Positions 1-64,000 of a stretch of DNA of 64,000 bases are shown here, piece by piece. The notes beneath the pieces are model-generated. The model saw only the letters and a list, made by a program, of their open reading frames with translations, ran no database searches and had not been told where the DNA came from. The DNA comes from Pseudomonas marginalis (GTDB taxonomy: Bacteria > Pseudomonadota > Gammaproteobacteria > Pseudomonadales > Pseudomonadaceae): NCBI RefSeq assembly GCF_008692035.1, contig NZ_VTFG01000003.1:1-64000 (forward strand), written 5' to 3'. The first letter of the stretch is position 1, and each line of letters starts with the position of its first letter. A program made the translations under genes and the position numbers.

Positions 1-26
1 AGCGCGGGGCAAGCCCGCTCACCACA
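1..26. repeat. REP-type palindrome half
   Basis: These 26 bases are identical to 55683-55708, the arm of the REP core between xylA and xylF. The motif (GCGGGGCAAGCCCGC) is a typical Pseudomonas extragenic palindrome. The element is cut by the window edge, so its other half is not visible. Confidence 0.7.
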
Positions 27-76
27 GGTATGGTGTTCGCTCTTAACTACCCCTGGGGAATCTATTGCGTCCTGCG

Positions 77-994
77 TTAATAGACCTGCGGCACGATGAT
101 TTCCACCGGCGTCGGATTGCGCGAGTAGTCCTCCTGCCTGACCCGCTGCGGCAGCTCGATCACCGGCAGTTCCACTTCCTCATAAGGCATCTGCCCGAGC
201 AGGTGGTGGATGCAGTTGAGGCGGGCTTTCTTTTTGTCGTCGGCCTGCACCACCCACCATGGCGCTTCGGCGATGTGGGTGCGCTCGAGCATGACTTCCT
301 TGGCCTTGGTGTACGCCTCCCAGCGCCGGCGCGACTCCAGGTCCATGGGGCTGAGTTTCCACTGTTTGAGCGGATCGTGAATGCGGCTGAGAAAGCGCAG
401 GTGCTGTTCCTGGTCGGAAATGGAGAACCAGTATTTGATCAACTGGATGCCGGAGCGGGCGAGCATGCGTTCGAACTCCGGCACGGTGCGGAAGAACTCT
501 TCGTACTGGTCTTCGTTGCAAAAGCCCATGACTTGTTCGACGCCGGCGCGGTTGTACCAGCTGCGGTCGAACAGCACGATTTCACCGGCGGCCGGCAGGT
601 GCGAGACATACCGCTGGAAGTACCACTGCGTCTGTTCGCGGTCGTTGGGCGCGGGCAGGGCGGCGACGCGGCAGACCCGCGGGTTGAGGCGCTGGGTAAT
701 GCGCTTGATCACACCGCCTTTGCCGGCGGCATCGCGCCCCTCGAACAGGATCACCACCTTGGCGCCGGTCTTGACCACCCAGCTTTGCAGCTTCACCAGT
801 TCACCTTGCAGGCGGAACAGTTCGCTGAAGTAAATCCTGCGCGCGGCCTTCTCGGGGCTTTCCTCGACGTGCTCGTCGAACAGTGCGTTGAGATCGTGCC
901 CGTCTTCGGATAATTCCAGTTCCAGCTCTTCGTCACTGTGATCCAGCAGCTCTCGGTGGATGCGCTGGATCAAGGCGTCGTCTACTGCAGGCAT
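77..994 (-). CDS. ppk2: Polyphosphate kinase 2 (PPK2 family)
   Basis: A 305-aa PPK2-type kinase, which uses polyphosphate to phosphorylate nucleoside di- or monophosphates in the cytoplasm. The Walker A-like loop EGRDAAGKGG lies near residues 85-94 and the Walker B/lid motif FDRSWYNRAGVE near 142-153; both are PPK2 signatures. The length fits the short single-domain class. An in-frame GTG at 1001-1003 would add three residues; the ATG ending at 994 is preferred, although neither start has a strong ribosome site. The gene diverges from pstS across a region with Pho-box-like repeats, so phosphate-starvation control is plausible (inferred). Nucleotide preference (ADP or GDP) cannot be read from the sequence. 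Confidence 0.93.
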   Translation of the reverse strand: MPAVDDALIQRIHRELLDHSDEELELELSEDGHDLNALFDEHVEESPEKAARRIYFSELFRLQGELVKLQSWVVKTGAKVVILFEGRDAAGKGGVIKRITQRLNPRVCRVAALPAPNDREQTQWYFQRYVSHLPAAGEIVLFDRSWYNRAGVEQVMGFCNEDQYEEFFRTVPEFERMLARSGIQLIKYWFSISDQEQHLRFLSRIHDPLKQWKLSPMDLESRRRWEAYTKAKEVMLERTHIAEAPWWVVQADDKKKARLNCIHHLLGQMPYEEVELPVIELPQRVRQEDYSRNPTPVEIIVPQVY

Positions 995-1041
995 GGGAGG
1001 CACTCGCGTCGTGGGGGAGATGGCAAAGTCTTAGTCGCATT

Positions 1042-1059
1042 TTGTTACCAACCAATTAC
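1042..1059. promoter_or_regulatory. Weak Pho-box-like repeat pair
   Basis: TTGTTAC at 1042-1048 and CAATTAC at 1053-1059 have the 11-bp period of PhoB half-sites. They match the TTGTCAT/C consensus at about 6/7 and 4-5/7. The pair lies nearer ppk2 than the second cluster and could serve it. This is a weak match. Confidence 0.35.
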
Positions 1060-1104
1060 ATCGAAATACGTGGCTGTGGCGGAAAGACCGGACGAAATAG
1101 CGGT

Positions 1105-1133
1105 TTGCCACCCAATTTTCATAAAAGCGTAAC
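1105..1133 (+). promoter_or_regulatory. Pho box upstream of pstS
   Basis: Three 7-mers recur with the 11-bp period expected of PhoB direct repeats: TTGCCAC (1105-1111), TTTTCAT (1116-1122) and GCGTAAC (1127-1133). The first two differ from TTGTCAC/TTGTCAT by one base each; the third is weaker. The cluster ends 49 bp before the pstS ATG, a normal place for PhoB activation of a pst operon. Confidence 0.65.
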
Positions 1134-1182
1134 AAAGCTGCTGCAAAGTTCCGGGAGCCCGTAATCACAAGGATTTCCCTGA

Positions 1183-2211
1183 ATGAAACGTCTGATGAAG
1201 TCAGCTGCACTCGCCGTTGCGGTTTCTCTAAGTGCCACCTCGGTATTTGCTGCCGAGAACGTCCGTCTGACAGGTTCTGGCGCCAGTTTCCCAGCGCCGA
1301 TCTACCTCACCTGGTTCAAGGATTTCAGCAAGAAGACCGAAGGCGTCACGGTTGACTACCAGTCCAAAGGCAGTGGCGCGGGTGTACAGGACTTCCTGAA
1401 CAAAACCGTGGACTTCGCCGCCAGTGACTCGGCCATGAAGGACGAAGACATCGCCAAGGTCGCCGAAGGCGTGCAGTTGCTGCCGATGACCGCAGGCGAA
1501 ATCGTCCTGGCGTTCAACCTGCCGGGCAATCCTAAAGAACTTAAGTTGCCACGGGATGTGTACTCCAACATCTTCCTGGGCAAGATCACCAAGTGGAACG
1601 ATCCGCAGATCGTCGCCGCCAACCCTGGCCTGAAACTGCCGGACATGCCGATCACCGTGGTCGTGCGTGCAGACTCCAGCGGCACCACTGCCGTATTCAC
1701 CAAGCACTTGGCGGCCATCAACCCGCAGTTCCAGAAGGACTTGGGTGAAGGCAACACCGTCAACTGGCCAGCCAGCGACAAATTCATCAAGTCGCCTAAG
1801 AACGATGGTGTGACCGCCACCGTACGCCAGACCCCAGGCGCGATTGGCTACATCGAATACGGTTTCGCCAAGCTGGCCAAGGTTGACTTTGCCCAGCTGC
1901 AGAACAAGGCCGGCAAGTACGTGGTACCTAACGCCGAAAGCGGTGCCGAAGCCCTGGCAGCGGTGAAAATGCCGGAAAGCCTGGTGGCCTGGCTGCCGGA
2001 CCCGGACGGCGCCAAGTCCTACCCGATCACGTCCTACACCTGGATGATCTTCCGCAAGGACAACGGCAACCCGGCCAAGGCCAAGGCCATGCGTGAAATG
2101 GTCGAGTACAGCCTGACCGAAGGGCAGAAAATCGCCGATTCGATGGGCTATATCCCGCTGCCGAAGTCGGTGGTCGATCAGGTTCGTAAAGCGTCCGCCA
2201 ACATCCAGTAA
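1183..2211 (+). CDS. pstS: Phosphate ABC transporter, periplasmic phosphate-binding protein PstS
   Basis: A 342-aa periplasmic receptor that delivers inorganic phosphate to PstCA. A Sec signal peptide with cleavage near ALA/AA-E (residues ~1-24) precedes the mature start LTGSGASFPAPIY, the classic PstS N-terminus with its phosphate-contacting TGSGASFP loop. Later PstS motifs include SKGSGAGVQ and ADSSGTTAVF. Length is close to E. coli PstS (346 aa). An AAGGA ribosome site lies 9 bases before the ATG. It is the first gene of pstSCAB and sits behind the Pho-box repeats. Confidence 0.97.
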   Translation: MKRLMKSAALAVAVSLSATSVFAAENVRLTGSGASFPAPIYLTWFKDFSKKTEGVTVDYQSKGSGAGVQDFLNKTVDFAASDSAMKDEDIAKVAEGVQLLPMTAGEIVLAFNLPGNPKELKLPRDVYSNIFLGKITKWNDPQIVAANPGLKLPDMPITVVVRADSSGTTAVFTKHLAAINPQFQKDLGEGNTVNWPASDKFIKSPKNDGVTATVRQTPGAIGYIEYGFAKLAKVDFAQLQNKAGKYVVPNAESGAEALAAVKMPESLVAWLPDPDGAKSYPITSYTWMIFRKDNGNPAKAKAMREMVEYSLTEGQKIADSMGYIPLPKSVVDQVRKASANIQ

Positions 2212-2285
2212 CGCTTGTGAGGCCTCTCTCGGCGGGCGCTGTCAGCCCGGCCGGGAGGGTTACCCCCCTGTTCCGGAATCAGCCA

Positions 2286-3251
2286 ATGAACACACCGTTT
2301 GTCGTACCGGGTAACCCGGATTCTGCCTGCCAGCCACCTTCTGCGAAGGATTTCCTGGTTGACCGCACCTTCCGTGCGCTTGCACGAATAGGCGTGGTTC
2401 TGGTGCTGGCGTTGGTGTTTGCCCTGGTGTTCGAAGTCGGGCGCAAGGCCCTTCCAGGCATGGAAAAGCACGGCTTTGACGTGCTGCTGGGCAGCGTCTG
2501 GGATGTCAACCAAGGCAAGTACGGCATTCTGCCGGCCATCTGGGGCACGCTCTACAGTGCCTTTATCGCGTTGCTGATCGCAGGTGTTTTCGGCGTCAGC
2601 ATGGCGATTTTCCTCACCCAGGATTTTTTGCCGGCGAAGCTGGCGGCGGTGTTTCGTACCATCGTCGAACTGCTCGCGGCCATCCCCAGCGTCGTTTACG
2701 GCCTGTGGGGCATTTACGTGGTCATCCCGGCAATTCGGCCGTTGACCGCATGGTTGAACACTGAACTTGGCTGGATCCCCTTTTTCGGCACGTCCCTGAG
2801 CGGCCCTGGGTTGCTCCCGGCGGCGCTGGTACTGGCCATCATGATTCTGCCGACCATCGCCGCCGTGTCGCAGGATGCGCTCACCGCCGTGCCGATGAAA
2901 ACCAAGCAAGCCGCCTACGGCATGGGGACCACCCACTGGGAAGCGATTCTCAAGGTGATGGTGCCGTCCGCCGCCACCGGCATCTTCGGTTCCCTGGTGC
3001 TGGGCCTGGGCCGCGCACTCGGTGAAACCATGGCCCTGGCCATGCTGGTGGGCAACGCCAACAACATCTCGCTGTCGTTGTTCGCCCCGGCCAACACCCT
3101 GGCGGCCTTGCTGGCGCTGAACTTCCCCGAAGCCGGGCCGAACGAGATCGAAGTATTGATGTACGCCGCACTGGTGCTGATGTTGATCACGCTGATCGTC
3201 AACATCTTCGGCTCCATGATCATGATGTACGCCCAACGGGGTAATAAGTGA
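2286..3251 (+). CDS. pstC: Phosphate ABC transporter permease PstC
   Basis: A 321-aa inner-membrane permease, one of the two channel subunits of the Pst importer. It has six hydrophobic segments. The ABC-permease EAA loop is present (KQAAYGMGTTHWEAILKVMVPSA, then GIFGSLVLGLGRALGETMA). The reading frame is open from a GTG at 2217, but the ATG at 2286 gives the usual PstC length. This is the short PstC form, not the ~680-aa form found in a second Pst system of some pseudomonads. Its stop overlaps the start of pstA. Confidence 0.95.
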   Translation: MNTPFVVPGNPDSACQPPSAKDFLVDRTFRALARIGVVLVLALVFALVFEVGRKALPGMEKHGFDVLLGSVWDVNQGKYGILPAIWGTLYSAFIALLIAGVFGVSMAIFLTQDFLPAKLAAVFRTIVELLAAIPSVVYGLWGIYVVIPAIRPLTAWLNTELGWIPFFGTSLSGPGLLPAALVLAIMILPTIAAVSQDALTAVPMKTKQAAYGMGTTHWEAILKVMVPSAATGIFGSLVLGLGRALGETMALAMLVGNANNISLSLFAPANTLAALLALNFPEAGPNEIEVLMYAALVLMLITLIVNIFGSMIMMYAQRGNK

Positions 3252-4162
3252 TGACTGACCTCACTGCTGCAACTGACCTGACGTCCCCCGCAGGCGCAAT
3301 GCCCAGCCTCCAGCGCCGGTTCGAAGGCCGTGCCCTGCGCAGCCTGGTGTTGACCACCCTGGTCTGGGCGGGCGCGCTGCTGGCCAGCGTACCGCTGATT
3401 TCCGTGCTCTACATGCTCATCACCCGCGGCGGTGCGCGCCTGAGCCTTGAAGTGTTCACCGAGCTGCCGCCCACCGGTTTCGAGACCGGCGGCGGTTTCG
3501 GCAACGCGATGGCCGGTACCTTCGTGATGGTCGGCATTGCCGCTGCCATCGCCGTGCCGGTCGGCATCATGGCGGCAATCTTCCTCGCCGAACTGGGCCC
3601 GGACAGCAAGCTGGCGAACGCCGCGCGTTTTGCCGCGAAGATGCTCACCGGCCTGCCTTCCATCCTGGCCGGTGTATTCGCCTACGCCCTGGTGGTGATG
3701 ACCACCGGCACCTACTCGGCCCCGGCCGGTGGCGTGGCACTGGCGGTGCTGATGCTGCCGATCGTGGTGCTGACGGCTGAAGAGTCGATGCGCATGGTGC
3801 CCAAGATCATGAAGGACGCCGCCTACGGCATGGGTTGCACCCGCTCCCAGGTGATCTGGAAAATCGTCCTGCCCACCGGCCTGCCGGCAATCCTCACCGG
3901 CGTGATGCTCGCCGTGGCCCGCGCCGCCGGCGAAACCGCGCCGCTGTTGTTTACCGCGCTGTTCAGCAACTACTGGATCTACCACGACGGCAGCCTGGCG
4001 GTGATGAACCCGACGGCCTCCCTGGCCGTGCTGATCTACAACTTCTCCGGCATGCCCTTCGACAACCAGCTTGAACTCGCATGGGCGGCGTCGCTGGTAC
4101 TGGTAATGATCGTGCTGGTCGTGAATATCGTGAGCCGTATCTTCGGCAAGCCAAAGTATTGA
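3251..4162 (+). CDS. pstA: Phosphate ABC transporter permease PstA
   Basis: A 303-aa inner-membrane permease that pairs with PstC. It shows multiple TM helices, the EAA-type loop (KDAAYGMGCTRSQVIWKIVLPTGLP) and the PstA signature AVARAAGETAPLLFTAL near the C-terminus. The start is the ATG overlapping the pstC stop (TGATG); a GTG three bases upstream is an alternative. Tight coupling to pstC indicates one transcript and translational coupling. Confidence 0.95.
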   Translation: MTDLTAATDLTSPAGAMPSLQRRFEGRALRSLVLTTLVWAGALLASVPLISVLYMLITRGGARLSLEVFTELPPTGFETGGGFGNAMAGTFVMVGIAAAIAVPVGIMAAIFLAELGPDSKLANAARFAAKMLTGLPSILAGVFAYALVVMTTGTYSAPAGGVALAVLMLPIVVLTAEESMRMVPKIMKDAAYGMGCTRSQVIWKIVLPTGLPAILTGVMLAVARAAGETAPLLFTALFSNYWIYHDGSLAVMNPTASLAVLIYNFSGMPFDNQLELAWAASLVLVMIVLVVNIVSRIFGKPKY

Positions 4163-4181
4163 AAACGGGAGCATCTGAATC

Positions 4182-5000
4182 TTGAACGTATCAACTGCGC
4201 AAATAGCCGCTCCGTTTGTCACCCAGGCGCCTGTGGTCATGGACTGCAAGCTGGACAAGATCTTCTACGGCAACTTCATGGCCGTGCGTGACAGCCATGT
4301 GCCGATCGAAAAGAACAAGATCACCGGCTTCATCGGCCCTTCCGGCTGCGGTAAAAGTACCGTGCTGCGTAGCCTCAACCGCATGAACGACCTGGTCAAG
4401 GGCTTCCGTTTCGAGGGCCATGTGCACTTCCTCGGCCAGGACGTCTACGGCAAGGGCGTGGACCCGGTGGTCGTGCGCCGCTACATCGGCATGGTATTCC
4501 AGCAGCCGAACCCGTTCTCGATGAGCATCTTCGACAACGTCGCCTTCGGCCTGCGCCTGAACCGCTACAAAGGCGACCTGGGCGACCGCGTCAAGCACGC
4601 CCTGCAAGGCGCCGCGCTGTGGGATGAGGTCAAGGACAAGCTCAAGGTCAGCGGCCTGTCGCTGTCCGGTGGCCAGCAGCAACGCCTGTGCATCGCCCGT
4701 GCCATCGCCACCGAACCGGAAGTGCTGTTGCTCGATGAGCCGTGCTCGGCGCTTGACCCGATCGCCACCCGCCGGGTCGAGGAGCTGATGGTCGAGCTGA
4801 AGAAGGACTACACCATCGCCCTGGTGACCCACAACATGCAGCAGGCCATCCGCGTGGCCGACACCACGGCGTTTTTCTCGGTGGATATTTCCCAGGGCAC
4901 GCGCACCGGCTACCTGGTGGAGATGGGCCCGACGGCGCAGATCTTCGAGAACCCGCGTGAACAAATGACCGGGGACTACATCAGCGGCAAGTTCAGCTGA
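4182..5000 (+). CDS. pstB: Phosphate ABC transporter ATPase PstB
   Basis: A 272-aa ATPase that energises the Pst importer. Walker A is GPSGCGKST, the Q-loop VFQQPNPF, the signature [14 protein letters not shown], Walker [14 protein letters not shown] and the switch histidine VTHNMQQ. Translation appears to begin at TTG (4182), because ACGGGAG at 4165-4171 is well spaced for it; the first ATG (4239) would remove 19 residues but keep the ABC core. No phoU follows: the next genes are a Fic-like and a HAD-like protein. Confidence 0.95.
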
Positions 5001-5008
5001 TGCCCCTG

Positions 5009-5034
5009 CGGGAGCTGGGATGCTCCCGTATTTT
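5009..5034 (+). terminator. Hairpin after pstB
   Basis: CGGGAGC (5009-5015) pairs perfectly with GCTCCCG (5022-5028) across a 6-nt loop and is followed by TATTTT. It starts 8 bases after the pstB stop. It may end or attenuate the pst transcript before the Fic-like gene. It also covers an upstream ATG at 5020, arguing against that start. Confidence 0.6.
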
Positions 5035-5055
5035 CAACTGCTTATGGGAATGCCG

Positions 5056-5754
5056 ATGCCTGCAACACGACGCCTTGATTTGCCCGCGATTGAACGCGCA
5101 CTGCGTGAGGTGCAACAGCGCTTTGCCGAGCTCAGCCGGGACTTTACCGAGCCGCGCGACCCGTTGACCGACGAAGTGCTGCACAACGTGCTTGAAGGCT
5201 ACGCGCTGATTGACGACTATGTCGCGCGGGGCGTCGACCTGTTCGACCTGCAGCAGCTGGACCTGATGCTGGAGATCAACGCCACCGTGCTCTGTGGCAG
5301 CGACCCGGCACGGCGCCTGGAATACGCCCACCACCTGGCGGCGACCGAAGAACACTTCTTCAACAATGTCGAAGGTGGCATCAAGGACTTGTACAACTGG
5401 TACTGCGCGTATCGCAGTGAATCAGTCTGGAAGCGCGCCGCCGGGGTGTATGTACGCATCCTCAGCAAGCCGCAGCTGTTCATTGAAGGCAACAACCGCA
5501 GCGGTTCGCTGATCGTCAGCTATTTGCTGATGCGTGCAGGCCTGCCGCCGTTCGTGCTGACGCTGGAGAACGCCGAGGGCTACTTCAACCCTTCGTCGGT
5601 GATCCGCAACTCAGCCAAACATGGAGTCAAGGCGTTGTACGAATTGCCCAAGATCAAGAAAAAATACGCCGCCTTCCTGGAAGAACAGGCGCCGGATCCG
5701 CACAAGTTTTTTCTCAAGGACCCGCGCCCGCCCGTTTTTCAAGGAGGCCATTGA
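5056..5754 (+). CDS. Degenerate Fic-fold protein of unknown function
   Basis: A 232-aa soluble protein. Its centre (FIEGNNRSGSLIVSYLLMRAGLPP) aligns by eye with the Fic motif HxFx(D/E)GNGRxxR and the helix after it (LLMNYLLLRAGYPP in typical Fic proteins). The catalytic His position is Gln (QLFIEG), the second Gly of GNG is Asn, and the second Arg of the motif is absent. Classic AMP transfer is therefore unlikely, and another activity or a structural role is possible. ATG 5056 is chosen because GGGAA lies just upstream; ATGs at 5020, 5044 and 5050 are in frame, but 5020 lies inside a hairpin. The stop overlaps the HAD-like gene (TGATG), so the two are probably co-expressed. They follow pstB where phoU would be expected. 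Confidence 0.7.
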   Translation: MPATRRLDLPAIERALREVQQRFAELSRDFTEPRDPLTDEVLHNVLEGYALIDDYVARGVDLFDLQQLDLMLEINATVLCGSDPARRLEYAHHLAATEEHFFNNVEGGIKDLYNWYCAYRSESVWKRAAGVYVRILSKPQLFIEGNNRSGSLIVSYLLMRAGLPPFVLTLENAEGYFNPSSVIRNSAKHGVKALYELPKIKKKYAAFLEEQAPDPHKFFLKDPRPPVFQGGH

Positions 5755-6362
5755 TGAGTGGTTCTCCCCTATTCGCCAGGGCAGGGCGGGTCCTCCAGCG
5801 CATCCTGCCGATGCAGCAGCGCCCGCGTATCCGTATTTCCTTCGATATCGACGACACCCTGGCCTGCCAGCTGCACCACTGCGACGTCGAGCCGAGCCGG
5901 CTGCCGGCCTGCGTGCACCGTTGGCTGGGTGAGCCCTTGCGGATCGGCACGCGTTCCCTGACCCGTGAGCTACGTCGCCAGGGCTGCAGCATCTGGGTCT
6001 ACACCTCGTCCGGTCGCACGCCGTCGTATATCCGCCGCTGGCTGATGCTCTACGGCATCCGCGTCGACGGCGTGGTCAACAGCGTGCTGCACAACCATGC
6101 CCTGACGGCACGCGGGCTGTCGAACGCACCCTCGAAATTCCCCCCGGCCTTCGACATCGACCTGCATGTGGATGACTCCGAAGGCGTGCGCAGTGAAGGC
6201 CATGACCACGGTTTTCGCGTGGTAGTGGTGGACCCTCAGGACGAAAACTGGGCGCAGCGGGTGTTGGAGGCCGTAGCGCAGGTCCAGGCTCAGTTGGCCT
6301 GGCAGCAGCCGCTCCGGTACAAAAAGACAACACGGCAGCGCGCGGAGGTTTTTTCTTCCTGA
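5754..6362 (+). CDS. HAD-like phosphatase/hydrolase
   Basis: A 202-aa protein with HAD signatures: motif I FDIDDTLAC near residues 30-38 (nucleophile and acid Asp), a motif II-like YTSSGRTPSYIRRW, and an acidic HVDDSEG near residue 140 standing in for motif IV. Motif III Lys is not obvious. It is probably a small-molecule or protein phosphatase with unknown substrate. A perfect AAGGAGG at 5741-5747 is spaced 6 bases from ATG 5754; TTG 5751 is less likely. It is coupled to the Fic-like gene and ends at a strong terminator. Confidence 0.75.
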   Translation: MSGSPLFARAGRVLQRILPMQQRPRIRISFDIDDTLACQLHHCDVEPSRLPACVHRWLGEPLRIGTRSLTRELRRQGCSIWVYTSSGRTPSYIRRWLMLYGIRVDGVVNSVLHNHALTARGLSNAPSKFPPAFDIDLHVDDSEGVRSEGHDHGFRVVVVDPQDENWAQRVLEAVAQVQAQLAWQQPLRYKKTTRQRAEVFSS

Positions 6363-6385
6363 GGCGCTGTGAAAACCCAGAAAAG

Positions 6386-6408
6386 CCACTCGGACGAGTG
6401 GTTTTTTT
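6386..6408 (+). terminator. Rho-independent terminator
   Basis: CCACTC (6386-6391) pairs with GAGTGG (6396-6401) around a GGAC loop and is followed by seven T. It lies 24 bases after the HAD-like gene stop. Confidence 0.9.
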
Positions 6409-6434
6409 GTCTTGCCGCAGCGCCCCGAGCGGCC

Positions 6435-6686
6435 TCAGTCGGAGCGCGCAGACTCCATGCCGCGCCGAATCCGCATCAGGTCCTGATACGCCTCGGTGCG
6501 CTTGGCATCCGCCACCTGTTTCGCCTCGGTAAAGCGCAGCCAGTCACCGGCATCGGCCAGGCTGCTGCCTATGATGGCGTAGGCCTGTGTTTCCAGGCGG
6601 TCGGCCTCGTAGAACAGTTCGGTGTTTGTGGCCAGCTCTGCTTCCCAGCCGGTTTGTTTCGACGCTTCACGCCTATTCGCTGCCAT
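6435..6686 (-). CDS. Small hypothetical protein
   Basis: An 83-aa, highly charged, Ala/Glu-rich protein (MAANRREASKQTGWEAEL...) with helical character and no signal peptide or TM segment. ATG 6686 is preferred because GGGGTGAAGG precedes it; the frame extends upstream to 6806, but that part is Ala/Arg/Thr-rich and overlaps non-coding-looking DNA. I do not recognise the family. It converges with the HAD-like gene across the terminator. Confidence 0.55.
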   Translation of the reverse strand: MAANRREASKQTGWEAELATNTELFYEADRLETQAYAIIGSSLADAGDWLRFTEAKQVADAKRTEAYQDLMRIRRGMESARSD

Positions 6687-6837
6687 GGCCTTCACCCCAA
6701 GGTCGTCATGTGCGAGCGAAGAGTGCAGGGGCCTGGTCGAGGCCGCCGGGTTCGTAGCTCGCGTAGGAGCGACACAAGCCGTTCTCGTGTCTGATAGGTC
6801 CTTCAATGTTGATGGATAAACGTGGGGGTTCGTTCAA

Positions 6838-7014
6838 ATTAGTTCGGGGGCGGGCCGCACGCTCGGCTCGATCTATGTGATACCGGCAGCAGGTCTGGTG
6901 CTGGTACTGGGCGTCTACCGGTTTAGCTCCGAAGGCGGTGCACTGATCAATGTGATCGGCAACGGCGTGGCCACCCTGTTCATTGCCCGCTGGGATGGGG
7001 CGCTGGACCGTTAG
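6838..7014 (+). pseudogene. 3' remnant of a DctA-like dicarboxylate symporter
   Basis: Translating this frame to the TAG at 7012-7014 gives ...GSIYVIPAAGLVLVLGVY, then RFSSEGGALINVIGNGVAT, then LFIARWDGALDR. This closely matches the C-terminal signature of DctA (GLALILGIDRFMSEARAL, then NLVGNGVATIVVAKW). Only about 55 residues of a ~440-aa transporter remain and there is no start, so it is a decayed fragment. It lies beside the BrnTA pair, suggesting a deletion or insertion history here. Confidence 0.8.
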
Positions 7015-7055
7015 CCACTCAAGCGGGAGTTGGGGTAGGTCGCAGAAAGCCTTGG

Positions 7056-7403
7056 TCAATCGGCCGGTTTGGCTGTGCCCAGCACGCGATTCAACTCGCC
7101 AGCGACAGCGATGAGTTGTTGTTCCAGTGCTTCAACTTCAGAGAGGCTAATGCCATTGTTGATAACTTGCAGGGTTTTAGCCCGCTTCTTTGGGGCGGGC
7201 GCCAGATTGTGTGCTTGTTGCGAAATCAACGCCTGACGCAACAGATTGTTGATCACGGTTTGATAGCCCGTACCGGCGCTTTCTGCGCGTTCACGGGCGG
7301 CATCGATAACCGCATCGTCAAGCATGATGGTGATGCGGGTCTTGCCCTTGTTGCTGGCGACAGCACCGCGTTTGCTGTGGGTGAAATCGTATTCGTCTTT
7401 CAT
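7056..7403 (-). CDS. brnA: BrnA-family antitoxin
   Basis: A 115-aa antitoxin. Its N-terminus (MKDEYDFTHSKRGAV) is typical of BrnA, followed by a ribbon-helix-helix type segment (GKTRITIMLDDAVIDAARERA). A Lys-rich linker leads to a coiled-coil-like C-terminus (SLSEVEALEQQLIAVAGELNRVL) that is longer than in many BrnA proteins. In the family, BrnA binds BrnT and represses the operon. It starts 3 bases after the brnT stop, matching the usual toxin-first order. Confidence 0.85.
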   Translation of the reverse strand: MKDEYDFTHSKRGAVASNKGKTRITIMLDDAVIDAARERAESAGTGYQTVINNLLRQALISQQAHNLAPAPKKRAKTLQVINNGISLSEVEALEQQLIAVAGELNRVLGTAKPAD

Positions 7404-7406
7404 TGT

Positions 7407-7688
7407 TCAAGCCTCCAGATAACGGCGCCGTTCATTTTTTGATGCGAGCCTGGCGCTGATAACGCGTACGAAATTCGGATCGCGGTAAGTGTATGTCACT
7501 ACCAAAATTCGTCCCCTCGCGTCAGTGCCCATGGTCACCCAGCGCTCTTCATCGTGATCGTGGTCTTGTATCGTCAGGGCGATCTCATCGTTGAACACCG
7601 GCTCTGCCTCCGCCAGGCTTATGCCCTTGTGCTTCTGCTGATTGGCGATGTTTTTTGCCTCATCGTATTGAATCCTGAACGTCTTCAT
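7407..7688 (-). CDS. brnT: BrnT-family ribonuclease toxin
   Basis: A 93-aa toxin of the RelE-like BrnT family, an mRNA-cleaving ribonuclease in characterised members. Visible family motifs are the N-terminal YDEAKNIANQQKHKGISLAEAEPVF, the central EERWVTMGTDARGRILVVTYT and the C-terminal ISARLASKNERRRYLE, which carries the basic and acidic residues of the active surface. Length is normal and the frame intact. It is first in the brnTA operon, with an inverted repeat directly before its ATG. Confidence 0.88.
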   Translation of the reverse strand: MKTFRIQYDEAKNIANQQKHKGISLAEAEPVFNDEIALTIQDHDHDEERWVTMGTDARGRILVVTYTYRDPNFVRVISARLASKNERRRYLEA

Positions 7689-7692
7689 TATG

Positions 7693-7709
7693 CATACTTT
7701 ATATGTATG
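7693..7709 (-). promoter_or_regulatory. Candidate BrnTA autoregulatory operator
   Basis: CATAC (7693-7697) and GTATG (7705-7709) form an inverted repeat 5-21 bases upstream of the brnT ATG in an AT-rich stretch. This is a natural place for BrnA to repress its own operon. No protein-specific consensus was checked. Confidence 0.45.
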
Positions 7710-8027
7710 AAAAAGCGGTTGAAGGAACCGTCAGTCAGGAAGATGGCCCGCCATAAATAGCGGTAGTGTGAATTTGCCATGTTCCGCTCGGTCAGTTGGG
7801 TCTCGATCTTGCTGAGGTTGCCAACATATTTCCGTGCGTAATGGTTAATCCGTTACGTAGAAGGATTCTGTTTTGATTGTCGGAAGAGGCGAGCTTGAAC
7901 AGGTGAGTAATCGGACAGATCAACGTTCGCGGGGCCGGATCAATACTAAGTTTGTTCACATCAACCCTTATTCCCCGGCATGCTCATTTCACTGACCACG
8001 CCGGGGAAAAGATCAGGACAGCGACTT
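7710..8027. other. Intergenic stretch with one hairpin
   Basis: No convincing gene is seen here. A 9-bp inverted repeat, TTCCCCGGC (7971-7979) and GCCGGGGAA (8000-8008), lies 20-57 bases beyond the stop of the minus-strand cytochrome gene. It may act as a 3' stem although no T-run follows. Confidence 0.5.
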
Positions 8028-9368
8028 TTAACGCATATGCAAAATAATCGGACTGCTGCTGGCCGGGTCGGTATGCCCGCGCAGCTTGGCGACTGCCTTG
8101 GCGTCGATCGCCTCCCCGTGGTTGCCCCAGGTGCTGCGCACGTAGGTCAGTACCTGGGCGATTTCCGCATCGGACAGTTGCTCACGAAACGCCGGCATGC
8201 GGTAGGCGTCCGGTACGCCGGCGGCGACTACCCGCTGTGAGCCGTTGAGGGTGATGTTGATCGCCGAGGCGCTTTCCCTGGCCAATGCCGAGGTGGCGCC
8301 GGCCAGGGGGGGCATCCATTCGGGCTGGCCCTTGCCGTCAAGGCCATGGCAGGAGGCGCAGCGGGTCGCGTAGGTGTGGGCACCGGGGACGTCCTGGCGT
8401 GTATCGGCGGCTACGTACTGCCAGGGCGTGCCGTCACGCTGTGGGTCGCCGGGCAGTGACTTGAGGTAACGGGCGATGGCGGCCAGGTCGGCGTCTTCCA
8501 TGAACTGCGTGGAGTTGTTGAAGGCTTCGGTCATCGAGCCGTAGACCACCGCATGGGCGTTGCGCCCGGTCTTGAGGAATTGCACGATCTGCGCCTCGCT
8601 CCAGCGCCCCAGGCCGGTGTTGGGGTCCTGGCGCAGGCTCGGTGCGTACCAGCCGTCGAGCAGGGCGCCGGCGAGGAACGGCTTGCCGGACTCGTCCAGG
8701 GCTTTTTCGTTGAAGGCCAGGCCGCGCGGCGTGTGGCAGCTGCCGCAGTGGCCAGGGCCCTGGACGATGTAGGCGCCACGGTTCCATCGCGCGTCCTGGT
8801 TGGGTTTGGCCGCGTAAGTGGCGGTCGGCGCGAAGAGGCCGTTCCACAGGGCAATGGGCCAGCGCAGATTGAGCGGCCAGGGAATATCGCTGGGGATGTT
8901 GGGCTCGCTGGCCGGCTGTACGCCTTGCATGAAGAACGCATACATCGCGCGGATATCGTCGTCGCTGAGCTTGGCGTAAGACGGGTAGGGCATCGCCGGG
9001 TAGAGCCGCCGCCCGCCCGGTGCTACGCCGTGGCGCACTGCACGGTCGAAGTCGGCGAGGCTGTAGGTGCCGATGCCGTGGGTGCGGTCCGGGGTGATGT
9101 TGGTGGCGTGAATGGCGCCCAGCGGCGTGGCCATTTCCAGGCCCCCGGCGAAGGGCGCCTTGCCCGGCAGGCTGTGGCAGGCGACGCAGTCACTGAGGCG
9201 GGCGACATATTCGCCGCGACTGACCTGTGCGGGGTCGACGCTGGCGGCCTGTTCCTGCGCGAACGGGGTGGCGGGCTGGCGGGTGACATACCAGGCCAGC
9301 AGGCCGGCGGCGACCAGGCAGGGCAGCACCAGCCAGCCTGCGGTTCTTGCGAATCGACGGTTGTTCAT
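8028..9368 (-). CDS. Membrane-anchored tri-haem cytochrome c subunit of aldehyde/isoquinoline oxidoreductase
   Basis: A 446-aa c-type cytochrome with three haem sites: CVACH (61-65), CGSCH (208-212) and CASCH (337-341). This is the layout of the cytochrome subunits of membrane alcohol and aldehyde dehydrogenases. An N-terminal hydrophobic segment (GWLVLPCLVAAGLLAWYV) anchors or exports it. It lies 16 bp downstream of the molybdenum subunit gene and would pass electrons from that enzyme to the respiratory chain. Substrate cannot be read from the sequence. Confidence 0.92.
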   Translation of the reverse strand: MNNRRFARTAGWLVLPCLVAAGLLAWYVTRQPATPFAQEQAASVDPAQVSRGEYVARLSDCVACHSLPGKAPFAGGLEMATPLGAIHATNITPDRTHGIGTYSLADFDRAVRHGVAPGGRRLYPAMPYPSYAKLSDDDIRAMYAFFMQGVQPASEPNIPSDIPWPLNLRWPIALWNGLFAPTATYAAKPNQDARWNRGAYIVQGPGHCGSCHTPRGLAFNEKALDESGKPFLAGALLDGWYAPSLRQDPNTGLGRWSEAQIVQFLKTGRNAHAVVYGSMTEAFNNSTQFMEDADLAAIARYLKSLPGDPQRDGTPWQYVAADTRQDVPGAHTYATRCASCHGLDGKGQPEWMPPLAGATSALARESASAINITLNGSQRVVAAGVPDAYRMPAFREQLSDAEIAQVLTYVRSTWGNHGEAIDAKAVAKLRGHTDPASSSPIILHMR

Positions 9369-9384
9369 GGGCGGTCTCGCTCGG

Positions 9385-11616
9385 TTAGCTGAAGGTGTGT
9401 CGGCTTAATGGCAGGCTGCGAACACGCTGGCCGGTCAACTGCGCTACCGCATTGACCACGGCTGGCGCCACAGCGGGGAGCGGAGGCTCACCGATGCCAC
9501 CCATCTTCTCGCCACTCTCGACAATCTTCACGTGTACCTGCGCCATCCGTGAGGGCGGCAGGATCGGGTAAAGGTCGTAATTGCGTGCCCGTGGCTTACC
9601 GTCCACGTACACCGCTTCCTCCAGCAATGTCTGCGATAAGCCCAAGGCCACCGCGCCATTGACCTGGGCTTGCACAATCGCCGGGTTGACGATGCTGCCG
9701 GGGTCGATGGCTTCCCAGATGTGGTGCACCTTGACCTGGCCGTTTTCAAGCGACACTTCGGCGATCACCGCCGCGTGGGAGCCGAACGGCGAGGCCATGG
9801 CCACGCCGCGTGCGCGCCGGGTGCCGTCTTCGGCGGTGTAGGGGCCACGCTTCCAGCCACCGGACAACTCGCCCACGGCCTTGAGCAGGGTGGTCAGCCG
9901 TGGGTTGTCGCGCAGCAGGTGCAGGCGCAGCTCATAGGGATCGCGGCCGCCTTTGTCCGCCAGCTCATCAAGGAACGCTTCGTAGAAGAAGTCATTCAGC
10001 GAATTGCCCACCGAACGCCAGTAGCCGAGCATGGCCGGGCCCTTGACGTAGATCTGCGCGATGCGTTTGTTGGGGATGGCGTAGCTCTTGCCCGACAACC
10101 CTTCAAGGGCGGTGGGGTCGAGTTTTTCGCCCTGCTTGCCGGCGATGGCCTCGGTAGGGCCTTCGGTGGCGCTCACCGCTTCGATCGCCACCGGCAGGCC
10201 GTCGGCGTCCAGCGCGGCGCGGAACTTGACCACCGCCACCGGGCGCAACACGTCGCGCAGGAACTCTTCCTCACGGCTCCAGATCAGCTTGACCGGACGA
10301 CCCACCGCCTTGGCCAATGCAATCGCCTGGGGGTAGGGGCTGGCCGAGTCATACAGGAAGTGCCGGCCGAAAAAACCGCCCAGCAGCGGCGAGTGCAGGG
10401 TCACCTGCGCGGGGTCGAGCCCGGCGCGCTTGGCGATGTCGGCGCGGAAAAGATCGGGTGCCTGGTTGGGCAGCCAGATCTCCAACGAACCGTCGGGGTT
10501 GAAGCGCGCCAGGGCTGACGGTGGCTCCAGTTGCCCATGGTTGAGGTATTGGTTGTGGTAGGTGGCCTCGACCTGGGTCTTGGCGTTTTTCAACGCGCCG
10601 GCCACATCGCCTTCGTTCTCGTCGTCACGGGCCGGGCCTTGCTGGGCCGCGAGGAAATCGCGAAAGCCGTCGCTGGAAAAATCAGCGGGCATGCCGCGCA
10701 CTTTTGAGTCGGCCGTCGGTTCCTGCCAGTCGACCTGGATCGCCTCCACCGCACGCTTGGCGTGCCACCAGCGTTCGGCCACCACGGCCACCGCGCCGGG
10801 CAGCACGTGCACGGAGTGCACGCCTTTCATGGCTTCGACCTGGGATTGATTGCGCAGGCTGCCCACGGTCATGCCCAGGCGCGGCGCGTGCTGCACGGCG
10901 GCGTGGAGCATGCCGTCGACCTTGATGTCGATGCTGTACTGCGCCTTGCCGGTGGATTTGTCATAGGCATCCAGGCGCTTGACCGGTTTGCCGATCCAGC
11001 GGAACTGGCTCGGGTCGCGCAGGGTGATGCCGGCCGGGTCGGGCACCGGCATGTCCAGGGCGCGGCCGGCCAACTCGCCGTACCCCAGGGAACGGCCGGA
11101 GGCGGCGTGCACCACGCGGCCGGGTTGGGTGGTCAGTTGGGCCACCGGCACACCAAGCTGCTCGGCGCCGGCCTGCAACAGCATGGCGCGGGCGAGGGCG
11201 CCCAGGCGGCGCATGACCGGGTAGCTCATGCGCACCGACATGCTGCCGCCGGTGATGCGCATGCCGTTCTCCATCACCACATAGGCCTCACCGGGTGGCG
11301 CGGCTTCGACGATAAAGGTGGCGGGGTCGGCATCCAGCTCTTCGCCGACGATCTGCGCCATGGCGGTGTGGGTACCTTGGCCGCCTTCCATAAAGGGGCT
11401 GAGCAGGCGCACCGTACCGTCCGGGCGAATCTCCAGGAACGCCGGTACCTGGGTGCCGCGTTCTGCGGCGGCAGCGGCCTGCACCCGGGCCGAACCCAGT
11501 GGCAGGCCAAAACCGATGACCAGTGCACCCACCGCCGTGCTGGCGAGGAAGCGTCGACGCGACAGGTTGATCGGCTCGCCCAGGGTGAGGCCGGGGATGA
11601 CGGATGGCGTGTTCAT
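9385..11616 (-). CDS. Molybdopterin subunit of isoquinoline 1-oxidoreductase/aldehyde oxidase family (IorB-like)
   Basis: A 743-aa xanthine-oxidase-family catalytic subunit of the periplasmic type. The Tat signal NLSRRRFLASTAVGALVIG is at residues ~18-36. Mo-cofactor motifs include GGFFGRHF and, near the C-terminus, GGIGEPPLPAVAPAV with the catalytic Glu. It lacks fused FAD and iron-sulphur domains; the 2Fe-2S protein is encoded upstream and overlaps by one base (TGATG). The family hydroxylates N-heterocycles or oxidises aldehydes; the actual substrate is unknown. Confidence 0.92.
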   Translation of the reverse strand: MNTPSVIPGLTLGEPINLSRRRFLASTAVGALVIGFGLPLGSARVQAAAAAERGTQVPAFLEIRPDGTVRLLSPFMEGGQGTHTAMAQIVGEELDADPATFIVEAAPPGEAYVVMENGMRITGGSMSVRMSYPVMRRLGALARAMLLQAGAEQLGVPVAQLTTQPGRVVHAASGRSLGYGELAGRALDMPVPDPAGITLRDPSQFRWIGKPVKRLDAYDKSTGKAQYSIDIKVDGMLHAAVQHAPRLGMTVGSLRNQSQVEAMKGVHSVHVLPGAVAVVAERWWHAKRAVEAIQVDWQEPTADSKVRGMPADFSSDGFRDFLAAQQGPARDDENEGDVAGALKNAKTQVEATYHNQYLNHGQLEPPSALARFNPDGSLEIWLPNQAPDLFRADIAKRAGLDPAQVTLHSPLLGGFFGRHFLYDSASPYPQAIALAKAVGRPVKLIWSREEEFLRDVLRPVAVVKFRAALDADGLPVAIEAVSATEGPTEAIAGKQGEKLDPTALEGLSGKSYAIPNKRIAQIYVKGPAMLGYWRSVGNSLNDFFYEAFLDELADKGGRDPYELRLHLLRDNPRLTTLLKAVGELSGGWKRGPYTAEDGTRRARGVAMASPFGSHAAVIAEVSLENGQVKVHHIWEAIDPGSIVNPAIVQAQVNGAVALGLSQTLLEEAVYVDGKPRARNYDLYPILPPSRMAQVHVKIVESGEKMGGIGEPPLPAVAPAVVNAVAQLTGQRVRSLPLSRHTFS

Positions 11617-12074
11617 CAGGCGCTCTCCTTCCCGGCGGCCAGGTCATGCATGGCGGCATGGATGGCGTTGTAGGTGCCGCAGCGGCACAGGTTGACCATG
11701 GCCGCGTCGATTTGCGCAGTGGTCGGCGCGGGGCTGTGCTTGAGCAGCGCGGTGGCTGCCACCACCTGCCCGGACTGGCAGTAACCGCATTGCGCCACCT
11801 GATGCTCGACCCAGGCACTGACCACCCGCTTGCCCACTTCATCAGCTTCGATGGCCTCGATGGTGGTGATCTCACGCCCGACCACCCCGGCCACCGGCGT
11901 GACGCACGAACGCACGACATTGCCGTCCACCAGCACCGAGCAGGCGCCGCATTGGGCCAGGCCACAGCCGTACTTGGTGCCGGTCAGCCCGAGGTCATCG
12001 CGGATCACCCACAGCAGCGGCGTGTCGGCGTCGGCGTCGACCTGATAGGTCTTTTGATTGATGCGTAATTCCAT
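11616..12074 (-). CDS. 2Fe-2S subunit of the molybdenum hydroxylase (IorA-like)
   Basis: A 152-aa protein carrying two 2Fe-2S clusters. The plant-type ferredoxin motif (GTKYGCGLAQCGACSVLVDG, with Cys58-63-66 region) is followed by the helical domain CGYCQSGQ and CRCGTY. It is first in the three-gene operon and is presumably co-exported with the Tat-signal-bearing large subunit. Length and motifs match the small subunits of isoquinoline oxidoreductase and aldehyde dehydrogenase. A perfect 14-bp palindrome sits upstream. Confidence 0.93.
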   Translation of the reverse strand: MELRINQKTYQVDADADTPLLWVIRDDLGLTGTKYGCGLAQCGACSVLVDGNVVRSCVTPVAGVVGREITTIEAIEADEVGKRVVSAWVEHQVAQCGYCQSGQVVAATALLKHSPAPTTAQIDAAMVNLCRCGTYNAIHAAMHDLAAGKESA

Positions 12075-12112
12075 GGCTGGCTCACCTGCTGATCATCGGT
12101 CGGGATAGCGTG

Positions 12113-12126
12113 TTTCTTATAAGAAA
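12113..12126. promoter_or_regulatory. Perfect palindrome before the molybdenum hydroxylase operon
   Basis: TTTCTTATAAGAAA is a perfect 14-bp palindrome, 39 bp upstream of the first ATG of the operon. It could be an operator; no regulator gene is adjacent. Confidence 0.4.
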
Positions 12127-12430
12127 GGCGATGGGCGCCCATTGTCGAACTCTAGATCAGGGCACAAGGGCCATCTATGAAAAAACCGAACATTCGGAGG
12201 ATCAGGCAAGTATTCGAGAGGATTGAGTCAGTCAGGCAGGTGCTCGATCAACACAGGGGCCGGCAGCCGATTGGTTTGTGAGGGTTTATTGATCTGGGTC
12301 AGTACAACCCCCTATTGGCTCCAGATGACCGTCCGAGAGCGGTAGCGCCGTTTTCATGGGTGATATTATGGCGCCACTATCTTGGCGTGACAGGCGCCAG
12401 TCTGATCCATGGACATGAGGCTTTAGGGAA
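12127..12430. other. Intergenic region between oxidoreductase and chemoreceptor
   Basis: No supported gene here. It presumably holds the promoters of both divergent genes. I could not identify a clear sigma70 or sigma28 promoter by eye. Confidence 0.4.
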
Positions 12431-14392
12431 ATGCTTAAGAACGCTCCGCTGCGTCTGAAACTGTTGTTGATTCTGCTGCTGCCCATGCTCGGGTTCCTGA
12501 CCCTGGCCGGCGTGTTTGTGGTGGACAATTACAAAACGCTGCGCGACATGAACACCACGGTGATGGCCAGCGCCACCGCCCAGAAGTTGAGCCAGTTGAT
12601 TACCACCTTGCAGCGTGAGCGTGGTGCCAGTGGCGTGTTCCTCGGCAGTGGCGGCAAGTCCATGGGCGAGCGGATGGTGCAGATGCGCAGGGATTCCAGC
12701 GCGGCCGTCGAGGTGGTGCGCGGTTTGTCCACCTCCGGCGGTGCGAACCTGGACAACGTCCTGCGGGCCCTGGACCAGTTGCCGGCGATGCGTGGGCAGG
12801 TCGACAAGCTGAGTATCAACAGCACCGAATCCGGCGCGCGGTATACCGAGATCATTCAAGTGCTGACCGGTTACACCCATTCCCTGGAAGCGAGCGTCAA
12901 CAACGCGACCATCGTCTACGCCCTGGGGGCCCTGAATCAATTTATCGAAATGAAAGAGCGGGCCGGGCGCGAGCGCGTGGTGCTGGGCCTGGTCTTCAGC
13001 CAGGGGCATTTCGATGAGGCGCTGTTGTCGCGCTTCAGCCGCAACCTGGGCGAGTTCGGCGCCTATTACGATGCGTTCCGGCGCAAGGCGCCCGCGGCCT
13101 CGCTGGCGCAGTTCGATACGCAAATGCAACAACCTGCCGCCGTCGAAGTCGGCAAGTTGCAGCGCCTGGCGTTTGAGGTGCCGATGGGGCAGGCGCTGGG
13201 GATCAAACCCGAAGCCTGGTTTGAAACCTCTACCCAACGCATTGACCTGATGAGCCAAGTGGAGGAAGCCCTGGGCCAAAGTGTCAGCAGCCTGGCGATG
13301 CACGAGCGGGATGACGCCCGCCGCGCCCTGTGGCTGACCGTTGGCGCGGTGATCGTGTCCCTGCTGGCGGTGGCGGTGTTGTCCTGGCTGATCATCCGCA
13401 TGATCGATTCGGCGGTGCGCGACCTCAACCGCGTGCTCAATGACCTGGCAGAGCGCGATCTCAGCGCGCGGGCGACTTATGAAAGCAAGGATGAATTCGG
13501 TCAGATCTCGCGCAACCTCAACCGCATGGCGCAAGAGATCAGTGGCGTGGTGCAGGAAATCGGCAACGCCACCGCGCAGGTTGCAACGGCGGCGGAGGAG
13601 TCTTCCACGGTGACGATGCAGACCAGCCAGAGCGTCGAGCAACAGCGTCAAAGCACCGAACTGGTGGCCACGGCGATCAACCAGATGAGCGCCACCGTGC
13701 GCGAGGTGGCGCACAGCACCAACGATGCGGCGCAGCTGTCGCAGCGGGTCAATACCAGCACCACCCAAGGACGCACCGAGATCGAAGGCACCATCACCCT
13801 GATCCGCCAGCTCTCGGGGCAGGCCGAGGACACCGCGCTGATCATTGGCGAACTCAAGCAGGAAAGCGATGGGATTTCCTCCGTGCTCGACGTCATTCGC
13901 GGCATTGCCGAGCAAACCAACCTGCTGGCCTTGAACGCGGCCATCGAAGCGGCGCGGGCGGGGGATCATGGGCGCGGATTTGCCGTGGTGGCGTCCGAGG
14001 TGCGGGTACTTGCGCAGAAGACCCAGGAGTCCACCGGGAACATTCAGCAGATGATCAGCAACCTGCAAAGTGGTTCGGATCGGGCGAGCTCGTCCATGCA
14101 GGAGACGTTGGGCAAGGCCCAGGACGGCGCGCGCAAGGTCGAACGTGCAGGTGAATTGTTGTTGGAGATCGCCGAAGGCGTGGCCAGTATCAGTGATCGC
14201 AACCTGCAGATTGCTTCGGCGGCCGAAGAGCAGAGTGCGGTTTCAGAAGACATCAACCGTAACGTCAACGAGATCAACGACCTGGTCATCCAGGTCAGTG
14301 CCGGCGCCGAGCAAACCGCAATCACCAGCCAGGAACTGGCGCGTTTGGCCGAGCACCAGCAGCGGCTGGTCAATCGGTTCAAGGTGGCGTGA
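12431..14392 (+). CDS. Methyl-accepting chemotaxis protein with NIT sensor domain
   Basis: A 653-aa transmembrane chemoreceptor. TM1 is at residues ~12-33. A long periplasmic domain follows and contains [23 protein letters not shown], the signature of the NIT (nitrate/nitrite-sensing type) domain. TM2 lies near 305-325, then HAMP, then the signalling hairpin with [37 protein letters not shown]. There is no C-terminal CheR-tethering pentapeptide. NIT domains bind nitrate/nitrite in some proteins, but the ligand here is unknown. It stands alone. Confidence 0.9.
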
Positions 14393-14544
14393 GGCGAGGG
14401 CGGCCTGCTCCGATGGCGGAGGGTCAGTCGACCTCTACAGTGACTGACACTCCGCTATCGGGAGCAAGCCCCCTGCCACAGTTGTTTGGTGGCGATGGGT
14501 GGATGGCAGCAAGGCCTTGATGTCGTCCAAGCCTGCTCCTGCAG
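14393..14544. repeat. Intergenic region with degenerate REP-like sequence
   Basis: Around 14450-14478 the sequence GGGAGCAAGCCCCCTGCCACA resembles half of the Pseudomonas GTGGGAGC/GGGGC palindrome family. A GTCAGTC/GACTGAC dyad lies just before it. It separates the convergent chemoreceptor and LysR genes and may supply their transcript ends. Confidence 0.45.
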
Positions 14545-15447
14545 TCAGTCCGCCCAGCCGTCACGCACCGCACTGCGAATCCCCTCCAGCAACATCGCGA
14601 ACGCCGGGTTGTCATTGTTCTCGCGCCAGATCAGGTGCAGTTCACTTTGCGCGCCTTCGCCCAGGTCGATATCGCGAAACACCACGTTCTTGAACACCAC
14701 GCTGCTGGCGCAACGCGGTACCAGCGCCAAGCCCATGCCGGCGTTGACCAGGGCCAGGATGGTCAGGGACGAGCCCAGCCACTGCACATATTCGGGGGCG
14801 ACCCGGGCCGAGCGCAGCAGGCCGGTGAGCAGTTCGTTGAACGGCGGGTAGGCCGCATGGGCATACATCAGGAACGGCTGGGCGTCGAGGTCGTGGACGC
14901 TGACGCTGTCGGCACTGGCCAGTCGATGGCTGCTCGGCACCGCCAGCACGAAGGGCTCGCGCACCAGGCATTCGGTGGCATAACCGGGTTCCAGCAGGGG
15001 CGCGCGGACGATGCCCAGGTCGATGCGCCGCGCACGCAGGGCTTCGTATTGCTGGTAGGTGTTCATCTCCGAGAGGTCGATCCTGACCTGGGGCTGCTTG
15101 AGCCGTGCCTCGGCAATGACCCTGGGCAAAAACTCATACACCGCGCTGCCGACGAAGCTGATATTCACCGTGCCGATATCGCCCTCGGCAAACCGCCGGG
15201 CGGTCACGGCTGCCTGCTGGGCGCGCTCCAGCAGGTTCTGGGCCTCGATGAAAAATGCGCGCCCGGCGGCGGTGAGGGCGACGCTGCGGGTGGTGCGGGT
15301 AAACAGCTCTACGCCCAGATGATGTTCGAGCAATTGGATCTGCCGGCTGAGGGGCGGCTGGGTCATGTTCAGGCGTTCGGCGGCGCGGCGAAAATTCAGC
15401 TCGGTGGCCACGGTGGTGAAGCAGCGCAGTTGTGTCAGTTCGAACAT
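14545..15447 (-). CDS. LysR-family regulator, divergent from glucarate genes
   Basis: A 300-aa LysR-type regulator. The N-terminal helix-turn-helix (FTTVATELNFRRAAERLNMTQPPLSRQIQLLEHHLG) is followed by a periplasmic-binding-like effector domain. ATG 15447 gives the standard FELTQLRCF start; the frame is open further upstream. It faces the glucarate transporter gene across ~105 bp with a classic LysR dyad over its own start, so it likely controls the glucarate operon and itself. The co-inducer (perhaps glucarate or galactarate) is inferred. Confidence 0.9.
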   Translation of the reverse strand: MFELTQLRCFTTVATELNFRRAAERLNMTQPPLSRQIQLLEHHLGVELFTRTTRSVALTAAGRAFFIEAQNLLERAQQAAVTARRFAEGDIGTVNISFVGSAVYEFLPRVIAEARLKQPQVRIDLSEMNTYQQYEALRARRIDLGIVRAPLLEPGYATECLVREPFVLAVPSSHRLASADSVSVHDLDAQPFLMYAHAAYPPFNELLTGLLRSARVAPEYVQWLGSSLTILALVNAGMGLALVPRCASSVVFKNVVFRDIDLGEGAQSELHLIWRENNDNPAFAMLLEGIRSAVRDGWAD

Positions 15448-15489
15448 TGATCTAATCCAGGTATCAATCGAATGCCAAGTTAGATTAGA
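15446..15489. promoter_or_regulatory. LysR-type operator in the glucarate divergon
   Basis: ATTGAT (15446-15451), an 11-nt spacer and ATCAAT (15463-15468) form a perfect T-N11-A LysR box overlapping the regulator's start codon, suggesting autorepression. A second overlapping dyad, TCTAATC (15451-15457) and GATTAGA (15483-15489), reaches toward the transporter promoter. Confidence 0.65.
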
Positions 15490-15553
15490 CGGGAACAATC
15501 TCCGGCGTCCATCATCGGTGCGTCCCTAAAAAAACAATGAGTGGGAGTTGCCC

Positions 15554-16921
15554 TTGGATACCGTCCAGAATCCGCCCGACCCGAGCGTGCTCGCCCGCGC
15601 AGCCGCCAAGGTCAAGCGCCATGTGCTGCCGTTGTTCGTGGTGATGTTCATCGTCAATTACATCGACCGGGTCAATATCGGCTTTGTGCGCAGCCATATG
15701 GAGACCGACCTGGGCATTGGCGCCGCCGCCTATGGCCTGGGTGCCGGGTTGTTTTTCATCGGTTACGCGATCTTCGAAGTGCCGTCCAACCTGCTGCTGC
15801 AGCGCTACGGCGCACGGGCCTGGTTGACGCGCATCATGTTCACCTGGGGCGCGGCCGCGATGGCCATGGCCTTTGTCAAAGGCGAAACCAGTTTCTATAT
15901 CCTGCGCTTCGTGCTCGGCGCGGCCGAAGCCGGTTTTTTCCCCGGCATCATCTACTACTTCACCCAATGGCTGCCGGCCGCCGAGCGCGGCAAGGCGATG
16001 GCGATTTTCCTCAGCGGTTCGGCCATCGCCTCGGTGATTTCCGGGCCGGTGTCGGGGGCGTTGCTCAACGTCAGCGGCTTGAGCCTGCATGGCTGGCAGT
16101 GGATGTTCCTGATCGAGGGCTTTGCCTCCATCCTGTTGTGCGGGTTTGTGTGGTTCTGGTTGCAGTCTCATCCCCATCAGGCCAAGTGGCTCAGCGCCGA
16201 AGAAAAGCAAGCACTGGTGACGGCCATCGCGCTTGAGCAAACGGCCCGCGAAGCCAACCGGAGCGTGCGGCCGTCGATGTTCAAGCTGCTGGCCGACAAA
16301 CAGATCGCGCTGTTCTGCTTTATCTACTTTTCCATCGCCCTGACCATCTACGGCGCCACGTTCTGGCTGCCGAGCATGATCAAGAAAATGGGCAACCTGG
16401 GCGACTTCCAGGTGGGGTTGTTCAACTCGATCCCGTGGTTGATTTCCATCGTCGCCATGTATGGGTTCGCCGCCCTGGCGAGCAAGTGGAAACACCAGCA
16501 GGCGTGGGTGGCGCTGATGCTGGTGATCGCCGCCGTCGGCATGCTCATGTCCACCACCGGCGGGCCGGTGTTTGCGTTTGTCGCCATCTGTTTTGCCGCG
16601 ATTGGCTTCAAGGCCGCCTCGGCGCTGTTCTGGCCGATCCCCCAGGGTTACCTGGATGCGCGCATCGCCGCGGCGGTGATCGCCTTGATCAATTCGGTCG
16701 GCAACCTCGGCGGTTTTGTTGCACCCACCACCTTCGGCCTGCTGGAGCAGACCACCGGTTCGATTGAAGGCGGACTGTATGGCCTGGCCGCGACCTCGCT
16801 GGTGGCCGCGGTGGTGGTGTTCTTTGCGCGCACCGCACCACGGCCCGGTGTGCCGCCCACCCCCAAACCGACTACTCATCATCACGCCTTGCGTCCAGGC
16901 CCACAGGGAGCCGCCTCTTGA
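15554..16921 (+). CDS. MFS hexarate/glucarate transporter (ACS family)
   Basis: A 455-aa, 12-TM major facilitator of the anion:cation symporter family. Signatures include NYIDRVNIGFV in TM1 and RFVLGAAEAGFFPGIIYYFTQWLPAAERGKAMA around TM4-5, typical of GudP-like and phthalate-type carriers. TTG 15554 is chosen because GGGAG (15543-15547) is optimally spaced; TTG 15548 is in frame. Its stop overlaps the start of the glucarate dehydratase gene (TTGA), so uptake of glucarate or galactarate is the likely role. Confidence 0.88.
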   Translation: MDTVQNPPDPSVLARAAAKVKRHVLPLFVVMFIVNYIDRVNIGFVRSHMETDLGIGAAAYGLGAGLFFIGYAIFEVPSNLLLQRYGARAWLTRIMFTWGAAAMAMAFVKGETSFYILRFVLGAAEAGFFPGIIYYFTQWLPAAERGKAMAIFLSGSAIASVISGPVSGALLNVSGLSLHGWQWMFLIEGFASILLCGFVWFWLQSHPHQAKWLSAEEKQALVTAIALEQTAREANRSVRPSMFKLLADKQIALFCFIYFSIALTIYGATFWLPSMIKKMGNLGDFQVGLFNSIPWLISIVAMYGFAALASKWKHQQAWVALMLVIAAVGMLMSTTGGPVFAFVAICFAAIGFKAASALFWPIPQGYLDARIAAAVIALINSVGNLGGFVAPTTFGLLEQTTGSIEGGLYGLAATSLVAAVVVFFARTAPRPGVPPTPKPTTHHHALRPGPQGAAS

Positions 16922-18192
16922 AAATCGTCCGCGTCACCGTCACCCCCATCGCGTTTCGCGACCCGCCGCTGCTCAACGCCAGCGGTATTCACGAAGCCTT
17001 CGCGCTGCGCTCGATCATCGAAATCGAGAGCGACACCGGCTACATCGGCCTTGGCGAGAGCTACGGCGATGCCCCGGCGCTGGCGATCCAGCAACAGGTC
17101 AAGGACCAACTGATCGGCCTCGATCCGTTCAACCTCAACCAACTGCGCGTCATCGTGCAGGCCACCGTGGCGGCGCACAAACCCGCGAGCATTGCCGGCG
17201 CCGAACTGGCCCCCGGTTCCCATGCGAGCAAGGCAGTGAGCAATGCCTATTCGGCGTTTGAGGTGGCGTTTCTCGACCTGCAGGCGCACTCATTGAATGT
17301 GCCGCTGGTGGACCTGCTGGGCGGCGCGATCCGCGACCGGATCCCGTTCAGCGCCTACCTGTTCTTCAAGTATGCCGAGCACATCGACTCGCCCTATAAA
17401 CCCGACAGTTGGGGCGAAGCCCTCAACGAAGTACAGATCGTCGCCCAGGCGCGGCGGATGATCGACACCTATGGCTTCAAAAGCATCAAGCTCAAGGCCG
17501 GTGCGCTGGACCCTGAGCATGAAGTGGCGTGCATCAAGGCCTTGAAAAAGGCCTTCCCCGGTGTGCCGCTGCGCATCGATCCGAATGGCAATTGGTCCCT
17601 GGAAACCTCGATCCGCATGGCCGAACTGCTCGGCGATGACCTGCAGTATTACGAAGACCCGACCCCCGGCCTGGAAGGCATGGCCGAGCTGCACACACGC
17701 ACCGGCTTGCCCCTGGCGACCAACATGGTGGTCACCGATTTTGACGAGTTCCGCCGCAGCGTGGCCCTGGACAGCGTGCAGATCGTGCTCGCCGACCATC
17801 ATTACTGGGGCGGCCTGCGCGACACCCAGGTATTGGCGAAGATGTGCCAGACCTTTGGCCTGGGCGTGTCGATGCACTCCAACTCACACCTGGGCATCAG
17901 CCTGATGGCCATGGCCCACGTGGCCGCGTCGGTGCCCAACCTCGACTACGCCTGTGACACCCACTACCCCTGGCAAGAACCGGACGAAGAAGTGATCAAG
18001 GGCGGCAAACTGCCGATTGTCGACGGCTGCGTGAAGATCACCCGCGCACCGGGGCTGGGCCTGGAACTGGACCCTGACCAACTGGGCAAGCTGCATGACC
18101 AATACCTCAGCTGCGGCATTCGCCAGCGCGACGACGTGAAGCAGATGCAGCGCTATCAACCGGATTGGAAGACCGTCAAACCGCGTTTCTGA
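16918..18192 (+). CDS. gudD: Glucarate dehydratase family enzyme (enolase superfamily)
   Basis: A 424-aa enolase-superfamily dehydratase, converting D-glucarate (or the L-idarate epimer) to 5-keto-4-deoxyglucarate. Catalytic features are visible: the KxK pair K191-L-K193, metal ligands D221 (DPNGNW), E246 (YYEDP) and N269 (ATNMVV), and the general base H320 (SMHSNSHLGIS). This is the mandelate-racemase/glucarate-dehydratase pattern with the GlucD-type Asn third ligand. It starts at TTG with AGGGAG upstream and overlaps the transporter by 4 bp. Expected downstream aldolase and semialdehyde dehydrogenase genes are not in the window. Confidence 0.9.
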   Translation: MKIVRVTVTPIAFRDPPLLNASGIHEAFALRSIIEIESDTGYIGLGESYGDAPALAIQQQVKDQLIGLDPFNLNQLRVIVQATVAAHKPASIAGAELAPGSHASKAVSNAYSAFEVAFLDLQAHSLNVPLVDLLGGAIRDRIPFSAYLFFKYAEHIDSPYKPDSWGEALNEVQIVAQARRMIDTYGFKSIKLKAGALDPEHEVACIKALKKAFPGVPLRIDPNGNWSLETSIRMAELLGDDLQYYEDPTPGLEGMAELHTRTGLPLATNMVVTDFDEFRRSVALDSVQIVLADHHYWGGLRDTQVLAKMCQTFGLGVSMHSNSHLGISLMAMAHVAASVPNLDYACDTHYPWQEPDEEVIKGGKLPIVDGCVKITRAPGLGLELDPDQLGKLHDQYLSCGIRQRDDVKQMQRYQPDWKTVKPRF

Positions 18193-18210
18193 AGCTGGTC
18201 GCTTCGTTTT

Positions 18211-18247
18211 GCCCGGTGGAGCCTTTAGCGGCCGCCGGGCTTTTTTT
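18211..18247 (+). terminator. Rho-independent terminator after gudD
   Basis: GCCCGGTGG (18211-18219) pairs with CCGCCGGGC (18232-18240), with one G-T pair, followed by seven T. A smaller GAAGC/GCTTC hairpin (18191-18205) directly follows the stop. Confidence 0.9.
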
Positions 18248-19929
18248 CAGCTGAAATCTTCCTCGAAGTGTTCCTGTTCACCCCGTGTATCACTCTGGCG
18301 TCGCACCACCTCCATCTGTCGCAACTCCACCCGGCGGATTTTGCCGGAAATGGTCTTGGGCAATTCGCTGACAAACTCGATCCGCCGCACCCGCTTGTAG
18401 GGCGCCAGATGCTCGCGGGCGAACTCAAGGATGTGGCGTGCCAGCTCGGCACTGCCCGGGGCGTCATGGGCCAGGATCAGGAACGCCTTGGGCACCGCCA
18501 GGCGCAACGGATCGGGGCTGGGCACCACGGCCACTTCCATCACCGCCGGGTGTTCGATCAGCGCGCTTTCCAGCTCGAAGGGGCTGATGCGGTAGTCGGA
18601 GGCCTTGAACACGTCGTCGGCGCGCCCCACGAAGGTGATGTAGCCGTCGGCGTCGATCTGCGCGGTGTCGCCGGTGCGGTAGTAACCGTCGCGCATCACC
18701 TCGGCGGTTTTCTCCGGGCTGTCTTCGTAGCCGAGCATCAGGCCCAGTGGGCGTATATCCAGGGGCAGGGCGACTTCACCCTCGGTGCCCGGCACGCCGT
18801 CGGCGTCCAGCAGGGCCACCTGGTAGCCCGGCAACGGGCGGCCCATGGAGCCTGGCTTGAGCAACTGGCCCGGGGTGTTGCCGACCAGGGCGGTGGTTTC
18901 CGATTGGCCGAAGCCGTCGCGCAGCGGCAGGCCCCAGGCCTGTTGGATCTGCTCGATGATCTCCGGGTTCAGCGGTTCACCGGCGCCCACCAGTTCGCGC
19001 AGGTTCAGGCGCGATTTGTAGCTGGCCAGGTCTTCCTGGATCAGCATGCGCCACACCGTGGGCGGGGCGCACAGGCTGGTCACCCTGTACTTTTCCAGCG
19101 CGCCGAGCAATGCCTGGGCACTGAACCGCGCGACGTTATGGATAAAGATGCAGGCGCCGGCATTCCACGGTGCGAACAGGCAGCTCCAGGCATGCTTGGC
19201 CCAGCCCGGCGAGGAGATGTTCAGGTGCAGGTCGCCGGGTTGCAGGCCGATCCAGTACATGGTCGACAGATGGCCGACCGGATAGCTCTGGTGGCTGTGC
19301 AGCACCATCTTCGGTTTTGAGGTGGTGCCGGAGGTGAAATACAGCAGCATCGGGTCCGTGGCCAAGGTACGGCCCTCGACCTCGAACCGCTCGGGGTATT
19401 CGAAGGCGGCGCTGTGCGCGACCCAGCCAGTCGGCGCCGCTCCCACGCAGACGCGGCTGCAACCTTCGCCCAGGCCCTCGAACTTGCCGACATGCGCCGC
19501 ACCGACCACCAGGTGGCGGACCTGGCCCCGCTCGATGCGGTCGTGCAGGTCGACGGGGTTGAGCAGGGCGGTGGCGGGGATCACCACGGCGCCGAGCTTG
19601 AAGGCCGCCAGCATGGTTTCCCACAGCGCCACATCGTTGCCGAGCATCAGCAGCACGCGCTCGCCACGCTTCACGCCGAGGGCGCGCAGGTGGTTGGCCA
19701 CCTGGTTGGAACGCGCGGCCAGTTGCTGGAAGCTGTAGCGCTGCTCGCTGCCGTCCTCTTCGACGATCCACAGCGCGTCGGCGGCATTGCCCTCGGCGAT
19801 GGCATCGAAGTAGTCCAGGGCCCAATTGAATTCGCTCAGCTGTGGCCAACGAAAATCCCGGGCGGCGGTGGCGTAGTCGGTGCGGTGCGCGAGCAGGAAA
19901 TCCCGGGCAGCCAGGAAGGACTGGGTCAT
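18247..19929 (-). CDS. AMP-forming acyl-CoA synthetase
   Basis: A 560-aa adenylate-forming ligase, activating a carboxylic acid to its CoA thioester. The P-loop is LLYFTSGTTSKPKMVLHSH, the A5-like motif DGFGQSETT, the A7 motif YRTGDTAQIDADGYITFVGRADDVFK and the C-terminal catalytic Lys ELPKTISGKIRR. The spacing and N-terminus resemble medium-chain acyl-CoA or acetyl-CoA-synthetase-like enzymes. It is a single-gene unit converging with gudD, and nothing nearby fixes its substrate. Confidence 0.9.
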   Translation of the reverse strand: MTQSFLAARDFLLAHRTDYATAARDFRWPQLSEFNWALDYFDAIAEGNAADALWIVEEDGSEQRYSFQQLAARSNQVANHLRALGVKRGERVLLMLGNDVALWETMLAAFKLGAVVIPATALLNPVDLHDRIERGQVRHLVVGAAHVGKFEGLGEGCSRVCVGAAPTGWVAHSAAFEYPERFEVEGRTLATDPMLLYFTSGTTSKPKMVLHSHQSYPVGHLSTMYWIGLQPGDLHLNISSPGWAKHAWSCLFAPWNAGACIFIHNVARFSAQALLGALEKYRVTSLCAPPTVWRMLIQEDLASYKSRLNLRELVGAGEPLNPEIIEQIQQAWGLPLRDGFGQSETTALVGNTPGQLLKPGSMGRPLPGYQVALLDADGVPGTEGEVALPLDIRPLGLMLGYEDSPEKTAEVMRDGYYRTGDTAQIDADGYITFVGRADDVFKASDYRISPFELESALIEHPAVMEVAVVPSPDPLRLAVPKAFLILAHDAPGSAELARHILEFAREHLAPYKRVRRIEFVSELPKTISGKIRRVELRQMEVVRRQSDTRGEQEHFEEDFS

Positions 19930-20099
19930 GGTCGGTGTCCTTAATTATTGTTGTGGGGACTGGCCCTTCGGGTGCACCGAGAGGCTGGACCGAGTATAGG
20001 CACGCATAAATAAGAGCAAAACGCTCAAAAACACCGGAGCGTTGTGCAAAAAAGTCATGGGCGATAAGGGCTGGCGAGGAGTGATTGACGGGTGATACG

Positions 20100-20116
20100 T
20101 AAAAGTCCAGTATGGA
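20100..20116 (+). promoter_or_regulatory. Palindromic operator shared with the dauB promoter
   Basis: TAAAAGTCCAGTATGGA lies 77 bp before the binding-protein ATG. The dauB promoter carries TAAAAGTCCATAATGGA in the same orientation to its gene. Only two bases at the palindrome centre differ, which points to one regulator, most simply DauR. Confidence 0.65.
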
Positions 20117-20192
20117 ATTATAAGTACAAAATACCCGCTCCAGCTTTTTCTTCACGCTTGCCAAAACCAATAACAACTCGCGAGACACGACC

Positions 20193-20969
20193 ATGAAGAA
20201 ACTCTCCCTCATCACCGCCATGGCCTTGGGCCTGATCGCCTCCAGCCAGCTGCTGGCCGCCGAGAAAACCCTGCGTATCGGCATCGAAGCGGCTTACCCG
20301 CCGTTTGCGTCCAAGACCGAAGAGGGCAAGATCGTCGGCTTCGACTACGACATCGGCAATGCGCTGTGCGCGCAGATGAAGGTCAAGTGTGTGTGGGTCG
20401 AAGGTGAATTCGACGGCCTGATTCCTTCCCTCAAGGTGAAGAAAATCGACATGGCGTTGTCGTCCATGACCATCAATGACGATCGCAAGAAGTCGGTGGA
20501 TTTCTCCCACAAGTACTACTTCACCTCGTCGCGCCTGGTGATGAAGGACGGTGCCGTGGTGGACGACCAGTACGCCAGCCTCAAGGGCAAGACCGTGGGT
20601 GTGCAGCGCGCCACCACCACCGACCGTTACGCCACCGAGGTGTTCGAACCCAAGGGCATCAACGTCAAGCGCTACAGCAATAACGAAGAGATCTACATGG
20701 ACCTGGCGGCAGGCCGGCTGGATGCGATCTTTGCCGACACCATTCCCTTGAATGACTTTTTGCAGATGCCTCGGGGCAAGGGCTACGGGTTTGTCGGCCC
20801 GGAACTCAAGGACCCGAAATACGTGGGCGAGGGCGCCGGGATCGCGGTGCGCAAGGGCAATACCGCACTGGTCAGCGAACTGAACAGCGCCATCGACGGC
20901 ATTCGCGCCAGTGGGGAATACCAGAAGATTTCACAGCAGTACTTCAAGGCCGATATCTACGGCGATTGA
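20193..20969 (+). CDS. Periplasmic basic amino-acid binding protein (ArgT/HisJ/AotJ-like)
   Basis: A 258-aa family-3 solute-binding protein. The signal peptide ([20 protein letters not shown]) is followed by [33 protein letters not shown], the family signature. The length and the [15 protein letters not shown] region match arginine/lysine/ornithine/histidine binding proteins. It faces away from dauBAR, shares the promoter palindrome, and lacks permease or ATPase genes nearby, so it must use a transporter encoded elsewhere. A link to arginine uptake is inferred from context. Confidence 0.9.
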
Positions 20970-20985
20970 GCGTCCTGCGCGGGCA

Positions 20986-21023
20986 AAATGTGGTGGGAGA
21001 GGGCAAGCCCCCTCCCACATTTG
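20986..21023. terminator. REP-type bidirectional terminator
   Basis: An imperfect inverted repeat, AAATGTGGTGGGAGAGGGC with GCCCCCTCCCACATTT, lies between convergent genes. It belongs to the GTGGGAGGGGGC palindrome family also found at 43844 and 46537. Confidence 0.75.
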
Positions 21024-21024
21024 A

Positions 21025-21650
21025 TCAGCCCTTGAGTTCCTTCAAGTGCTTGTAGACCGTGGCCCGCCCCATGCCCAGCACATTGGCCACATAGTTCGAG
21101 GCGCTCTTGCCCTTGAACGCGCCTTCGGCATGCAGCGCCAGTACCAACTCGCGCTTGTGGTCACGGGTGAGCAGGTTCAGGCTCAGTTGGCGCTCGCGCA
21201 TCCAGGCATGCAGGAACGTGTTGATGCGCTCCTGCCAGTCATCGCGAAACAGCGAGTCCGGTTGCGGGATCAGCTTGCTCGGCGACAGGAACAGGTCCAG
21301 CGCGGCCTTGGCGTTTTCGAACAGTGAGATATTCAGGTTGATGCACAGCACTGCCAGCCGGCGACCTGTGTGGTCATGCAGCACGGTGCTCAGGCTGCGG
21401 ATTTTCTGGCCATCCCAATTGAGCTTTTCGTAGGGGCCGATATTCACGTCGCTGACGTCGGCGCTGAGCATGTCCTCCAGCGCCGAGTCGTCGCCAATGC
21501 CCCGTTTGGACAGGTTATTGGCGATGTAATCGACTTTTTGCGTGCGCAGGTCATGCAGCACCACTTCGGCGTGGGGGAAGAACAGCGTGGCGATTGCATC
21601 GGCAATCGCACGGAAATTCTGCAGGACTTTTTCGTGTTCGGCGCTGTTCA

Positions 21651-21651
<1 letters not shown>
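21025..21651 (-). CDS. dauR: DauR-like transcriptional regulator
   Basis: A 208-aa YheO/DauR-type regulator. The N-terminal PAS-like YheO domain (AIATLFFPHAEVVLHDLRTQKVDYIANNLSKR) is followed by a C-terminal helix-turn-helix (KSASNYVANVLGMGRATVYKHLKELK). In P. aeruginosa DauR represses dauBAR and responds to D-arginine. ATG 21651 overlaps the dauA stop (TGATG); TTG 21654 is less likely. It is the third gene of the operon, matching the known dauB-dauA-dauR order. Confidence 0.88.
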
Positions 21652-23716
<2,065 letters not shown>

Positions 23717-23726
23717 GGAGAACTTC

Positions 23727-23761
23727 CAAATTAAACTAATTTGTCCATTATGGACTTTTAG
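23727..23761 (-). promoter_or_regulatory. Two palindromes in the dauB promoter
   Basis: CAAATTA-AAC-TAATTTG (23727-23743) is a perfect palindrome. It abuts GTCCATTATGGAC (23743-23755), whose reverse complement with flanking TAAAA matches the site at 20100-20116. They lie 10-45 bp from the dauB ATG and are likely DauR sites. Confidence 0.65.
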
Positions 23762-23829
23762 TTTTATTGGGCAACCACTGGGCGCAAAAAATCTGCAGAC
23801 CTTCTCCCCTCCGTTAGAAGCAACGGTGG

Positions 23830-25281
23830 TCAGTTTGTCACTGAGCTCACCTTGGCGACCACGGCCCCGCGAGTTTCGACCCATCCTCCTCCAAGCACTT
23901 TGTAGAAGGTCACCAGGTTTGTCAGGCGCGACAACTGCGTGCCGATCAGGTCCTGTTGCGCGGTGTAGAGCGAACGTTGCGAGTCCAATACCGTGAGGTA
24001 ACTGTCGATCCCCTGACTGAAGCGTGCCTGTGACAGCCGATAGCTTCTGGCGGTCGCATCTACCAGCGCTTGCTGTGCATCAAGCTGGCGCCCCAGTGTG
24101 CCGCGTTGCGCGAGCGCATCGCTGACTTCGCGAAACGCCGTTTGAATCGCCTTCTCGTAGTCCGCTACATAGATGTCTCGATCCGCTGTGGCGCTGGCCA
24201 GGTTGGCTTGGTTGGTACCGCCATCGAAGATCGGCAGCGAGAGTTGCGGCGCGAAACTCCAGGTTCCCGAACCGCCTTTGAACATGTTCGACAAACTCGC
24301 GCTTGAAGTCCCCGCCGAAGCCGTGAGGGTAATGCTTGGGTAAAACGCCGCACGGGCGGCGCCGATGTAGGCATTGGCGGCCTTCAGGTCGCGCTCGGCC
24401 TTGAGTATGTCGGGGCGGCGTTGCAGAAGGTCCGAGGTCAAGCCGGGCGGGATGTTGGCCAAAGGGCTCGCTTCGGCTGTCGAGCGTTCGGGCAGGGTCT
24501 TGGGCAGCAGCACGGCTGGCAGATCGGCACCGACTACCAGGCGCAATGCGTTCAGGTCCTCGGCGACTTGAGCGGTATATTTTTCCACATCGACGCGTGC
24601 CGTTTCGACGCTGGTCTGTGCCTGGCTCAGGGTGAGGGCGGAAGATGAACCCAGGTCGAACATGCGCTGGTCGAGTGCGTAGCTGTCTTGCTGGCTGGTG
24701 AGCGTATCGTGCGCCAGCTTGAGTCGGTCCTGGTCGGACGCCAGTGTGAGGTAGTCCGTGGCGACTTCCGCGATCAGGCTGATTTGAGTGCTTCGGCGAT
24801 TCTCAGCCGTGGAGAAGTATTGCTCGAGTGCCTGCGCGCTGAGGCTGCGCAAGCGACCAAACAGGTCCAGCTCGTAGGCACTGAAGCCCAGCGTCGCGCT
24901 GTAGCTGTGCGTGACCATGGCCTGGCCCGTCTGGGATTGATCGGCCGGTGTGCGGCTGGCGCTGGAGCTGCCGCTGGCATCGACGCTGGGAAATAACGCC
25001 GCGTCTTGAACGCGGTAGGTGGCGCGAGCCTTTTCGATATTGAGCACCGCCACCCTCAGATCGCGGTTGTTGGCCAGGGCCAGCTCGATGACCTTTTGCA
25101 GGGACGGGTCGGTGAACACATCGCGCCAGCCCAGGTCAGCGACCGGCACGGTGGGCACTACGCCCTGGTCTTCGGGAAACGTCGCCGGGACGGGCGAGGG
25201 TGGAGGCTGGTAGGCCGGCATCAGGCTGCAACCGCTCAACAGAGCCCCCACTACCAGTACAGAACGTGTAAACCGTTGCAT
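23830..25281 (-). CDS. RND efflux outer-membrane lipoprotein (OprM/NodT family)
   Basis: A 483-aa outer-membrane factor. The lipoprotein signal ends in the lipobox LLSG-C (residue ~18). Two repeated TolC-like halves contain [30 protein letters not shown] and [38 protein letters not shown] 25281 starts one base after the RND pump stop; an upstream in-frame start inside the pump gene is less likely. It forms the exit duct of the tripartite pump. Confidence 0.93.
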
Positions 25282-25282
25282 A

Positions 25283-28200
25283 TCAGAGACCTTGTGCAGG
25301 GGCTGGTTGGGCAGGGGATTGCGTGGATGTCGGCGCAACGGTTTTTGGGTTGAACAGGCGCATCACCAGTACAAAAAACAGTGGAACAAAGACAATCGCC
25401 AGGAGCGTGCCGGAGAGCATGCCGCCGATCACTGCGCTGCCCAACGCGTGCTGTGCACCAGCACCCGCGCCGCTGCCCAATACCATCGGTAACACGCCAA
25501 GAATGAATGCCAGGGACGTCATGAGTACCGGACGCAAGCGCATGCGCGCGGCTTCGAGTGCTGAATCCACCAGGCTCTGACCGCCGGCGTAGAGGTCTTT
25601 GGCGAACTCCACGATCAGGATGGCGTTTTTCGAGGCGAGGCCAATGGTGGTCAATATCCCGACCTGGAAGTACACGTCGTTCATTTTCCACGTCAGGATT
25701 GCGCCGACCAGGGCCCCCAGCACCCCCAGCGGTACTACCAGCACCACTGACAATGGAATCGCCCAGCTCTCATACAGTGCGGCCAGGCACAGGAACACGA
25801 ACAGGATCGACAGGCTGTACAGCAAGCCGGTCTGGCCGGTCGAGGCTTTTTCCTGGCGCGACAGGCCAGTCCATTCGTAGCCGATGCCGGTCGGCAACTT
25901 GGCAACGGCGTCTTGCACGATCGCCAGTGCTTCGCCGCTGGACGCGGCTCCAGGCATGGCCATGCCCAATATCTCTACGGACGGGACGCCGTTATAGCGT
26001 TCAAGCCGTGGCGACCCCGAGGCCCACACCGCCTTTGAAAAGGCAGAGAAGGGCACCATGCCGCTGTCACTGTTGCGGATGTACCAGCGATTGATGTCAT
26101 CGGGGAGCATGCGGTAGGTGGCATCCGCCTGCAGCATGACCTTTTTGACCCGGCCCTTGTCGATGAAGTCATTGACGTAACTGCTGCCCCAGGCAGCCGA
26201 GAAGTTGTCATTGATATCGGCGATCGACACACCCAGTGCCTGGGCCTTGTCCGGGTCAATCTCGAGCTGCAGTTCAGGCGCGTCTTCCTGGCCGTTGGGC
26301 CGCACCGCCACCAGGCGCTTGTCTTTTGCGAGCTCGGCGAGCAGTTGGTTACGCGCACTCATCAAGGCTGCGTGGCCAAGGTTGGCGCGGTCTTGCAGCA
26401 TCAGGTCGAAGCCGGTGGCATTGCCCAACTCCGCCACGGCCGGCGGGGCGAACGCAAATACCCGTGCGTCCCTGAGCGTCGAAAAGTAAGCCATGGCTTT
26501 GCTGGACACACCAGACACACTGAGCGCGTCACCCTTGCGCTCATCCCAGGGCCTGAGTTTGACGAACGCCAGGCCGGTGTTCTGGCCACTGCCGGCAAAG
26601 CTGAAGCCGGACACTGTGAACACGCCGGAGACCGCATCTTTCTGATCGACCAGGAAGTGTTGCTCGACCTGATGAATGACTTCATCGGTACGCGCGCCTG
26701 TCGCACCGGGTGGCAATTGCACCAGTACGAACAGGGTGCCCTGGTCTTCATCGGGCAGGAAGCCGACCGGCAACTTCATGAAGCCGAAGACCACCGCGCC
26801 CAGCACCACGGCGTACACCAGCATGTACCGCCAACCCTTGCCCACTATGTGGCGCACGATGCCTTGGTAGCCAAGGTTGCCTCGGTCAAACGAACGGTTG
26901 AACCAGCCGAAGAAACCGGTGGTAGCAGCGCCATGGCCTTGCTCAATGGGTTTGAGTAACGTTGCGCACAGGGCGGGTGTGAGCACCAGCGCTACCAGTA
27001 CCGACAGCGTCATGGCCGAGACGATGGTGATGGAAAACTGTCGGTAGATCACGCCGCTGGAACCACTGAAAAACGCCATCGGCACAAATACGGCGGCCAG
27101 CACCAGGGCGACGCCCACCAAGGCTCCGGTGATCTGGCCCATTGACTTGCGAGTGGCCTCCTTCGGCGATAGCCCTTCCTGGGCCATGATCCGTTCGACG
27201 TTTTCCACCACGACAATGGCATCGTCCACCAGCAAACCGATGGCCAGTACCATGGCAAACATGGTCAGCGTATTGATCGTGAAACCGAACGTCGCGAGCA
27301 CGCCGAAGGTGCCGAGCAGCACCACAGGTACAGCTATCGTCGGAATCAGCGTGGCCCTGAAGTTTTGCAGGAACAGGTACATCACCAGGAAAACCAGTGC
27401 CACGGCTTCAACCAGGGTACGTACGACCTCCTCGATCGAAATACGCACGAAGGGCGTGGTGTCATAGGGCTTTTGCACGGCCATGCCGGGCGGGAAGAAT
27501 TGCTCAAGCTCTGCTACCCGGGCGTCTATCGCCTTGACGGTGTCCAGGGCGTTGGCACCCGCGGCGAGCTTGATAGCCAGGCCCGCAGCGGGTTTGGCGT
27601 TGTAACGTCCGGCACTGGTGTAGCTTTCACTGCCCAGTTCTATGCGCGCAACGTCACGCAGGCGCACCTGAGAGCCATCAGTCTGGGTGCGCAGCAGGAT
27701 GTCCTCGAATTCTTTCGCCGTTCTCAGGCGGGTCTGCGAGGTGATCGTCGCGTTGATCTGCTGGTTGCTGGTAGCGGGGAGGGCGCCCAACTGCCCGGCG
27801 GAGACCTGGACGTTCTGCGCCTGGATCGCGGTTTTCACATCGGTTGGCGTAAGGCTGAAGTTGGCCAACTGGTCGGGGTTGAGCCAGATGCGCATGGCGT
27901 ACTGTGAGCCAAACAGCGTGGTGTCGCCCACCCCTTCAACCCGACTGATCGCATCCTGCACGTTGGCGGCCACGTAGTCCGAGAGGTCGGAGCCGCTCAT
28001 GCTGCCGTCCTCGGAAGTAAACGCCAGGACATTGAGGAAGTTCGTCGCTGACTTTGTCACCGTCAGGCCCTGGTTCTGCACCTCTTGCGGCAACAGCGGT
28101 GTTGCCAGCGCGAGCTTGTTCTGAACCTGCACCTGCGCGGTATCGGGGTTGGTGCCGTTCTCGAACGTGAGTGTGATGGTGGCCGAACCGGAGGACTCAC

Positions 28201-28444
28201 TGGTGGATGACATGTAGCTCAACCGGTCCAGCCCCTTCATCTTCTGCTCGATGATCTGGGTGACCGTGTCTTCCAGTGTCTTGGCCGACGCGCCGGGATA
28301 GGTGGCAGTAATTGCCACGGCGGGAGGCGCGATATCCGGGTACTGCGCGATCGGCAGCGTGAGGATCGAAAGGATGCCGGCCAGCATCACGAGAATAGCC
28401 AGCACCCATGCGAACACCGGGCGATCAATAAAAAAACGTGCCAT
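25283..28444 (-). CDS. RND multidrug efflux pump, inner-membrane transporter (MexB/AcrB-like)
   Basis: A 1053-aa proton-driven HAE-1 exporter. The N-terminus [27 protein letters not shown] is typical, and the proton-relay motif [18 protein letters not shown] in TM4 carries the two essential Asp. Porter-domain signatures [18 protein letters not shown] and [19 protein letters not shown] are present, with 12 TM segments in two halves. Length matches AcrB/MexB/TtgB. It is the middle gene of the operon; substrate range cannot be read. Confidence 0.95.
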
Positions 28445-28462
28445 GAGTAGCTCTCTCGCAGG

Positions 28463-29674
28463 TCAGTTTGACGCGGTGGCCTTGATGGCTGGCGCAGGGG
28501 GGGCAACGTGGGAGGCGTCGTCAGTCGGTTTGGTTACCCACGGTGTGACATTCACCTCCAGGCCCGGCGCGGCGTTTTGCTGGCCGTCGACTACAAGCTG
28601 GTCCCCCGGCTCAAGTCCGGCCTGCACCAACCACTGATCGCCTACTGCCCGCTCGGTCTGTAGTGGTCGACGCTGCAGTTTTTTCTCGCTGTCGACGACA
28701 TAGGCGAACGGCTTGCCCGCACCATCCCTGGAGACCGCTTGCTGGGGCACCAACAGGGCGTTTTCCTTGACGGCCTCCTGCAGTATCGCGCGCACATACA
28801 TGCCGGGCAGCAGGTCGCCGTCGGGGTTGGGAAATACCGCCCGCAAGGTGATCGTGCCGGTGTTCTGGTCCACGGTGACATCCGAGAATTCCAGGGTGCC
28901 CTCGTGCGGATAAGCGCTGCCATCTTCAAGCAGCAATTGCACCTTGGCCGAGTTGGCGCCGCTCTTTTGCAGTTCGCCTCGGGCCATCGCGTGTTTGAGT
29001 TGCAGCAGCGCGGTGCTGGATTGGGAGAGGTCGACGTACAGGGGATCCAGCTGTTGGACCGTCGCCAGTTCCGTGGTCTGGCTGGCGGTAACCAGTGTGC
29101 CGGGGGTGACGCTCGACTTGCCGATGCGCCCGGAGATCGGTGAATCCACGCGGGCGTAAGACAGATTGATACGGCTGCTTTCAACGTCAGCCTTGGCTGA
29201 TGCTACCTGGGCTTCGTCCTCGCCGAGGGAGGCGCTTGCGTCATCGTAGTCCTGTTGGCTGACCGCCTGGATGGCCAGCAATTGCTTATAGCGTTCGGCC
29301 TTGAGCCGCGCAGTCTTGAGGGTTGCTTGCGCTTTGGCGAGCGCTGCTAGATTGCTGTCGTGGGTGGCCTTGTAGGTGGCCGGGTCGATTTGATACAGCG
29401 CCTGGCCTGCAGTGACATCGCTGCCTTCCTTGAACAGGCGAGTCTTGATGATCCCGGCAACTTGCGGGCGTACCTGCGCGACCAGGTACGCTGAGGTGCG
29501 GCCGGGGAGTTGTGTCGTCAGCGCCAGATGCCGGGGTTGCACGGTGATCACCCCCACGGTCGGTTTGCCCTGTGCGGGCGGAGGACCACCCGGCGGCTTG
29601 CCGCAGGCGGTGAGAAAGCAAGCAGCAGTACAGGCTGCGAAGAAGCTTAAGAAGTAAGTCAGGGGCGGGCGCAA
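28463..29674 (-). CDS. RND efflux membrane fusion lipoprotein (MexA/AcrA-like)
   Basis: A 403-aa periplasmic adaptor. The lipobox FLTA-CGK is at residues ~20-24. The biotinyl-lipoyl halves (LPGRTSAYLVAQVRPQVAGII and RVDSPISGRIGKSSVTPGTLV) flank a coiled-coil hairpin. It is the first gene of the pump operon, divergent from a TetR gene with a perfect palindrome between them. Confidence 0.94.
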   Translation of the reverse strand: MRPPLTYFLSFFAACTAACFLTACGKPPGGPPPAQGKPTVGVITVQPRHLALTTQLPGRTSAYLVAQVRPQVAGIIKTRLFKEGSDVTAGQALYQIDPATYKATHDSNLAALAKAQATLKTARLKAERYKQLLAIQAVSQQDYDDASASLGEDEAQVASAKADVESSRINLSYARVDSPISGRIGKSSVTPGTLVTASQTTELATVQQLDPLYVDLSQSSTALLQLKHAMARGELQKSGANSAKVQLLLEDGSAYPHEGTLEFSDVTVDQNTGTITLRAVFPNPDGDLLPGMYVRAILQEAVKENALLVPQQAVSRDGAGKPFAYVVDSEKKLQRRPLQTERAVGDQWLVQAGLEPGDQLVVDGQQNAAPGLEVNVTPWVTKPTDDASHVAPPAPAIKATASN

Positions 29675-29724
29675 GGCATTCTCCAGGGCGGGAAGGAGGA
29701 AGCGGATTAGTTATTTAAATACCG

Positions 29725-29736
29725 TACCGTACGGTA
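29725..29736. promoter_or_regulatory. Palindromic operator between efflux operon and TetR gene
   Basis: TACCGTACGGTA is a perfect 12-bp palindrome, preceded by an overlapping ACCGTACC direct-repeat extension (29721-29728). It sits 50 bp upstream of the fusion-protein ATG and 88 bp upstream of the TetR ATG, a likely binding site for that repressor. Confidence 0.7.
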
Positions 29737-29824
29737 ATGTATTGAGGTAAATTTGCGCCGTCAACCGGGATGAACGCCCCTGGGGTATCATCCGGGCGTT
29801 TGTGGAAGCAGTGGAGCAAGGGTT

Positions 29825-30448
29825 ATGCGAGTCAAGACTGAAGCCAAACGCGAGTCCATCGTCGAGGCTGCAGCGCAGGTTTTTCTGGAGTTCGGCTTTG
29901 ATGGTGCGTCCATGACGCAGATCGCCACGCGAGTGGGCGGATCAAAGGGGACGTTGTACGGGTACTTCAGCAGTAAGGAGGAGTTGTTTGTCGAGGTCAT
30001 GCATGGCATGGCCAAGCGTTTCCTGGAGCCCATCTTCGAAGCGTTGCAGAAGGACCATGATGACTTGCGGCATGCATTGCAGCAGTTCGGCGAGCGCACC
30101 CTGGCCGTGTTGTGCCTGGAAGCTTCCATTCAGGCACGCCGCGCGATCATCGCGCAGTCGGGTCGCAGTGACATCGGCTTGCGGTTCTACGAGCGGGGCC
30201 CGAAAAAAGGCATGCGCGAAGTGGCCAGTTTCCTGACGCGCCGGATCGAGGCGGGCCAGCTCAGGCCGTGCGACCCGGAGGTCGCAGCCTGCCACCTGAT
30301 GGCACTGTTGGATTCGGAGACCGTCACTCCTTGTCTGTTGGGCGTCAACCGCAAGCCTTCGACCGCCCATATACGAGCAGCGGTAAGTCGTGCGCTGGAT
30401 ACCTTTCTGGCGGGCTATGCGCTCGGGCCTCACAGCGTTGTCCCCTAG
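29825..30448 (+). CDS. TetR-family repressor of the efflux operon
   Basis: A 207-aa TetR/AcrR regulator. The N-terminal helix-turn-helix is IVEAAAQVFLEFGFDGASMTQIATRVGGSKGTLYGYFSSKEELF; the C-terminal ligand domain (SRALDTFLAGYA) is of the TetR_C AefR-like kind. It is divergent from the RND operon and is its most likely repressor, probably released by a pump substrate (inferred). It converges with the AraC gene with a 16-bp gap. Confidence 0.9.
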   Translation: MRVKTEAKRESIVEAAAQVFLEFGFDGASMTQIATRVGGSKGTLYGYFSSKEELFVEVMHGMAKRFLEPIFEALQKDHDDLRHALQQFGERTLAVLCLEASIQARRAIIAQSGRSDIGLRFYERGPKKGMREVASFLTRRIEAGQLRPCDPEVAACHLMALLDSETVTPCLLGVNRKPSTAHIRAAVSRALDTFLAGYALGPHSVVP

Positions 30449-30464
30449 GGAAACGCGGCCTGGC

Positions 30465-31445
30465 TCATTGGGCGGCGCTGGCCGTTTCACGGTAGAGCCT
30501 GGGCGGCATGCCGAATGCTGCCTTGAAATGGCGACTGAAGTGAGCGCTGCTGCCATAGCCCCAGGCGTAAGCAATGTCGGTGAGCGAGCGATGGCTGAGG
30601 TCACGGTTGCGTAGGTCTTGCGCGCAGCGCGCCACGCGGCGTTGCCAGATGTACTCGCTGACACTGCAACCGAATTCGTCCTGGAATGCCCGATGCAGAC
30701 TGCGCACGGAGCAGTGTTCGGCAAACGCGATGCGCTCGATGCTCAGGTCGCGGTCGGCCAGGTGAAGTTCGATATAGCGCTTGAGGCGGTTCTGCTTGTA
30801 GTGACGGAAGTCGTGTTCGAGCTTCTTCTCCTCCTGCTTGTTGCCCAGCGCATTGTTCAAAAGCCCGACGATACTGTCGCCGATCAGCGCCGCCGACTGG
30901 CTGTTCAGCAGCGGATATTGGCTGTAGGCGTCAACGATAAGGTGCATCAACATCCGCCCAAGCCCGTTGCGTGCGCTGATATGCAGGTCGTCAGCGTCCA
31001 GTGCCTGCCCGGCGCCTTCGTTGAACAACAGGATGAAGTGCTCACAGCCTTGTGGGCTGCTGACGTTGAATGGTTGGGCGCAGTCAACCACCAGCAACTC
31101 GTCGGGCGCCAAGGCGTTGCTGTGCTTGCCTTGCTGGAAATGACTGACGCCGGCGGTTTGCAGAATCAACATGCGTGACGTATCGGGTGCCTCGACTGCT
31201 TTGCTCAGGTGACGGGAGTAGCGGTGCGCGCTGGCGGTCATGCGGCAAAAACGCAGTTTTCCAAGATCGCCGTATTCCAGGCGGCCCTGGAAATCGGCAT
31301 CGTGCAAAGGTTCGATGTAGGTGGACTCGAGGCGCTTGATGTACTCCGGCGTGCGGCCGAGGTTGTCACTCATAAACTCCTTCCACTTCATCAGGCGGTC
31401 GGAGCGCATCACTTGATCGGTAGAAACGCAGGCTAGATTGCTCAT
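30465..31445 (-). CDS. AraC-family regulator of the aromatic cluster
   Basis: A 326-aa regulator with an N-terminal cupin-like AraC-binding domain of the FeaR/AraC_binding_2 kind (LILQTAGVSHFQQGKHSNALAPDELLVVDC) and a C-terminal double helix-turn-helix (SIERIAFAEHCSVRSLHRAFQDEFG; SLTDIAYAWGYGSSAHFSRHFKAAFG). AGAGG precedes the ATG. It is the last gene of the minus-strand aromatic cluster, 58 bp after the aldehyde dehydrogenase. AraC regulators accompany isoeugenol and phenylacetaldehyde genes elsewhere, which fits the cluster. Confidence 0.88.
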   Translation of the reverse strand: MSNLACVSTDQVMRSDRLMKWKEFMSDNLGRTPEYIKRLESTYIEPLHDADFQGRLEYGDLGKLRFCRMTASAHRYSRHLSKAVEAPDTSRMLILQTAGVSHFQQGKHSNALAPDELLVVDCAQPFNVSSPQGCEHFILLFNEGAGQALDADDLHISARNGLGRMLMHLIVDAYSQYPLLNSQSAALIGDSIVGLLNNALGNKQEEKKLEHDFRHYKQNRLKRYIELHLADRDLSIERIAFAEHCSVRSLHRAFQDEFGCSVSEYIWQRRVARCAQDLRNRDLSHRSLTDIAYAWGYGSSAHFSRHFKAAFGMPPRLYRETASAAQ

Positions 31446-31469
31446 GGTTCGCCTCTTTTTATTGTTATG

Positions 31470-31497
31470 GGGTGGGCCACACCGGGTGGGCCCACCC
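31470..31497 (-). other. GC-rich hairpin between ALDH and AraC genes
   Basis: GGGTGGGCC (31470-31478) pairs with GGCCCACCC (31489-31497), and GGGTGGGCCCACCC (31484-31497) is itself a perfect palindrome. There is no T-run, so it may modulate read-through into the AraC gene rather than terminate. Confidence 0.5.
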
Positions 31498-31503
31498 TGT
31501 TTC

Positions 31504-32982
31504 CTAGAAGGGGTAGTGGTGGCTCCCGGCTTGCCAGGTCACCCAGTGCGCACGGGTGAATTCATCCAGGGCATAGTGACCGTTGAAGCGTCCCAGCCCG
31601 GAGTTCTTTTCGCCGCCGAACGGGGCATTGGGCTGGTCGTCCACAGTGATGTCGTTAATGTGCGTCATCCCAGCCACGATGCCACGGGAAAAATTCAGCG
31701 CGCGGGCCATATCTTTACTGAACACGGCGCTGGACAGCCCATATTCGCTGGCGTTGGCCAGGGTCAGGGCATGTGCCTCATTGTCGGCGATCAATATTGG
31801 CAGCAAGGGCCCGAAGGTTTCATCGTGCGCCAGTTCGTGGTCGAAAGGGACATCCCCGTATACATGGGGCGGCAGCACCAGCCCGGACGCCGGGCCACCG
31901 TGCAGTTTCTTCAGGCTCGCGCTGTCGGCGGCATTGACCTTGCGCAGCAGGCCGTCCAACTGGCTGCGGTTGATCACCGGGCCAATCACTGTATCGGCGA
32001 GGTTAGGGTTGCCGGTTTTCAAGTTGCGCACGCGCTCCACCACCAACGCGCTGAAGTCGGCGTAGAGCGAACGGTCCACAATCACCCGATTGACGCTCAT
32101 GCAGATCTGGCCCTGATGCAGGAAGCGTCCGACCACTGCTGCATGCGCGGCAAGGTCGATATCCGCATCATCGAGCACCACCAGCGGCGCGTTGCCGCCA
32201 AGCTCCAGGGCGACCCGCTTGATGTGCTGGCCGCCGGTGGCGATGCGCCCGACATTGCGCCCGACATCGGTAGACCCGGTAAATGAGATCAGGCTGGGAA
32301 CGGGGTGCCCCACAAAGGCATCGCCGATTTCCGAGCCGGCGCCGACCACTACATTGAGCGTGCCCTCGGGAAAACCCGCTTCTTCGAACAGGTGCGCAAT
32401 CAGCAGGCCGCCGGTCACGGCCGTGTCGCTGGCCGGTTTAAGGACCACCGTATTGCCCAGTGCCAACGCCGGAACCACCGAACGCATGCTCAAGTACAGG
32501 GGGAAGTTCCAGGGGCTGATGACCCCAATCACCCCGAGCGGCTCACGGAACACGAAGCTTTGTTCGCCGGGCTTGTAGCTGCTCAGGATGCGCCCCTCCA
32601 CCTGCATGGGCAGCGCAATGCATTCACGCACCAGGTTCAGGGTGAATTGCCACTCCATGGTCGCCTTGATACGGGTACTGCCGGACTCGCGAATCAGCCA
32701 GTCGATGATCTCTTCGCGGCGTTGCTGGATGACGTGAGCGAGCTTTTCCAGCTGGGCGCCCCGTGTGGTTGGATGCAACTGCGCCCACGGGGTTTGTGCG
32801 CGTTGTGCTGCTGCGTAGGCCGCGTCGAGGTCGGCAACGCTGGCCAGGGGCATTTCGAGCAATGTCTCGCCGTTGAAAGGATTGCGATCGTCCAGCCGTG
32901 CTGAGGAACGACCGGTGTGCCAGGTGCCGTCGATGAACTGGTCGCCATTGAGGGCGTAAGGGGTTGGGCGTTGGGCAGTCAT
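31504..32982 (-). CDS. Aromatic aldehyde dehydrogenase (vanillin/benzaldehyde dehydrogenase-like)
   Basis: A 492-aa NAD(P)-dependent ALDH. The cofactor loop FTGSTDVGRNVG, general base E260 (ALELGGNAP) and nucleophile C294 (HQGQICMS) are intact. HQGQICM and the N-terminal style resemble benzaldehyde and vanillin dehydrogenases. In context it would oxidise the aromatic aldehyde released by the carotenoid-oxygenase-family enzyme encoded at 37434-38879. It is downstream of the extradiol dioxygenase on the same strand. Confidence 0.87.
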   Translation of the reverse strand: MTAQRPTPYALNGDQFIDGTWHTGRSSARLDDRNPFNGETLLEMPLASVADLDAAYAAAQRAQTPWAQLHPTTRGAQLEKLAHVIQQRREEIIDWLIRESGSTRIKATMEWQFTLNLVRECIALPMQVEGRILSSYKPGEQSFVFREPLGVIGVISPWNFPLYLSMRSVVPALALGNTVVLKPASDTAVTGGLLIAHLFEEAGFPEGTLNVVVGAGSEIGDAFVGHPVPSLISFTGSTDVGRNVGRIATGGQHIKRVALELGGNAPLVVLDDADIDLAAHAAVVGRFLHQGQICMSVNRVIVDRSLYADFSALVVERVRNLKTGNPNLADTVIGPVINRSQLDGLLRKVNAADSASLKKLHGGPASGLVLPPHVYGDVPFDHELAHDETFGPLLPILIADNEAHALTLANASEYGLSSAVFSKDMARALNFSRGIVAGMTHINDITVDDQPNAPFGGEKNSGLGRFNGHYALDEFTRAHWVTWQAGSHHYPF

Positions 32983-33031
32983 GGTTTTACCTTTGGGTCA
33001 GTGGGGCACGTGGTTTCAGAGCGAGACGGGC

Positions 33032-33880
33032 TCAGGTTCTGATCCACGCGCGGCCCCAGGAATTGAGGGTGTGTTCTTCTTGCGGCCAAGTGCCAGGAGG
33101 GTCGCTCGCTTCGGTGATTTGCAGCTCCGCCGAGAACTCCAGCCGGTTGCGATCGGCATCCACCACCATGAAGAACAGGTTGTCGCCCGGCCCATGACGA
33201 CCGGGGCCAAAGAAAATGCTGATGCGCTCCTTGGCAAAGCGATCACCCCAGTCTCGAATGTCATTCCATTCATTGGTTTCGTAACAGTGATGATCCCACT
33301 CGTTTTTCGAGCCGCGGAAGAACGCCAGCGAATGGTGCTCATCGTCCGAACGCAGGAAGCACACCATCAACAGGCCGCTCTGTTGGTCGACCACGCTGTC
33401 GGACACCGTGAAGCCAACGGTGTTGACGTAGAACTCAATCATCGCTTCCAGCTCGGTGGTCTGGAACACCACATGCTGCAGGCGGCCGGGCATGCCGGGT
33501 GGGGTGGCATGGGTGTGTGCCTGGGATACGCCAAAAATCGTCTGGCGACCTTGAGGATCGCGTATTGCAAAGGCGCCCGGGGCGAGCAGTGGCGAGCTGA
33601 TGTCTTCGGTGGTGCAGTTGCGCTCGCGCAGGCGGCGGTACAGCATGGCGAGTTTCTCTGGGCATGCCAGGTCATACGCCGCCGCCAGCAGGCCGCTGTG
33701 CTCGGCCGGGGAGAGCAGCATGGCGCGATTAGGTCCCCTGAGTAGCCAGTGGCCGTCGGCTTGAGGCTGGCCCTGCATGTCCATCATGCGTTGATAGAAG
33801 TCGATCTGCCGTTGCGGGTCTTTGCTCGCCAGGTGCAAGTAGCACAGGCGAGCCGGGGTGGACGTTTGCAATGTGTTCAT
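33032..33880 (-). CDS. Extradiol ring-cleavage dioxygenase (VOC superfamily, type I)
   Basis: A 282-aa two-domain vicinal-oxygen-chelate enzyme. The C-terminal domain retains Fe(II) ligands H136 (LQHVVF), H198 (WDHHCYET) and E248 (NRLEFSAE), plus the catalytic His in EHHSLAFF (about 183); the pattern matches BphC/catechol 2,3-dioxygenases. The ATG at 33880 overlaps the stop of the flavin hydroxylase gene (ATGA), with AGAGG upstream. Such enzymes open catecholic rings next to the hydroxyl pair; the upstream hydroxylase probably makes that catechol. Confidence 0.88.
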   Translation of the reverse strand: MNTLQTSTPARLCYLHLASKDPQRQIDFYQRMMDMQGQPQADGHWLLRGPNRAMLLSPAEHSGLLAAAYDLACPEKLAMLYRRLRERNCTTEDISSPLLAPGAFAIRDPQGRQTIFGVSQAHTHATPPGMPGRLQHVVFQTTELEAMIEFYVNTVGFTVSDSVVDQQSGLLMVCFLRSDDEHHSLAFFRGSKNEWDHHCYETNEWNDIRDWGDRFAKERISIFFGPGRHGPGDNLFFMVVDADRNRLEFSAELQITEASDPPGTWPQEEHTLNSWGRAWIRT

Positions 33881-35538
33881 ACGCACCTCTCGAGCGTAAC
33901 GGGCGTTGTGATGGACGGTCGGGGCGTGCGATCGCCCGCGGGCACGGCACCCAGCAAGGACTGCAAGGCCTCGGCAGTGATTGTCTCGGTGGCGCTGTGG
34001 AAAATCGCGGCGATGTAGCGATCAGGCCGCAGCAGGAAGAAGCTGGCGCTGGCGCCGAGCAATGCCTCGAGCGCCCCGGCGTGATCGTGCAATACCGTGC
34101 AGCCCGGCAGGGCAGGCGGCTTGCTGACGGAACCTGGCAGGACCAGAATCCGCTTCACCTCCAAGTGCGCCCAGAGCGGGTGTTGCAATTGATCCAGGCG
34201 TTCGCGATGAGGGTCTCCGTATTGGACCAGGGCGAAACCTGCACCGATGTAATCGTCGAGCAGGCGTTCAGTGCCCTGGCTGTCGGTGAGGCTGGGCTGG
34301 GGGAACATCTGCCCGCTGCGCACGCCGCCCGCGGCACCGGCGGTGAGCACCAGGCCTTGGCGCAGCCGTGGTTTTGGCTTGAAGCGCATCTGCAGGAAGT
34401 AGTCACGCAGCGGCGGTACCCGCCCGATCAGCGAGAATGCACCACTGATCAATCGCGCCCGCAGCACGGTAGCGGGCGCCATCACCACCCCGAGGTTCAG
34501 CGCGAGCTTGATCAATGCCCACGCGTGATCGCGGCGCTCGCTTTCGTAGGTGAGCAAAACGGCCGGGGCCATTTTCCCGGTCAGTACGCCGATCAGTTTC
34601 CAGGCCAGGTTATGGGCATCGCGCACGCCGCTGTTCATGCCTTGTCCGGCATAGGGCGGCGTGAGGTGTGCCGCGTCACCGGCGAGCAACACACGGTTGA
34701 CTTGCCAGCGTTCGGCGATGCGGGCGTGAAAGGTGTACACGGTTTTACGCACGATGGAGAGCGGTGCATCGCCCTTGAACGGGCGTAGCAAAGCTTGCAA
34801 TCGCGCTTGGCTGAGCATCTGCGCGTCGCTTTCGCCGTCCTTGAGCATGAACTCGAAGCGCCGCGTGCGATGCGGGCCGGGGACCTCGACGATCGGGCGG
34901 CGCGCATCGCAGTACACGCGGGTTTGCCAGAACGGGTCATCGTCCTGATCGGTGTCCACCACCAGCCAGCGCGAGGCGAAGCTGGAGCCGACCATATTGA
35001 TCCCAAGCTGTTTACGCACCGGGCTGCGCCCACCATCACAGGCGATCAGGTAGTCGGCCTGCACTTCCAGCAGTTCCTTGTTGGCGTCCACGACCAGCGC
35101 GCGCACGCCGTGCTCGTCCTGGGTGAACTCCAGCAGTTCGTGGCTGAAGCGTGCAGTCAGGCAAGCGAAACGCTGCAGGCCGGCCCTCAACGTGCTTTCG
35201 AACAGCGGTTGGCGGAACGCATTGCGCTTGGGAAAACCGTATAGCTTGCCGCTGGGTTCGACCTTGCCGAAGCACCGCCCGCCAGGGCGCGTAAAATAAT
35301 GCACGCCATAGCCGGCCACCACGTCCGCCAGCACCGCCTGGCTCAAGCCCATGGCCTGCATGGTGCGCAACGACTCATCATCGATCGAGACCGCGCGAGG
35401 CTCGGTGACGGTGCCCGGTTTGCTGTCGATAATCCAGGCATCCACGCCGGCCTGGCCCAGCAGGTTGGCCAGGGTCAGCCCGGTAGGGCCGGCACCGACG
35501 ATCAGGACACGGGTATTGATACTGTTCAGGGTTGTCAT
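33877..35538 (-). CDS. FAD-dependent aromatic hydroxylase (MhpA-like)
   Basis: A 553-aa group A flavoprotein monooxygenase. It shows the FAD fold VLIVGAGPTGLTLANLLGQAG, the DG motif ADYLIACDGGRSPVRKQLG and the GD motif VLLAGDAAHLTPPYAGQGMNSGVRDAHNLAWKL. The length and C-terminal thioredoxin-like domain match 3-(3-hydroxyphenyl)propionate hydroxylase and relatives. It would add a hydroxyl ortho or para to an existing phenol, preparing the ring for the coupled extradiol dioxygenase. Exact substrate unknown. Confidence 0.9.
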   Translation of the reverse strand: MTTLNSINTRVLIVGAGPTGLTLANLLGQAGVDAWIIDSKPGTVTEPRAVSIDDESLRTMQAMGLSQAVLADVVAGYGVHYFTRPGGRCFGKVEPSGKLYGFPKRNAFRQPLFESTLRAGLQRFACLTARFSHELLEFTQDEHGVRALVVDANKELLEVQADYLIACDGGRSPVRKQLGINMVGSSFASRWLVVDTDQDDDPFWQTRVYCDARRPIVEVPGPHRTRRFEFMLKDGESDAQMLSQARLQALLRPFKGDAPLSIVRKTVYTFHARIAERWQVNRVLLAGDAAHLTPPYAGQGMNSGVRDAHNLAWKLIGVLTGKMAPAVLLTYESERRDHAWALIKLALNLGVVMAPATVLRARLISGAFSLIGRVPPLRDYFLQMRFKPKPRLRQGLVLTAGAAGGVRSGQMFPQPSLTDSQGTERLLDDYIGAGFALVQYGDPHRERLDQLQHPLWAHLEVKRILVLPGSVSKPPALPGCTVLHDHAGALEALLGASASFFLLRPDRYIAAIFHSATETITAEALQSLLGAVPAGDRTPRPSITTPVTLERCV

Positions 35539-35559
35539 TGTTGTTCCCCTACGACTGCA

Positions 35560-36387
35560 TCAGTCCAATGGCTTGGAGGATGGGTTGGCGCTGTGGGTCA
35601 GCGCGAGCATGTGCCGCGAGAGGGTGTGGGCCAGCGCGACCATCTGCTCACCCTGTTCCTGCTCCAGCGCCTTGTGCCGCTCGGCTGCCGGGCGCACGCA
35701 ACTGAGGCTGCCCACCACCTTGCCGTCGCCGTCGAATATCGGTGCGGCCAGGCCGTACACGCCGGGGTCGACTTCGCCTGCACTGGCCACATAGCCCTGG
35801 CGCCGCAAGCGTTGCAGCGAGCGGCGGAAGTCTTCCCAGGTGGCGCCCAGGTTGCTGGCGCGCACCTCGTCAGGGTGCTCGAGAAACAGCTGGCTGTGCT
35901 GGCGGGCGTTCATGTGCGCAAGGATGGCTTTTGAGGTCGCGCCCATGAACAACGGCCGTGGCGAACCACGGGAATAGCTGACGGTGCTGGCCAATTCACC
36001 GCACTGGTGAACACACACCACTTGGTCCTTGAACAACCGGCAGATCAGCCAGACTTGTTGCTCACTCCAGCCTGGCAGGTTGGCCTCCAGCTGCTGAGCG
36101 GCGCGTACCAGCGGGTCGCTGAGCCGCAGTTGACGGTCCCAGGTAATGATCCTGGCTCCCAGTGCATAGCGCCCGGCCTCGACCTGGAACAACAGATTGG
36201 TCTCGGCCAGTTCACGCACGTAGCGGTAGGCGGTGGAGCGGGTAAACCCCAGCGCGCTGACCATGTCGTCGACCGCCCAGATCGGCTGCGCCTCGGTAAA
36301 CAGATCCAGCACGCGCAGCATGCGCTCCAGGCTGGAACCCTTGGTGTCGCGCTCTGGTGGTTGGGATGATTCATCGATCAGGGTCAT
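35560..36387 (-). CDS. IclR-family regulator of aromatic catabolism
   Basis: A 275-aa IclR regulator. The winged helix (RMLRVLDLFTEAQPIWAVDDMVSALGFTRSTAYRYVRELAE) is followed by the effector domain (SYSRGSPRPLFMGATSKAILAHM; VASAGEVDPGVYGLAAPIFDGDGKVVGSLSCV). It sits inside the operon, 3 bp after the FAH gene. It probably binds the three-half-site repeat upstream of that gene. Confidence 0.9.
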   Translation of the reverse strand: MTLIDESSQPPERDTKGSSLERMLRVLDLFTEAQPIWAVDDMVSALGFTRSTAYRYVRELAETNLLFQVEAGRYALGARIITWDRQLRLSDPLVRAAQQLEANLPGWSEQQVWLICRLFKDQVVCVHQCGELASTVSYSRGSPRPLFMGATSKAILAHMNARQHSQLFLEHPDEVRASNLGATWEDFRRSLQRLRRQGYVASAGEVDPGVYGLAAPIFDGDGKVVGSLSCVRPAAERHKALEQEQGEQMVALAHTLSRHMLALTHSANPSSKPLD

Positions 36388-36390
36388 GGT

Positions 36391-37242
36391 TTATTGCTCG
36401 TCGACGATGGTGTTACGCAGGGTGCCGATGCGCGAGATCTCCACTTCCACCACATCACCGGGCTGCATCCACACCGGCGGCTCGCGGAAGGCTCCAACCC
36501 CGCCGGTTGTGCCGCTGACAATCACGTCACCGGGGGCGAGTTCGGTAAAGGTGGAGCAGTATTCGATCAGTGCGCCGACGTCGAAGATCATGTCGCGCGT
36601 GGACGTGTGCTGCATGACCTCGCCGTTGAGCCGGGTGGTCAATTCGAGGTTCTGCGGGTCGCTGATTTCGTCACGGGTGACCAGCCACGGGCCAAACCCG
36701 CCGGTGCTCGGGAAGTTCTTGCCGGGGACGAATTGAAGGGTGTGCTTTTGCCAATCGCGCACGCTGCCATCGTTGTAGCAGGCGTAGCCGGCGACGTAAT
36801 CGAGGGCGTCGGCTTTGCGGATGTGGCGCGCGGTCTTGCCAATGATGATGGCGAGTTCGCCCTCGAAATCCAGCTTGTGCGAGACCGTCGGCCGCACGAT
36901 GGGTTGCAGGTGAGCGGTCTGGCTGTCGGCAAATCGCGTGAAAATCATTGGGTAAACCGGCATGTCACGCCCGGTTTCGCGCACGTGGGTCGCGTAGTTG
37001 ATGCCGATGCACAGCACCTTGCCGGGGTTTGGAATGACCGGCAGCAGCGTCACGCCGGCCAGTGCCCGGCGCGGCAGGCTCGACACCTGCTCATCGCTCA
37101 CCGACCCCAGGCGCCCGAGGGCAAGCGCCTGCTTGAGATCCGCGCCGAGGGTATTTTTCATCGATTCCAGATCAGCCACCTGGTCGCCTTCGACGATGCC
37201 ATAGGTGGGACGGCCTTCAACGGTGAAGCTTGCAAGTTTCAT
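36391..37242 (-). CDS. Fumarylacetoacetate hydrolase family protein
   Basis: A 283-aa FAH-fold enzyme. The divalent-metal site is visible as DFEGELAIIIGK (E127, E129) and CYNDGSVRDWQ (D158), with GTTGGVGAF near the C-terminus. The family hydrolyses or isomerises diketo acids formed by aromatic meta-cleavage, so it would process the product of the VOC dioxygenase. It is first in the six-gene operon running to the AraC gene. Confidence 0.9.
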   Translation of the reverse strand: MKLASFTVEGRPTYGIVEGDQVADLESMKNTLGADLKQALALGRLGSVSDEQVSSLPRRALAGVTLLPVIPNPGKVLCIGINYATHVRETGRDMPVYPMIFTRFADSQTAHLQPIVRPTVSHKLDFEGELAIIIGKTARHIRKADALDYVAGYACYNDGSVRDWQKHTLQFVPGKNFPSTGGFGPWLVTRDEISDPQNLELTTRLNGEVMQHTSTRDMIFDVGALIEYCSTFTELAPGDVIVSGTTGGVGAFREPPVWMQPGDVVEVEISRIGTLRNTIVDEQ

Positions 37243-37298
37243 TCGATAGTCCTTGTTGGCGAGGGAGGCGTGGACAGAATTTCACTCTATTCGCGCTT

Positions 37299-37333
37299 AA
37301 AAATCCTGTAAAGCGGGATTTTTCTTAAATCCC
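37299..37333 (-). promoter_or_regulatory. Three-half-site repeat upstream of the FAH operon
   Basis: AAATCC (37301-37306), GGGATTT (37315-37321) and AAATCCC (37327-37333) give an inverted pair plus a third copy in direct orientation. The first pair extends to AAAAATCC/GGATTTTT. This two-plus-one layout recalls operators of IclR-family PobR/PcaU. It lies 57-91 bp upstream of the FAH ATG. Confidence 0.55.
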
Positions 37334-37433
37334 AAATTGCAGGAAAAATGTATATTTTTTGCCTTCGCGCAGCCGCGTGCCTGCCTTCGGGAGCAGGCCA
37401 TTCGGTGTGCTGGCGGTCGGGTCTAGCCCAGGG

Positions 37434-38879
37434 TTATCCCTGTGCCCAGCAGCCGTGCAGGGACATGCGCATCCGTAACGGAACCTTGATCCGCGCAATG
37501 GGCCCGCTGGCCATGTCTCGCGAATCCAGGATCACCAGTTCGCTGCGCGCCTGGTCCAGCACATTCAGCAGTGCGACCACGTAACCGTCGGCCTCTTCGG
37601 CATCCGCGGAACGAGGGATGAATATGGGCTCCTGGAAGCAACTGTTGTCCCCTGGGAACCAGGCGTCGGTGCTGCCCGTCTTGAGGTTCAGATGGGCCAA
37701 CTGGTTGAAAAACTGAAAGGGCATGGGTCCGTTTGCGGGGTTGTAGGGCAGTGTCGGATCAAAAGCGAGCACAAAGCCGTGTTCGTACGGGCGACCCAGA
37801 TAGCGCTCATCGCAGCGGGGAAACTCACACATGTAGTCGGTCAACGGTTGCGGCTCGACGTCATCCCGCGCGTCGTTCAGATCAAACGTCCAGCGCATCA
37901 GGCTCGAAGGCAGGTCCTCGGGGGCGGGCACCGCACCGTCCGCCTGGGGGAAGAAATAAAACACGTTGCCGCCAGTAACCGGCATGTCCACGTACACTTT
38001 GCCGTCTTGATCGAAGGCATTGAGGGTGTGGCCTTGAAAGCTGTCCTTGGGTCCTTTGAACCAGCGGATAGCCTGCGCGTTGCCATTGCGCGGCAGCACG
38101 GCAAACAACTGCGGCAGATCAGGTTGCCACTGAAAATGCGGCCCGCCGTTTTTCATGCGTTCTACATCGACGGTCAGCGGAATCAGTGGGAACACGACGT
38201 AGTGCTCGGTGACCGCAAAGTCATGCACCATCGCCGCATAAGGTGCCTGGAACCAGATCTCTTTGAGCAGATTGCCGTCGGGTGAGAGTTCGAAATACGC
38301 CATATCCGGCGTGCCGTCACCTTTGGCTTCATAACTGAAGGCCAGCAGGTTGCCGGTGACGGGGTCGATCTTGGGGTGGGCGGTAAAGGTCGCCGACTTG
38401 ATTTGCCCGGCAAAATCCCATTCGCCCAGGGTTTCCAGGGTTTGCAGGTCCATGGCCCAGGGCAGGGCGTCCTCCTTGAGTGCGAGCAGCCTACCGTTGT
38501 GAGGGATCACCGACGTATTGGCGGTGGTGTTGTTTTTGGCCGCCAGTGGGTCATTGGTGTACGCGTTTCGATAGACGCCATTGAGGGAGCGGCCTTCACG
38601 GCGCTGCGCGAGCAAGCGATCGGTCTTCACGTAGCGTCGCCGCAGGGACACCTTGCCGTCAGCAAAATAGAAACCGCTGACTATCCCGTCACCGTTGAAA
38701 AACATATCGCTGCCCAGCATGGGCGGATATTGCGGGTCGGGGGCCACCTGATAGAAGACGCCTAGGATGGACGCGGGAAGGGTGCCTTCGACCTCAAGGT
38801 CCAGCACCTCGGCTTCGACACGACTGGGGCTATACAGCGCCCCGGAGAATTCAGGGGTTTGCGGGAATCGGGTACTCAT
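37434..38879 (-). CDS. Carotenoid-cleavage oxygenase family enzyme (stilbene/isoeugenol oxygenase-like)
   Basis: A 481-aa non-haem iron oxygenase that cleaves an exocyclic C=C bond to give two carbonyls. The four iron-binding His are all present: H168 (FTAHPK), H219 (MVHDFAV), H284 (FQGHTLNAF) and H475 (SLHGCW). Their spacing almost equals that of Pseudomonas isoeugenol monooxygenase (His167/218/282/471 from memory) and lignostilbene dioxygenases. ATG 38879 is the natural start; the upstream open frame runs into the MFS gene. It is third in a channel-MFS-oxygenase operon, suggesting an imported aromatic substrate such as a stilbenoid or phenylpropene. Confidence 0.88.
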   Translation of the reverse strand: MSTRFPQTPEFSGALYSPSRVEAEVLDLEVEGTLPASILGVFYQVAPDPQYPPMLGSDMFFNGDGIVSGFYFADGKVSLRRRYVKTDRLLAQRREGRSLNGVYRNAYTNDPLAAKNNTTANTSVIPHNGRLLALKEDALPWAMDLQTLETLGEWDFAGQIKSATFTAHPKIDPVTGNLLAFSYEAKGDGTPDMAYFELSPDGNLLKEIWFQAPYAAMVHDFAVTEHYVVFPLIPLTVDVERMKNGGPHFQWQPDLPQLFAVLPRNGNAQAIRWFKGPKDSFQGHTLNAFDQDGKVYVDMPVTGGNVFYFFPQADGAVPAPEDLPSSLMRWTFDLNDARDDVEPQPLTDYMCEFPRCDERYLGRPYEHGFVLAFDPTLPYNPANGPMPFQFFNQLAHLNLKTGSTDAWFPGDNSCFQEPIFIPRSADAEEADGYVVALLNVLDQARSELVILDSRDMASGPIARIKVPLRMRMSLHGCWAQG

Positions 38880-38904
38880 GGCTACGACCTCATGTGCGCA
38901 GTAT

Positions 38905-40101
38905 TTATTTATCGAGCAGGCCGGCGGGCAGCGCAGGCGCGTCGGGTGTTGAAGGGCCGGACGCGCGGCGAAAACGGGCAACCATCCAGCAGGATATGAC
39001 CAGGGCGACGATATACGCCGAGGCCGCCAGCCAGCCGACCGCACGGAAGTGTCCGCCACCGACGACCAGGGCCGCGCCAAACGGGCCGAGGCCCTGGCCC
39101 ACGAAGATCGCAGCATTGCCCAGGCCTGCGAGTCGGCCGCTCGCGTCCAACTCGGCCGCCATCGAGAGCAGGTAGGGAAGGCTGAAGAACCAGACCATAT
39201 GGATCAGGCATGCCGTGGTGGCGAACGCCATGGGGCTGTCGCCGTAGACCATGATCAGCGTGGCCATCACCGCCGTGCCGAACCCCAGCAACTGCGGAAA
39301 CAGCAGCCCCAGGCGTCGCCCGATAAGGCCCGCCAGCGCAGCACCGAGTGCCCCGGCAAGAATACTGCCACCCAGGATGGCGCCGATCTGCTGGGGCTCC
39401 AGGCCGATACTTTTGCCGATGCGCTCCTGATACACCCACAGCGCAGAATGGCCAAAAAACAACAGCGCAAACAGCCCGATCAACAAGAGTGACGTCAGGC
39501 CGAACGGCTGGGCCAGCCGCGCCGGCGCACCGTCGGCGGGGGTGTACTGCGCAGGCACGCGCCCGCAGCCGAGCAGGGCCAAGGCACTGGCGCCGGCCAG
39601 CAGGTAAAACGCGCCGTTGACGCCAAAGGCCATGAGCACCGCTGGCATCGAGGTCACCAGCAACATGCCCCAGAACAGATTGCCGATATTGATCACCGCG
39701 AACGTCGCGTCCTTGGCTGTGCGCAGTGCCGCCGAGGCATACACTACCGCCATCACCGCGCCGCCGATGGCGCCAGAGACGATGCGGCACAGCAGCAGCG
39801 ATGTTTCGCTGTGGAACCGGGTACTCGCCAGATTGGCGCAGACCAGCACCAGCAAGGCGAGCTGCGCCACCCAGCGGCGATTGACGCGGGTCATCAACAG
39901 GGCAAACACCCCGCAGGTGAGCGCCATGGCAATCAGTTCGCCTGCGAAAATCCTACCGATGGCATTGAGCGGGATACCGAGCTGATCGATAAAAGCCCCG
40001 CCCAGAATCGGTTGAATCTGCAAGGTGCCAAGGGACGTGACCATCATCAGGCAAATAGCCGCCAGGGATGTTTTGCTGTCGATGCCAGCGGATGCATTCA
40101 T
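38905..40101 (-). CDS. MFS transporter of the aromatic cluster
   Basis: A 398-aa, 12-TM major facilitator, shorter than the ACS or AAHS symporters and without their signature loops. It lies between the outer-membrane channel and the oxygenase on the same strand, 25 bp from the oxygenase ATG. It may import the aromatic substrate or export a toxic aldehyde; direction cannot be read. Confidence 0.85.
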   Translation of the reverse strand: MNASAGIDSKTSLAAICLMMVTSLGTLQIQPILGGAFIDQLGIPLNAIGRIFAGELIAMALTCGVFALLMTRVNRRWVAQLALLVLVCANLASTRFHSETSLLLCRIVSGAIGGAVMAVVYASAALRTAKDATFAVINIGNLFWGMLLVTSMPAVLMAFGVNGAFYLLAGASALALLGCGRVPAQYTPADGAPARLAQPFGLTSLLLIGLFALLFFGHSALWVYQERIGKSIGLEPQQIGAILGGSILAGALGAALAGLIGRRLGLLFPQLLGFGTAVMATLIMVYGDSPMAFATTACLIHMVWFFSLPYLLSMAAELDASGRLAGLGNAAIFVGQGLGPFGAALVVGGGHFRAVGWLAASAYIVALVISCWMVARFRRASGPSTPDAPALPAGLLDK

Positions 40102-40140
40102 GAATGCAGTACCTCTATAGGGTGAGCGAGCGCTTGTCGG

Positions 40141-41133
40141 TCAGAAGGTGTGGGCGTAACGAACCTGCACGGCATAGTCCTGCCGGGAGCGGTTCTCGAC
40201 ACCGGTTTCCTTGTAAGTGTTGAGCCAGAAGCCTTGGCCTTCACTGATTTTCCAGAACATGCCGGGGCCTATGCCCAGCACTTTTTCCCGCGAGTCGCTC
40301 AGCCGGTCGCCGTTGATCTGGTCGTCGGTGATCTGCCGGAAGTAATAGCCGTTGATCCCCACCGACACGTTGGGGATGACTTCATAGGACGCCGTGAAGT
40401 TGGCCCAGGCCGACTGCCCGGCGCGGCTGTCGCTCACCGGTTTGCCCTCGAAGGAATCCTGCGAACTGCTGGCCGGGTCGCGGTTCTTGAAGTTGTACAG
40501 GTAATGCAGGCGCCAACTGACTTCCCAGCGCGGTGCCGGCATCCAGGTTGCGGCCCAGTAGGGGTTCAGGGAGTAATAGTTCGACCCTGGGTTGAGGTCT
40601 TTGTGTTTGTCGTATTTACCGGTCGGCAGGATCGTGTCAAAGGCCACCCGCTGCACGAACACCGGGCGCCCGTGCGCATCGACGATAGGATCGAATTGGA
40701 TCTGCGGCCCGACGGTGACATCGCCAAGCCCCGTGGCGTTGTCTTGCAGCGCCGGCCCATTACTGCCAAAGGTGGCATCCAGTGACACGACGGGTACCAG
40801 CAAGCTCCAGCCCAGGTGCGCGCCGCCGCCAATGGTGTCGGGCGAGTAGTAGCTGAGCTGGTTGATCAGCGTGATCACGTTGATTTTGGGATTGTCGAAG
40901 GCGCCGTTGGCCTTGCCGCTGTTGGTCCTGAGACTGCTGGCGGTGCTGAACTTCAAGTAGGTGAGATGGGACAGGCCGGGCGGCCCGGCAAAACCATCGT
41001 AGAAACTGGTGCCGCCGAGGTTGATGCCACTGGGCTCGGTCACCGAGGGCGCTGGCGGCCCATCGGCGGCGAATACAATTGACGAGGCGAAGCTGAGCAC
41101 CAGGCACGCTGGCAAGTATTTGAGTGGGCTCAT
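40141..41133 (-). CDS. Outer-membrane channel, phenol MetA-pathway family
   Basis: A 330-aa beta-barrel protein. The signal peptide (SPLKYLPACLVLSFASSIVFA) is followed by alternating beta strands and a C-terminal Phe (VRYAHTF), typical of outer-membrane barrels. Features such as GINGYYFRQITDDQINGDR and GIGPGMFWK are typical of the Phenol_MetA_deg family found in aromatic catabolic clusters. ATG 41133 is the start; 17 upstream codons lack signal-like character. It is first gene of the channel-MFS-oxygenase operon. Confidence 0.87.
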   Translation of the reverse strand: MSPLKYLPACLVLSFASSIVFAADGPPAPSVTEPSGINLGGTSFYDGFAGPPGLSHLTYLKFSTASSLRTNSGKANGAFDNPKINVITLINQLSYYSPDTIGGGAHLGWSLLVPVVSLDATFGSNGPALQDNATGLGDVTVGPQIQFDPIVDAHGRPVFVQRVAFDTILPTGKYDKHKDLNPGSNYYSLNPYWAATWMPAPRWEVSWRLHYLYNFKNRDPASSSQDSFEGKPVSDSRAGQSAWANFTASYEVIPNVSVGINGYYFRQITDDQINGDRLSDSREKVLGIGPGMFWKISEGQGFWLNTYKETGVENRSRQDYAVQVRYAHTF

Positions 41134-41274
41134 TGACGTGGCTCTATTATTGGAATTGTGAGCAGAGGGAACTCCCTCGCACAATCACCCTAAGCCAAAC
41201 CCCGCCGGCGTACTTGCGCGGTACCGCCAGAGTTGACTGATAGCGCCACGGGGCTCGTTTTAACGCCGGCGCTG

Positions 41275-42213
41275 TCAACCCTCGTAGCGAAACCCACCCG
41301 ACAACTTGCCCTTCAAATACCCCACCAACGCACTCACCGACTTCGGCACATGGGGCGAATATGGCCGAATCAGGTAGATCTCATCGGCAAACGCGCCCTT
41401 GAGTGTCCAGCCCTTGAGCACCTGTACCAGCTTGCCGCTGGCCAGCGCAGCGTGGGCGCTGAAGTCCGGGAGCAGGGCGATGCCCAAGTGGTTGAGCGCC
41501 GAATCACGCAGGGCTTCGCTGTTGTTGGTGGCGAAGCTGCCGGCGATGGGCACGGTGAGGCGTTCGACCTTTTTGCTGCCACGCTCGAAGGTCCAGGCGG
41601 GCTGGTCGGTGCCGCGCGGGTAGAACAGGCAGTTGTGCGCCGACAGGTCGCCGGGTTCGCGGGGTTCGCCGTGGCGTTGCAGGTAATCGCGGCTGGCGAC
41701 CAGCACCGAACCGGTGTCGCACAGCTTCCAGGCCACATGGGTTTCCGGCACCTGGAAGCCGTGGCGCACGGCGAGGTCGTAGCCCTCGGCCGCCAGCGAA
41801 CTCAGGGCATCCGAGACATCCAGCTGGATACGCACCTGCGGGTACTGCTGCAGGAATTCCGCCAAGTGCGGCACCAGCTGTTGCCGGGCGAATGCCACGG
41901 GGGCGGTCAAGCGCACCAGGCCACGAATCTCCCCGGCGGAATCGCGCACCGACGAGAAGCTGCGCGCGATTTGCTCATAGGCACCGCGCACTTCACGGGT
42001 CAGCGACAACCCGGCATCGGTCAAGCGCACGCTGCGCGTGGTGCGGGTCACCAGCCGTGTGCCGGTGGCTTTCTCGAGGTCGGAAATGCGCTGGCTGACC
42101 GCGGATTTACTCACCCCCAGGCGCGCAGCGGCGGCGGTGTAGGTGCCGTGTTCCTCCAGCACTGAGAGCCAGTGAATGTGGGTCCACAGCCCTTCGATCT
42201 CGGATTTTTCCAT
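41275..42213 (-). CDS. LysR-family regulator divergent from mmsA
   Basis: A 312-aa LysR regulator. Its helix-turn-helix is LSVLEEHGTYTAAAARLGVSKSAVSQRISDLEKATG and its effector domain is of the CrgA-like kind (VRLTAPVAFARQQLVPHLAEFLQQYPQVRIQL). It diverges from the mmsA-like gene with ~108 bp between starts, including a 15-bp palindrome. It is the likely regulator of that dehydrogenase, whereas P. aeruginosa mmsA is controlled by an AraC protein. Confidence 0.88.
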   Translation of the reverse strand: MEKSEIEGLWTHIHWLSVLEEHGTYTAAAARLGVSKSAVSQRISDLEKATGTRLVTRTTRSVRLTDAGLSLTREVRGAYEQIARSFSSVRDSAGEIRGLVRLTAPVAFARQQLVPHLAEFLQQYPQVRIQLDVSDALSSLAAEGYDLAVRHGFQVPETHVAWKLCDTGSVLVASRDYLQRHGEPREPGDLSAHNCLFYPRGTDQPAWTFERGSKKVERLTVPIAGSFATNNSEALRDSALNHLGIALLPDFSAHAALASGKLVQVLKGWTLKGAFADEIYLIRPYSPHVPKSVSALVGYLKGKLSGGFRYEG

Positions 42214-42260
42214 GGGTTTATTGTTCGCTTGTGAGGACAATCAGTTCTTGATTCTGCTCT

Positions 42261-42275
42261 GGTTTGGAACAAACC
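42261..42275. promoter_or_regulatory. Palindrome in the LysR/mmsA divergon
   Basis: GGTTTG-GAA-CAAACC is a perfect 6-bp dyad 46 bp upstream of the mmsA ATG. It is a candidate binding site for the divergent LysR protein. Confidence 0.5.
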
Positions 42276-42321
42276 GAAAGCCTATCGTGTGTCCCAACGC
42301 AACCCACCTGGATCGACTGCC

Positions 42322-43821
42322 ATGACTACAACCATCGAGCACTACATCAACGACCAGCGCGTCAGCCGCGATGATCGCTATCAGGACGTCTACAACCCGG
42401 CCACCGGCGAAGTGACCGGCCGCGTTGCCCTGGCCAGCAGCCAGACCGTGTCAGAAGCCGTCGCCGCTGCCCAGGCCGCTTTTGCCGGTTGGGCCGACAC
42501 CCCGCCTATCCGTCGCGCCCGCGTGCTGTTCGAATACCTGCACCTGCTGCGTGAGCGCAAGGACGACCTGGCGCGCATCATCGTCGCCGAACACGGCAAG
42601 GTCTTCACCGATGCCCAGGGCGAAGTCGACCGTGGCATCGACATTCTCGAATTCGCCTGCGGCATCCCCAACCTGCTCAAGGGCGAGCATTCCGACCAGG
42701 TCTCCCGTGGCATGGACAACTGGACGATGCGCCAGCCGCTGGGTGTCGTGGCCGGCGTCACGCCGTTCAACTTCCCGGTGATGGTGCCGATGTGGATGTA
42801 CCCGATCGCCATTGCGGCGGGCAACACCTTCATCCTCAAGCCAAGCCCGACCGATCCAAGTGCTTCGCTGTTCATGGCTGAACTGCTGCGTGAAGCCGGC
42901 CTGCCCAAAGGCGTGTTCAACGTGGTGCAGGGCGACAAGGAATCGGTGGACGCGCTGATCGCGCACCCGGACGTCAAGGCTGTGAGCTTTGTCGGCTCCA
43001 CGCCGATTGCCCAGTACATCTACGAAACCGGTGCGCGCAACGGCAAGCGTGTGCAAGGCCTGGGCGGCGCGAAGAACCATATGGTGGTGATGCCGGACGC
43101 GGATATCGAAAAAACCGTCGACGCCTTGATGGGCGCCGCCTACGGCAGTGCCGGCGAACGCTGCATGGCCATCTCCGTCGCGGTACTGGTCGGCGATGTC
43201 GGTGACAAAGTCATCGCCGCCCTGACCGAACGCGCCAGGCACCTGCGCATCACCGACGGCCGCGACCTCAAGGCCGAGATGGGCCCGATTGTGTCCCGCG
43301 CCGCACTGGAGCGCATCAGCGGCTACATCGAACAAGGCGTGCAGGCCGGCGCGCAATTGCTGCTCGACGGGCGTGACTATGTACCCACCGAGGCTGGCCT
43401 GGAAAACGGTTTCTGGCTCGGCGCGACCCTGTTCGACCACGTGACCCAGGAGATGAGCATCTACCGCGAAGAAATTTTCGGCCCGGTACTGGCCTGCGTG
43501 CGCGTGAATGACTTCGCCGAGGCGGTGAAGCTGGTCAACGACCACGAATTCGGCAACGGCGTCAGCTGCTTTACCCGCGACGGCAACATTGCCCGCGAGT
43601 TTGCCCGGCGTATCGAAGTGGGCATGGTCGGCATCAACGTGCCGATCCCGGTGCCGATGGCCTGGCACGGGTTTGGTGGCTGGAAGAAGAGCCTGTTCGG
43701 CGACATGCATGCCTACGGCACTGAGGGTGTGCGCTTCTACACCAAGCAGAAATCGATCATGCAGCGCTGGTCGGAGAGCATCGAGCAGGGCGCGGAGTTT
43801 GCGATGCCGGTGTCCAAATAA
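42322..43821 (+). CDS. mmsA: CoA-acylating methylmalonate-semialdehyde dehydrogenase
   Basis: A 499-aa ALDH of the MMSDH class, converting methylmalonate or malonate semialdehyde to propionyl- or acetyl-CoA in valine, beta-alanine or inositol breakdown. The nucleophile is C281 ([11 protein letters not shown]), and the usual general-base Glu is replaced by Asn in GLGGAKNH, a hallmark of the CoA-dependent MMSDH group. ATG 42322 gives the family length. No mmsB or inositol genes adjoin it, so its pathway is not fixed by context. Confidence 0.9.
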
Positions 43822-43843
43822 CGCTTGGCACCGCAGGGCAAAG

Positions 43844-43874
43844 GTGGGAGGGGGCAGGCTCCCTCCCACTTTTG
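43844..43874 (+). terminator. REP-type terminator after mmsA
   Basis: GTGGGAGGG (43844-43852) pairs with CCCTCCCAC (43861-43869), followed by TTTT. Same palindrome family as at 20986 and 46537. Confidence 0.8.
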
Positions 43875-43893
43875 GTTGTTTTTCACTTGAGGG

Positions 43894-43934
43894 TTGACGG
43901 CCAGGCGAATGACGAATACTGTACATAAACACAG
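43894..43934 (+). promoter_or_regulatory. SOS promoter: sigma70 boxes with overlapping LexA site
   Basis: TTGACG (43894-43899) and TACTGT (43917-43922) are separated by 17 bp. CTGTACATAAACACAG (43919-43934) is a perfect CTGT-N8-ACAG LexA box overlapping the -10 element. Predicted transcription starts near 43929. The promoter reads toward the pectin lyase gene. Confidence 0.8.
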
Positions 43935-44040
43935 TGTTTAAGCGCTGATCAACCAGGATGGCAACATCAGCCACGCCAAACACTGTGTGCAAGTTAATGG
44001 ATTAACTTAATGCGCAGGCTCGTTATACCGAGCCGTTTTT
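43929..44040 (+). ncRNA. Structured leader (attenuator or small RNA) before pectin lyase
   Basis: From the predicted start, ACACAGTGTTT (43929-43939) pairs with AAACACTGTGT (43978-43988), enclosing GCTGAT (43944-43949) with ATCAGC (43966-43971). AAGTTAAT-GG-ATTAACTT (43991-44008) forms a second stem. The unit ends in an intrinsic terminator 20 bp before the pectin lyase ATG. It could be an attenuated leader needing antitermination, or an SOS-induced small RNA. Confidence 0.55.
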
Positions 44041-44042
44041 AT
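44017..44042 (+). terminator. Intrinsic terminator directly upstream of pectin lyase
   Basis: GGCTCG (44017-44022) pairs with CGAGCC (44029-44034), followed by GTTTTTAT. The mmsA gene already has its own terminator, so this one appears to act on the SOS promoter transcript. Confidence 0.85.
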
Positions 44043-44059
44043 TGATAGAGAGGGAACTC

Positions 44060-44998
44060 ATGTCCTATCCAGAAAGCAAACTCACCGGCTTAACCGGTTT
44101 CGCCCTCGCGGCAAAAGTCACCGGTGGCTGGTCCGGCCCTGTGGTCAGCATTACTACCCTGGATCAACTCAAGGCCAATATCGGCGACACCACGCCTCGG
44201 GTATTGGTGATCAACAGTAATATCTCGGCGTCGAGCCTGACCAAAGTCAACTTGGGCGCCAACAAGACCCTGATCGGTTCGTTCCAGAACCGCACGTTGG
44301 AGAATATTCACCTGCGTGCAACCGCGCAGTCGCAGAACATCATTCTGCAGAATATTATCTTCAAGCATTCGGCGAGCATTAAGGCCAATGACGATATTCA
44401 GGTCTACCTGAACTACGGCAGCAAGTACTGGATTGATCATTGCTCCTTTGTCGGTCACAGCTGGTCAACCACTGACGGCAGTGAAGATAAACTGCTGTAT
44501 ATCGGTGAAAAAGCCGATTATGCCACCATCAGCAACTGCTTCTTTGGCAGCCACAAGTACGGGCTGATCTTCGGTCACCCGGCGGATGATAATAAGGCAG
44601 AGTTCAACGGTTATCCGCGCCTGACGTTGTGTCATAACCGCTTCGACAATATGGAAGTGCGCGCACCCGGCTTGATGCGCTACGGTTACTTCCATGTGTA
44701 CAACAACTACATCAATAACTTCCACCTCGGTTTTACCCTGGCGCAGAACGCCAATATCCTGTCTGAAAGTAACTATTTTGGCGAAGGCAGCCAGAATAAA
44801 GGCATGTTGGATGACAAAGGCACCGGGACGTTCACTGATATAAACAGTGTGCCGCCGATCACCAACCAGAAGTCGCCCAAAGCACAATGGACGGCCAGTT
44901 CCAACTACGCCTATACCTTGAAGACCGCGACGCAAGCCAAGGACTTCACCCAGAAGAATGCCGGTGCCCAGGCTGCGGCGCTGGTATTCGGTAGTTGA
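44060..44998 (+). CDS. pnl: Pectin lyase (polysaccharide lyase family 1)
   Basis: A 311-aa pectin lyase. The sequence (SYPESKLTGLTGFALAAKV; YLNYGSKYWIDHCSFVGHSW; GLIFGHPADDN; MEVRAPGLMRYGYFHVYNNY) closely matches, as I remember it, the Pnl of P. marginalis and soft-rot Pectobacterium. These enzymes cleave methylated homogalacturonan by beta-elimination in plant cell walls. As in those enzymes, no signal peptide is visible, so release may be by another secretion route or lysis. ATG 44060 has GAGGGAA upstream. Base composition is lower in GC than neighbours, hinting at transfer. Control appears SOS-linked, consistent with mitomycin-inducible pectin lyases. Confidence 0.92.
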   Translation: MSYPESKLTGLTGFALAAKVTGGWSGPVVSITTLDQLKANIGDTTPRVLVINSNISASSLTKVNLGANKTLIGSFQNRTLENIHLRATAQSQNIILQNIIFKHSASIKANDDIQVYLNYGSKYWIDHCSFVGHSWSTTDGSEDKLLYIGEKADYATISNCFFGSHKYGLIFGHPADDNKAEFNGYPRLTLCHNRFDNMEVRAPGLMRYGYFHVYNNYINNFHLGFTLAQNANILSESNYFGEGSQNKGMLDDKGTGTFTDINSVPPITNQKSPKAQWTASSNYAYTLKTATQAKDFTQKNAGAQAAALVFGS

Positions 44999-45038
44999 GT
45001 AGCTAGCTTTCTATTGAGCTGTCATTTATTGCAAGTGC

Positions 45039-45071
45039 CACTGTATTTATATCAAGGATATAAATACAGTG
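45039..45071. repeat. 33-bp near-perfect palindrome between pnl and lsc
   Basis: CACTGTATTTATATC (45039-45053) and GATATAAATACAGTG (45057-45071) are exact 15-bp inverted arms around AAG. It begins 41 bases after the pnl stop and has no T-run. It may be a pnl 3' stem or an operator for levansucrase. Each arm contains CTGTATTTATAT, which resembles LexA half-sites, but the spacing is not canonical. Confidence 0.7.
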
Positions 45072-45111
45072 ATGGCCTTTGTAATCTAAATAATTCTTCA
45101 TGTTGCGATAA

Positions 45112-45146
45112 GCAAGTGCCCATGTTAAACCTTGGGGCGCACTTGC
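45112..45146 (+). other. Hairpin in the levansucrase upstream region
   Basis: GCAAGTGC (45112-45119) pairs with GCACTTGC (45139-45146). GCAAGTGCC also occurs as a direct repeat at 45031-45039. The region is AT-rich; no further gene is seen between pnl and lsc. Confidence 0.5.
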
Positions 45147-45249
45147 AGGGCCAACTATCTCTTGCTCTTTCAGTCAGTATTAAGTTGCTGGCTGCCAGGT
45201 GCTATTTAATCTTCGCTTGTCACTTAAGCGTCAGCAAAAGGACATCATC

Positions 45250-46500
45250 ATGAAACATGCGAATCACACACCCACTCGCTGGACACGGGCCGATGCGCTG
45301 AAAGTTAATGAAAATGACCCGACGACGACACAGCCGTTAGTGAGTCCTGACTTTCCTGTCATGAGTGACACGGTCTTTATCTGGGACACCATGCCCTTGC
45401 GTGAACTGGATGGCACGGTGGTATCGGTGGATGGCTGGTCGGTGATCTTCACCCTGACCGCCGATCGTCGCCCCCATGATCCACAATTCATCAATGCCGA
45501 TGGCCGCTACGACATCAAGCGCGATTGGGAAGACCGTCATGGTCATGCGCGGATCTGCTACTGGTATTCGCGCACCGGCAAGGACTGGATCTTCGGCGGC
45601 CGTGTCATGGCCGAAGGGGTTTCGCCGACCACCCGTGAATGGGCGGGCACGCCGATCCTGTTGAATAACAACGGTGACATCGACCTGTACTACACCTGCG
45701 TCACGCCGGGTGCCACGATTGCCAAAGTCCGAGGCCAGGTCATTACGTCGGACACCGGTGTCACCCTCCAGGGCTTTGATCAGGTCAAGTCGTTGTTCGA
45801 CGCCGACGGCACCTATTATCAAACCGAAGCCCAGAATGCGACCTGGAACTTTCGCGATCCCAGCCCCTTTATCGATCCCGTCGATGGCAAGTTGTACATG
45901 GTGTTCGAAGGCAATGTCGCCGGTGAGCGCGGCACTCACGAAGTGGGCCCGAACGAGCTGGGCCTGGTGCCGCCGGGGCACGAGGACGTGGGCGGTGCCC
46001 GCTACCAGGTGGGCTGCATCGGCATCGCCGTGGCCAAGGACCTCAACGGTGACGAGTGGGAAATCCTGCCGCCACTGGTCACGGCCGTCGGCGTGAACGA
46101 CCAGACCGAACGGCCGCACTATGTGTTCCAGGACAACAAGTACTACCTGTTCACCATCAGCCACAAGTTCACCTATGCCGATGGCGTGACGGGGCCGGAT
46201 GGCGTCTATGGGTTCGTCAGCGATCATCTGTTCGGGCCCTATACGCCGATGAACGCGTCCGGGCTGGTCCTCGGCAATCCGCCGTCGCAACCGTTCCAGA
46301 CGTATTCCCACTGCGTGATGCCCAACGGCCTGGTGACGTCGTTTATCGACAGCGTGCCCACCACCGGCGATGACTATCGCATCGGCGGCACCGAGGCGCC
46401 GACGGTCAGGATCGTGTTGAAGGGCGATCGTTCGTTTGTGCAGGAGGCTTATGACTATGGCTATATTCCGGCGATGCGGGATGTGGTGTTGAGCCAGTGA
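45250..46500 (+). CDS. lsc: Levansucrase (GH68)
   Basis: A 416-aa extracellular fructosyltransferase making levan from sucrose. The catalytic triad is visible: nucleophile D46 (VFIWDTMPL), transition-state stabiliser D202 (NFRDPSPF) and acid/base E286 ([12 protein letters not shown]). They sit at positions essentially identical to Erwinia amylovora levansucrase. There is no N-terminal signal peptide, as in Erwinia and Pseudomonas homologues. AGGA precedes ATG 45250. It lies 250 bp after pectin lyase behind a strongly palindromic region. Confidence 0.95.
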
Positions 46501-46536
46501 CCGCAATGCAAAACCCAGCCTGATTTCATCAGGTAG

Positions 46537-46570
46537 GTGGGAGGGGGCTTGCCCCCTCCCACTTTTTTTT
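46537..46570 (+). terminator. REP-type terminator after levansucrase
   Basis: GTGGGAGGGGGC (46537-46548) and GCCCCCTCCCAC (46551-46562) are perfect 12-bp arms followed by eight T. A strong terminator belonging to the repeated palindrome family. Confidence 0.92.
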
Positions 46571-46694
46571 GACCGCATTTCAGCCTGCCTTCAAGGCTCA
46601 AGTCCTCGCCCACCTGGCCGATACAGGCACTAGCAGCACGAGTGATCCCGAACTCGTAGGTGCACGCCTGGTCGTCGCTCAGGTCAACGAATAA
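46569..46694 (+). pseudogene. Possible gene remnant
   Basis: The frame ending at TAA 46692-46694 reads ...AFKAQVLAHLADTGTSST, then SDPELVGARLVVAQVNE. This has protein-like composition and codon use but only about 40 residues and no plausible start beyond a TTG next to the terminator. It may be the 3' end of a gene lost when the levansucrase region was inserted. I do not recognise the family. Confidence 0.35.
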
Positions 46695-46712
46695 AAATCA
46701 AAAGGGGTGGCC

Positions 46713-48698
46713 ATGACCATATTGCAGCGTGTGATCGGCGGGTTTGCGGTGTTGGTGCTGTTACTGCTAGTCATGGCGGGGATCAGTTATCAGAACACCC
46801 AGTCCATCAGCAGTCGCTTGAACATTATCACCGGCGAGTCGGCACCCTTGAGCCGGGCCGCCAGTGAGCTATACGTGCACATTCTGCGCGCCAACCAGGC
46901 GTTGCTGGCCCTTCAGATCAGCACCGACCCCAAGCAGATCGAGGACGGCAAGCGACCGTTCACCGAGAGCATCGCCCAGTTCAATCAATTGCTCGACAGC
47001 ACCGTTGCCTATACGGGCGAGCATGAGGCGCTGCGGGCGAACCTGGCGCAGCAGCGCCAACAGGTCGCGGCCTACGCCGAACAGGCGCAGGCGCTGATGG
47101 CGTCCCACGTGCAACACGTGCAGCAATTGGCGCTGACCCGGCAACTGCAAGGCTACAGCAGTGCACAGGCGATACAGCTGACCAGCTATCTGCGCGATTA
47201 CATTGCCCATGCACGCAGTGTCGGCGAACCGCAACAGGTGGCCGCAGCGGAAAAGCTGCTGTTGGAAGTCAACAAATCCTACGATGGCTTCGCGGCTCAT
47301 ACCGTCACGCCGGCCATTGATAAATTACAGCGTGTGCTCAATCTCCAGGACGAAGTGATCAGCACCCGGGCCCAGGCCCTGGCGGCGATTGACCCCAGGG
47401 TCGGGCGGATTGCCGGCGTCATGGTCAATCGCCTGCTGACTGACCTGACCGCCCCTGACGGCCTGTTCCAGGCTTATCAGGTGGAGGCAAAACTGGCCGC
47501 GCAGGTGCAGCAGCAACGCAGTGCGGTTGACGCGGCGCTGAAAGCCACCCTGGACAGGATTGGCGAGTTCGGCAGCCAGTCCCTGGAGGTCGCCAACCAG
47601 GCCAGCCAGTCGGCCAATGCCACCATCGGCACCAGCCGCAGCTTGCTGTTGATCGCGTGTGTGCTGGCGGTGCTGGCGGCGGTGGCGATTGGTACCTGGG
47701 TCGCCTTCAGCCTGCGGCGTCCACTGGCGGCGTTTCGTGAAGTCCTCAAGACGCTCACGGCGGGAGACATGCGGGTCAGTTTCGATGTCAGCCGTAAAGA
47801 CGAGTTCGGTGAGTTGGGCGGTTACCTGAACGAACTGACCACGGCCCTGCGTAAAACCTTCCGTGAGTTGATCGGCTCTGCCGATGCGCTGGCCGTTACC
47901 GCGGGCAGCAACGCCCTGAACAGCGAGCAGACCACCCGGGTGGTGGATGAACAGAAGGACCGCTTGCAATCGGCGGCTTCGGCCATGACGCAGATGGAAA
48001 GCACGGTCGAAGAGGTGGCCCGGCGTGCGCAGGACACCCGCCAGGCCGTGGACGACACGAGTGAGCTCACGCACAAGGTGCAGGCGCGTGTGGCCGAGAC
48101 CATCGTCAATATCCGCCAGCAGGCCGACCAGGTGAACAAGGCCACGCAGGTGACCGATGAGTTGCAGAAGTACGGACAGAATATCGAGGGCATTGTTGTC
48201 GCCATTCGCACCATTGCCGAACAGACCAACCTGCTCGCCCTGAATGCGGCGATCGAAGCGGCCCGTGCCGGCGAGCAGGGACGCGGTTTTGCGGTGGTGG
48301 CCGATGAAGTGCGCTCCCTGGCCAGCCGTACCCAGACCTCGACCAGCGAAATCCAGGACATGATCGGGCTCATGCAGGAAAAGATTCACTCGGTGGTGCA
48401 CGTGATGAACGAAAGCCAGGCGCAGTCCACCCAATGCGTGTCCCTGGCCTCGGGCGCGGGTGACTTGCTGCTGTCGATGAGCGACTCGGTCGACAGTATC
48501 CGCGACATGAATATCCAGATCGCCGCCGCCACCGAGGAGCAGAGCGCCACGGTGCAGGAAACCAGTCGGATGGTCATCCAGATCAACGATTCGGCCCAGC
48601 AGACGGCAGACGGCGCCGAGCAGTCCGCCATCAGCAGCCACGAGCTGGCGGACATGGCCAAGGTGCAGCGCGAGCTGCTCCATCATTTCAGCGTTTGA
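46713..48698 (+). CDS. Methyl-accepting chemotaxis protein paired with a sugar-binding protein
   Basis: A 661-aa chemoreceptor. TM1 ([21 protein letters not shown]) lies at residues ~8-28. A ~270-residue periplasmic helical domain is followed by TM2 ([22 protein letters not shown]), HAMP, and the signalling tip [48 protein letters not shown] precedes ATG 46713. The stop is 18 bp before the ATG of a periplasmic binding protein gene, suggesting the two form a ligand-binding-protein-dependent receptor, like Trg with RbsB/MglB. Confidence 0.9.
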
Positions 48699-48715
48699 GC
48701 CGCGGGAGTCAGAAC

Positions 48716-49636
48716 ATGAAAGCATGGTTAATCCTCGCCTTGGGGGCGACGCTGTTCATTCCGGGCCCGGCCCAGGCCGCCACGCCCTTGCTGGGTGTGG
48801 GCATGGCAAAGTACGACGATAACTTCCAGACCCTGCTGCGCAACGGGGTGCAGCAACAGGCCAGCGTCATGAACGCCGACATCTTTATGGAGAACGGGCA
48901 GGACAGCGTCGATCTGCAGATGCGCCAATTCCGCAACCTGGTCAATTCCAAGGTGGATGCGATCATCGTCGCGATGGTCGACGGCAAAAGTGCGGCGCAG
49001 ATGATGCAGCTGGCCGCGGATGCAAAGATCCCGCTGGTGTTCGTCAACCGCAATCCGAACCCGCAAACGTGGCCGGCGCAGACCGCGTTTGTCGGCTCCA
49101 ACGAGCTGGAGTCGGGTACGTTGCAGATGGAAGAGCTGGCGCGCCGCGCCGGTTACAAGGGCAACGTGGTGATTCTGGTGGGCGACCCCGCCAACGCGTC
49201 CTCCTTGATGCGCACCGAGGACGTGGAGAAAGTCGTCGCCAAATACCCCGGTATGAAAGTCGTACAGAAAAAAGTCGGCAACTGGGAGCGTAGCCAGGCC
49301 GCCACGATTGTCATTGACTGGGTCAAGCAGGGCGTCGATTTCTCGATCATTGCGGCCAATAACGATGAAATGGCGATCGGCGCGATCATGGGCCTGGAAA
49401 AGGCCGGCAAGCAGGCCAAGGACTATTGGGTCGGCGGCATCGACGGCACACCGGACGGCTTGAAATTGATGGCTGAGGGCAAGATGGCGGTCAGCGTGTT
49501 CCAGGATGCCGCCGGCCAGGCCGGCGGCGCAGTGGACACCGCACTGCGCCTGGTACGCGGCGAGGTGCTGGAGTCGGCGGTGGTCTGGGTGCCGTTCAAG
49601 TTGATCACGCCTGAGAATCGCCAGGCGTTTGAATAG
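48716..49636 (+). CDS. Orphan periplasmic sugar-binding protein (RbsB-like)
   Basis: A 306-aa Peripla_BP_4 family protein. The signal peptide (KAWLILALGATLFIPGPAQAA) precedes a ribose/galactose-binding-like fold with VDAIIVAMVDGKSAAQMMQLAADAKIPLVFVNRNPN and ANNDEMAIGAIMGLEKAGK. GGGAG lies upstream of ATG 48716. There is no permease or ATPase gene; the partner is the chemoreceptor just upstream. It likely presents a sugar to that receptor. Levansucrase is encoded next door, so sucrose-derived sugars are an attractive but unproven ligand. Confidence 0.88.
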   Translation: MKAWLILALGATLFIPGPAQAATPLLGVGMAKYDDNFQTLLRNGVQQQASVMNADIFMENGQDSVDLQMRQFRNLVNSKVDAIIVAMVDGKSAAQMMQLAADAKIPLVFVNRNPNPQTWPAQTAFVGSNELESGTLQMEELARRAGYKGNVVILVGDPANASSLMRTEDVEKVVAKYPGMKVVQKKVGNWERSQAATIVIDWVKQGVDFSIIAANNDEMAIGAIMGLEKAGKQAKDYWVGGIDGTPDGLKLMAEGKMAVSVFQDAAGQAGGAVDTALRLVRGEVLESAVVWVPFKLITPENRQAFE

Positions 49637-49710
49637 CACTGAGCACCTCGATCCAACCTTGGAATGCAGTCAAATGTGCTCAGGCAGGGGGGATTGGTGA
49701 GCTTGGCATG

Positions 49711-51129
49711 CTACTGACCGATCATGCGAACCACCCGCCTGGCAATCAGAACACCCACCACGGGCGCCAGTGCAAACACCCCAAACAGCCACGCCGCAGC
49801 GCTTGCGGTGCCTTCGACACCGCCGGGTTCAGTGAGGCCGGCGACGTTCGCGACCATCCCCGCCAGTGCCGCGCCAAACGCGGTGGCGAACAGTTGCACG
49901 GTAGTAATCGAGGCGCTGGCGAGGTCCTGCTCACCCGCCGGCGCCACCTGGAACACCCGCGTCAGCAAGTGCGGCCAAGCCAGCCCCACGCCCAACCCAA
50001 TCAGGATAAGCGCCAGGCAGATCGGTGTGAGCGTCTGCCCGCTGCCGTTGCTTTCGACGGGCATCAAGATGGCCAGCGCCACCATGCCCACCACGCCCAG
50101 GATCGGCCCGGCCAGGATCGCCCGTCGAATGTTGCTGCCCGTCACACCCGCGCTGGCGATTGACCCCAGCGTCCAGCCGGCCGCCATCAGTGCCGCCAGA
50201 TAACCGGCCACCAGCGGCGACTGGTGGTGCAGGACTTGAAGAAACAACGGCACGAAGATTTCGCCACTGGTCACGGCCACCGCCAGCAGTGACATCGTGG
50301 CGTACAGCGCGCCGAGTGCCGTGGTGATCCGAAACGCGCCGGCGGGCAACAGTCGATGGCGGGCGCGGCTTTCCGTGACGATCAGCAGCGCGGTAAACAC
50401 CGCCGCCACGGCCAGCCCCAGCAGGTTCAGGGGCAGGGTGGACGAGACACTGCCGGCCGACACCGCCAGTACCGCCGCCGTCAGCAGCACCAGTTGGGCG
50501 AGTGGCAACGGGGTCGGCGTAGCGCTCTCGGTGCTGCGCCTGGGCAGGACCGCCGCCGCCAGCACCGCGAATAACCCGGCCACCGGAATCAACGACCAGA
50601 ACGCCGCGCGCCATATGCCCAGCTCGGCAAACACTCCGCCCACCGCTGGCCCGACCAGCGTCGCCACGCCCCACATCCCCGACACCAACGCCATCGCGCG
50701 CGGCCACAGGCTTTCATCGAACACCAAGCGGATCATCGCGTAGGACAGCGCGAACAAGAACCCACCGCCCAGCCCCTGCACCAACCGCCCAACGAGCATT
50801 ACCGGCATGGACGGCGCAAACGCACAGGCCAAGGCCCCGCCGGCAAACACCAGGCTGGCGGCCAGGTACGCCGCACGCGGCCCGAGGCTGCCGAGCAGGC
50901 GCGCCGACAACGCCGAGCCGAGGATCGAGGCGGCGACAAATAACGTGGTATTCCATGCGTAGTAGTCGATGCCGCCGATGTCCTGGACCACCGACGGCAG
51001 AATCGTGGTGGCGATGTACACGTTGATCGCATGCAGCACCACGCCGCCGGCCAGTGCGAGCGAACGTACGCCGTTGGTACCGGACAACAGCGCGGCCCAG
51101 TTGGAGGGGGAGGGTTGAGGTGTGTCCAT
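49711..51129 (-). CDS. MFS efflux transporter, probable SoxR target
   Basis: A 472-aa drug:H+ antiporter-like MFS protein with about 14 TM segments and motif-like [24 protein letters not shown]. It is divergent from soxR, and its promoter contains a canonical SoxR box between -35 and -10 elements 19 bp apart. In pseudomonads SoxR activates efflux genes in response to redox-cycling compounds such as phenazines, so export of such molecules is likely (inferred). Confidence 0.88.
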
Positions 51130-51179
51130 GCAGGCTCCGATTCAAAGGGCTGAAGGCTTGCCAAGGCAAGCCGACACCC

Positions 51180-51210
51180 TTTATAAAACCTCATGTTTAG
51201 ATGAGGTCAA
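51180..51210 (-). promoter_or_regulatory. SoxR-dependent promoter with SoxR box
   Basis: On the minus strand TTGACC (51210-51205) and TATAAA (51185-51180) are separated by 19 bp, the long spacing typical of MerR-family promoters. The spacer holds the 18-bp dyad CCTCATGTTTAGATGAGG (51189-51206), which fits the SoxR box pattern CCTCAAG...CTTGAGG. Confidence 0.88.
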
Positions 51211-51217
51211 GAGCTGG

Positions 51218-51670
51218 ATGGAAGCGAAAATCGATGTGCGCATCCCCCTCGGCGTGGGCGAACTGGCCCGCCGCAGCGGCGTGACCGTGGCCACGGTGCA
51301 TTTCTACGAAGCCAAGGGGTTGATTCACGCACAACGCAGCGCGGGCAATCAGCGTCGTTATCAGCGTGACGTACTGCGCCGGATCGCGGTGATCAAGGTC
51401 GCGCAGCGCGCGGGCATTCCCTTGGCGGCCATCAAGGACGCGTTGGACGAACTGCCTTCAGGACGGCCGTTGACGGCCAAGGACTGGACCCAACTCTCCA
51501 CACACTGGCGCGACCTGTTGAGTGAGCGCATCAACAGCCTCACTCAACTGCGCGACCAACTCGATGGCTGTATCGGCTGTGGATGCCTGTCCCTGGATGA
51601 TTGCCCGTTGCGCAATCCGGGGGATCAGTTGGGACGGCTGGGGGATGGGGCCGTATTGCTCGGAAAGTGA
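51218..51670 (+). CDS. soxR: Redox-sensing activator SoxR
   Basis: A 150-aa MerR-family regulator with the diagnostic SoxR 2Fe-2S motif C118-IG-C121-G-C123-LSLDD-C129. The N-terminal winged helix-turn-helix ([24 protein letters not shown]) and dimerisation helix are complete. ATG 51218 gives near-standard length (P. aeruginosa 156 aa); a GTG at 51236 is another option. The start lies 12 bp beyond the SoxR box, so autoregulation is possible. It converges with xylH, 5 bp away. Confidence 0.95.
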
Positions 51671-51675
51671 GGCAG

Positions 51676-52812
51676 TCAGCGCCGACCCGTGCGCGTACTC
51701 ACATCCACCCACACCGCCAATACCAGGATGCTGCCCTTCACAATCATCTGCCAGTAACTGTCCACGTCCAGCATCGACATGCCGTTATCCAGGCTGGTAA
51801 TCACCAATGCCCCGAGCAACGCGCCATACACCGTGCCCGAGCCGCCGCGCATCGACGTCCCCCCAATAAAGCACGCAGCGATGGCATCCAACTCGCCCAT
51901 ATTGCCCGCCGACGGTGATCCCGCCGCCAGGCGCGCGGTATTGACCAGGCCGGCGAGGGCGCACATCACGCCCATGATCCCGAAGATCCACAGTTTCACC
52001 GCCTGCACGTTGATGCCCGACAGGCGCGTGGCTTCCATGTTGCTGCCCACCGCGTAGACGCGGCGGCCGAACACGGTCTGGCTGGTGACGTAGCTGAACA
52101 CGCCGAGCAGCACCAGCAACAGCAGCACCGGTACGGGGATGCCGTCGTAGCTGTTGAGGGTGGTGACAAACCCGGCGAGCACCGCGCCGATCACCCCCAC
52201 GCGCAGCACATCGCGCATCAGGGCGTGCGGCGCCAAGCCATGCAGCGCGCGGTTGCGCCGTTGTTTCCAGGTCAAAAACAGAGTCAGGGCAAACAGCAAG
52301 ACCCCAAGGCCAACCCCCACCGAATGCGGCAAATACCCCTGGCCTACATACACCAGCGACGGCGACACCGGCGCGATGGTGGTGCCGCCGGTGATCCCCA
52401 GCAGAATCCCGCGAAACGCGAGCATGCCGCCGAGGCCAACGATAAACGACGGAATGCGCAGGTAAGCGGTCATGTAGCCGTTGGCCAAACCGATCATCAG
52501 GCCGCACAACGCCACCAGGCTGAGGTTGGCCAGCAGCGGAATGTGATAGACCACATCCAGGATCGCCGCGAGCCCGCCCAACAGTCCCAGCAACGAACCC
52601 ACCGACAAATCGATCTCGCCGCTGATGATCACCAGCACCATGCCGCACGCCAATATCCCGGTGATCGACATCTGCCGCAGCAGGTTGGACAGGTTGCGCG
52701 GGGTGAGGAAGCCGCCCTCGGTCTGCCAGCTGAAAAACAGCCAGATAAACGCCACGGCGATCACCAGGGCGAGCATTTTGTAGCGAGTGAACAGCTGTTT
52801 GACCTGATTCAT
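51676..52812 (-). CDS. xylH: Xylose ABC transporter permease XylH
   Basis: A 378-aa BPD_transp_2 family permease with about 10 TM segments. Sugar-permease signatures include IISGEIDLSVGSLLGL, GRRVYAVGSNMEATRLSGINV and AACFIGGTSMRGGSGTVYGALLGALVI. Length is near E. coli XylH (393 aa). Its ATG abuts the xylG stop. It is last gene of the xylA-F-G-H operon. Confidence 0.95.
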   Translation of the reverse strand: MNQVKQLFTRYKMLALVIAVAFIWLFFSWQTEGGFLTPRNLSNLLRQMSITGILACGMVLVIISGEIDLSVGSLLGLLGGLAAILDVVYHIPLLANLSLVALCGLMIGLANGYMTAYLRIPSFIVGLGGMLAFRGILLGITGGTTIAPVSPSLVYVGQGYLPHSVGVGLGVLLFALTLFLTWKQRRNRALHGLAPHALMRDVLRVGVIGAVLAGFVTTLNSYDGIPVPVLLLLVLLGVFSYVTSQTVFGRRVYAVGSNMEATRLSGINVQAVKLWIFGIMGVMCALAGLVNTARLAAGSPSAGNMGELDAIAACFIGGTSMRGGSGTVYGALLGALVITSLDNGMSMLDVDSYWQMIVKGSILVLAVWVDVSTRTGRR

Positions 52813-54357
52813 CTACGCGGTTTTCCGATTGTTATTGTTTTGGCTGAGCGCGGCGGCGAGCACCTGTTCCTGGGTGAGCCCCTCGTTGATGAAGTCGCCA
52901 CGCAACTGGCCGTCGCCGATCACCAGCACGCGGTTGGACACGCCGAGCACTTCGGCCAGCTCCGAGGAAACCATGATGATCGACACGCCTTCGGCCGCCA
53001 GTGCACCCATCAGTTTGTAGATCTCATACTTGGCGCCCACATCCACCCCGCGCGTGGGCTCGTCGAGGATCAGCACCTTGGGCTTGGCCATCAGCATTTT
53101 CGCCAGCACGGCCTTTTGCTGGTTGCCACCGGACAGGCTGGTGATCGGCAGGAACGGGCTGGCGGTCTTGAGGTGCATGCGCGCGATCTGCTGGTCGATG
53201 TTGCCCAGTTCGGCCTCGGCGTCGATGCGGGTCAGGTGGGCATAGGTGTCGAGCACCGCCAGGGTGATGTTCTGGCCCACGCCCAGGTCAGGGATGATGC
53301 CCTGGCGCTTGCGGTCCTCGGGCACCATGCACAGTCCGGCGCGGATCGATTTGAGCGGCGTGCGCGTGTCGATCACCTGGCCGTCGAGCCACACCTCGGC
53401 GCTGTAGCGGCCGGGGTAGGCGCCGAACAACGCCGACACCAGCTCCGTGCGCCCGGCGCCCACCAGCCCGGCTATGCCGAGGATTTCGCCGCGCTTGAGC
53501 ACGAAGGAAATATCGTCGACGCGCTTGCGCCTGGGGTTGTCGACGTCATAGCAGGTGACGTTGCGCGCTTCGAAAATCACCTCGCCGATGGCATGGGGCT
53601 CGGTGGGGTAGAGGTTGCTCATTTCGCGGCCGACCATCTGCGTGATGATCTGCGGGATGTCCATGTCGGCCATGGCCGTGGTCGCGATGTGCTTGCCATC
53701 GCGGATCACCGTGATGGTGTCGCACACGGCCGCCACTTCATCGAGCTTATGGGAGATGTACACGCAGGCCACGCCCTTGGCCTTGAGGCCGCGGATGATG
53801 TCCAGCAGCACTTCGATTTCCGAGCGGGTCAGGGCCGAGGAAGGCTCGTCAAGGATCAGCAGGCGCGCCTGTTTGTTCAGGGCCTTGGCGATTTCCACCA
53901 GTTGCTGGTAGCCGCCGCCGTACTGCGACACCGGCAGCGCGACGTTCATGTCCGGCACCTTGAGCTCGCGCATCAACGCTTCGGCGCGGTGCAGCATCGC
54001 CGGGTAGTTCATACGCCCGGCGGGCAACGTCAGCTCGTGGCCCATGAAGATGTTCTCGGCTACCGACAGGTCAGGCACCAGGGTCAGTTCCTGGTGAATG
54101 ATGACGATGCCGGCGGCCTCGGTTTCGCTGATGGACTGGGCCCTGAGCGGTTGCCCGTCCCAGAGGATTTCCCCCTCCCAGGTGCCATGGGGGTAGACCG
54201 CCGACAGCACCTTCATCAGGGTGGATTTACCGGCGCCGTTCTCGCCGCACAGGCCGACGCACTCCCCCGGCCGCACCTTGATGTCGATGCCGTTCAGCGC
54301 GTGGACACCGCCAAAGGTTTTGACGATGCCGTTCATTTGCAGCAGGTAGTCGGCCAT
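52813..54357 (-). CDS. xylG: Xylose ABC transporter ATPase XylG
   Basis: A 514-aa sugar-type ATPase with two ABC domains. The first has Walker [11 protein letters not shown] and the second the signature [15 protein letters not shown] with Walker [15 protein letters not shown]. The second Walker A is degenerate ([10 protein letters not shown]), as usual in this family. Length is within one residue of E. coli XylG. ATG 54357 is chosen; a GTG at 54366 overlapping the xylF stop is an alternative. Confidence 0.95.
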
Positions 54358-54362
54358 GGCGA

Positions 54363-55364
54363 TCACTGCCCGCCGATCTGCTCTTTGGTATAGAACCCGT
54401 CCTTCTCCAACAGGTCGATATTGGCCTTGGTCAGCGGGGTCGGGGTGAGCAGGATGGTGTCGACTTTCTTGCTGCCATTGTCGTACTGCGAGCTGTAGGT
54501 GGGCTTCTCGTTACGCGCCAGTTGCACCGAGAGCTTGGCGGCTTCGGTGGCGATCAGCTTGAGTGGCTTGTACACGGTCATGGTCTGGGTACCGTCGATC
54601 ACGCGCTTGACGGCGGCCAGGTCGGCGTCCTGGCCGGAGATCGGCACCTTGCCTGCCAGTTTCTGCGCGGCCAGGGCCTGGATCGCACCGCCGGCGGTGG
54701 CGTCGTTGGAGGCGACGATGGCGTCGATCTTGTTGCTGTTGCGGGTCAGGGCGTTCTCGACGATGCTCAGGGCTTCGGTGGGGTTCCATTCCTTGACCCA
54801 CTGTTGGCCGACAATCTTGATGTCGCCCTTGTCGATGGCCGGTTGCAGCACCTTCATCTGGCCTTCGCGCAGCACCTTGGCGTTGTTGTCGGTGGGTGCG
54901 CCGCCGAGCAGGAAGTAATTGCCCTTGGGCGCCGCCTGCAGCACGCCGCTGGCCTGCATCTCGCCGACTTTTTCGTTATCGAAGGAGATGTAGGCATCGA
55001 TGTCCGCGTTGAGAATCAGGCGGTCATAGGACACCACCTTGATCCCGGCTTTCTTGGCTTCGGCGACCGCGTTGGTCAGCACCGTGGCGTTGAACGGCAC
55101 GATCACGATCACATCGACACCCCGGGAGATCAGGTTTTCGATCTGCGAAATCTGCTTCTGCTCGTTGGCATCGGCGGACTGCACAAAGACCTTGGCATCG
55201 AGTTTTTCCGCAGCGGCGACGAAGTAGTCACGATCCCGGGACCAGCGTTCCAGGCGCAGGTCGTCGATGGAAAAACCGATTTTCGGGTGGGCGGAGTCGG
55301 CCATCACCGGCAGTGCGAACAGGGCCAGGGCGGTGGCGAGCAGGGTACGTTTGAATGACTTCAT
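54363..55364 (-). CDS. xylF: D-xylose-binding periplasmic protein XylF
   Basis: A 333-aa periplasmic xylose receptor. The signal peptide ([17 protein letters not shown]) is followed by [43 protein letters not shown], the XylF signature region with sugar-contacting residues. AAGGA lies upstream of ATG 55364. The frame stays open upstream only because it reads through the 18-bp repeat array, giving a KPAHHN-like repetitive peptide that is not part of the protein. Confidence 0.95.
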
Positions 55365-55430
55365 GGTGGTGCGTCCTTTTATTGTTGTTGGAAAGACACT
55401 GGGTGAAGACTCTAGGCGAACACTGTAGGT

Positions 55431-55778
55431 GTGGCTAACCGGCGTGTTGTGGCAAGCCGGGCTTTTGTGGTGAACAGGACTTTTGTGGTGAATGGGCTTG
55501 TCTTGGTGAATGGGTTTAGTGTGGTGAGCGGGCTTATTGTGGTGAATGGGTTTGGTGTGGTGAGCAGGCTTGTTGTGGTGAGCGGGCTTGCCCCGCGCTG
55601 GGCTGCGAAGCAGCCCCAAACCCAGGCACCTCGGTGTGTCAGCTAAAAACACATCGCCTGCAATGGGGCCGCTTCGCGCCCCAGCGCGGGGCAAGCCCGC
55701 TCACCACAACAAGCCCCCTCACCACAATAAGCCCCTCACCACACCAACCCCACTCATCACAACAAACCCGCTCGCCAC
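55431..55778. repeat. Inverted array of 18-bp repeats around a REP core
   Basis: Nine contiguous 18-bp units of the type GTGGTGAGCGGGCTTGTT run from 55431 to 55592. A REP core follows (CCGCGCTGGG near 55593 facing CCCAGCGCGG near 55680). Five inverse units of the type AACAAGCCCGCTCACCAC run from 55690 to 55778, one of them 17 bp. The units vary at a few positions, with those nearest the core best conserved. The array fills the space between xylA and xylF and could fold into a very long stem in the transcript. Confidence 0.9.
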
Positions 55779-55782
55779 ACGG

Positions 55783-57099
55783 TCACCGATAAATAAACCG
55801 GTTGACCACCCCCTCCAGCATCTCCTGCCGACCACTCACGGCCTGCGGGTTCAGCTCTTGGGTAAACGCGTGTTCGGCCAGTGACTCCAGGCTGAACTCA
55901 CCCGCCAGCACGGCCTGGCCCAGCGGCTGCTGCCAGCCGGCATAGCGCTGGTCCTTGAACTGCTGCAGCCGGTCGTTCTGCACCATCGCCGCCGCACGTT
56001 CCAGCGCCAGGGCGAGTACATCCATGGCGGCGACATGGCCGTGGAACAGGTCGACCTCGTCCAGGCTCTGGCGGCGTACCTTGGAGTCGAAATTGTAGCC
56101 GCCATTCTTGAAGCCACCGGCCTTGAGGATTTCATAGGTGGCGAGGGTCATCTCCTCGACGCTGTTGGGGAATTGGTCGGTGTCCCAGCCGTTCTGCGGG
56201 TCGCCCCGGTTGGCGTCGATGCTGCCGAAGATGCCCAGGGACACGGCGGTGGCGATCTCGTGATGGAAACTGTGCCCGGCCAGGGTGGCGTGGTTGGCCT
56301 CGATATTCACCTTGATTTCATGCTCCAGGCCGTACTCATGCAAAAAGCCGAACACCGTGGCGCTGTCGTAATCGTACTGGTGCTTGGTCGGCTCCTGGGG
56401 CTTGGGCTCGATCAGCAGGTCGCCCTTGAAGCCGATCTTGTGCTTGTGCTCCACCACCATGCGCATAAAGCGCCCGAGCTGTTCGCGCTCGCGCTTGAGG
56501 TCGGTGTTGAGCAGGGTTTCATAACCTTCACGGCCGCCCCACAGCACATAGTTGGTGCCCTTGAGCCGCAGCGTGGCGTTCATCGCGCTGAACACCTGGG
56601 CAGCGGCGTAGGCAAACACCTCCGGGTCCGGGTTACTGGCGGCACCGGCGGCAAAACGCGGGTTGCTGAAGCAGTTGGCGGTGCCCCACAGCAACTTGAT
56701 GCCGGTCTGTTCCTGATGGCGCTCCAGGTGGTCGACCATCTGCGCAAAGTGGTTGCGGTACTCCTTGAGCGAACTGCCTTCCGGCGCCACATCGGTGTCG
56801 TGAAAGCTGTAGTAGTCGATGCCCAGCTTGGAGAAAAACTCGAAGGCCGCCTCTGCCTTGCCGATGGCCACGTCCATGGGCTCGCCGCTGCGTTGCCACG
56901 GGCGCTTGAAGGTGCCCATGCCGAACATATCGGCGCCGGGCCACACGAAGGTGTGCCAGTAACACGCGGCCATGCGCAGGTGCTCGCGCATCGGTTTGCC
57001 GAGGATCAGCTTGTTGGCGTCGTAATGGCGAAAGGCGAGGGGGGCATCGCTGCTGGGGCCTTCGAAGCGAACCTTCTCGACACCGGGGAAGTACGGCAT
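55783..57099 (-). CDS. xylA: Xylose isomerase
   Basis: A 438-aa class II xylose isomerase converting D-xylose to D-xylulose in the cytoplasm. Active-site segments are present: [11 protein letters not shown] (catalytic His/Asp), [53 protein letters not shown], and [20 protein letters not shown] carrying the metal ligands. Length is standard. It is first in xylAFGH; no xylulokinase gene (xylB) is present in the window. Confidence 0.97.
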
Positions 57100-57162
57100 G
57101 GCGTTTTCCTTATTGTTCTTGGCGGTGTCTGGATACTAGCAACGGCACCGGGCCCGCTGATT

Positions 57163-57192
57163 ATGAAAATCACCAAGGGGTGGTGCGATTTT
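57163..57192. promoter_or_regulatory. Candidate XylR operator
   Basis: AAAATC (57166-57171) and GATTTT (57187-57192) form an inverted pair flanking ACCAAGGGGTGGTGC in the 139-bp xylA/xylR intergenic region. XylR usually binds half-sites near xylA, so this is a plausible site. Confidence 0.45.
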
Positions 57193-57238
57193 GACCGGCG
57201 AGGGCTAGTCTGTTGCCACAGGCCCGAGGACAAAAACA

Positions 57239-58465
57239 ATGAAAACCCTACCGCCCGTGCACCGTATTGCCCTGTTGTTCAACGGCAGCAAAATCTACGA
57301 CCGCGGCATCATCGCCGGTATCGGCAATTACCTGAGCAGCACCCGTGCGTCCTGGGATTTGTTCCTCGAGGAGGATTTCCTCTGTCGCCTGCGCGGCATC
57401 GAGCGCTGGCAGGGCGACGGCATCATTGCCGACTTCGACGACCCGCTGATCGGCGAAGCGTTGGCCGACAGCACGTTGCCGGTGGTGGCGGTGGGTGGCT
57501 CCTATGAAGACGCGCGCGCCTATCCCAAGGGCATTCCCTATGTGGCGACCGATAACCACGCATTGATGAAGTTGGCTTACGAACACTTGATCGAAGCTGG
57601 CCTGACTCGATTCGCCTGTTTCAGCCTGCCCGAGGCCCAGGCCAATCGCTGGGCCCAGGAGCGTGAAAAAGCCTTTCGCCGCCTGCTGCAACGGGATGGT
57701 TTGCACGTCGAGGTGTATCGCGGCCTGGGCACCAGCGCGCCGTTGTGGGACAGCGCGGTGGAACAGCAGATTGCCTGGCTGCACAGCCTGCCCAAGCCCA
57801 TCGGCATCATCGCCGTCACCGATGCCCGCGCCCGGCAACTGCTGCAAGCCTGCCTGACTGCCGGCATTGCCGTGCCGGAGCAAGTGGCGTTGATCGGCAT
57901 CGACAACGACCCCCTGACCCGCACCCTCACGCGGGTGCCGCTGAGTTCGGTGATCCAGGGCACGGAAACCATGGGGCGCACGGCCGCCGCCTTGCTGCAC
58001 CAGATGCTGCACGGCAAACCGTGCCTGGGCACGCAGGTCCTGGTGCCGCCGGAGGCGATCAACGTTCAGGCCTCCAGCCTGCATCAACCCTTGGGTAATC
58101 CGTACGTGATGCAGGCGCTGCTGTTTATCCGCCAGTACGCCTGCCAGGGCATCAAGACCGCGCAGGTGGCGGCCTATGTCGGCGTGTCGCGTTCATCCCT
58201 GGAAGCGCACTTTCGCAAGGTACGCGGCTGCAGCGTGCATGACGAGATCCTGCGCTTCAAACTCGCCGCCGCCGCCAAGGGCCTGGAAAGCCACGAACTG
58301 GCGATTGCCGATATTGCCGCCAAGTGCGGGTTCAAATCGGCGCAGTACCTGCATACGGTGTTTCGGCGAGAGTTTGGCTGCACGCCCCGCGAGTATCAGC
58401 AGGGCGCGGGGGGGACGATGCCTGCGTCGCACTCATCCACAACGTTCAACCACAGTGTCATTTAG
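57239..58465 (+). CDS. xylR: Xylose operon activator XylR
   Basis: A 408-aa regulator combining an N-terminal LacI/periplasmic-binding-type sugar domain (RIALLFNGSKIYDRGIIAGIGNYL; GVALIGIDNDPLTRTL-like core) with a C-terminal AraC helix-turn-helix pair (TAQVAAYVGVSRSSLEAHFRKVRG; IADIAAKCGFKSAQYLHTVFRREFG). This architecture is diagnostic of XylR. It is divergent from xylA and activates the operon when xylose is bound. Confidence 0.95.
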   Translation: MKTLPPVHRIALLFNGSKIYDRGIIAGIGNYLSSTRASWDLFLEEDFLCRLRGIERWQGDGIIADFDDPLIGEALADSTLPVVAVGGSYEDARAYPKGIPYVATDNHALMKLAYEHLIEAGLTRFACFSLPEAQANRWAQEREKAFRRLLQRDGLHVEVYRGLGTSAPLWDSAVEQQIAWLHSLPKPIGIIAVTDARARQLLQACLTAGIAVPEQVALIGIDNDPLTRTLTRVPLSSVIQGTETMGRTAAALLHQMLHGKPCLGTQVLVPPEAINVQASSLHQPLGNPYVMQALLFIRQYACQGIKTAQVAAYVGVSRSSLEAHFRKVRGCSVHDEILRFKLAAAAKGLESHELAIADIAAKCGFKSAQYLHTVFRREFGCTPREYQQGAGGTMPASHSSTTFNHSVI

Positions 58466-58582
58466 CTCGCTAGGCTGCTGTCCGTGTGCAAGTGCAACCT
58501 GTTCGCTTGCTCTGCGTAGCGGAACTTGGCACGCTCAAACGGTGAGTGAGTACGCCAGGATGATCAATAAGGAAGCATTACA

Positions 58583-59326
58583 TTGAGTTGGGGAAACGTT
58601 GGAAAATTTCTGTTGGCCCTAGTGACGGGTCTGGGATCAATTACCGGGATATACGTGGCTTTCAAGGATGACACTAAGCTCGAGGCTGATCTGTCCTACC
58701 GGTATGAAAGTGCACCCCGTCAATTCTCTGAGCGTTTAGGCAGTACTGCTGAAAAGCTCAAGTACGCCGATTTGTATGACAGCATCAAGCGCATTGGCGA
58801 CGGTGCGCTCAGCCATGAACAGATCGATAAAATGGTCAACCTGAGCCAGGCGCCTTACCTCGCGCTACTCGATGCGCCGTTCGAAAAAGGACCGGACAAT
58901 TACCCCATAAGCCTGTTGATTACGCTGAGGAACAGCGGCAGCAAGGTCATCAAGGATGTACACATCAAGCTGCCTGCAAAGGGACTGGTCCAGATCAGGG
59001 ATGATTCGCGCTCTGATACGGTGATGCCTGATCCGGTCAGCAGTGTTGTCATTCCTTCGATTGTGCAAAACGGTGTGTACACGCTCTGGATTCATTTTCA
59101 GGGTGATTTAAAAACGCTAAAAGAGCAGGACGTGTACATCGGTTACAGTGACGGCGTTGCGCAAGTTCGGGTGTATGAGGATTTCATAGGGTTTGAAGCG
59201 AGCATGGCCCGATATGGCATTTTGGTGTTGGGTGCTCTGGTGATGCTTGCGTACTGTTTCCTGGTAGCTGTTTATCTTTTGATAACGACCGATAGAAACA
59301 ATGATGCGAATACGGTCCAGAGGTGA
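58583..59326 (+). CDS. Hypothetical protein with terminal TM segments
   Basis: A 247-aa protein I do not recognise. A hydrophobic segment (VGKFLLALVTGLGSITGIYVAF) at residues ~6-27 and a second near the C-terminus (YGILVLGALVMLAYCFLVAVYLL, ~211-233) flank a ~180-residue soluble domain. That domain is rich in beta strands (NYPISLLITLRNSGSKVIKDVHIKLP) and resembles an extracytoplasmic Ig-like fold. It starts at TTG with GGAA upstream. GC content is lower and codon use less biased than in neighbours, suggesting later acquisition. It stands alone between xylR and gcd. Confidence 0.7.
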   Translation: MSWGNVGKFLLALVTGLGSITGIYVAFKDDTKLEADLSYRYESAPRQFSERLGSTAEKLKYADLYDSIKRIGDGALSHEQIDKMVNLSQAPYLALLDAPFEKGPDNYPISLLITLRNSGSKVIKDVHIKLPAKGLVQIRDDSRSDTVMPDPVSSVVIPSIVQNGVYTLWIHFQGDLKTLKEQDVYIGYSDGVAQVRVYEDFIGFEASMARYGILVLGALVMLAYCFLVAVYLLITTDRNNDANTVQR

Positions 59327-59413
59327 CCGCCTGCACTTGAACGCGAGCATTGCTTGCTCGAAGAGCGATCCAGTCCAGACAGCGCGGTACCGGGGCACCG
59401 CGCCAGGAGGGGG

Positions 59414-61822
59414 TTATGGCAGGGCGTAGGCGATCACGTAGTCGCCACGGTCGGTGGACTGGCGCGCACCGCCGGCGGTGATCACGATGTACTGCTTGCC
59501 GGTTTTCGGCGACACGTAGGTCATCGGGCCACCCTGGCTGCCGACGGGCAGGCGGGCCTTCCAGATTTCATCGCCGTTGCCGCTGTTGAAAGCGCGCAGG
59601 TAGAAGTCCTGGGTGCCGGCGATAAAGATCAGGCCGCCCTGGGTCGACAGCGTGCCGCCGAGGGTCGGCAGGCCGATCTTGATCGGCAGGTGCATGCGGA
59701 TGCCCAGGGGGCCGGTGTCTTCAACGGTGCCCACCGGCACTTGCCACGCGACTTTCTGGGTCTTCATGTCGATGGCGGTGAGGGTGCCGAACGGCGGCGC
59801 CTGGCACGGAATGCCGGCCACCGACAGGAAGCGGTTTTTGTTCACCGCATACGGCGTGCCCTTGAGCGGGACCGCGCCCATGCCGGTGTTCAGCGCTTCG
59901 CCACCGGACGAAGACTGGGCCTTGTTCTGCGACGGCAGCATCTGGATCCACAGGCCCAGGCGCATGTCGTTGACAAAGATAAAGCCATGCACCGGGTCGG
60001 TGGAAATGCTGCCCCAGTTCATGCCGCCCAGGGAACCCGGGAAGCTCAGGGATTTATCCGTGCCCGGCGCGGTGTACAGGCCGTCGTAGCGCATGCCCTT
60101 GAAGTCGATGCGGCACAGCAACTGGTCGTACGGGGTGGCGCCCCACATGTCCGACTCGCTCAGGGTCTGCGCGCCGATCTGCGGCATGCCCACAGACTTG
60201 GGCTGGGTCGGCGAATAAGGCTCGTTTGGAATGTTGGCGGCCTTGACCGGTACTTCCTTGACCTCGGTCAGCGGCGTGCCGGTGGCGCGGTCGAGTACAT
60301 AGATCTGCCCGGCCTTGGTGCCAATCACCACCGCCGGTACCGCCTTGTCGCTGCCCGGTGGGGTGAAGTCGATCAGGCTCGGCTGCATCGGCAGGTCGAA
60401 GTCCCACAGGTCATTGTGGACGGTCTGGTACACCCACTTTTCAGCCCCGGTCGAGGCATCCAGCGCCAGCACGGACGCGCCGTATTTATGGTTGAGCGGG
60501 GTGCGTTCCACGCCGTAGATGTCGGTGGACGAGCTGCCCATCGGCAGGAAGACCGTGTTCATCAACGGGTCGTAGGACATCGGCGCCCAGCTGTTTGGGG
60601 TGCTGCGCACGTAGGTCTTGTCGCCGGTCGGGGCCTGTTTGTCTTCCGGGTTGCCCGGGTCGAAGGCCCAGCGCATTTGCCCGCTGATCACATCGAAGCC
60701 ACGGATCACACCGCCGGGCATATCGGTCTGGACGTTATCCGCGACGCGGCCGCCCACCACCACGGTAGTCCCGGCGATCAACGGCGCGGAAGACAGCTGG
60801 TAGTAGCTGTCCGGCACATTGCCCAGGCCGGCTTTCAGGTCCACCTGGCCGTGGGTACCGAAGTCTTCGCAGAATTTGCCGGTGTCGGCATCCACGGCGA
60901 TCAGGCGCGCGTCGATGGTGTTGGTCAGCAAGCGGCGTTGGCACTGCGCACCGGCGGGAACGCTGGCGGCGATGATCGGCGAGCTGTTGGGCTGGGTCGG
61001 CTGGGCAATCGGCGCGGTGGCGTCGAAATACGCCATGCCCCGGCAACGCTGCCACACCGCCGACTTGGCGTTGACTTCGTTCTTCCACAGCTCTTTGCCG
61101 GTGTCGGCGTCGAGGGCGATCAGGTTGTTGTGGGGCGTGCAGATAAACACCTTGTTGCCGATCTGCAGGGGCGTGAGCTGGTCTTCGGCGCCGTTGCCGT
61201 CGCTGAGGGCCACGTCACCGGTGTGATAGGTCCAGGCCACCTTGAGCTTGTCGACAGTGTCGCGGTTGATCTGGTCCAGCGCGGCGAAGCGGCTGCCCCC
61301 TTCGGTGTTGCCGTAGTGGGCCCAGTCCTTCTGCGCGTCGGCCGCGGCCACGGGCGTGATGCCTGGGCCTGCACCGGTCGGCGCGACGCTGGGATGGGCG
61401 ACAAACATATTGCCCGCCGCCACCGCCACGCCCACCGCCAGCACGGCGGCAACGCCATAGGCACCGCGCGCGGGCCGGCCGGCCAGCAGCGGATACACCA
61501 GCGCCACCACCAGGCCGATGACCGCGAACATGAACAGCCGCGAGAACAGCGGCCAGAACACCAGGCCTACATCCGCCACCGCCCAGATGGCCGTGCCGAT
61601 CAGGAACGCCGCGAACAGCCATGCACCTGCGGTTTTTTGCCGGGCAATCAGCAGGCCGGAAACCGCCATGGCCACGCCGCCGACCAGGAAGTACCAGGAA
61701 CCGCCAAGGCTCACCAATTTGGCGCCGCCAACGGCCAGCGCGAGGCCGAGCAGGGCGATGATTACGCCCAGGCCCAGGAGTAGGAATCTAGAGACGCCAG
61801 TGGCGCGCGATGCTCGTTTCAT
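59414..61822 (-). CDS. gcd: Membrane-bound PQQ glucose dehydrogenase
   Basis: An 802-aa quinoprotein oxidising glucose (and other aldoses) to gluconolactone at the periplasmic face and passing electrons to ubiquinone. Five N-terminal TM segments (residues ~10-140) are followed by an eight-bladed PQQ propeller with DWAHYGNTEGGSRFAALDQIN, GRVADNVQTDMPGGVIRGFDV and LPVGSQGGPMTYVSPKTGKQYIVI. Length matches Gcd (~800 aa). In phosphate-poor soil the gluconate formed solubilises mineral phosphate; the pst/ppk2 genes at the other end of the window are a separate locus. Confidence 0.95.
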   Translation of the reverse strand: MKRASRATGVSRFLLLGLGVIIALLGLALAVGGAKLVSLGGSWYFLVGGVAMAVSGLLIARQKTAGAWLFAAFLIGTAIWAVADVGLVFWPLFSRLFMFAVIGLVVALVYPLLAGRPARGAYGVAAVLAVGVAVAAGNMFVAHPSVAPTGAGPGITPVAAADAQKDWAHYGNTEGGSRFAALDQINRDTVDKLKVAWTYHTGDVALSDGNGAEDQLTPLQIGNKVFICTPHNNLIALDADTGKELWKNEVNAKSAVWQRCRGMAYFDATAPIAQPTQPNSSPIIAASVPAGAQCQRRLLTNTIDARLIAVDADTGKFCEDFGTHGQVDLKAGLGNVPDSYYQLSSAPLIAGTTVVVGGRVADNVQTDMPGGVIRGFDVISGQMRWAFDPGNPEDKQAPTGDKTYVRSTPNSWAPMSYDPLMNTVFLPMGSSSTDIYGVERTPLNHKYGASVLALDASTGAEKWVYQTVHNDLWDFDLPMQPSLIDFTPPGSDKAVPAVVIGTKAGQIYVLDRATGTPLTEVKEVPVKAANIPNEPYSPTQPKSVGMPQIGAQTLSESDMWGATPYDQLLCRIDFKGMRYDGLYTAPGTDKSLSFPGSLGGMNWGSISTDPVHGFIFVNDMRLGLWIQMLPSQNKAQSSSGGEALNTGMGAVPLKGTPYAVNKNRFLSVAGIPCQAPPFGTLTAIDMKTQKVAWQVPVGTVEDTGPLGIRMHLPIKIGLPTLGGTLSTQGGLIFIAGTQDFYLRAFNSGNGDEIWKARLPVGSQGGPMTYVSPKTGKQYIVITAGGARQSTDRGDYVIAYALP

Positions 61823-61983
61823 GTCGAAAGGACTCGAGTGAGAGAGGGCAAAGACGCGATTTTAGCAAGATAATTAACTGGTTAGTACATTAGGCTCCTG
61901 CAATAGACTATTACAGGTGCTGCGATGATGGGCTGGGGCTAACTGTCGCGCGTGTCGCTGAAGTGTAGGCACGCCTTGGGCAA

Positions 61984-62015
61984 TATGTGGCAGCGCGTAA
62001 GCGGGTTGCCACATA
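61984..62015. other. Hairpin between gcd and IclR genes
   Basis: TATGTGGCA (61984-61992) and TGCCACATA (62007-62015) are exact 9-bp arms 17 bases beyond the IclR stop. It may end the minus-strand IclR transcript, although no T-run follows. The rest of 61823-62031 holds the presumed gcd promoter; no gene is seen. Confidence 0.5.
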
Positions 62016-62031
62016 CGGGGTGGGTTTGGTT

Positions 62032-62778
62032 TTACGCCTCGGCTGGTTTTTTGCCGCGAGGTTTTTTCTGCGCAGTTTCCCCGTCCTCCAGTGCGTCGCC
62101 CCCCAGGCTGCGCGTCAACTCGACGGCGGCCTGCTGGAACAGGGGGTGCAATGTCTGCGCCTGCTCGGCGGTCAGGCGACTGGCCGGGCCGGACAGCACC
62201 AGGGCACCGATCAGGTTTTCCCCTGGGCCGAAGATCGGCAATGCCATCGACGCGGCGTGGGGGTCGGTGGCGCCATGGGAAAACAACGGCTTGATCATCT
62301 TCGCCGCCAGCGAATACGGCGTGCGTAACGCTTCGGCACCGGCTGCACCGTCCATGGGGCGGGTGTCGCCCGGTTGCAGGTGCAAGCGCAGGTGATGCGG
62401 GGAGTTGACCCGGTAGAGGCACATTCGGTAGGCGCCGTGGCGCACATAGAATGAAGCTGTTTCGCCGGTTTCCTGGGTCAGGCGATGCAGCAGCGGGGTG
62501 ATATGGCGCTCAAGGTCGAGGCCGTCCTGATACACCGTGTTCAAGCGCATGATCTCGGTCGCCAGCTGGTAGCGACCGTCCGCCAGGCGAGTGATCAGGC
62601 CGTGGTCTTCCAGTGACACCATCAGGCGCATGATGGTGCTCTTGATCAGCCCGGTGCGCGCGGCCAGCTCGGCCAGTTCCAGGGCCGTGTCCCCCATCTT
62701 GAAGGCGGTGAGCACGGTCAGCACCCGATCAGCCGAAGCAACTCCGGTGACGGCGGGGCGTGGGCGTGTTTTTACCAT
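62032..62778 (-). CDS. IclR-family regulator
   Basis: A 248-aa IclR regulator. The winged helix (RVLTVLTAFKMGDTALELAELAARTGLIKSTIMRLMVSLEDHG) is followed by the effector domain (ASFYVRHGAYRMCLYRVNSPHHLR; ALPIFGPGENLIGALVLSGP). A perfect AAGGAG precedes ATG 62778. The C-terminus is lysine-rich. It follows an MFS gene on the same strand, 99 bp away, and may regulate it. Confidence 0.9.
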   Translation of the reverse strand: MVKTRPRPAVTGVASADRVLTVLTAFKMGDTALELAELAARTGLIKSTIMRLMVSLEDHGLITRLADGRYQLATEIMRLNTVYQDGLDLERHITPLLHRLTQETGETASFYVRHGAYRMCLYRVNSPHHLRLHLQPGDTRPMDGAAGAEALRTPYSLAAKMIKPLFSHGATDPHAASMALPIFGPGENLIGALVLSGPASRLTAEQAQTLHPLFQQAAVELTRSLGGDALEDGETAQKKPRGKKPAEA

Positions 62779-62877
62779 GGGGGGCTCCTTGAAGGGGGGG
62801 GCGGGTACGCTGCAAAATACTGGCATTGCCCGCAGGGAGCAATGCCAAGCGATTGACCGTACAGCGATTTCAGCGCG

Positions 62878-64000
62878 TTACCGGGCGATCAGTTCGCCTG
62901 TGCCGCTCAAATCCCGCATCTGCCTGCGCCCCATCAGCAGCACCATCACGGCACCGGCGGCACACAGCGCCGCCAGCGGCAACAGGGCCAGGGCGTAACT
63001 GCCGGTGGCGTGGTGAATGGTGCCGTACACATTCACCATGATGCCGCCACCAATCAGATTGGCCATCGCGCCCACGGCGGCCAGACCGGCGGCGGCAGTG
63101 GAGGACGAGAGCCAGGTCGAAACCAGTGCCCAGAACGGCCCCTTCATTGAGTACGCCCCGATCAACACCATGGACAGCATGAACACCGTCGCCACCAGCG
63201 AGGAGGTGACCAGTGCGAGCAGCAAACCGGCGGTGATCAGCAGCAAGGTCATCGCGGTGTGCCAGCGGCGTTCACCGCTCTTGTCGGAGCTGCGTCCCCA
63301 CAGAATCATCAGCACCGAAGCCAGTCCGTAGGGAATGGCATTGACCAGGCCGATTTCCAGGTTGTTCAGGTCAAACGTCTTGAGCAATTGCGGCGCCCAC
63401 ACGCTCATGGTGCTGCCGGCCGCCGACGCCCCGGAGTAGATCAGTGCCAGTACCCAAATGTGCTTGTGGCGCAGCAGTTTCCACAGCGAGATATGCCCGA
63501 TGGCGGTCTTGCGGCTGCGCTCTTCGTCCAGGCGGCCGGTGAGCCAGCTGCGTTGTTCGTTGCTCAGCCACTTGGCCTGTTCGGGGCGGTCGGTGAGTAC
63601 GAACAGGCAGGCGATGCCCAGCAGTACGGCGGGGATGCCCTCGATGATGAACAGCCAGTGCCAGCCGCGCATGCCGAACCAGCCGTCCAGGCTCAGCAAC
63701 AGGCCGGACAGCGGCGAACCAATGAAGTTGGCGCCGGGAATGGCGACCATGAAGATAGCGACCATGCGTCCACGGTATGCCGCTGGCAGCCAGTAGGTGA
63801 GGTACAGCAGCACACCCGGGAAGAAGCCGGCTTCGGCCGCACCCAGCAAAAAGCGCATCACGTACAGCGAATTGGCTCCGGTCACAAACGCGGTGCCGGC
63901 GGAAATCAGTCCCCAGGTGATCATGATCCGCGCAATCCACACCCGTGCGCCGAAACGTTGCAGCGCCAGGTTGCTTGGCACTTCCACCAGGAAATACGAC
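62878..64000 (-). CDS. MFS organic-acid transporter (ACS family), truncated by window
   Basis: The C-terminal ~374 residues of an MFS carrier; the frame stays open past the window edge (...YFLVEVPSNLALQRFG), so the N-terminus with TM1 is missing. RFLLGAAEAGFFPGVLLYLTYWLPAAYRGRMVA is the ACS-family signature shared with the glucarate carrier at 15554. Likely substrates are sugar acids or aromatic acids. It is probably controlled by the adjacent IclR protein. Confidence 0.88.
   Translation of the reverse strand, partial: SYFLVEVPSNLALQRFGARVWIARIMITWGLISAGTAFVTGANSLYVMRFLLGAAEAGFFPGVLLYLTYWLPAAYRGRMVAIFMVAIPGANFIGSPLSGLLLSLDGWFGMRGWHWLFIIEGIPAVLLGIACLFVLTDRPEQAKWLSNEQRSWLTGRLDEERSRKTAIGHISLWKLLRHKHIWVLALIYSGASAAGSTMSVWAPQLLKTFDLNNLEIGLVNAIPYGLASVLMILWGRSSDKSGERRWHTAMTLLLITAGLLLALVTSSLVATVFMLSMVLIGAYSMKGPFWALVSTWLSSSTAAAGLAAVGAMANLIGGGIMVNVYGTIHHATGSYALALLPLAALCAAGAVMVLLMGRRQMRDLSGTGELIAR

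What the first reader, a model, noticed from the sequence alone, without database searches (positions are those of the whole stretch)
43894..44060. SOS-controlled pectin lyase with a terminator-bearing structured leader
A TTGACG-N17-TACTGT promoter overlaps a perfect LexA box. The predicted RNA starts in a long composite stem (arms 43929-43939 and 43978-43988), has a second 8-bp stem, then an intrinsic terminator 20 bp before the lyase ATG. DNA-damage induction of pectin lyase is known in soft-rot bacteria through prophage-type regulators. Here the terminator implies either antitermination or a stand-alone SOS small RNA.
Basis: partly seen in the sequence, partly recalled or inferred. Interest (0 to 1): 0.75.

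Follow-up and report, generated by a model that had tools for sequence, protein, structure and literature searches.

The report
DNA-damage-switched pectin lyase with translation brake
In these plant-associated Pseudomonas bacteria a pectin-degrading enzyme appears to be switched on by the DNA-damage response and then held back at the messenger-RNA level by two conserved hairpins of the kind bound by the Rsm translation repressors, a two-step control known from bacterial toxins and apparently shared in part by the neighbouring sugar-polymer enzyme levansucrase.

Summary
The described features are real. The LexA site is the solid part: 30 of 30 distinct Pseudomonas orthologue upstreams keep TTGACG exactly 25 bp before CTGT-N8-ACAG, although flanks and spacer are about 28% identical between clades; 0 of 5 Erwinia upstreams have it. 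The leader needs another reading. The 'second stem' carries AUGGAU (ACGGAU in 16 of 23 main-clade leaders), the published high-affinity RsmE loop format; a second such loop (GAG-AGGGAA-CUC) covers the ribosome-binding site. Both occur in 30/30 orthologues, the upstream stem being rewritten between clades; of 89 testable ORFs only this one has the pair. The long 5' stem and the terminator's T-run are clade-limited, and the terminator arms have no alternative partner, so self-contained antitermination is unlikely. Best model: LexA repression plus Rsm translational braking, as in the colicin E2 lysis gene, with partial termination possible. Unexpectedly, the same leader lies directly before levansucrase in 5 genomes without the lyase, and a diverged levansucrase clade has its own CTG-N10-CAG site in 30/30. 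No expression or binding was measured.

The parts
43894..43899 (+). -35 element TTGACG
   Evidence: Sequence; exactly 25 bp before the LexA core in 30/30 distinct Pseudomonas orthologue upstreams
43917..43922 (+). -10-like TACTGT overlapping the LexA box (3 of 6 to TATAAT)
   Evidence: Sequence; below the scan threshold; supported only by the fixed spacing
43919..43934 (+). LexA box CTGTACATAAACACAG
   Evidence: half-sites kept in 30/30 Pseudomonas orthologue upstreams while spacer and flanks drift
43929..43988 (+). long composite 5' stem-loop (H1), from the predicted RNA start; arms 43929-43939 and 43978-43988
   Evidence: Fold; 97.2% of outer-stem cells paired in 23 main-clade leaders but no both-sided change there; not conserved in the diverged clade
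43991..44008 (+). Upstream Rsm-type hairpin (H2) AAGTTA-ATGGAT-TAACTT, ANGGAX hexaloop
   Evidence: the only A(N)GGAX loop on >=6 Watson-Crick pairs in the window, both strands; an A(N)GGAX loop upstream of the Shine-Dalgarno in 30/30 orthologue leaders, with unrelated stems in the two clades
44017..44034 (+). Terminator-like hairpin (H3) GGCTCG-TTATAC-CGAGCC followed by GTTTTTATTG
   Evidence: T-run of at least 5 in 8 in 23/23 main-clade leaders; in the diverged seven 5 (L054), 4 (L048), 3 (L046, L017, L018, L047) and no such hairpin in L049
44048..44059 (+). Shine-Dalgarno hairpin GAG-AGGGAA-CTC, second ANGGAX loop
   Evidence: 30/30 orthologue leaders; CTC (CTT in L048) kept where the spacing to the ATG changes
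44060..44998 (+). PL1-family pectin/pectate lyase gene (pnl), 312 aa, no strongly hydrophobic N-terminus
   Evidence: PF00544 E 4.8e-61
45039..45071 (+). 15-bp perfect inverted repeat with 3-base loop between pnl and levansucrase
   Evidence: Sequence; recognisable in 17 of the 18 loci aligned, with several changes in L129
45250..46500 (+). Levansucrase gene (GH68), 416 aa, no hydrophobic N-terminus; possibly read from the same SOS promoter
   Evidence: PF02435 E 1.8e-168; in 5 genomes without pnl the same LexA leader lies directly before it

Best explanation
This is a two-step control region of an exoenzyme gene. Step 1 (inferred from a strong phylogenetic footprint): LexA sits on CTGT-N8-ACAG over the -10 region and blocks the TTGACG promoter; DNA damage activates RecA, LexA cleaves itself, and transcription starts near 43929. 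Step 2 (inferred from motif, position and conservation): the leader RNA presents two A(N)GGAX loops, one on hairpin H2 and one on the Shine-Dalgarno hairpin, to RsmA/RsmE-type dimers, which block ribosome entry until GacA-driven Rsm RNAs, or enough leader RNA, titrate the protein away. The terminator-like hairpin between the two sites is a clade-specific addition that may cut the transcript short part of the time and may bring the two Rsm sites closer; it is not essential to the design, because relatives lack its T-run or the whole hairpin. Shown: the conserved sequences and predicted structures. Inferred: LexA binding, SOS induction, Rsm binding, partial termination.
For: LexA: 30/30 distinct Pseudomonas upstreams have TTGACG exactly 25 bp before CTGT-N8-ACAG, 0/5 Erwinia; main-versus-diverged identity 27% upstream, 28% in the spacer, 72% in the box. 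In this genome lexA, recN, yebG and topB have boxes within 3 mismatches of the consensus. Rsm: A(N)GGAX hairpins upstream and on the Shine-Dalgarno in 30/30; the upstream stem is AAGUUA/UAACUU in one clade and CAUGACC/GGUCAUG in the other, with an A-U to G-C change on both sides in L054. The loops match the RsmE rules in PMC4005645 (passages): an ANGGAX hexaloop directly on a stem is highest affinity, the hcnA ribosome-site loop is ACGGAU, and RsmZ SL3/SL4 have the 5-base form that the diverged clade has. Chance: 4 of 20,000 leader shuffles give one such loop on >=6 pairs, 0 give that plus a second; of 89 testable ORFs of at least 150 aa in the window and other stretches of this genome, 3 have a Shine-Dalgarno-near loop and 1, pnl, has both (the first count gave 1 of 91 with untestable and duplicate ORFs included). 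Trans factors: 4 CsrA-family genes and RsmZ at 122.5 bits.
Against: No expression or binding data were available. GGA is also a normal part of a Shine-Dalgarno, so conservation there is partly expected. The window's own H2 loop is AUGGAU (7 of 23 main-clade leaders), not ACGGAU (16 of 23). PMC4005645 says that omitting N, as in the diverged clade's 5-base loop, is one of the changes that lower affinity. In the window's fold to 44080 the Shine-Dalgarno region pairs with coding sequence instead; it forms the hairpin when the fold stops at the ATG. Leader folding is not exceptional in all relatives: of 8 folded, z is -4.05 (window), -3.26 (L054), -1.90 (L045), -1.74 (L018), -0.82 (L046), -0.66 (L048), -0.10 (L042), -0.02 (L049). 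Orthologues are related, so 30/30 is not 30 independent events. H1's outer stem shows no both-sided change; one of its pairs is broken in 4 of 23 leaders and three others in one each. L048's upstream loop sits on only 3 uninterrupted pairs.
Confidence: 0.72

Rival explanations
1. LexA control with an intrinsic-terminator attenuator: most SOS transcripts end at 44035-44045 and an unknown signal or protein lets polymerase read on into the lyase gene.
For: Terminator-like hairpin found; at least 5 T in 8 bases after the stem in 23/23 main-clade leaders; stem changes on both sides that keep pairing (within the main clade, between clades).
Against: No alternative partner for either arm in the minimum-energy fold of 23/23 leaders when the hairpin is forbidden, cost 7.4-13.3 kcal/mol (suboptimal folds and proteins not examined); of the 7 diverged leaders the T-run is 3 of 8 in L046, L017, L018, L047, 4 in L048 and 5 in L054, and L049 has no such hairpin; no conserved leader peptide: the 11-codon frame from ATG 44010 lacks its ATG in 4 of 23 leaders (read).
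Confidence: 0.3
2. The leader is itself a short SOS-induced small RNA, made by termination before the lyase gene, possibly a sponge for Rsm proteins.
For: Promoter, about 112 nt, terminator-like end; at least one high-affinity-type GGA loop on it.
Against: No separate copy found: 1 BLAST match in the genome and one model match a genome in 20 of 398 genomes, 15 at pnl and 5 at levansucrase (strict filters, 8 candidates scored a genome); in Rfam only two sub-threshold microRNA matches outside the leader at E up to 1; T-run not kept genus-wide.
Confidence: 0.12
3. SOS induction of the lyase runs through a prophage-type activator as in Pectobacterium (RecA-RdgA-RdgB), and the LexA-like site is incidental.
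For: That relay is the published one for Erwinia/Pectobacterium pectin lyase (titles seen in reference lists only); Erwinia orthologues here lack a LexA core; a PrtN-family gene exists in this genome.
Against: No Mor/RdgB-family match in the genome; LexA core and -35 spacing invariant in 30/30 Pseudomonas upstreams while flanking sequence is lost.
Confidence: 0.07
4. Ordinary SOS gene whose leader hairpins are only mRNA-stability elements; the GGA loops are Shine-Dalgarno sequence and chance.
For: No binding data; the Shine-Dalgarno must contain purines; H1 and H3 could serve stability.
Against: The upstream loop keeps A(N)GGAX in two clades with unrelated stems, and the five levansucrase versions of the leader have two such loops on other stems; base rate 1 of 89 ORFs.
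Confidence: 0.18

Closest known systems
Colicin E2 operon: LexA at the promoter, terminator T1 before cel, CsrA on the cel Shine-Dalgarno (PMC5157957, PMC5916893; passages)
   Same: SOS/LexA switch, a terminator upstream of the controlled reading frame, and a CsrA-type protein on the Shine-Dalgarno of that frame with GGA-loop hairpins
   Different: Here the product is a carbohydrate-active enzyme, not a lysis protein; both sites are in a 5' leader directly behind the promoter; on the genome's own contig rather than a colicin plasmid; not yet measured
hcnA leader of Pseudomonas fluorescens CHA0 and RsmZ stem-loops bound by RsmE (PMC4005645; passages)
   Same: ACGGAU hexaloop (16 of 23 main-clade leaders), AUGGAU here, or AGGAX pentaloop on a stem, one site covering the ribosome-binding site
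   Different: hcnA is not known to me as an SOS gene (recalled); here transcription is under a LexA box
Erwinia/Pectobacterium pectin lyase induced by DNA damage through RecA-RdgA-RdgB (titles only, in reference lists)
   Same: Pectin lyase under DNA-damage control
   Different: Direct LexA box instead of a relay; no Mor/RdgB family in this genome; no LexA core at 5/5 Erwinia orthologues
P. syringae levansucrase lscB/C with phage-associated promoter element PAPE (PMC3973379; passages)
   Same: Levansucrase gene with a transferable upstream expression element
   Different: No CTG-N10-CAG in the 547 bases before the matched start of the pDC3000A copy

Membership tests
LexA/SOS regulon | LexA box overlapping the promoter | tested here: met
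   43919-43934 over the -10 region
LexA/SOS regulon | Box conserved in orthologues beyond background | tested here: met
   30/30 distinct Pseudomonas upstreams, fixed 25-bp spacing; 0/5 Erwinia
LexA/SOS regulon | Cognate LexA with the same type of box at its own gene | tested here: met
   LexA equivalog (253.3 bits) starting 26 bp from the first base of CTGTATAAAAAGACAG
LexA/SOS regulon | Induced by DNA damage in a RecA-dependent way | not testable with these tools
   No expression data
Csr/Rsm target mRNA | A(N)GGAX loops on stems, one over the Shine-Dalgarno, another upstream | tested here: met
   30/30 orthologue leaders; 1 of 89 testable ORFs as base rate
Csr/Rsm target mRNA | Rsm proteins and titrating RNA in the same genome | tested here: met
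   4 CsrA-family genes; RsmZ 122.5 bits
Csr/Rsm target mRNA | Protein binds and changes translation | not testable with these tools
   Needs binding assay and reporters
Intrinsic terminator | G+C-rich stem followed at once by a T-run | tested here: met
   44017-44034 then GTTTTTATTG
Intrinsic terminator | Stem and T-run conserved in orthologues | tested here: inconclusive
   Met in 23/23 main-clade leaders; of 7 diverged leaders L054 has 5 T in 8, L048 4, four have 3, and L049 lacks the hairpin
Riboswitch or antiterminator-type attenuator | Alternative structure that takes up a terminator arm | tested here: not met
   No partner in minimum-energy folds of 23/23 leaders
Stand-alone SOS small RNA | Locus independent of the downstream gene | tested here: not met
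   (with strict filters)
RdgB-type pectin lyase regulation | Mor/RdgB-family activator in the genome | tested here: not met
   PF08765 none at E<=0.001
Pectin lyase (EC 4.2.2.10) | PL1 family | tested here: met
   PF00544; best solved relatives are pectate lyases, pectin lyases rank lower
Pectin lyase (EC 4.2.2.10) | Acts on methylated pectin without calcium | not testable with these tools
   Enzyme assay needed; the Serratia plasmid relatives at 80% identity are annotated 'pectate lyase'

The most novel reading that the evidence does not exclude
Pseudomonas carries a small SOS regulon of extracellular carbohydrate enzymes without signal peptides (pectin lyase and levansucrase). LexA switches them on in damaged cells, Rsm hairpins delay their translation, and SOS-triggered lysis (tailocin or prophage) releases them as public goods, a plant-polymer counterpart of colicin release. 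The LexA leader is kept at one chromosomal locus while the first gene behind it is either the lyase or levansucrase.
Probability: 0.3. Interest if true: 0.8.

Novelty: new variant of a known kind. Interest (0 to 1): 0.62.

Why it matters
It would join the DNA-damage response and the Gac/Rsm network on one messenger for a plant-cell-wall enzyme, explain how that enzyme can answer to DNA damage without a prophage relay, and extend the LexA-plus-CsrA logic of colicins to enzymes acting on plant and sugar polymers. The levansucrase result (CTG-N10-CAG in 30/30 of a diverged clade) suggests that SOS control of levan synthesis may be widespread in the genus, which a mitomycin experiment can test directly. 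Published P. chlororaphis data show lsc 3.9- and 12.0-fold up together with recN and lexA in phenazine-producing strains (PMC4727817, passages); that strain's lsc upstream was not examined here.

Tried and rejected
Self-contained antiterminator: arms of the terminator hairpin forbidden to pair with each other, no other partner in the minimum-energy fold of 23/23 leaders. Leader peptide: the 11-codon frame starting ATG at 44010 lacks its ATG in 4 of 23 leaders (read). Known RNA family: only two sub-threshold microRNA matches at 43837-43877, outside the leader. Second copy of the leader in the genome: none by BLAST. RdgB-type activator: none. Erwinia and Serratia orthologues as extra cases of the LexA box: none has it. 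GGA in the apex of H1 as a third Rsm site of pnl: CCAGGATGG in 6 of 23 main-clade leaders only. Covariation of H1 in the main clade: no both-sided change in the outer stem. NCBIfam named neither pnl nor levansucrase.

Rows dropped: of 48 pnl-type upstreams 35 are distinct; 5 Erwinia ones are counted apart, leaving 30 Pseudomonas. Homologues at about 45% identity (L022-L030, L058) were left out as a different gene; Pantoea plasmid relatives at 43% are annotated HopAK1. L057's lyase gene is split in tblastn but its upstream was kept. Of 75 levansucrase rows, 70 loci were examined; 5 partial or contig-edge ones (G056:C380, G380:C104, G326:C4, G169:C12, G326:C95) were not; L125 and L143 look like the same stretch on two contigs of one genome. 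Six of the diverged levansucrase upstreams (L158, L165, L166, L168, L174, L178) were placed by coordinates because the short overlap gave no tblastn hit.

Full report
The window lies in a Pseudomonas genome of the fluorescens/marginalis type (named relatives: P. grimontii, P. sivasensis, P. marginalis, P. extremorientalis and others). The gene behind the finding is a 312-residue PL1-family lyase at 44060-44998 (PF00544, E 4.8e-61). An aldehyde dehydrogenase gene precedes it and a levansucrase gene (PF02435, 45250-46500) follows it.

Observation. TTGACG 43894-43899, 17 bp, TACTGT 43917-43922 and CTGTACATAAACACAG 43919-43934 are as described. Taken alone the LexA core is weak: 0.65 matches are expected in 64 kb by chance, and the 16-mer has 3 mismatches to the palindromic consensus, a class with 17 sites in the genome against 2 in the control. 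The promoter scan found no site in 43000-46000, because TACTGT is a poor -10. The RNA from 43929 folds well (z -3.98) into the composite stem, a second stem and the terminator-like hairpin 44017-44034.

LexA site. Upstream regions of pnl orthologues were collected from unnamed genus genomes (33 of 398 genomes with a match at E<=0.001, 21 of them at 84-100% identity) and from named GTDB contigs (27 loci). The 48 upstreams taken reduce to 35 distinct ones. All 30 from Pseudomonas have TTGACG exactly 25 bp before a CTGT-N8-ACAG core; none of 5 from Erwinia has a CTG-N10-CAG in 400 bp. Between the main clade (23) and the diverged clade (7) the 50 bp upstream are 27% identical and the spacer 28%, about random, while the box is 72% identical with both half-sites kept. 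A Serratia plasmid orthologue (80% identity) also lacks the core in 500 bp. In this genome, boxes within 3 mismatches of the consensus start 26-75 bp before lexA, recN, yebG, a PA0069-type radical SAM gene and topB. Direct LexA control is therefore well supported by sequence. A Mor/RdgB-type relay as in Pectobacterium finds no candidate in this genome; a PrtN-type activator is present but was not connected to this promoter.

The leader is where the reading changes. The 'second stem' is AAGUUA-AUGGAU-UAACUU (43991-44008); the loop is ACGGAU in 16 and AUGGAU in 7 of 23 main-clade leaders. PMC4005645 (passages) describes the high-affinity RsmE site as an ANGGAX hexaloop directly on a stem, gives ACGGAU as the loop of the hcnA ribosome-site RNA, and describes 5-base loops without N in RsmZ SL3/SL4, a change it lists among those that lower affinity. 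The ribosome-binding site of pnl is itself GAG-AGGGAA-CUC, a second ANGGAX hexaloop. All 30 Pseudomonas leaders have both (stems of at least 3 pairs, G-U allowed). In six of the seven diverged leaders the upstream stem is unrelated in sequence (CAUGACC/GGUCAUG, with a both-sided A-U to G-C change in L054) and the loop is AGGAC; L048 has AGGAG on CCC/GGG. In the window this is the only A(N)GGAX loop on six or more Watson-Crick pairs on either strand; 4 of 20,000 dinucleotide shuffles of the leader give one, none gives it with a second. Of 89 testable ORFs of at least 150 aa, called mechanically in the window and other stretches of this genome, 3 have a loop near the Shine-Dalgarno and 1, pnl, has that plus an upstream loop. 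The genome has four CsrA-family genes and an RsmZ at 122.5 bits.

The other two structures are less universal. H1 keeps 97.2% of its outer cells paired in 23 main-clade leaders but shows no both-sided change there; one pair is broken in 4 leaders and three others in one each. It is not conserved in the diverged clade: L049 and L054 lack the stretch and the others fold differently. H3 is a real hairpin: two of its six pairs change on both sides across clades (GGCUCG/CGAGCC, GGCCCG/CGGGCC, GACUCG/CGAGUC, GACCCG/CGGGUC; read). Its T-run (at least 5 of 8) holds in 23/23 main-clade leaders; among the diverged seven it is 5 in L054, 4 in L048 and 3 in L046, L017, L018 and L047, and L049 (P. trivialis) has no such hairpin (where the script picked up H2 for L049). 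With the hairpin forbidden, neither arm finds another partner in the minimum-energy fold of any of 23 leaders. So partial termination in this clade is plausible, while a built-in antiterminator is not supported.

A covariance model of the leader was searched in 398 genus genomes (strict filters, 8 candidates scored a genome): 20 have one match each, 15 before pnl and 5 in genomes without a pnl match. In those 5 the LexA box and leader lie directly before levansucrase, and in 4 of the 5 (not L108) the aldehyde dehydrogenase of the window, 96-98% identical, ends just upstream, so this is the same chromosomal locus with and without pnl. All 5 have an AGGAA or AGGAU loop in the H1 apex and an AAGGAC hexaloop at the Shine-Dalgarno, on TTAA/TTAA- or TGAA/TTCA-type stems. 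Levansucrase matches at E<=1e-50 in 63 of 398 genomes. Of 70 loci examined, 14 follow pnl, 5 have the fused leader, 21 have no LexA core that I would call (two of these, L140 and L142, have CTGTTTCGATACGCAG at -384), and 30, a diverged clade from 30 genomes, have CTG-N10-CAG in 30/30 (24 of them CTGT-N8-ACAG; shuffles of the 30 give 0.6 on average), often nearly perfect palindromes such as CTGTATATATATACAG. The GGA loops in that diverged clade are weak (3-4 pairs in most, none in some) and I do not count them. The P. syringae PAPE copy examined has no such core.

Mechanism. LexA blocks the promoter until DNA damage; the leader RNA then exposes two Rsm sites that hold back translation until Rsm proteins are titrated; some transcripts may end at H3 in this clade. 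This matches the logic of colicin E2, where LexA controls transcription, a terminator precedes cel and CsrA covers the cel Shine-Dalgarno, delaying lysis-gene expression (PMC5157957 and PMC5916893, passages). Neither pnl nor levansucrase has a strongly hydrophobic N-terminus (best 12-residue Kyte-Doolittle mean in the first 41 residues 1.2 and 0.4; no signal-peptide program was run), so release by lysis of SOS-induced cells, as with colicins, is an attractive but untested extension.

Literature. Searches that could have shown this in print did not: pectin lyase with Pseudomonas and LexA, with mitomycin or P. marginalis, with RsmA/RsmE, with GacA, Pseudomonas SOS with RsmA, levansucrase with LexA. 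I judged these from the listings and opened only some of the papers; one Pectobacterium paper that holds both RsmA and pectin lyase (PMC5442451) was not opened. The library lacks most subscription papers. From memory only, mitomycin-C-inducible pectin lyase was reported for P. marginalis and P. fluorescens in the late 1980s; if so, DNA-damage induction of this enzyme is known, and the new parts are the direct LexA footprint across species, the Rsm hairpins and the link to levansucrase.

Noticed in passing
L153-L182 (levansucrase upstreams of unnamed Pseudomonas genomes): A diverged levansucrase clade has CTG-N10-CAG before the gene in 30 of 30, and TGCAYAAATGCA upstream of the -35 in 28 of 30.
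   Followed up: partly
L108-L112: The same LexA leader lies directly before levansucrase in five genomes without the lyase; the Shine-Dalgarno there forms its own A(N)GGAX hairpin.
   Followed up: yes
45039-45071: Perfect 15-bp inverted repeat with 3-base loop and LexA-like half-sites between pnl and levansucrase, without a T-run; recognisable in 17 of 18 loci aligned, including three without pnl.
   Followed up: no
G000 contig 1, e.g. 47089, 399264, 2288701, 2290156: A recurring CTGTCA-N4-TGACAG-like palindrome (CTGTCAGAATTCACAG, CTGTCAAACTTGACAG) turned up in the LexA-core search and looks like another regulator's operator.
   Followed up: no
L125-L127 upstream of levansucrase: The intergenic stretch retains bases like the end of pnl (TGGTAGTTGAGTAGCTAG) although no pnl is found in the 1500 bases upstream, suggesting loss of pnl at that locus.
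   Followed up: partly
L051:2943-2955 and L052:2942-2954: Erwinia persicina pnl leaders, without a LexA core, also have a CGAC-AGGAT-GTCG loop.
   Followed up: no
43839-43874: Strong 16-pair terminator-like hairpin with T-run just upstream of the promoter, probably ending the aldehyde dehydrogenase transcript.
   Followed up: no
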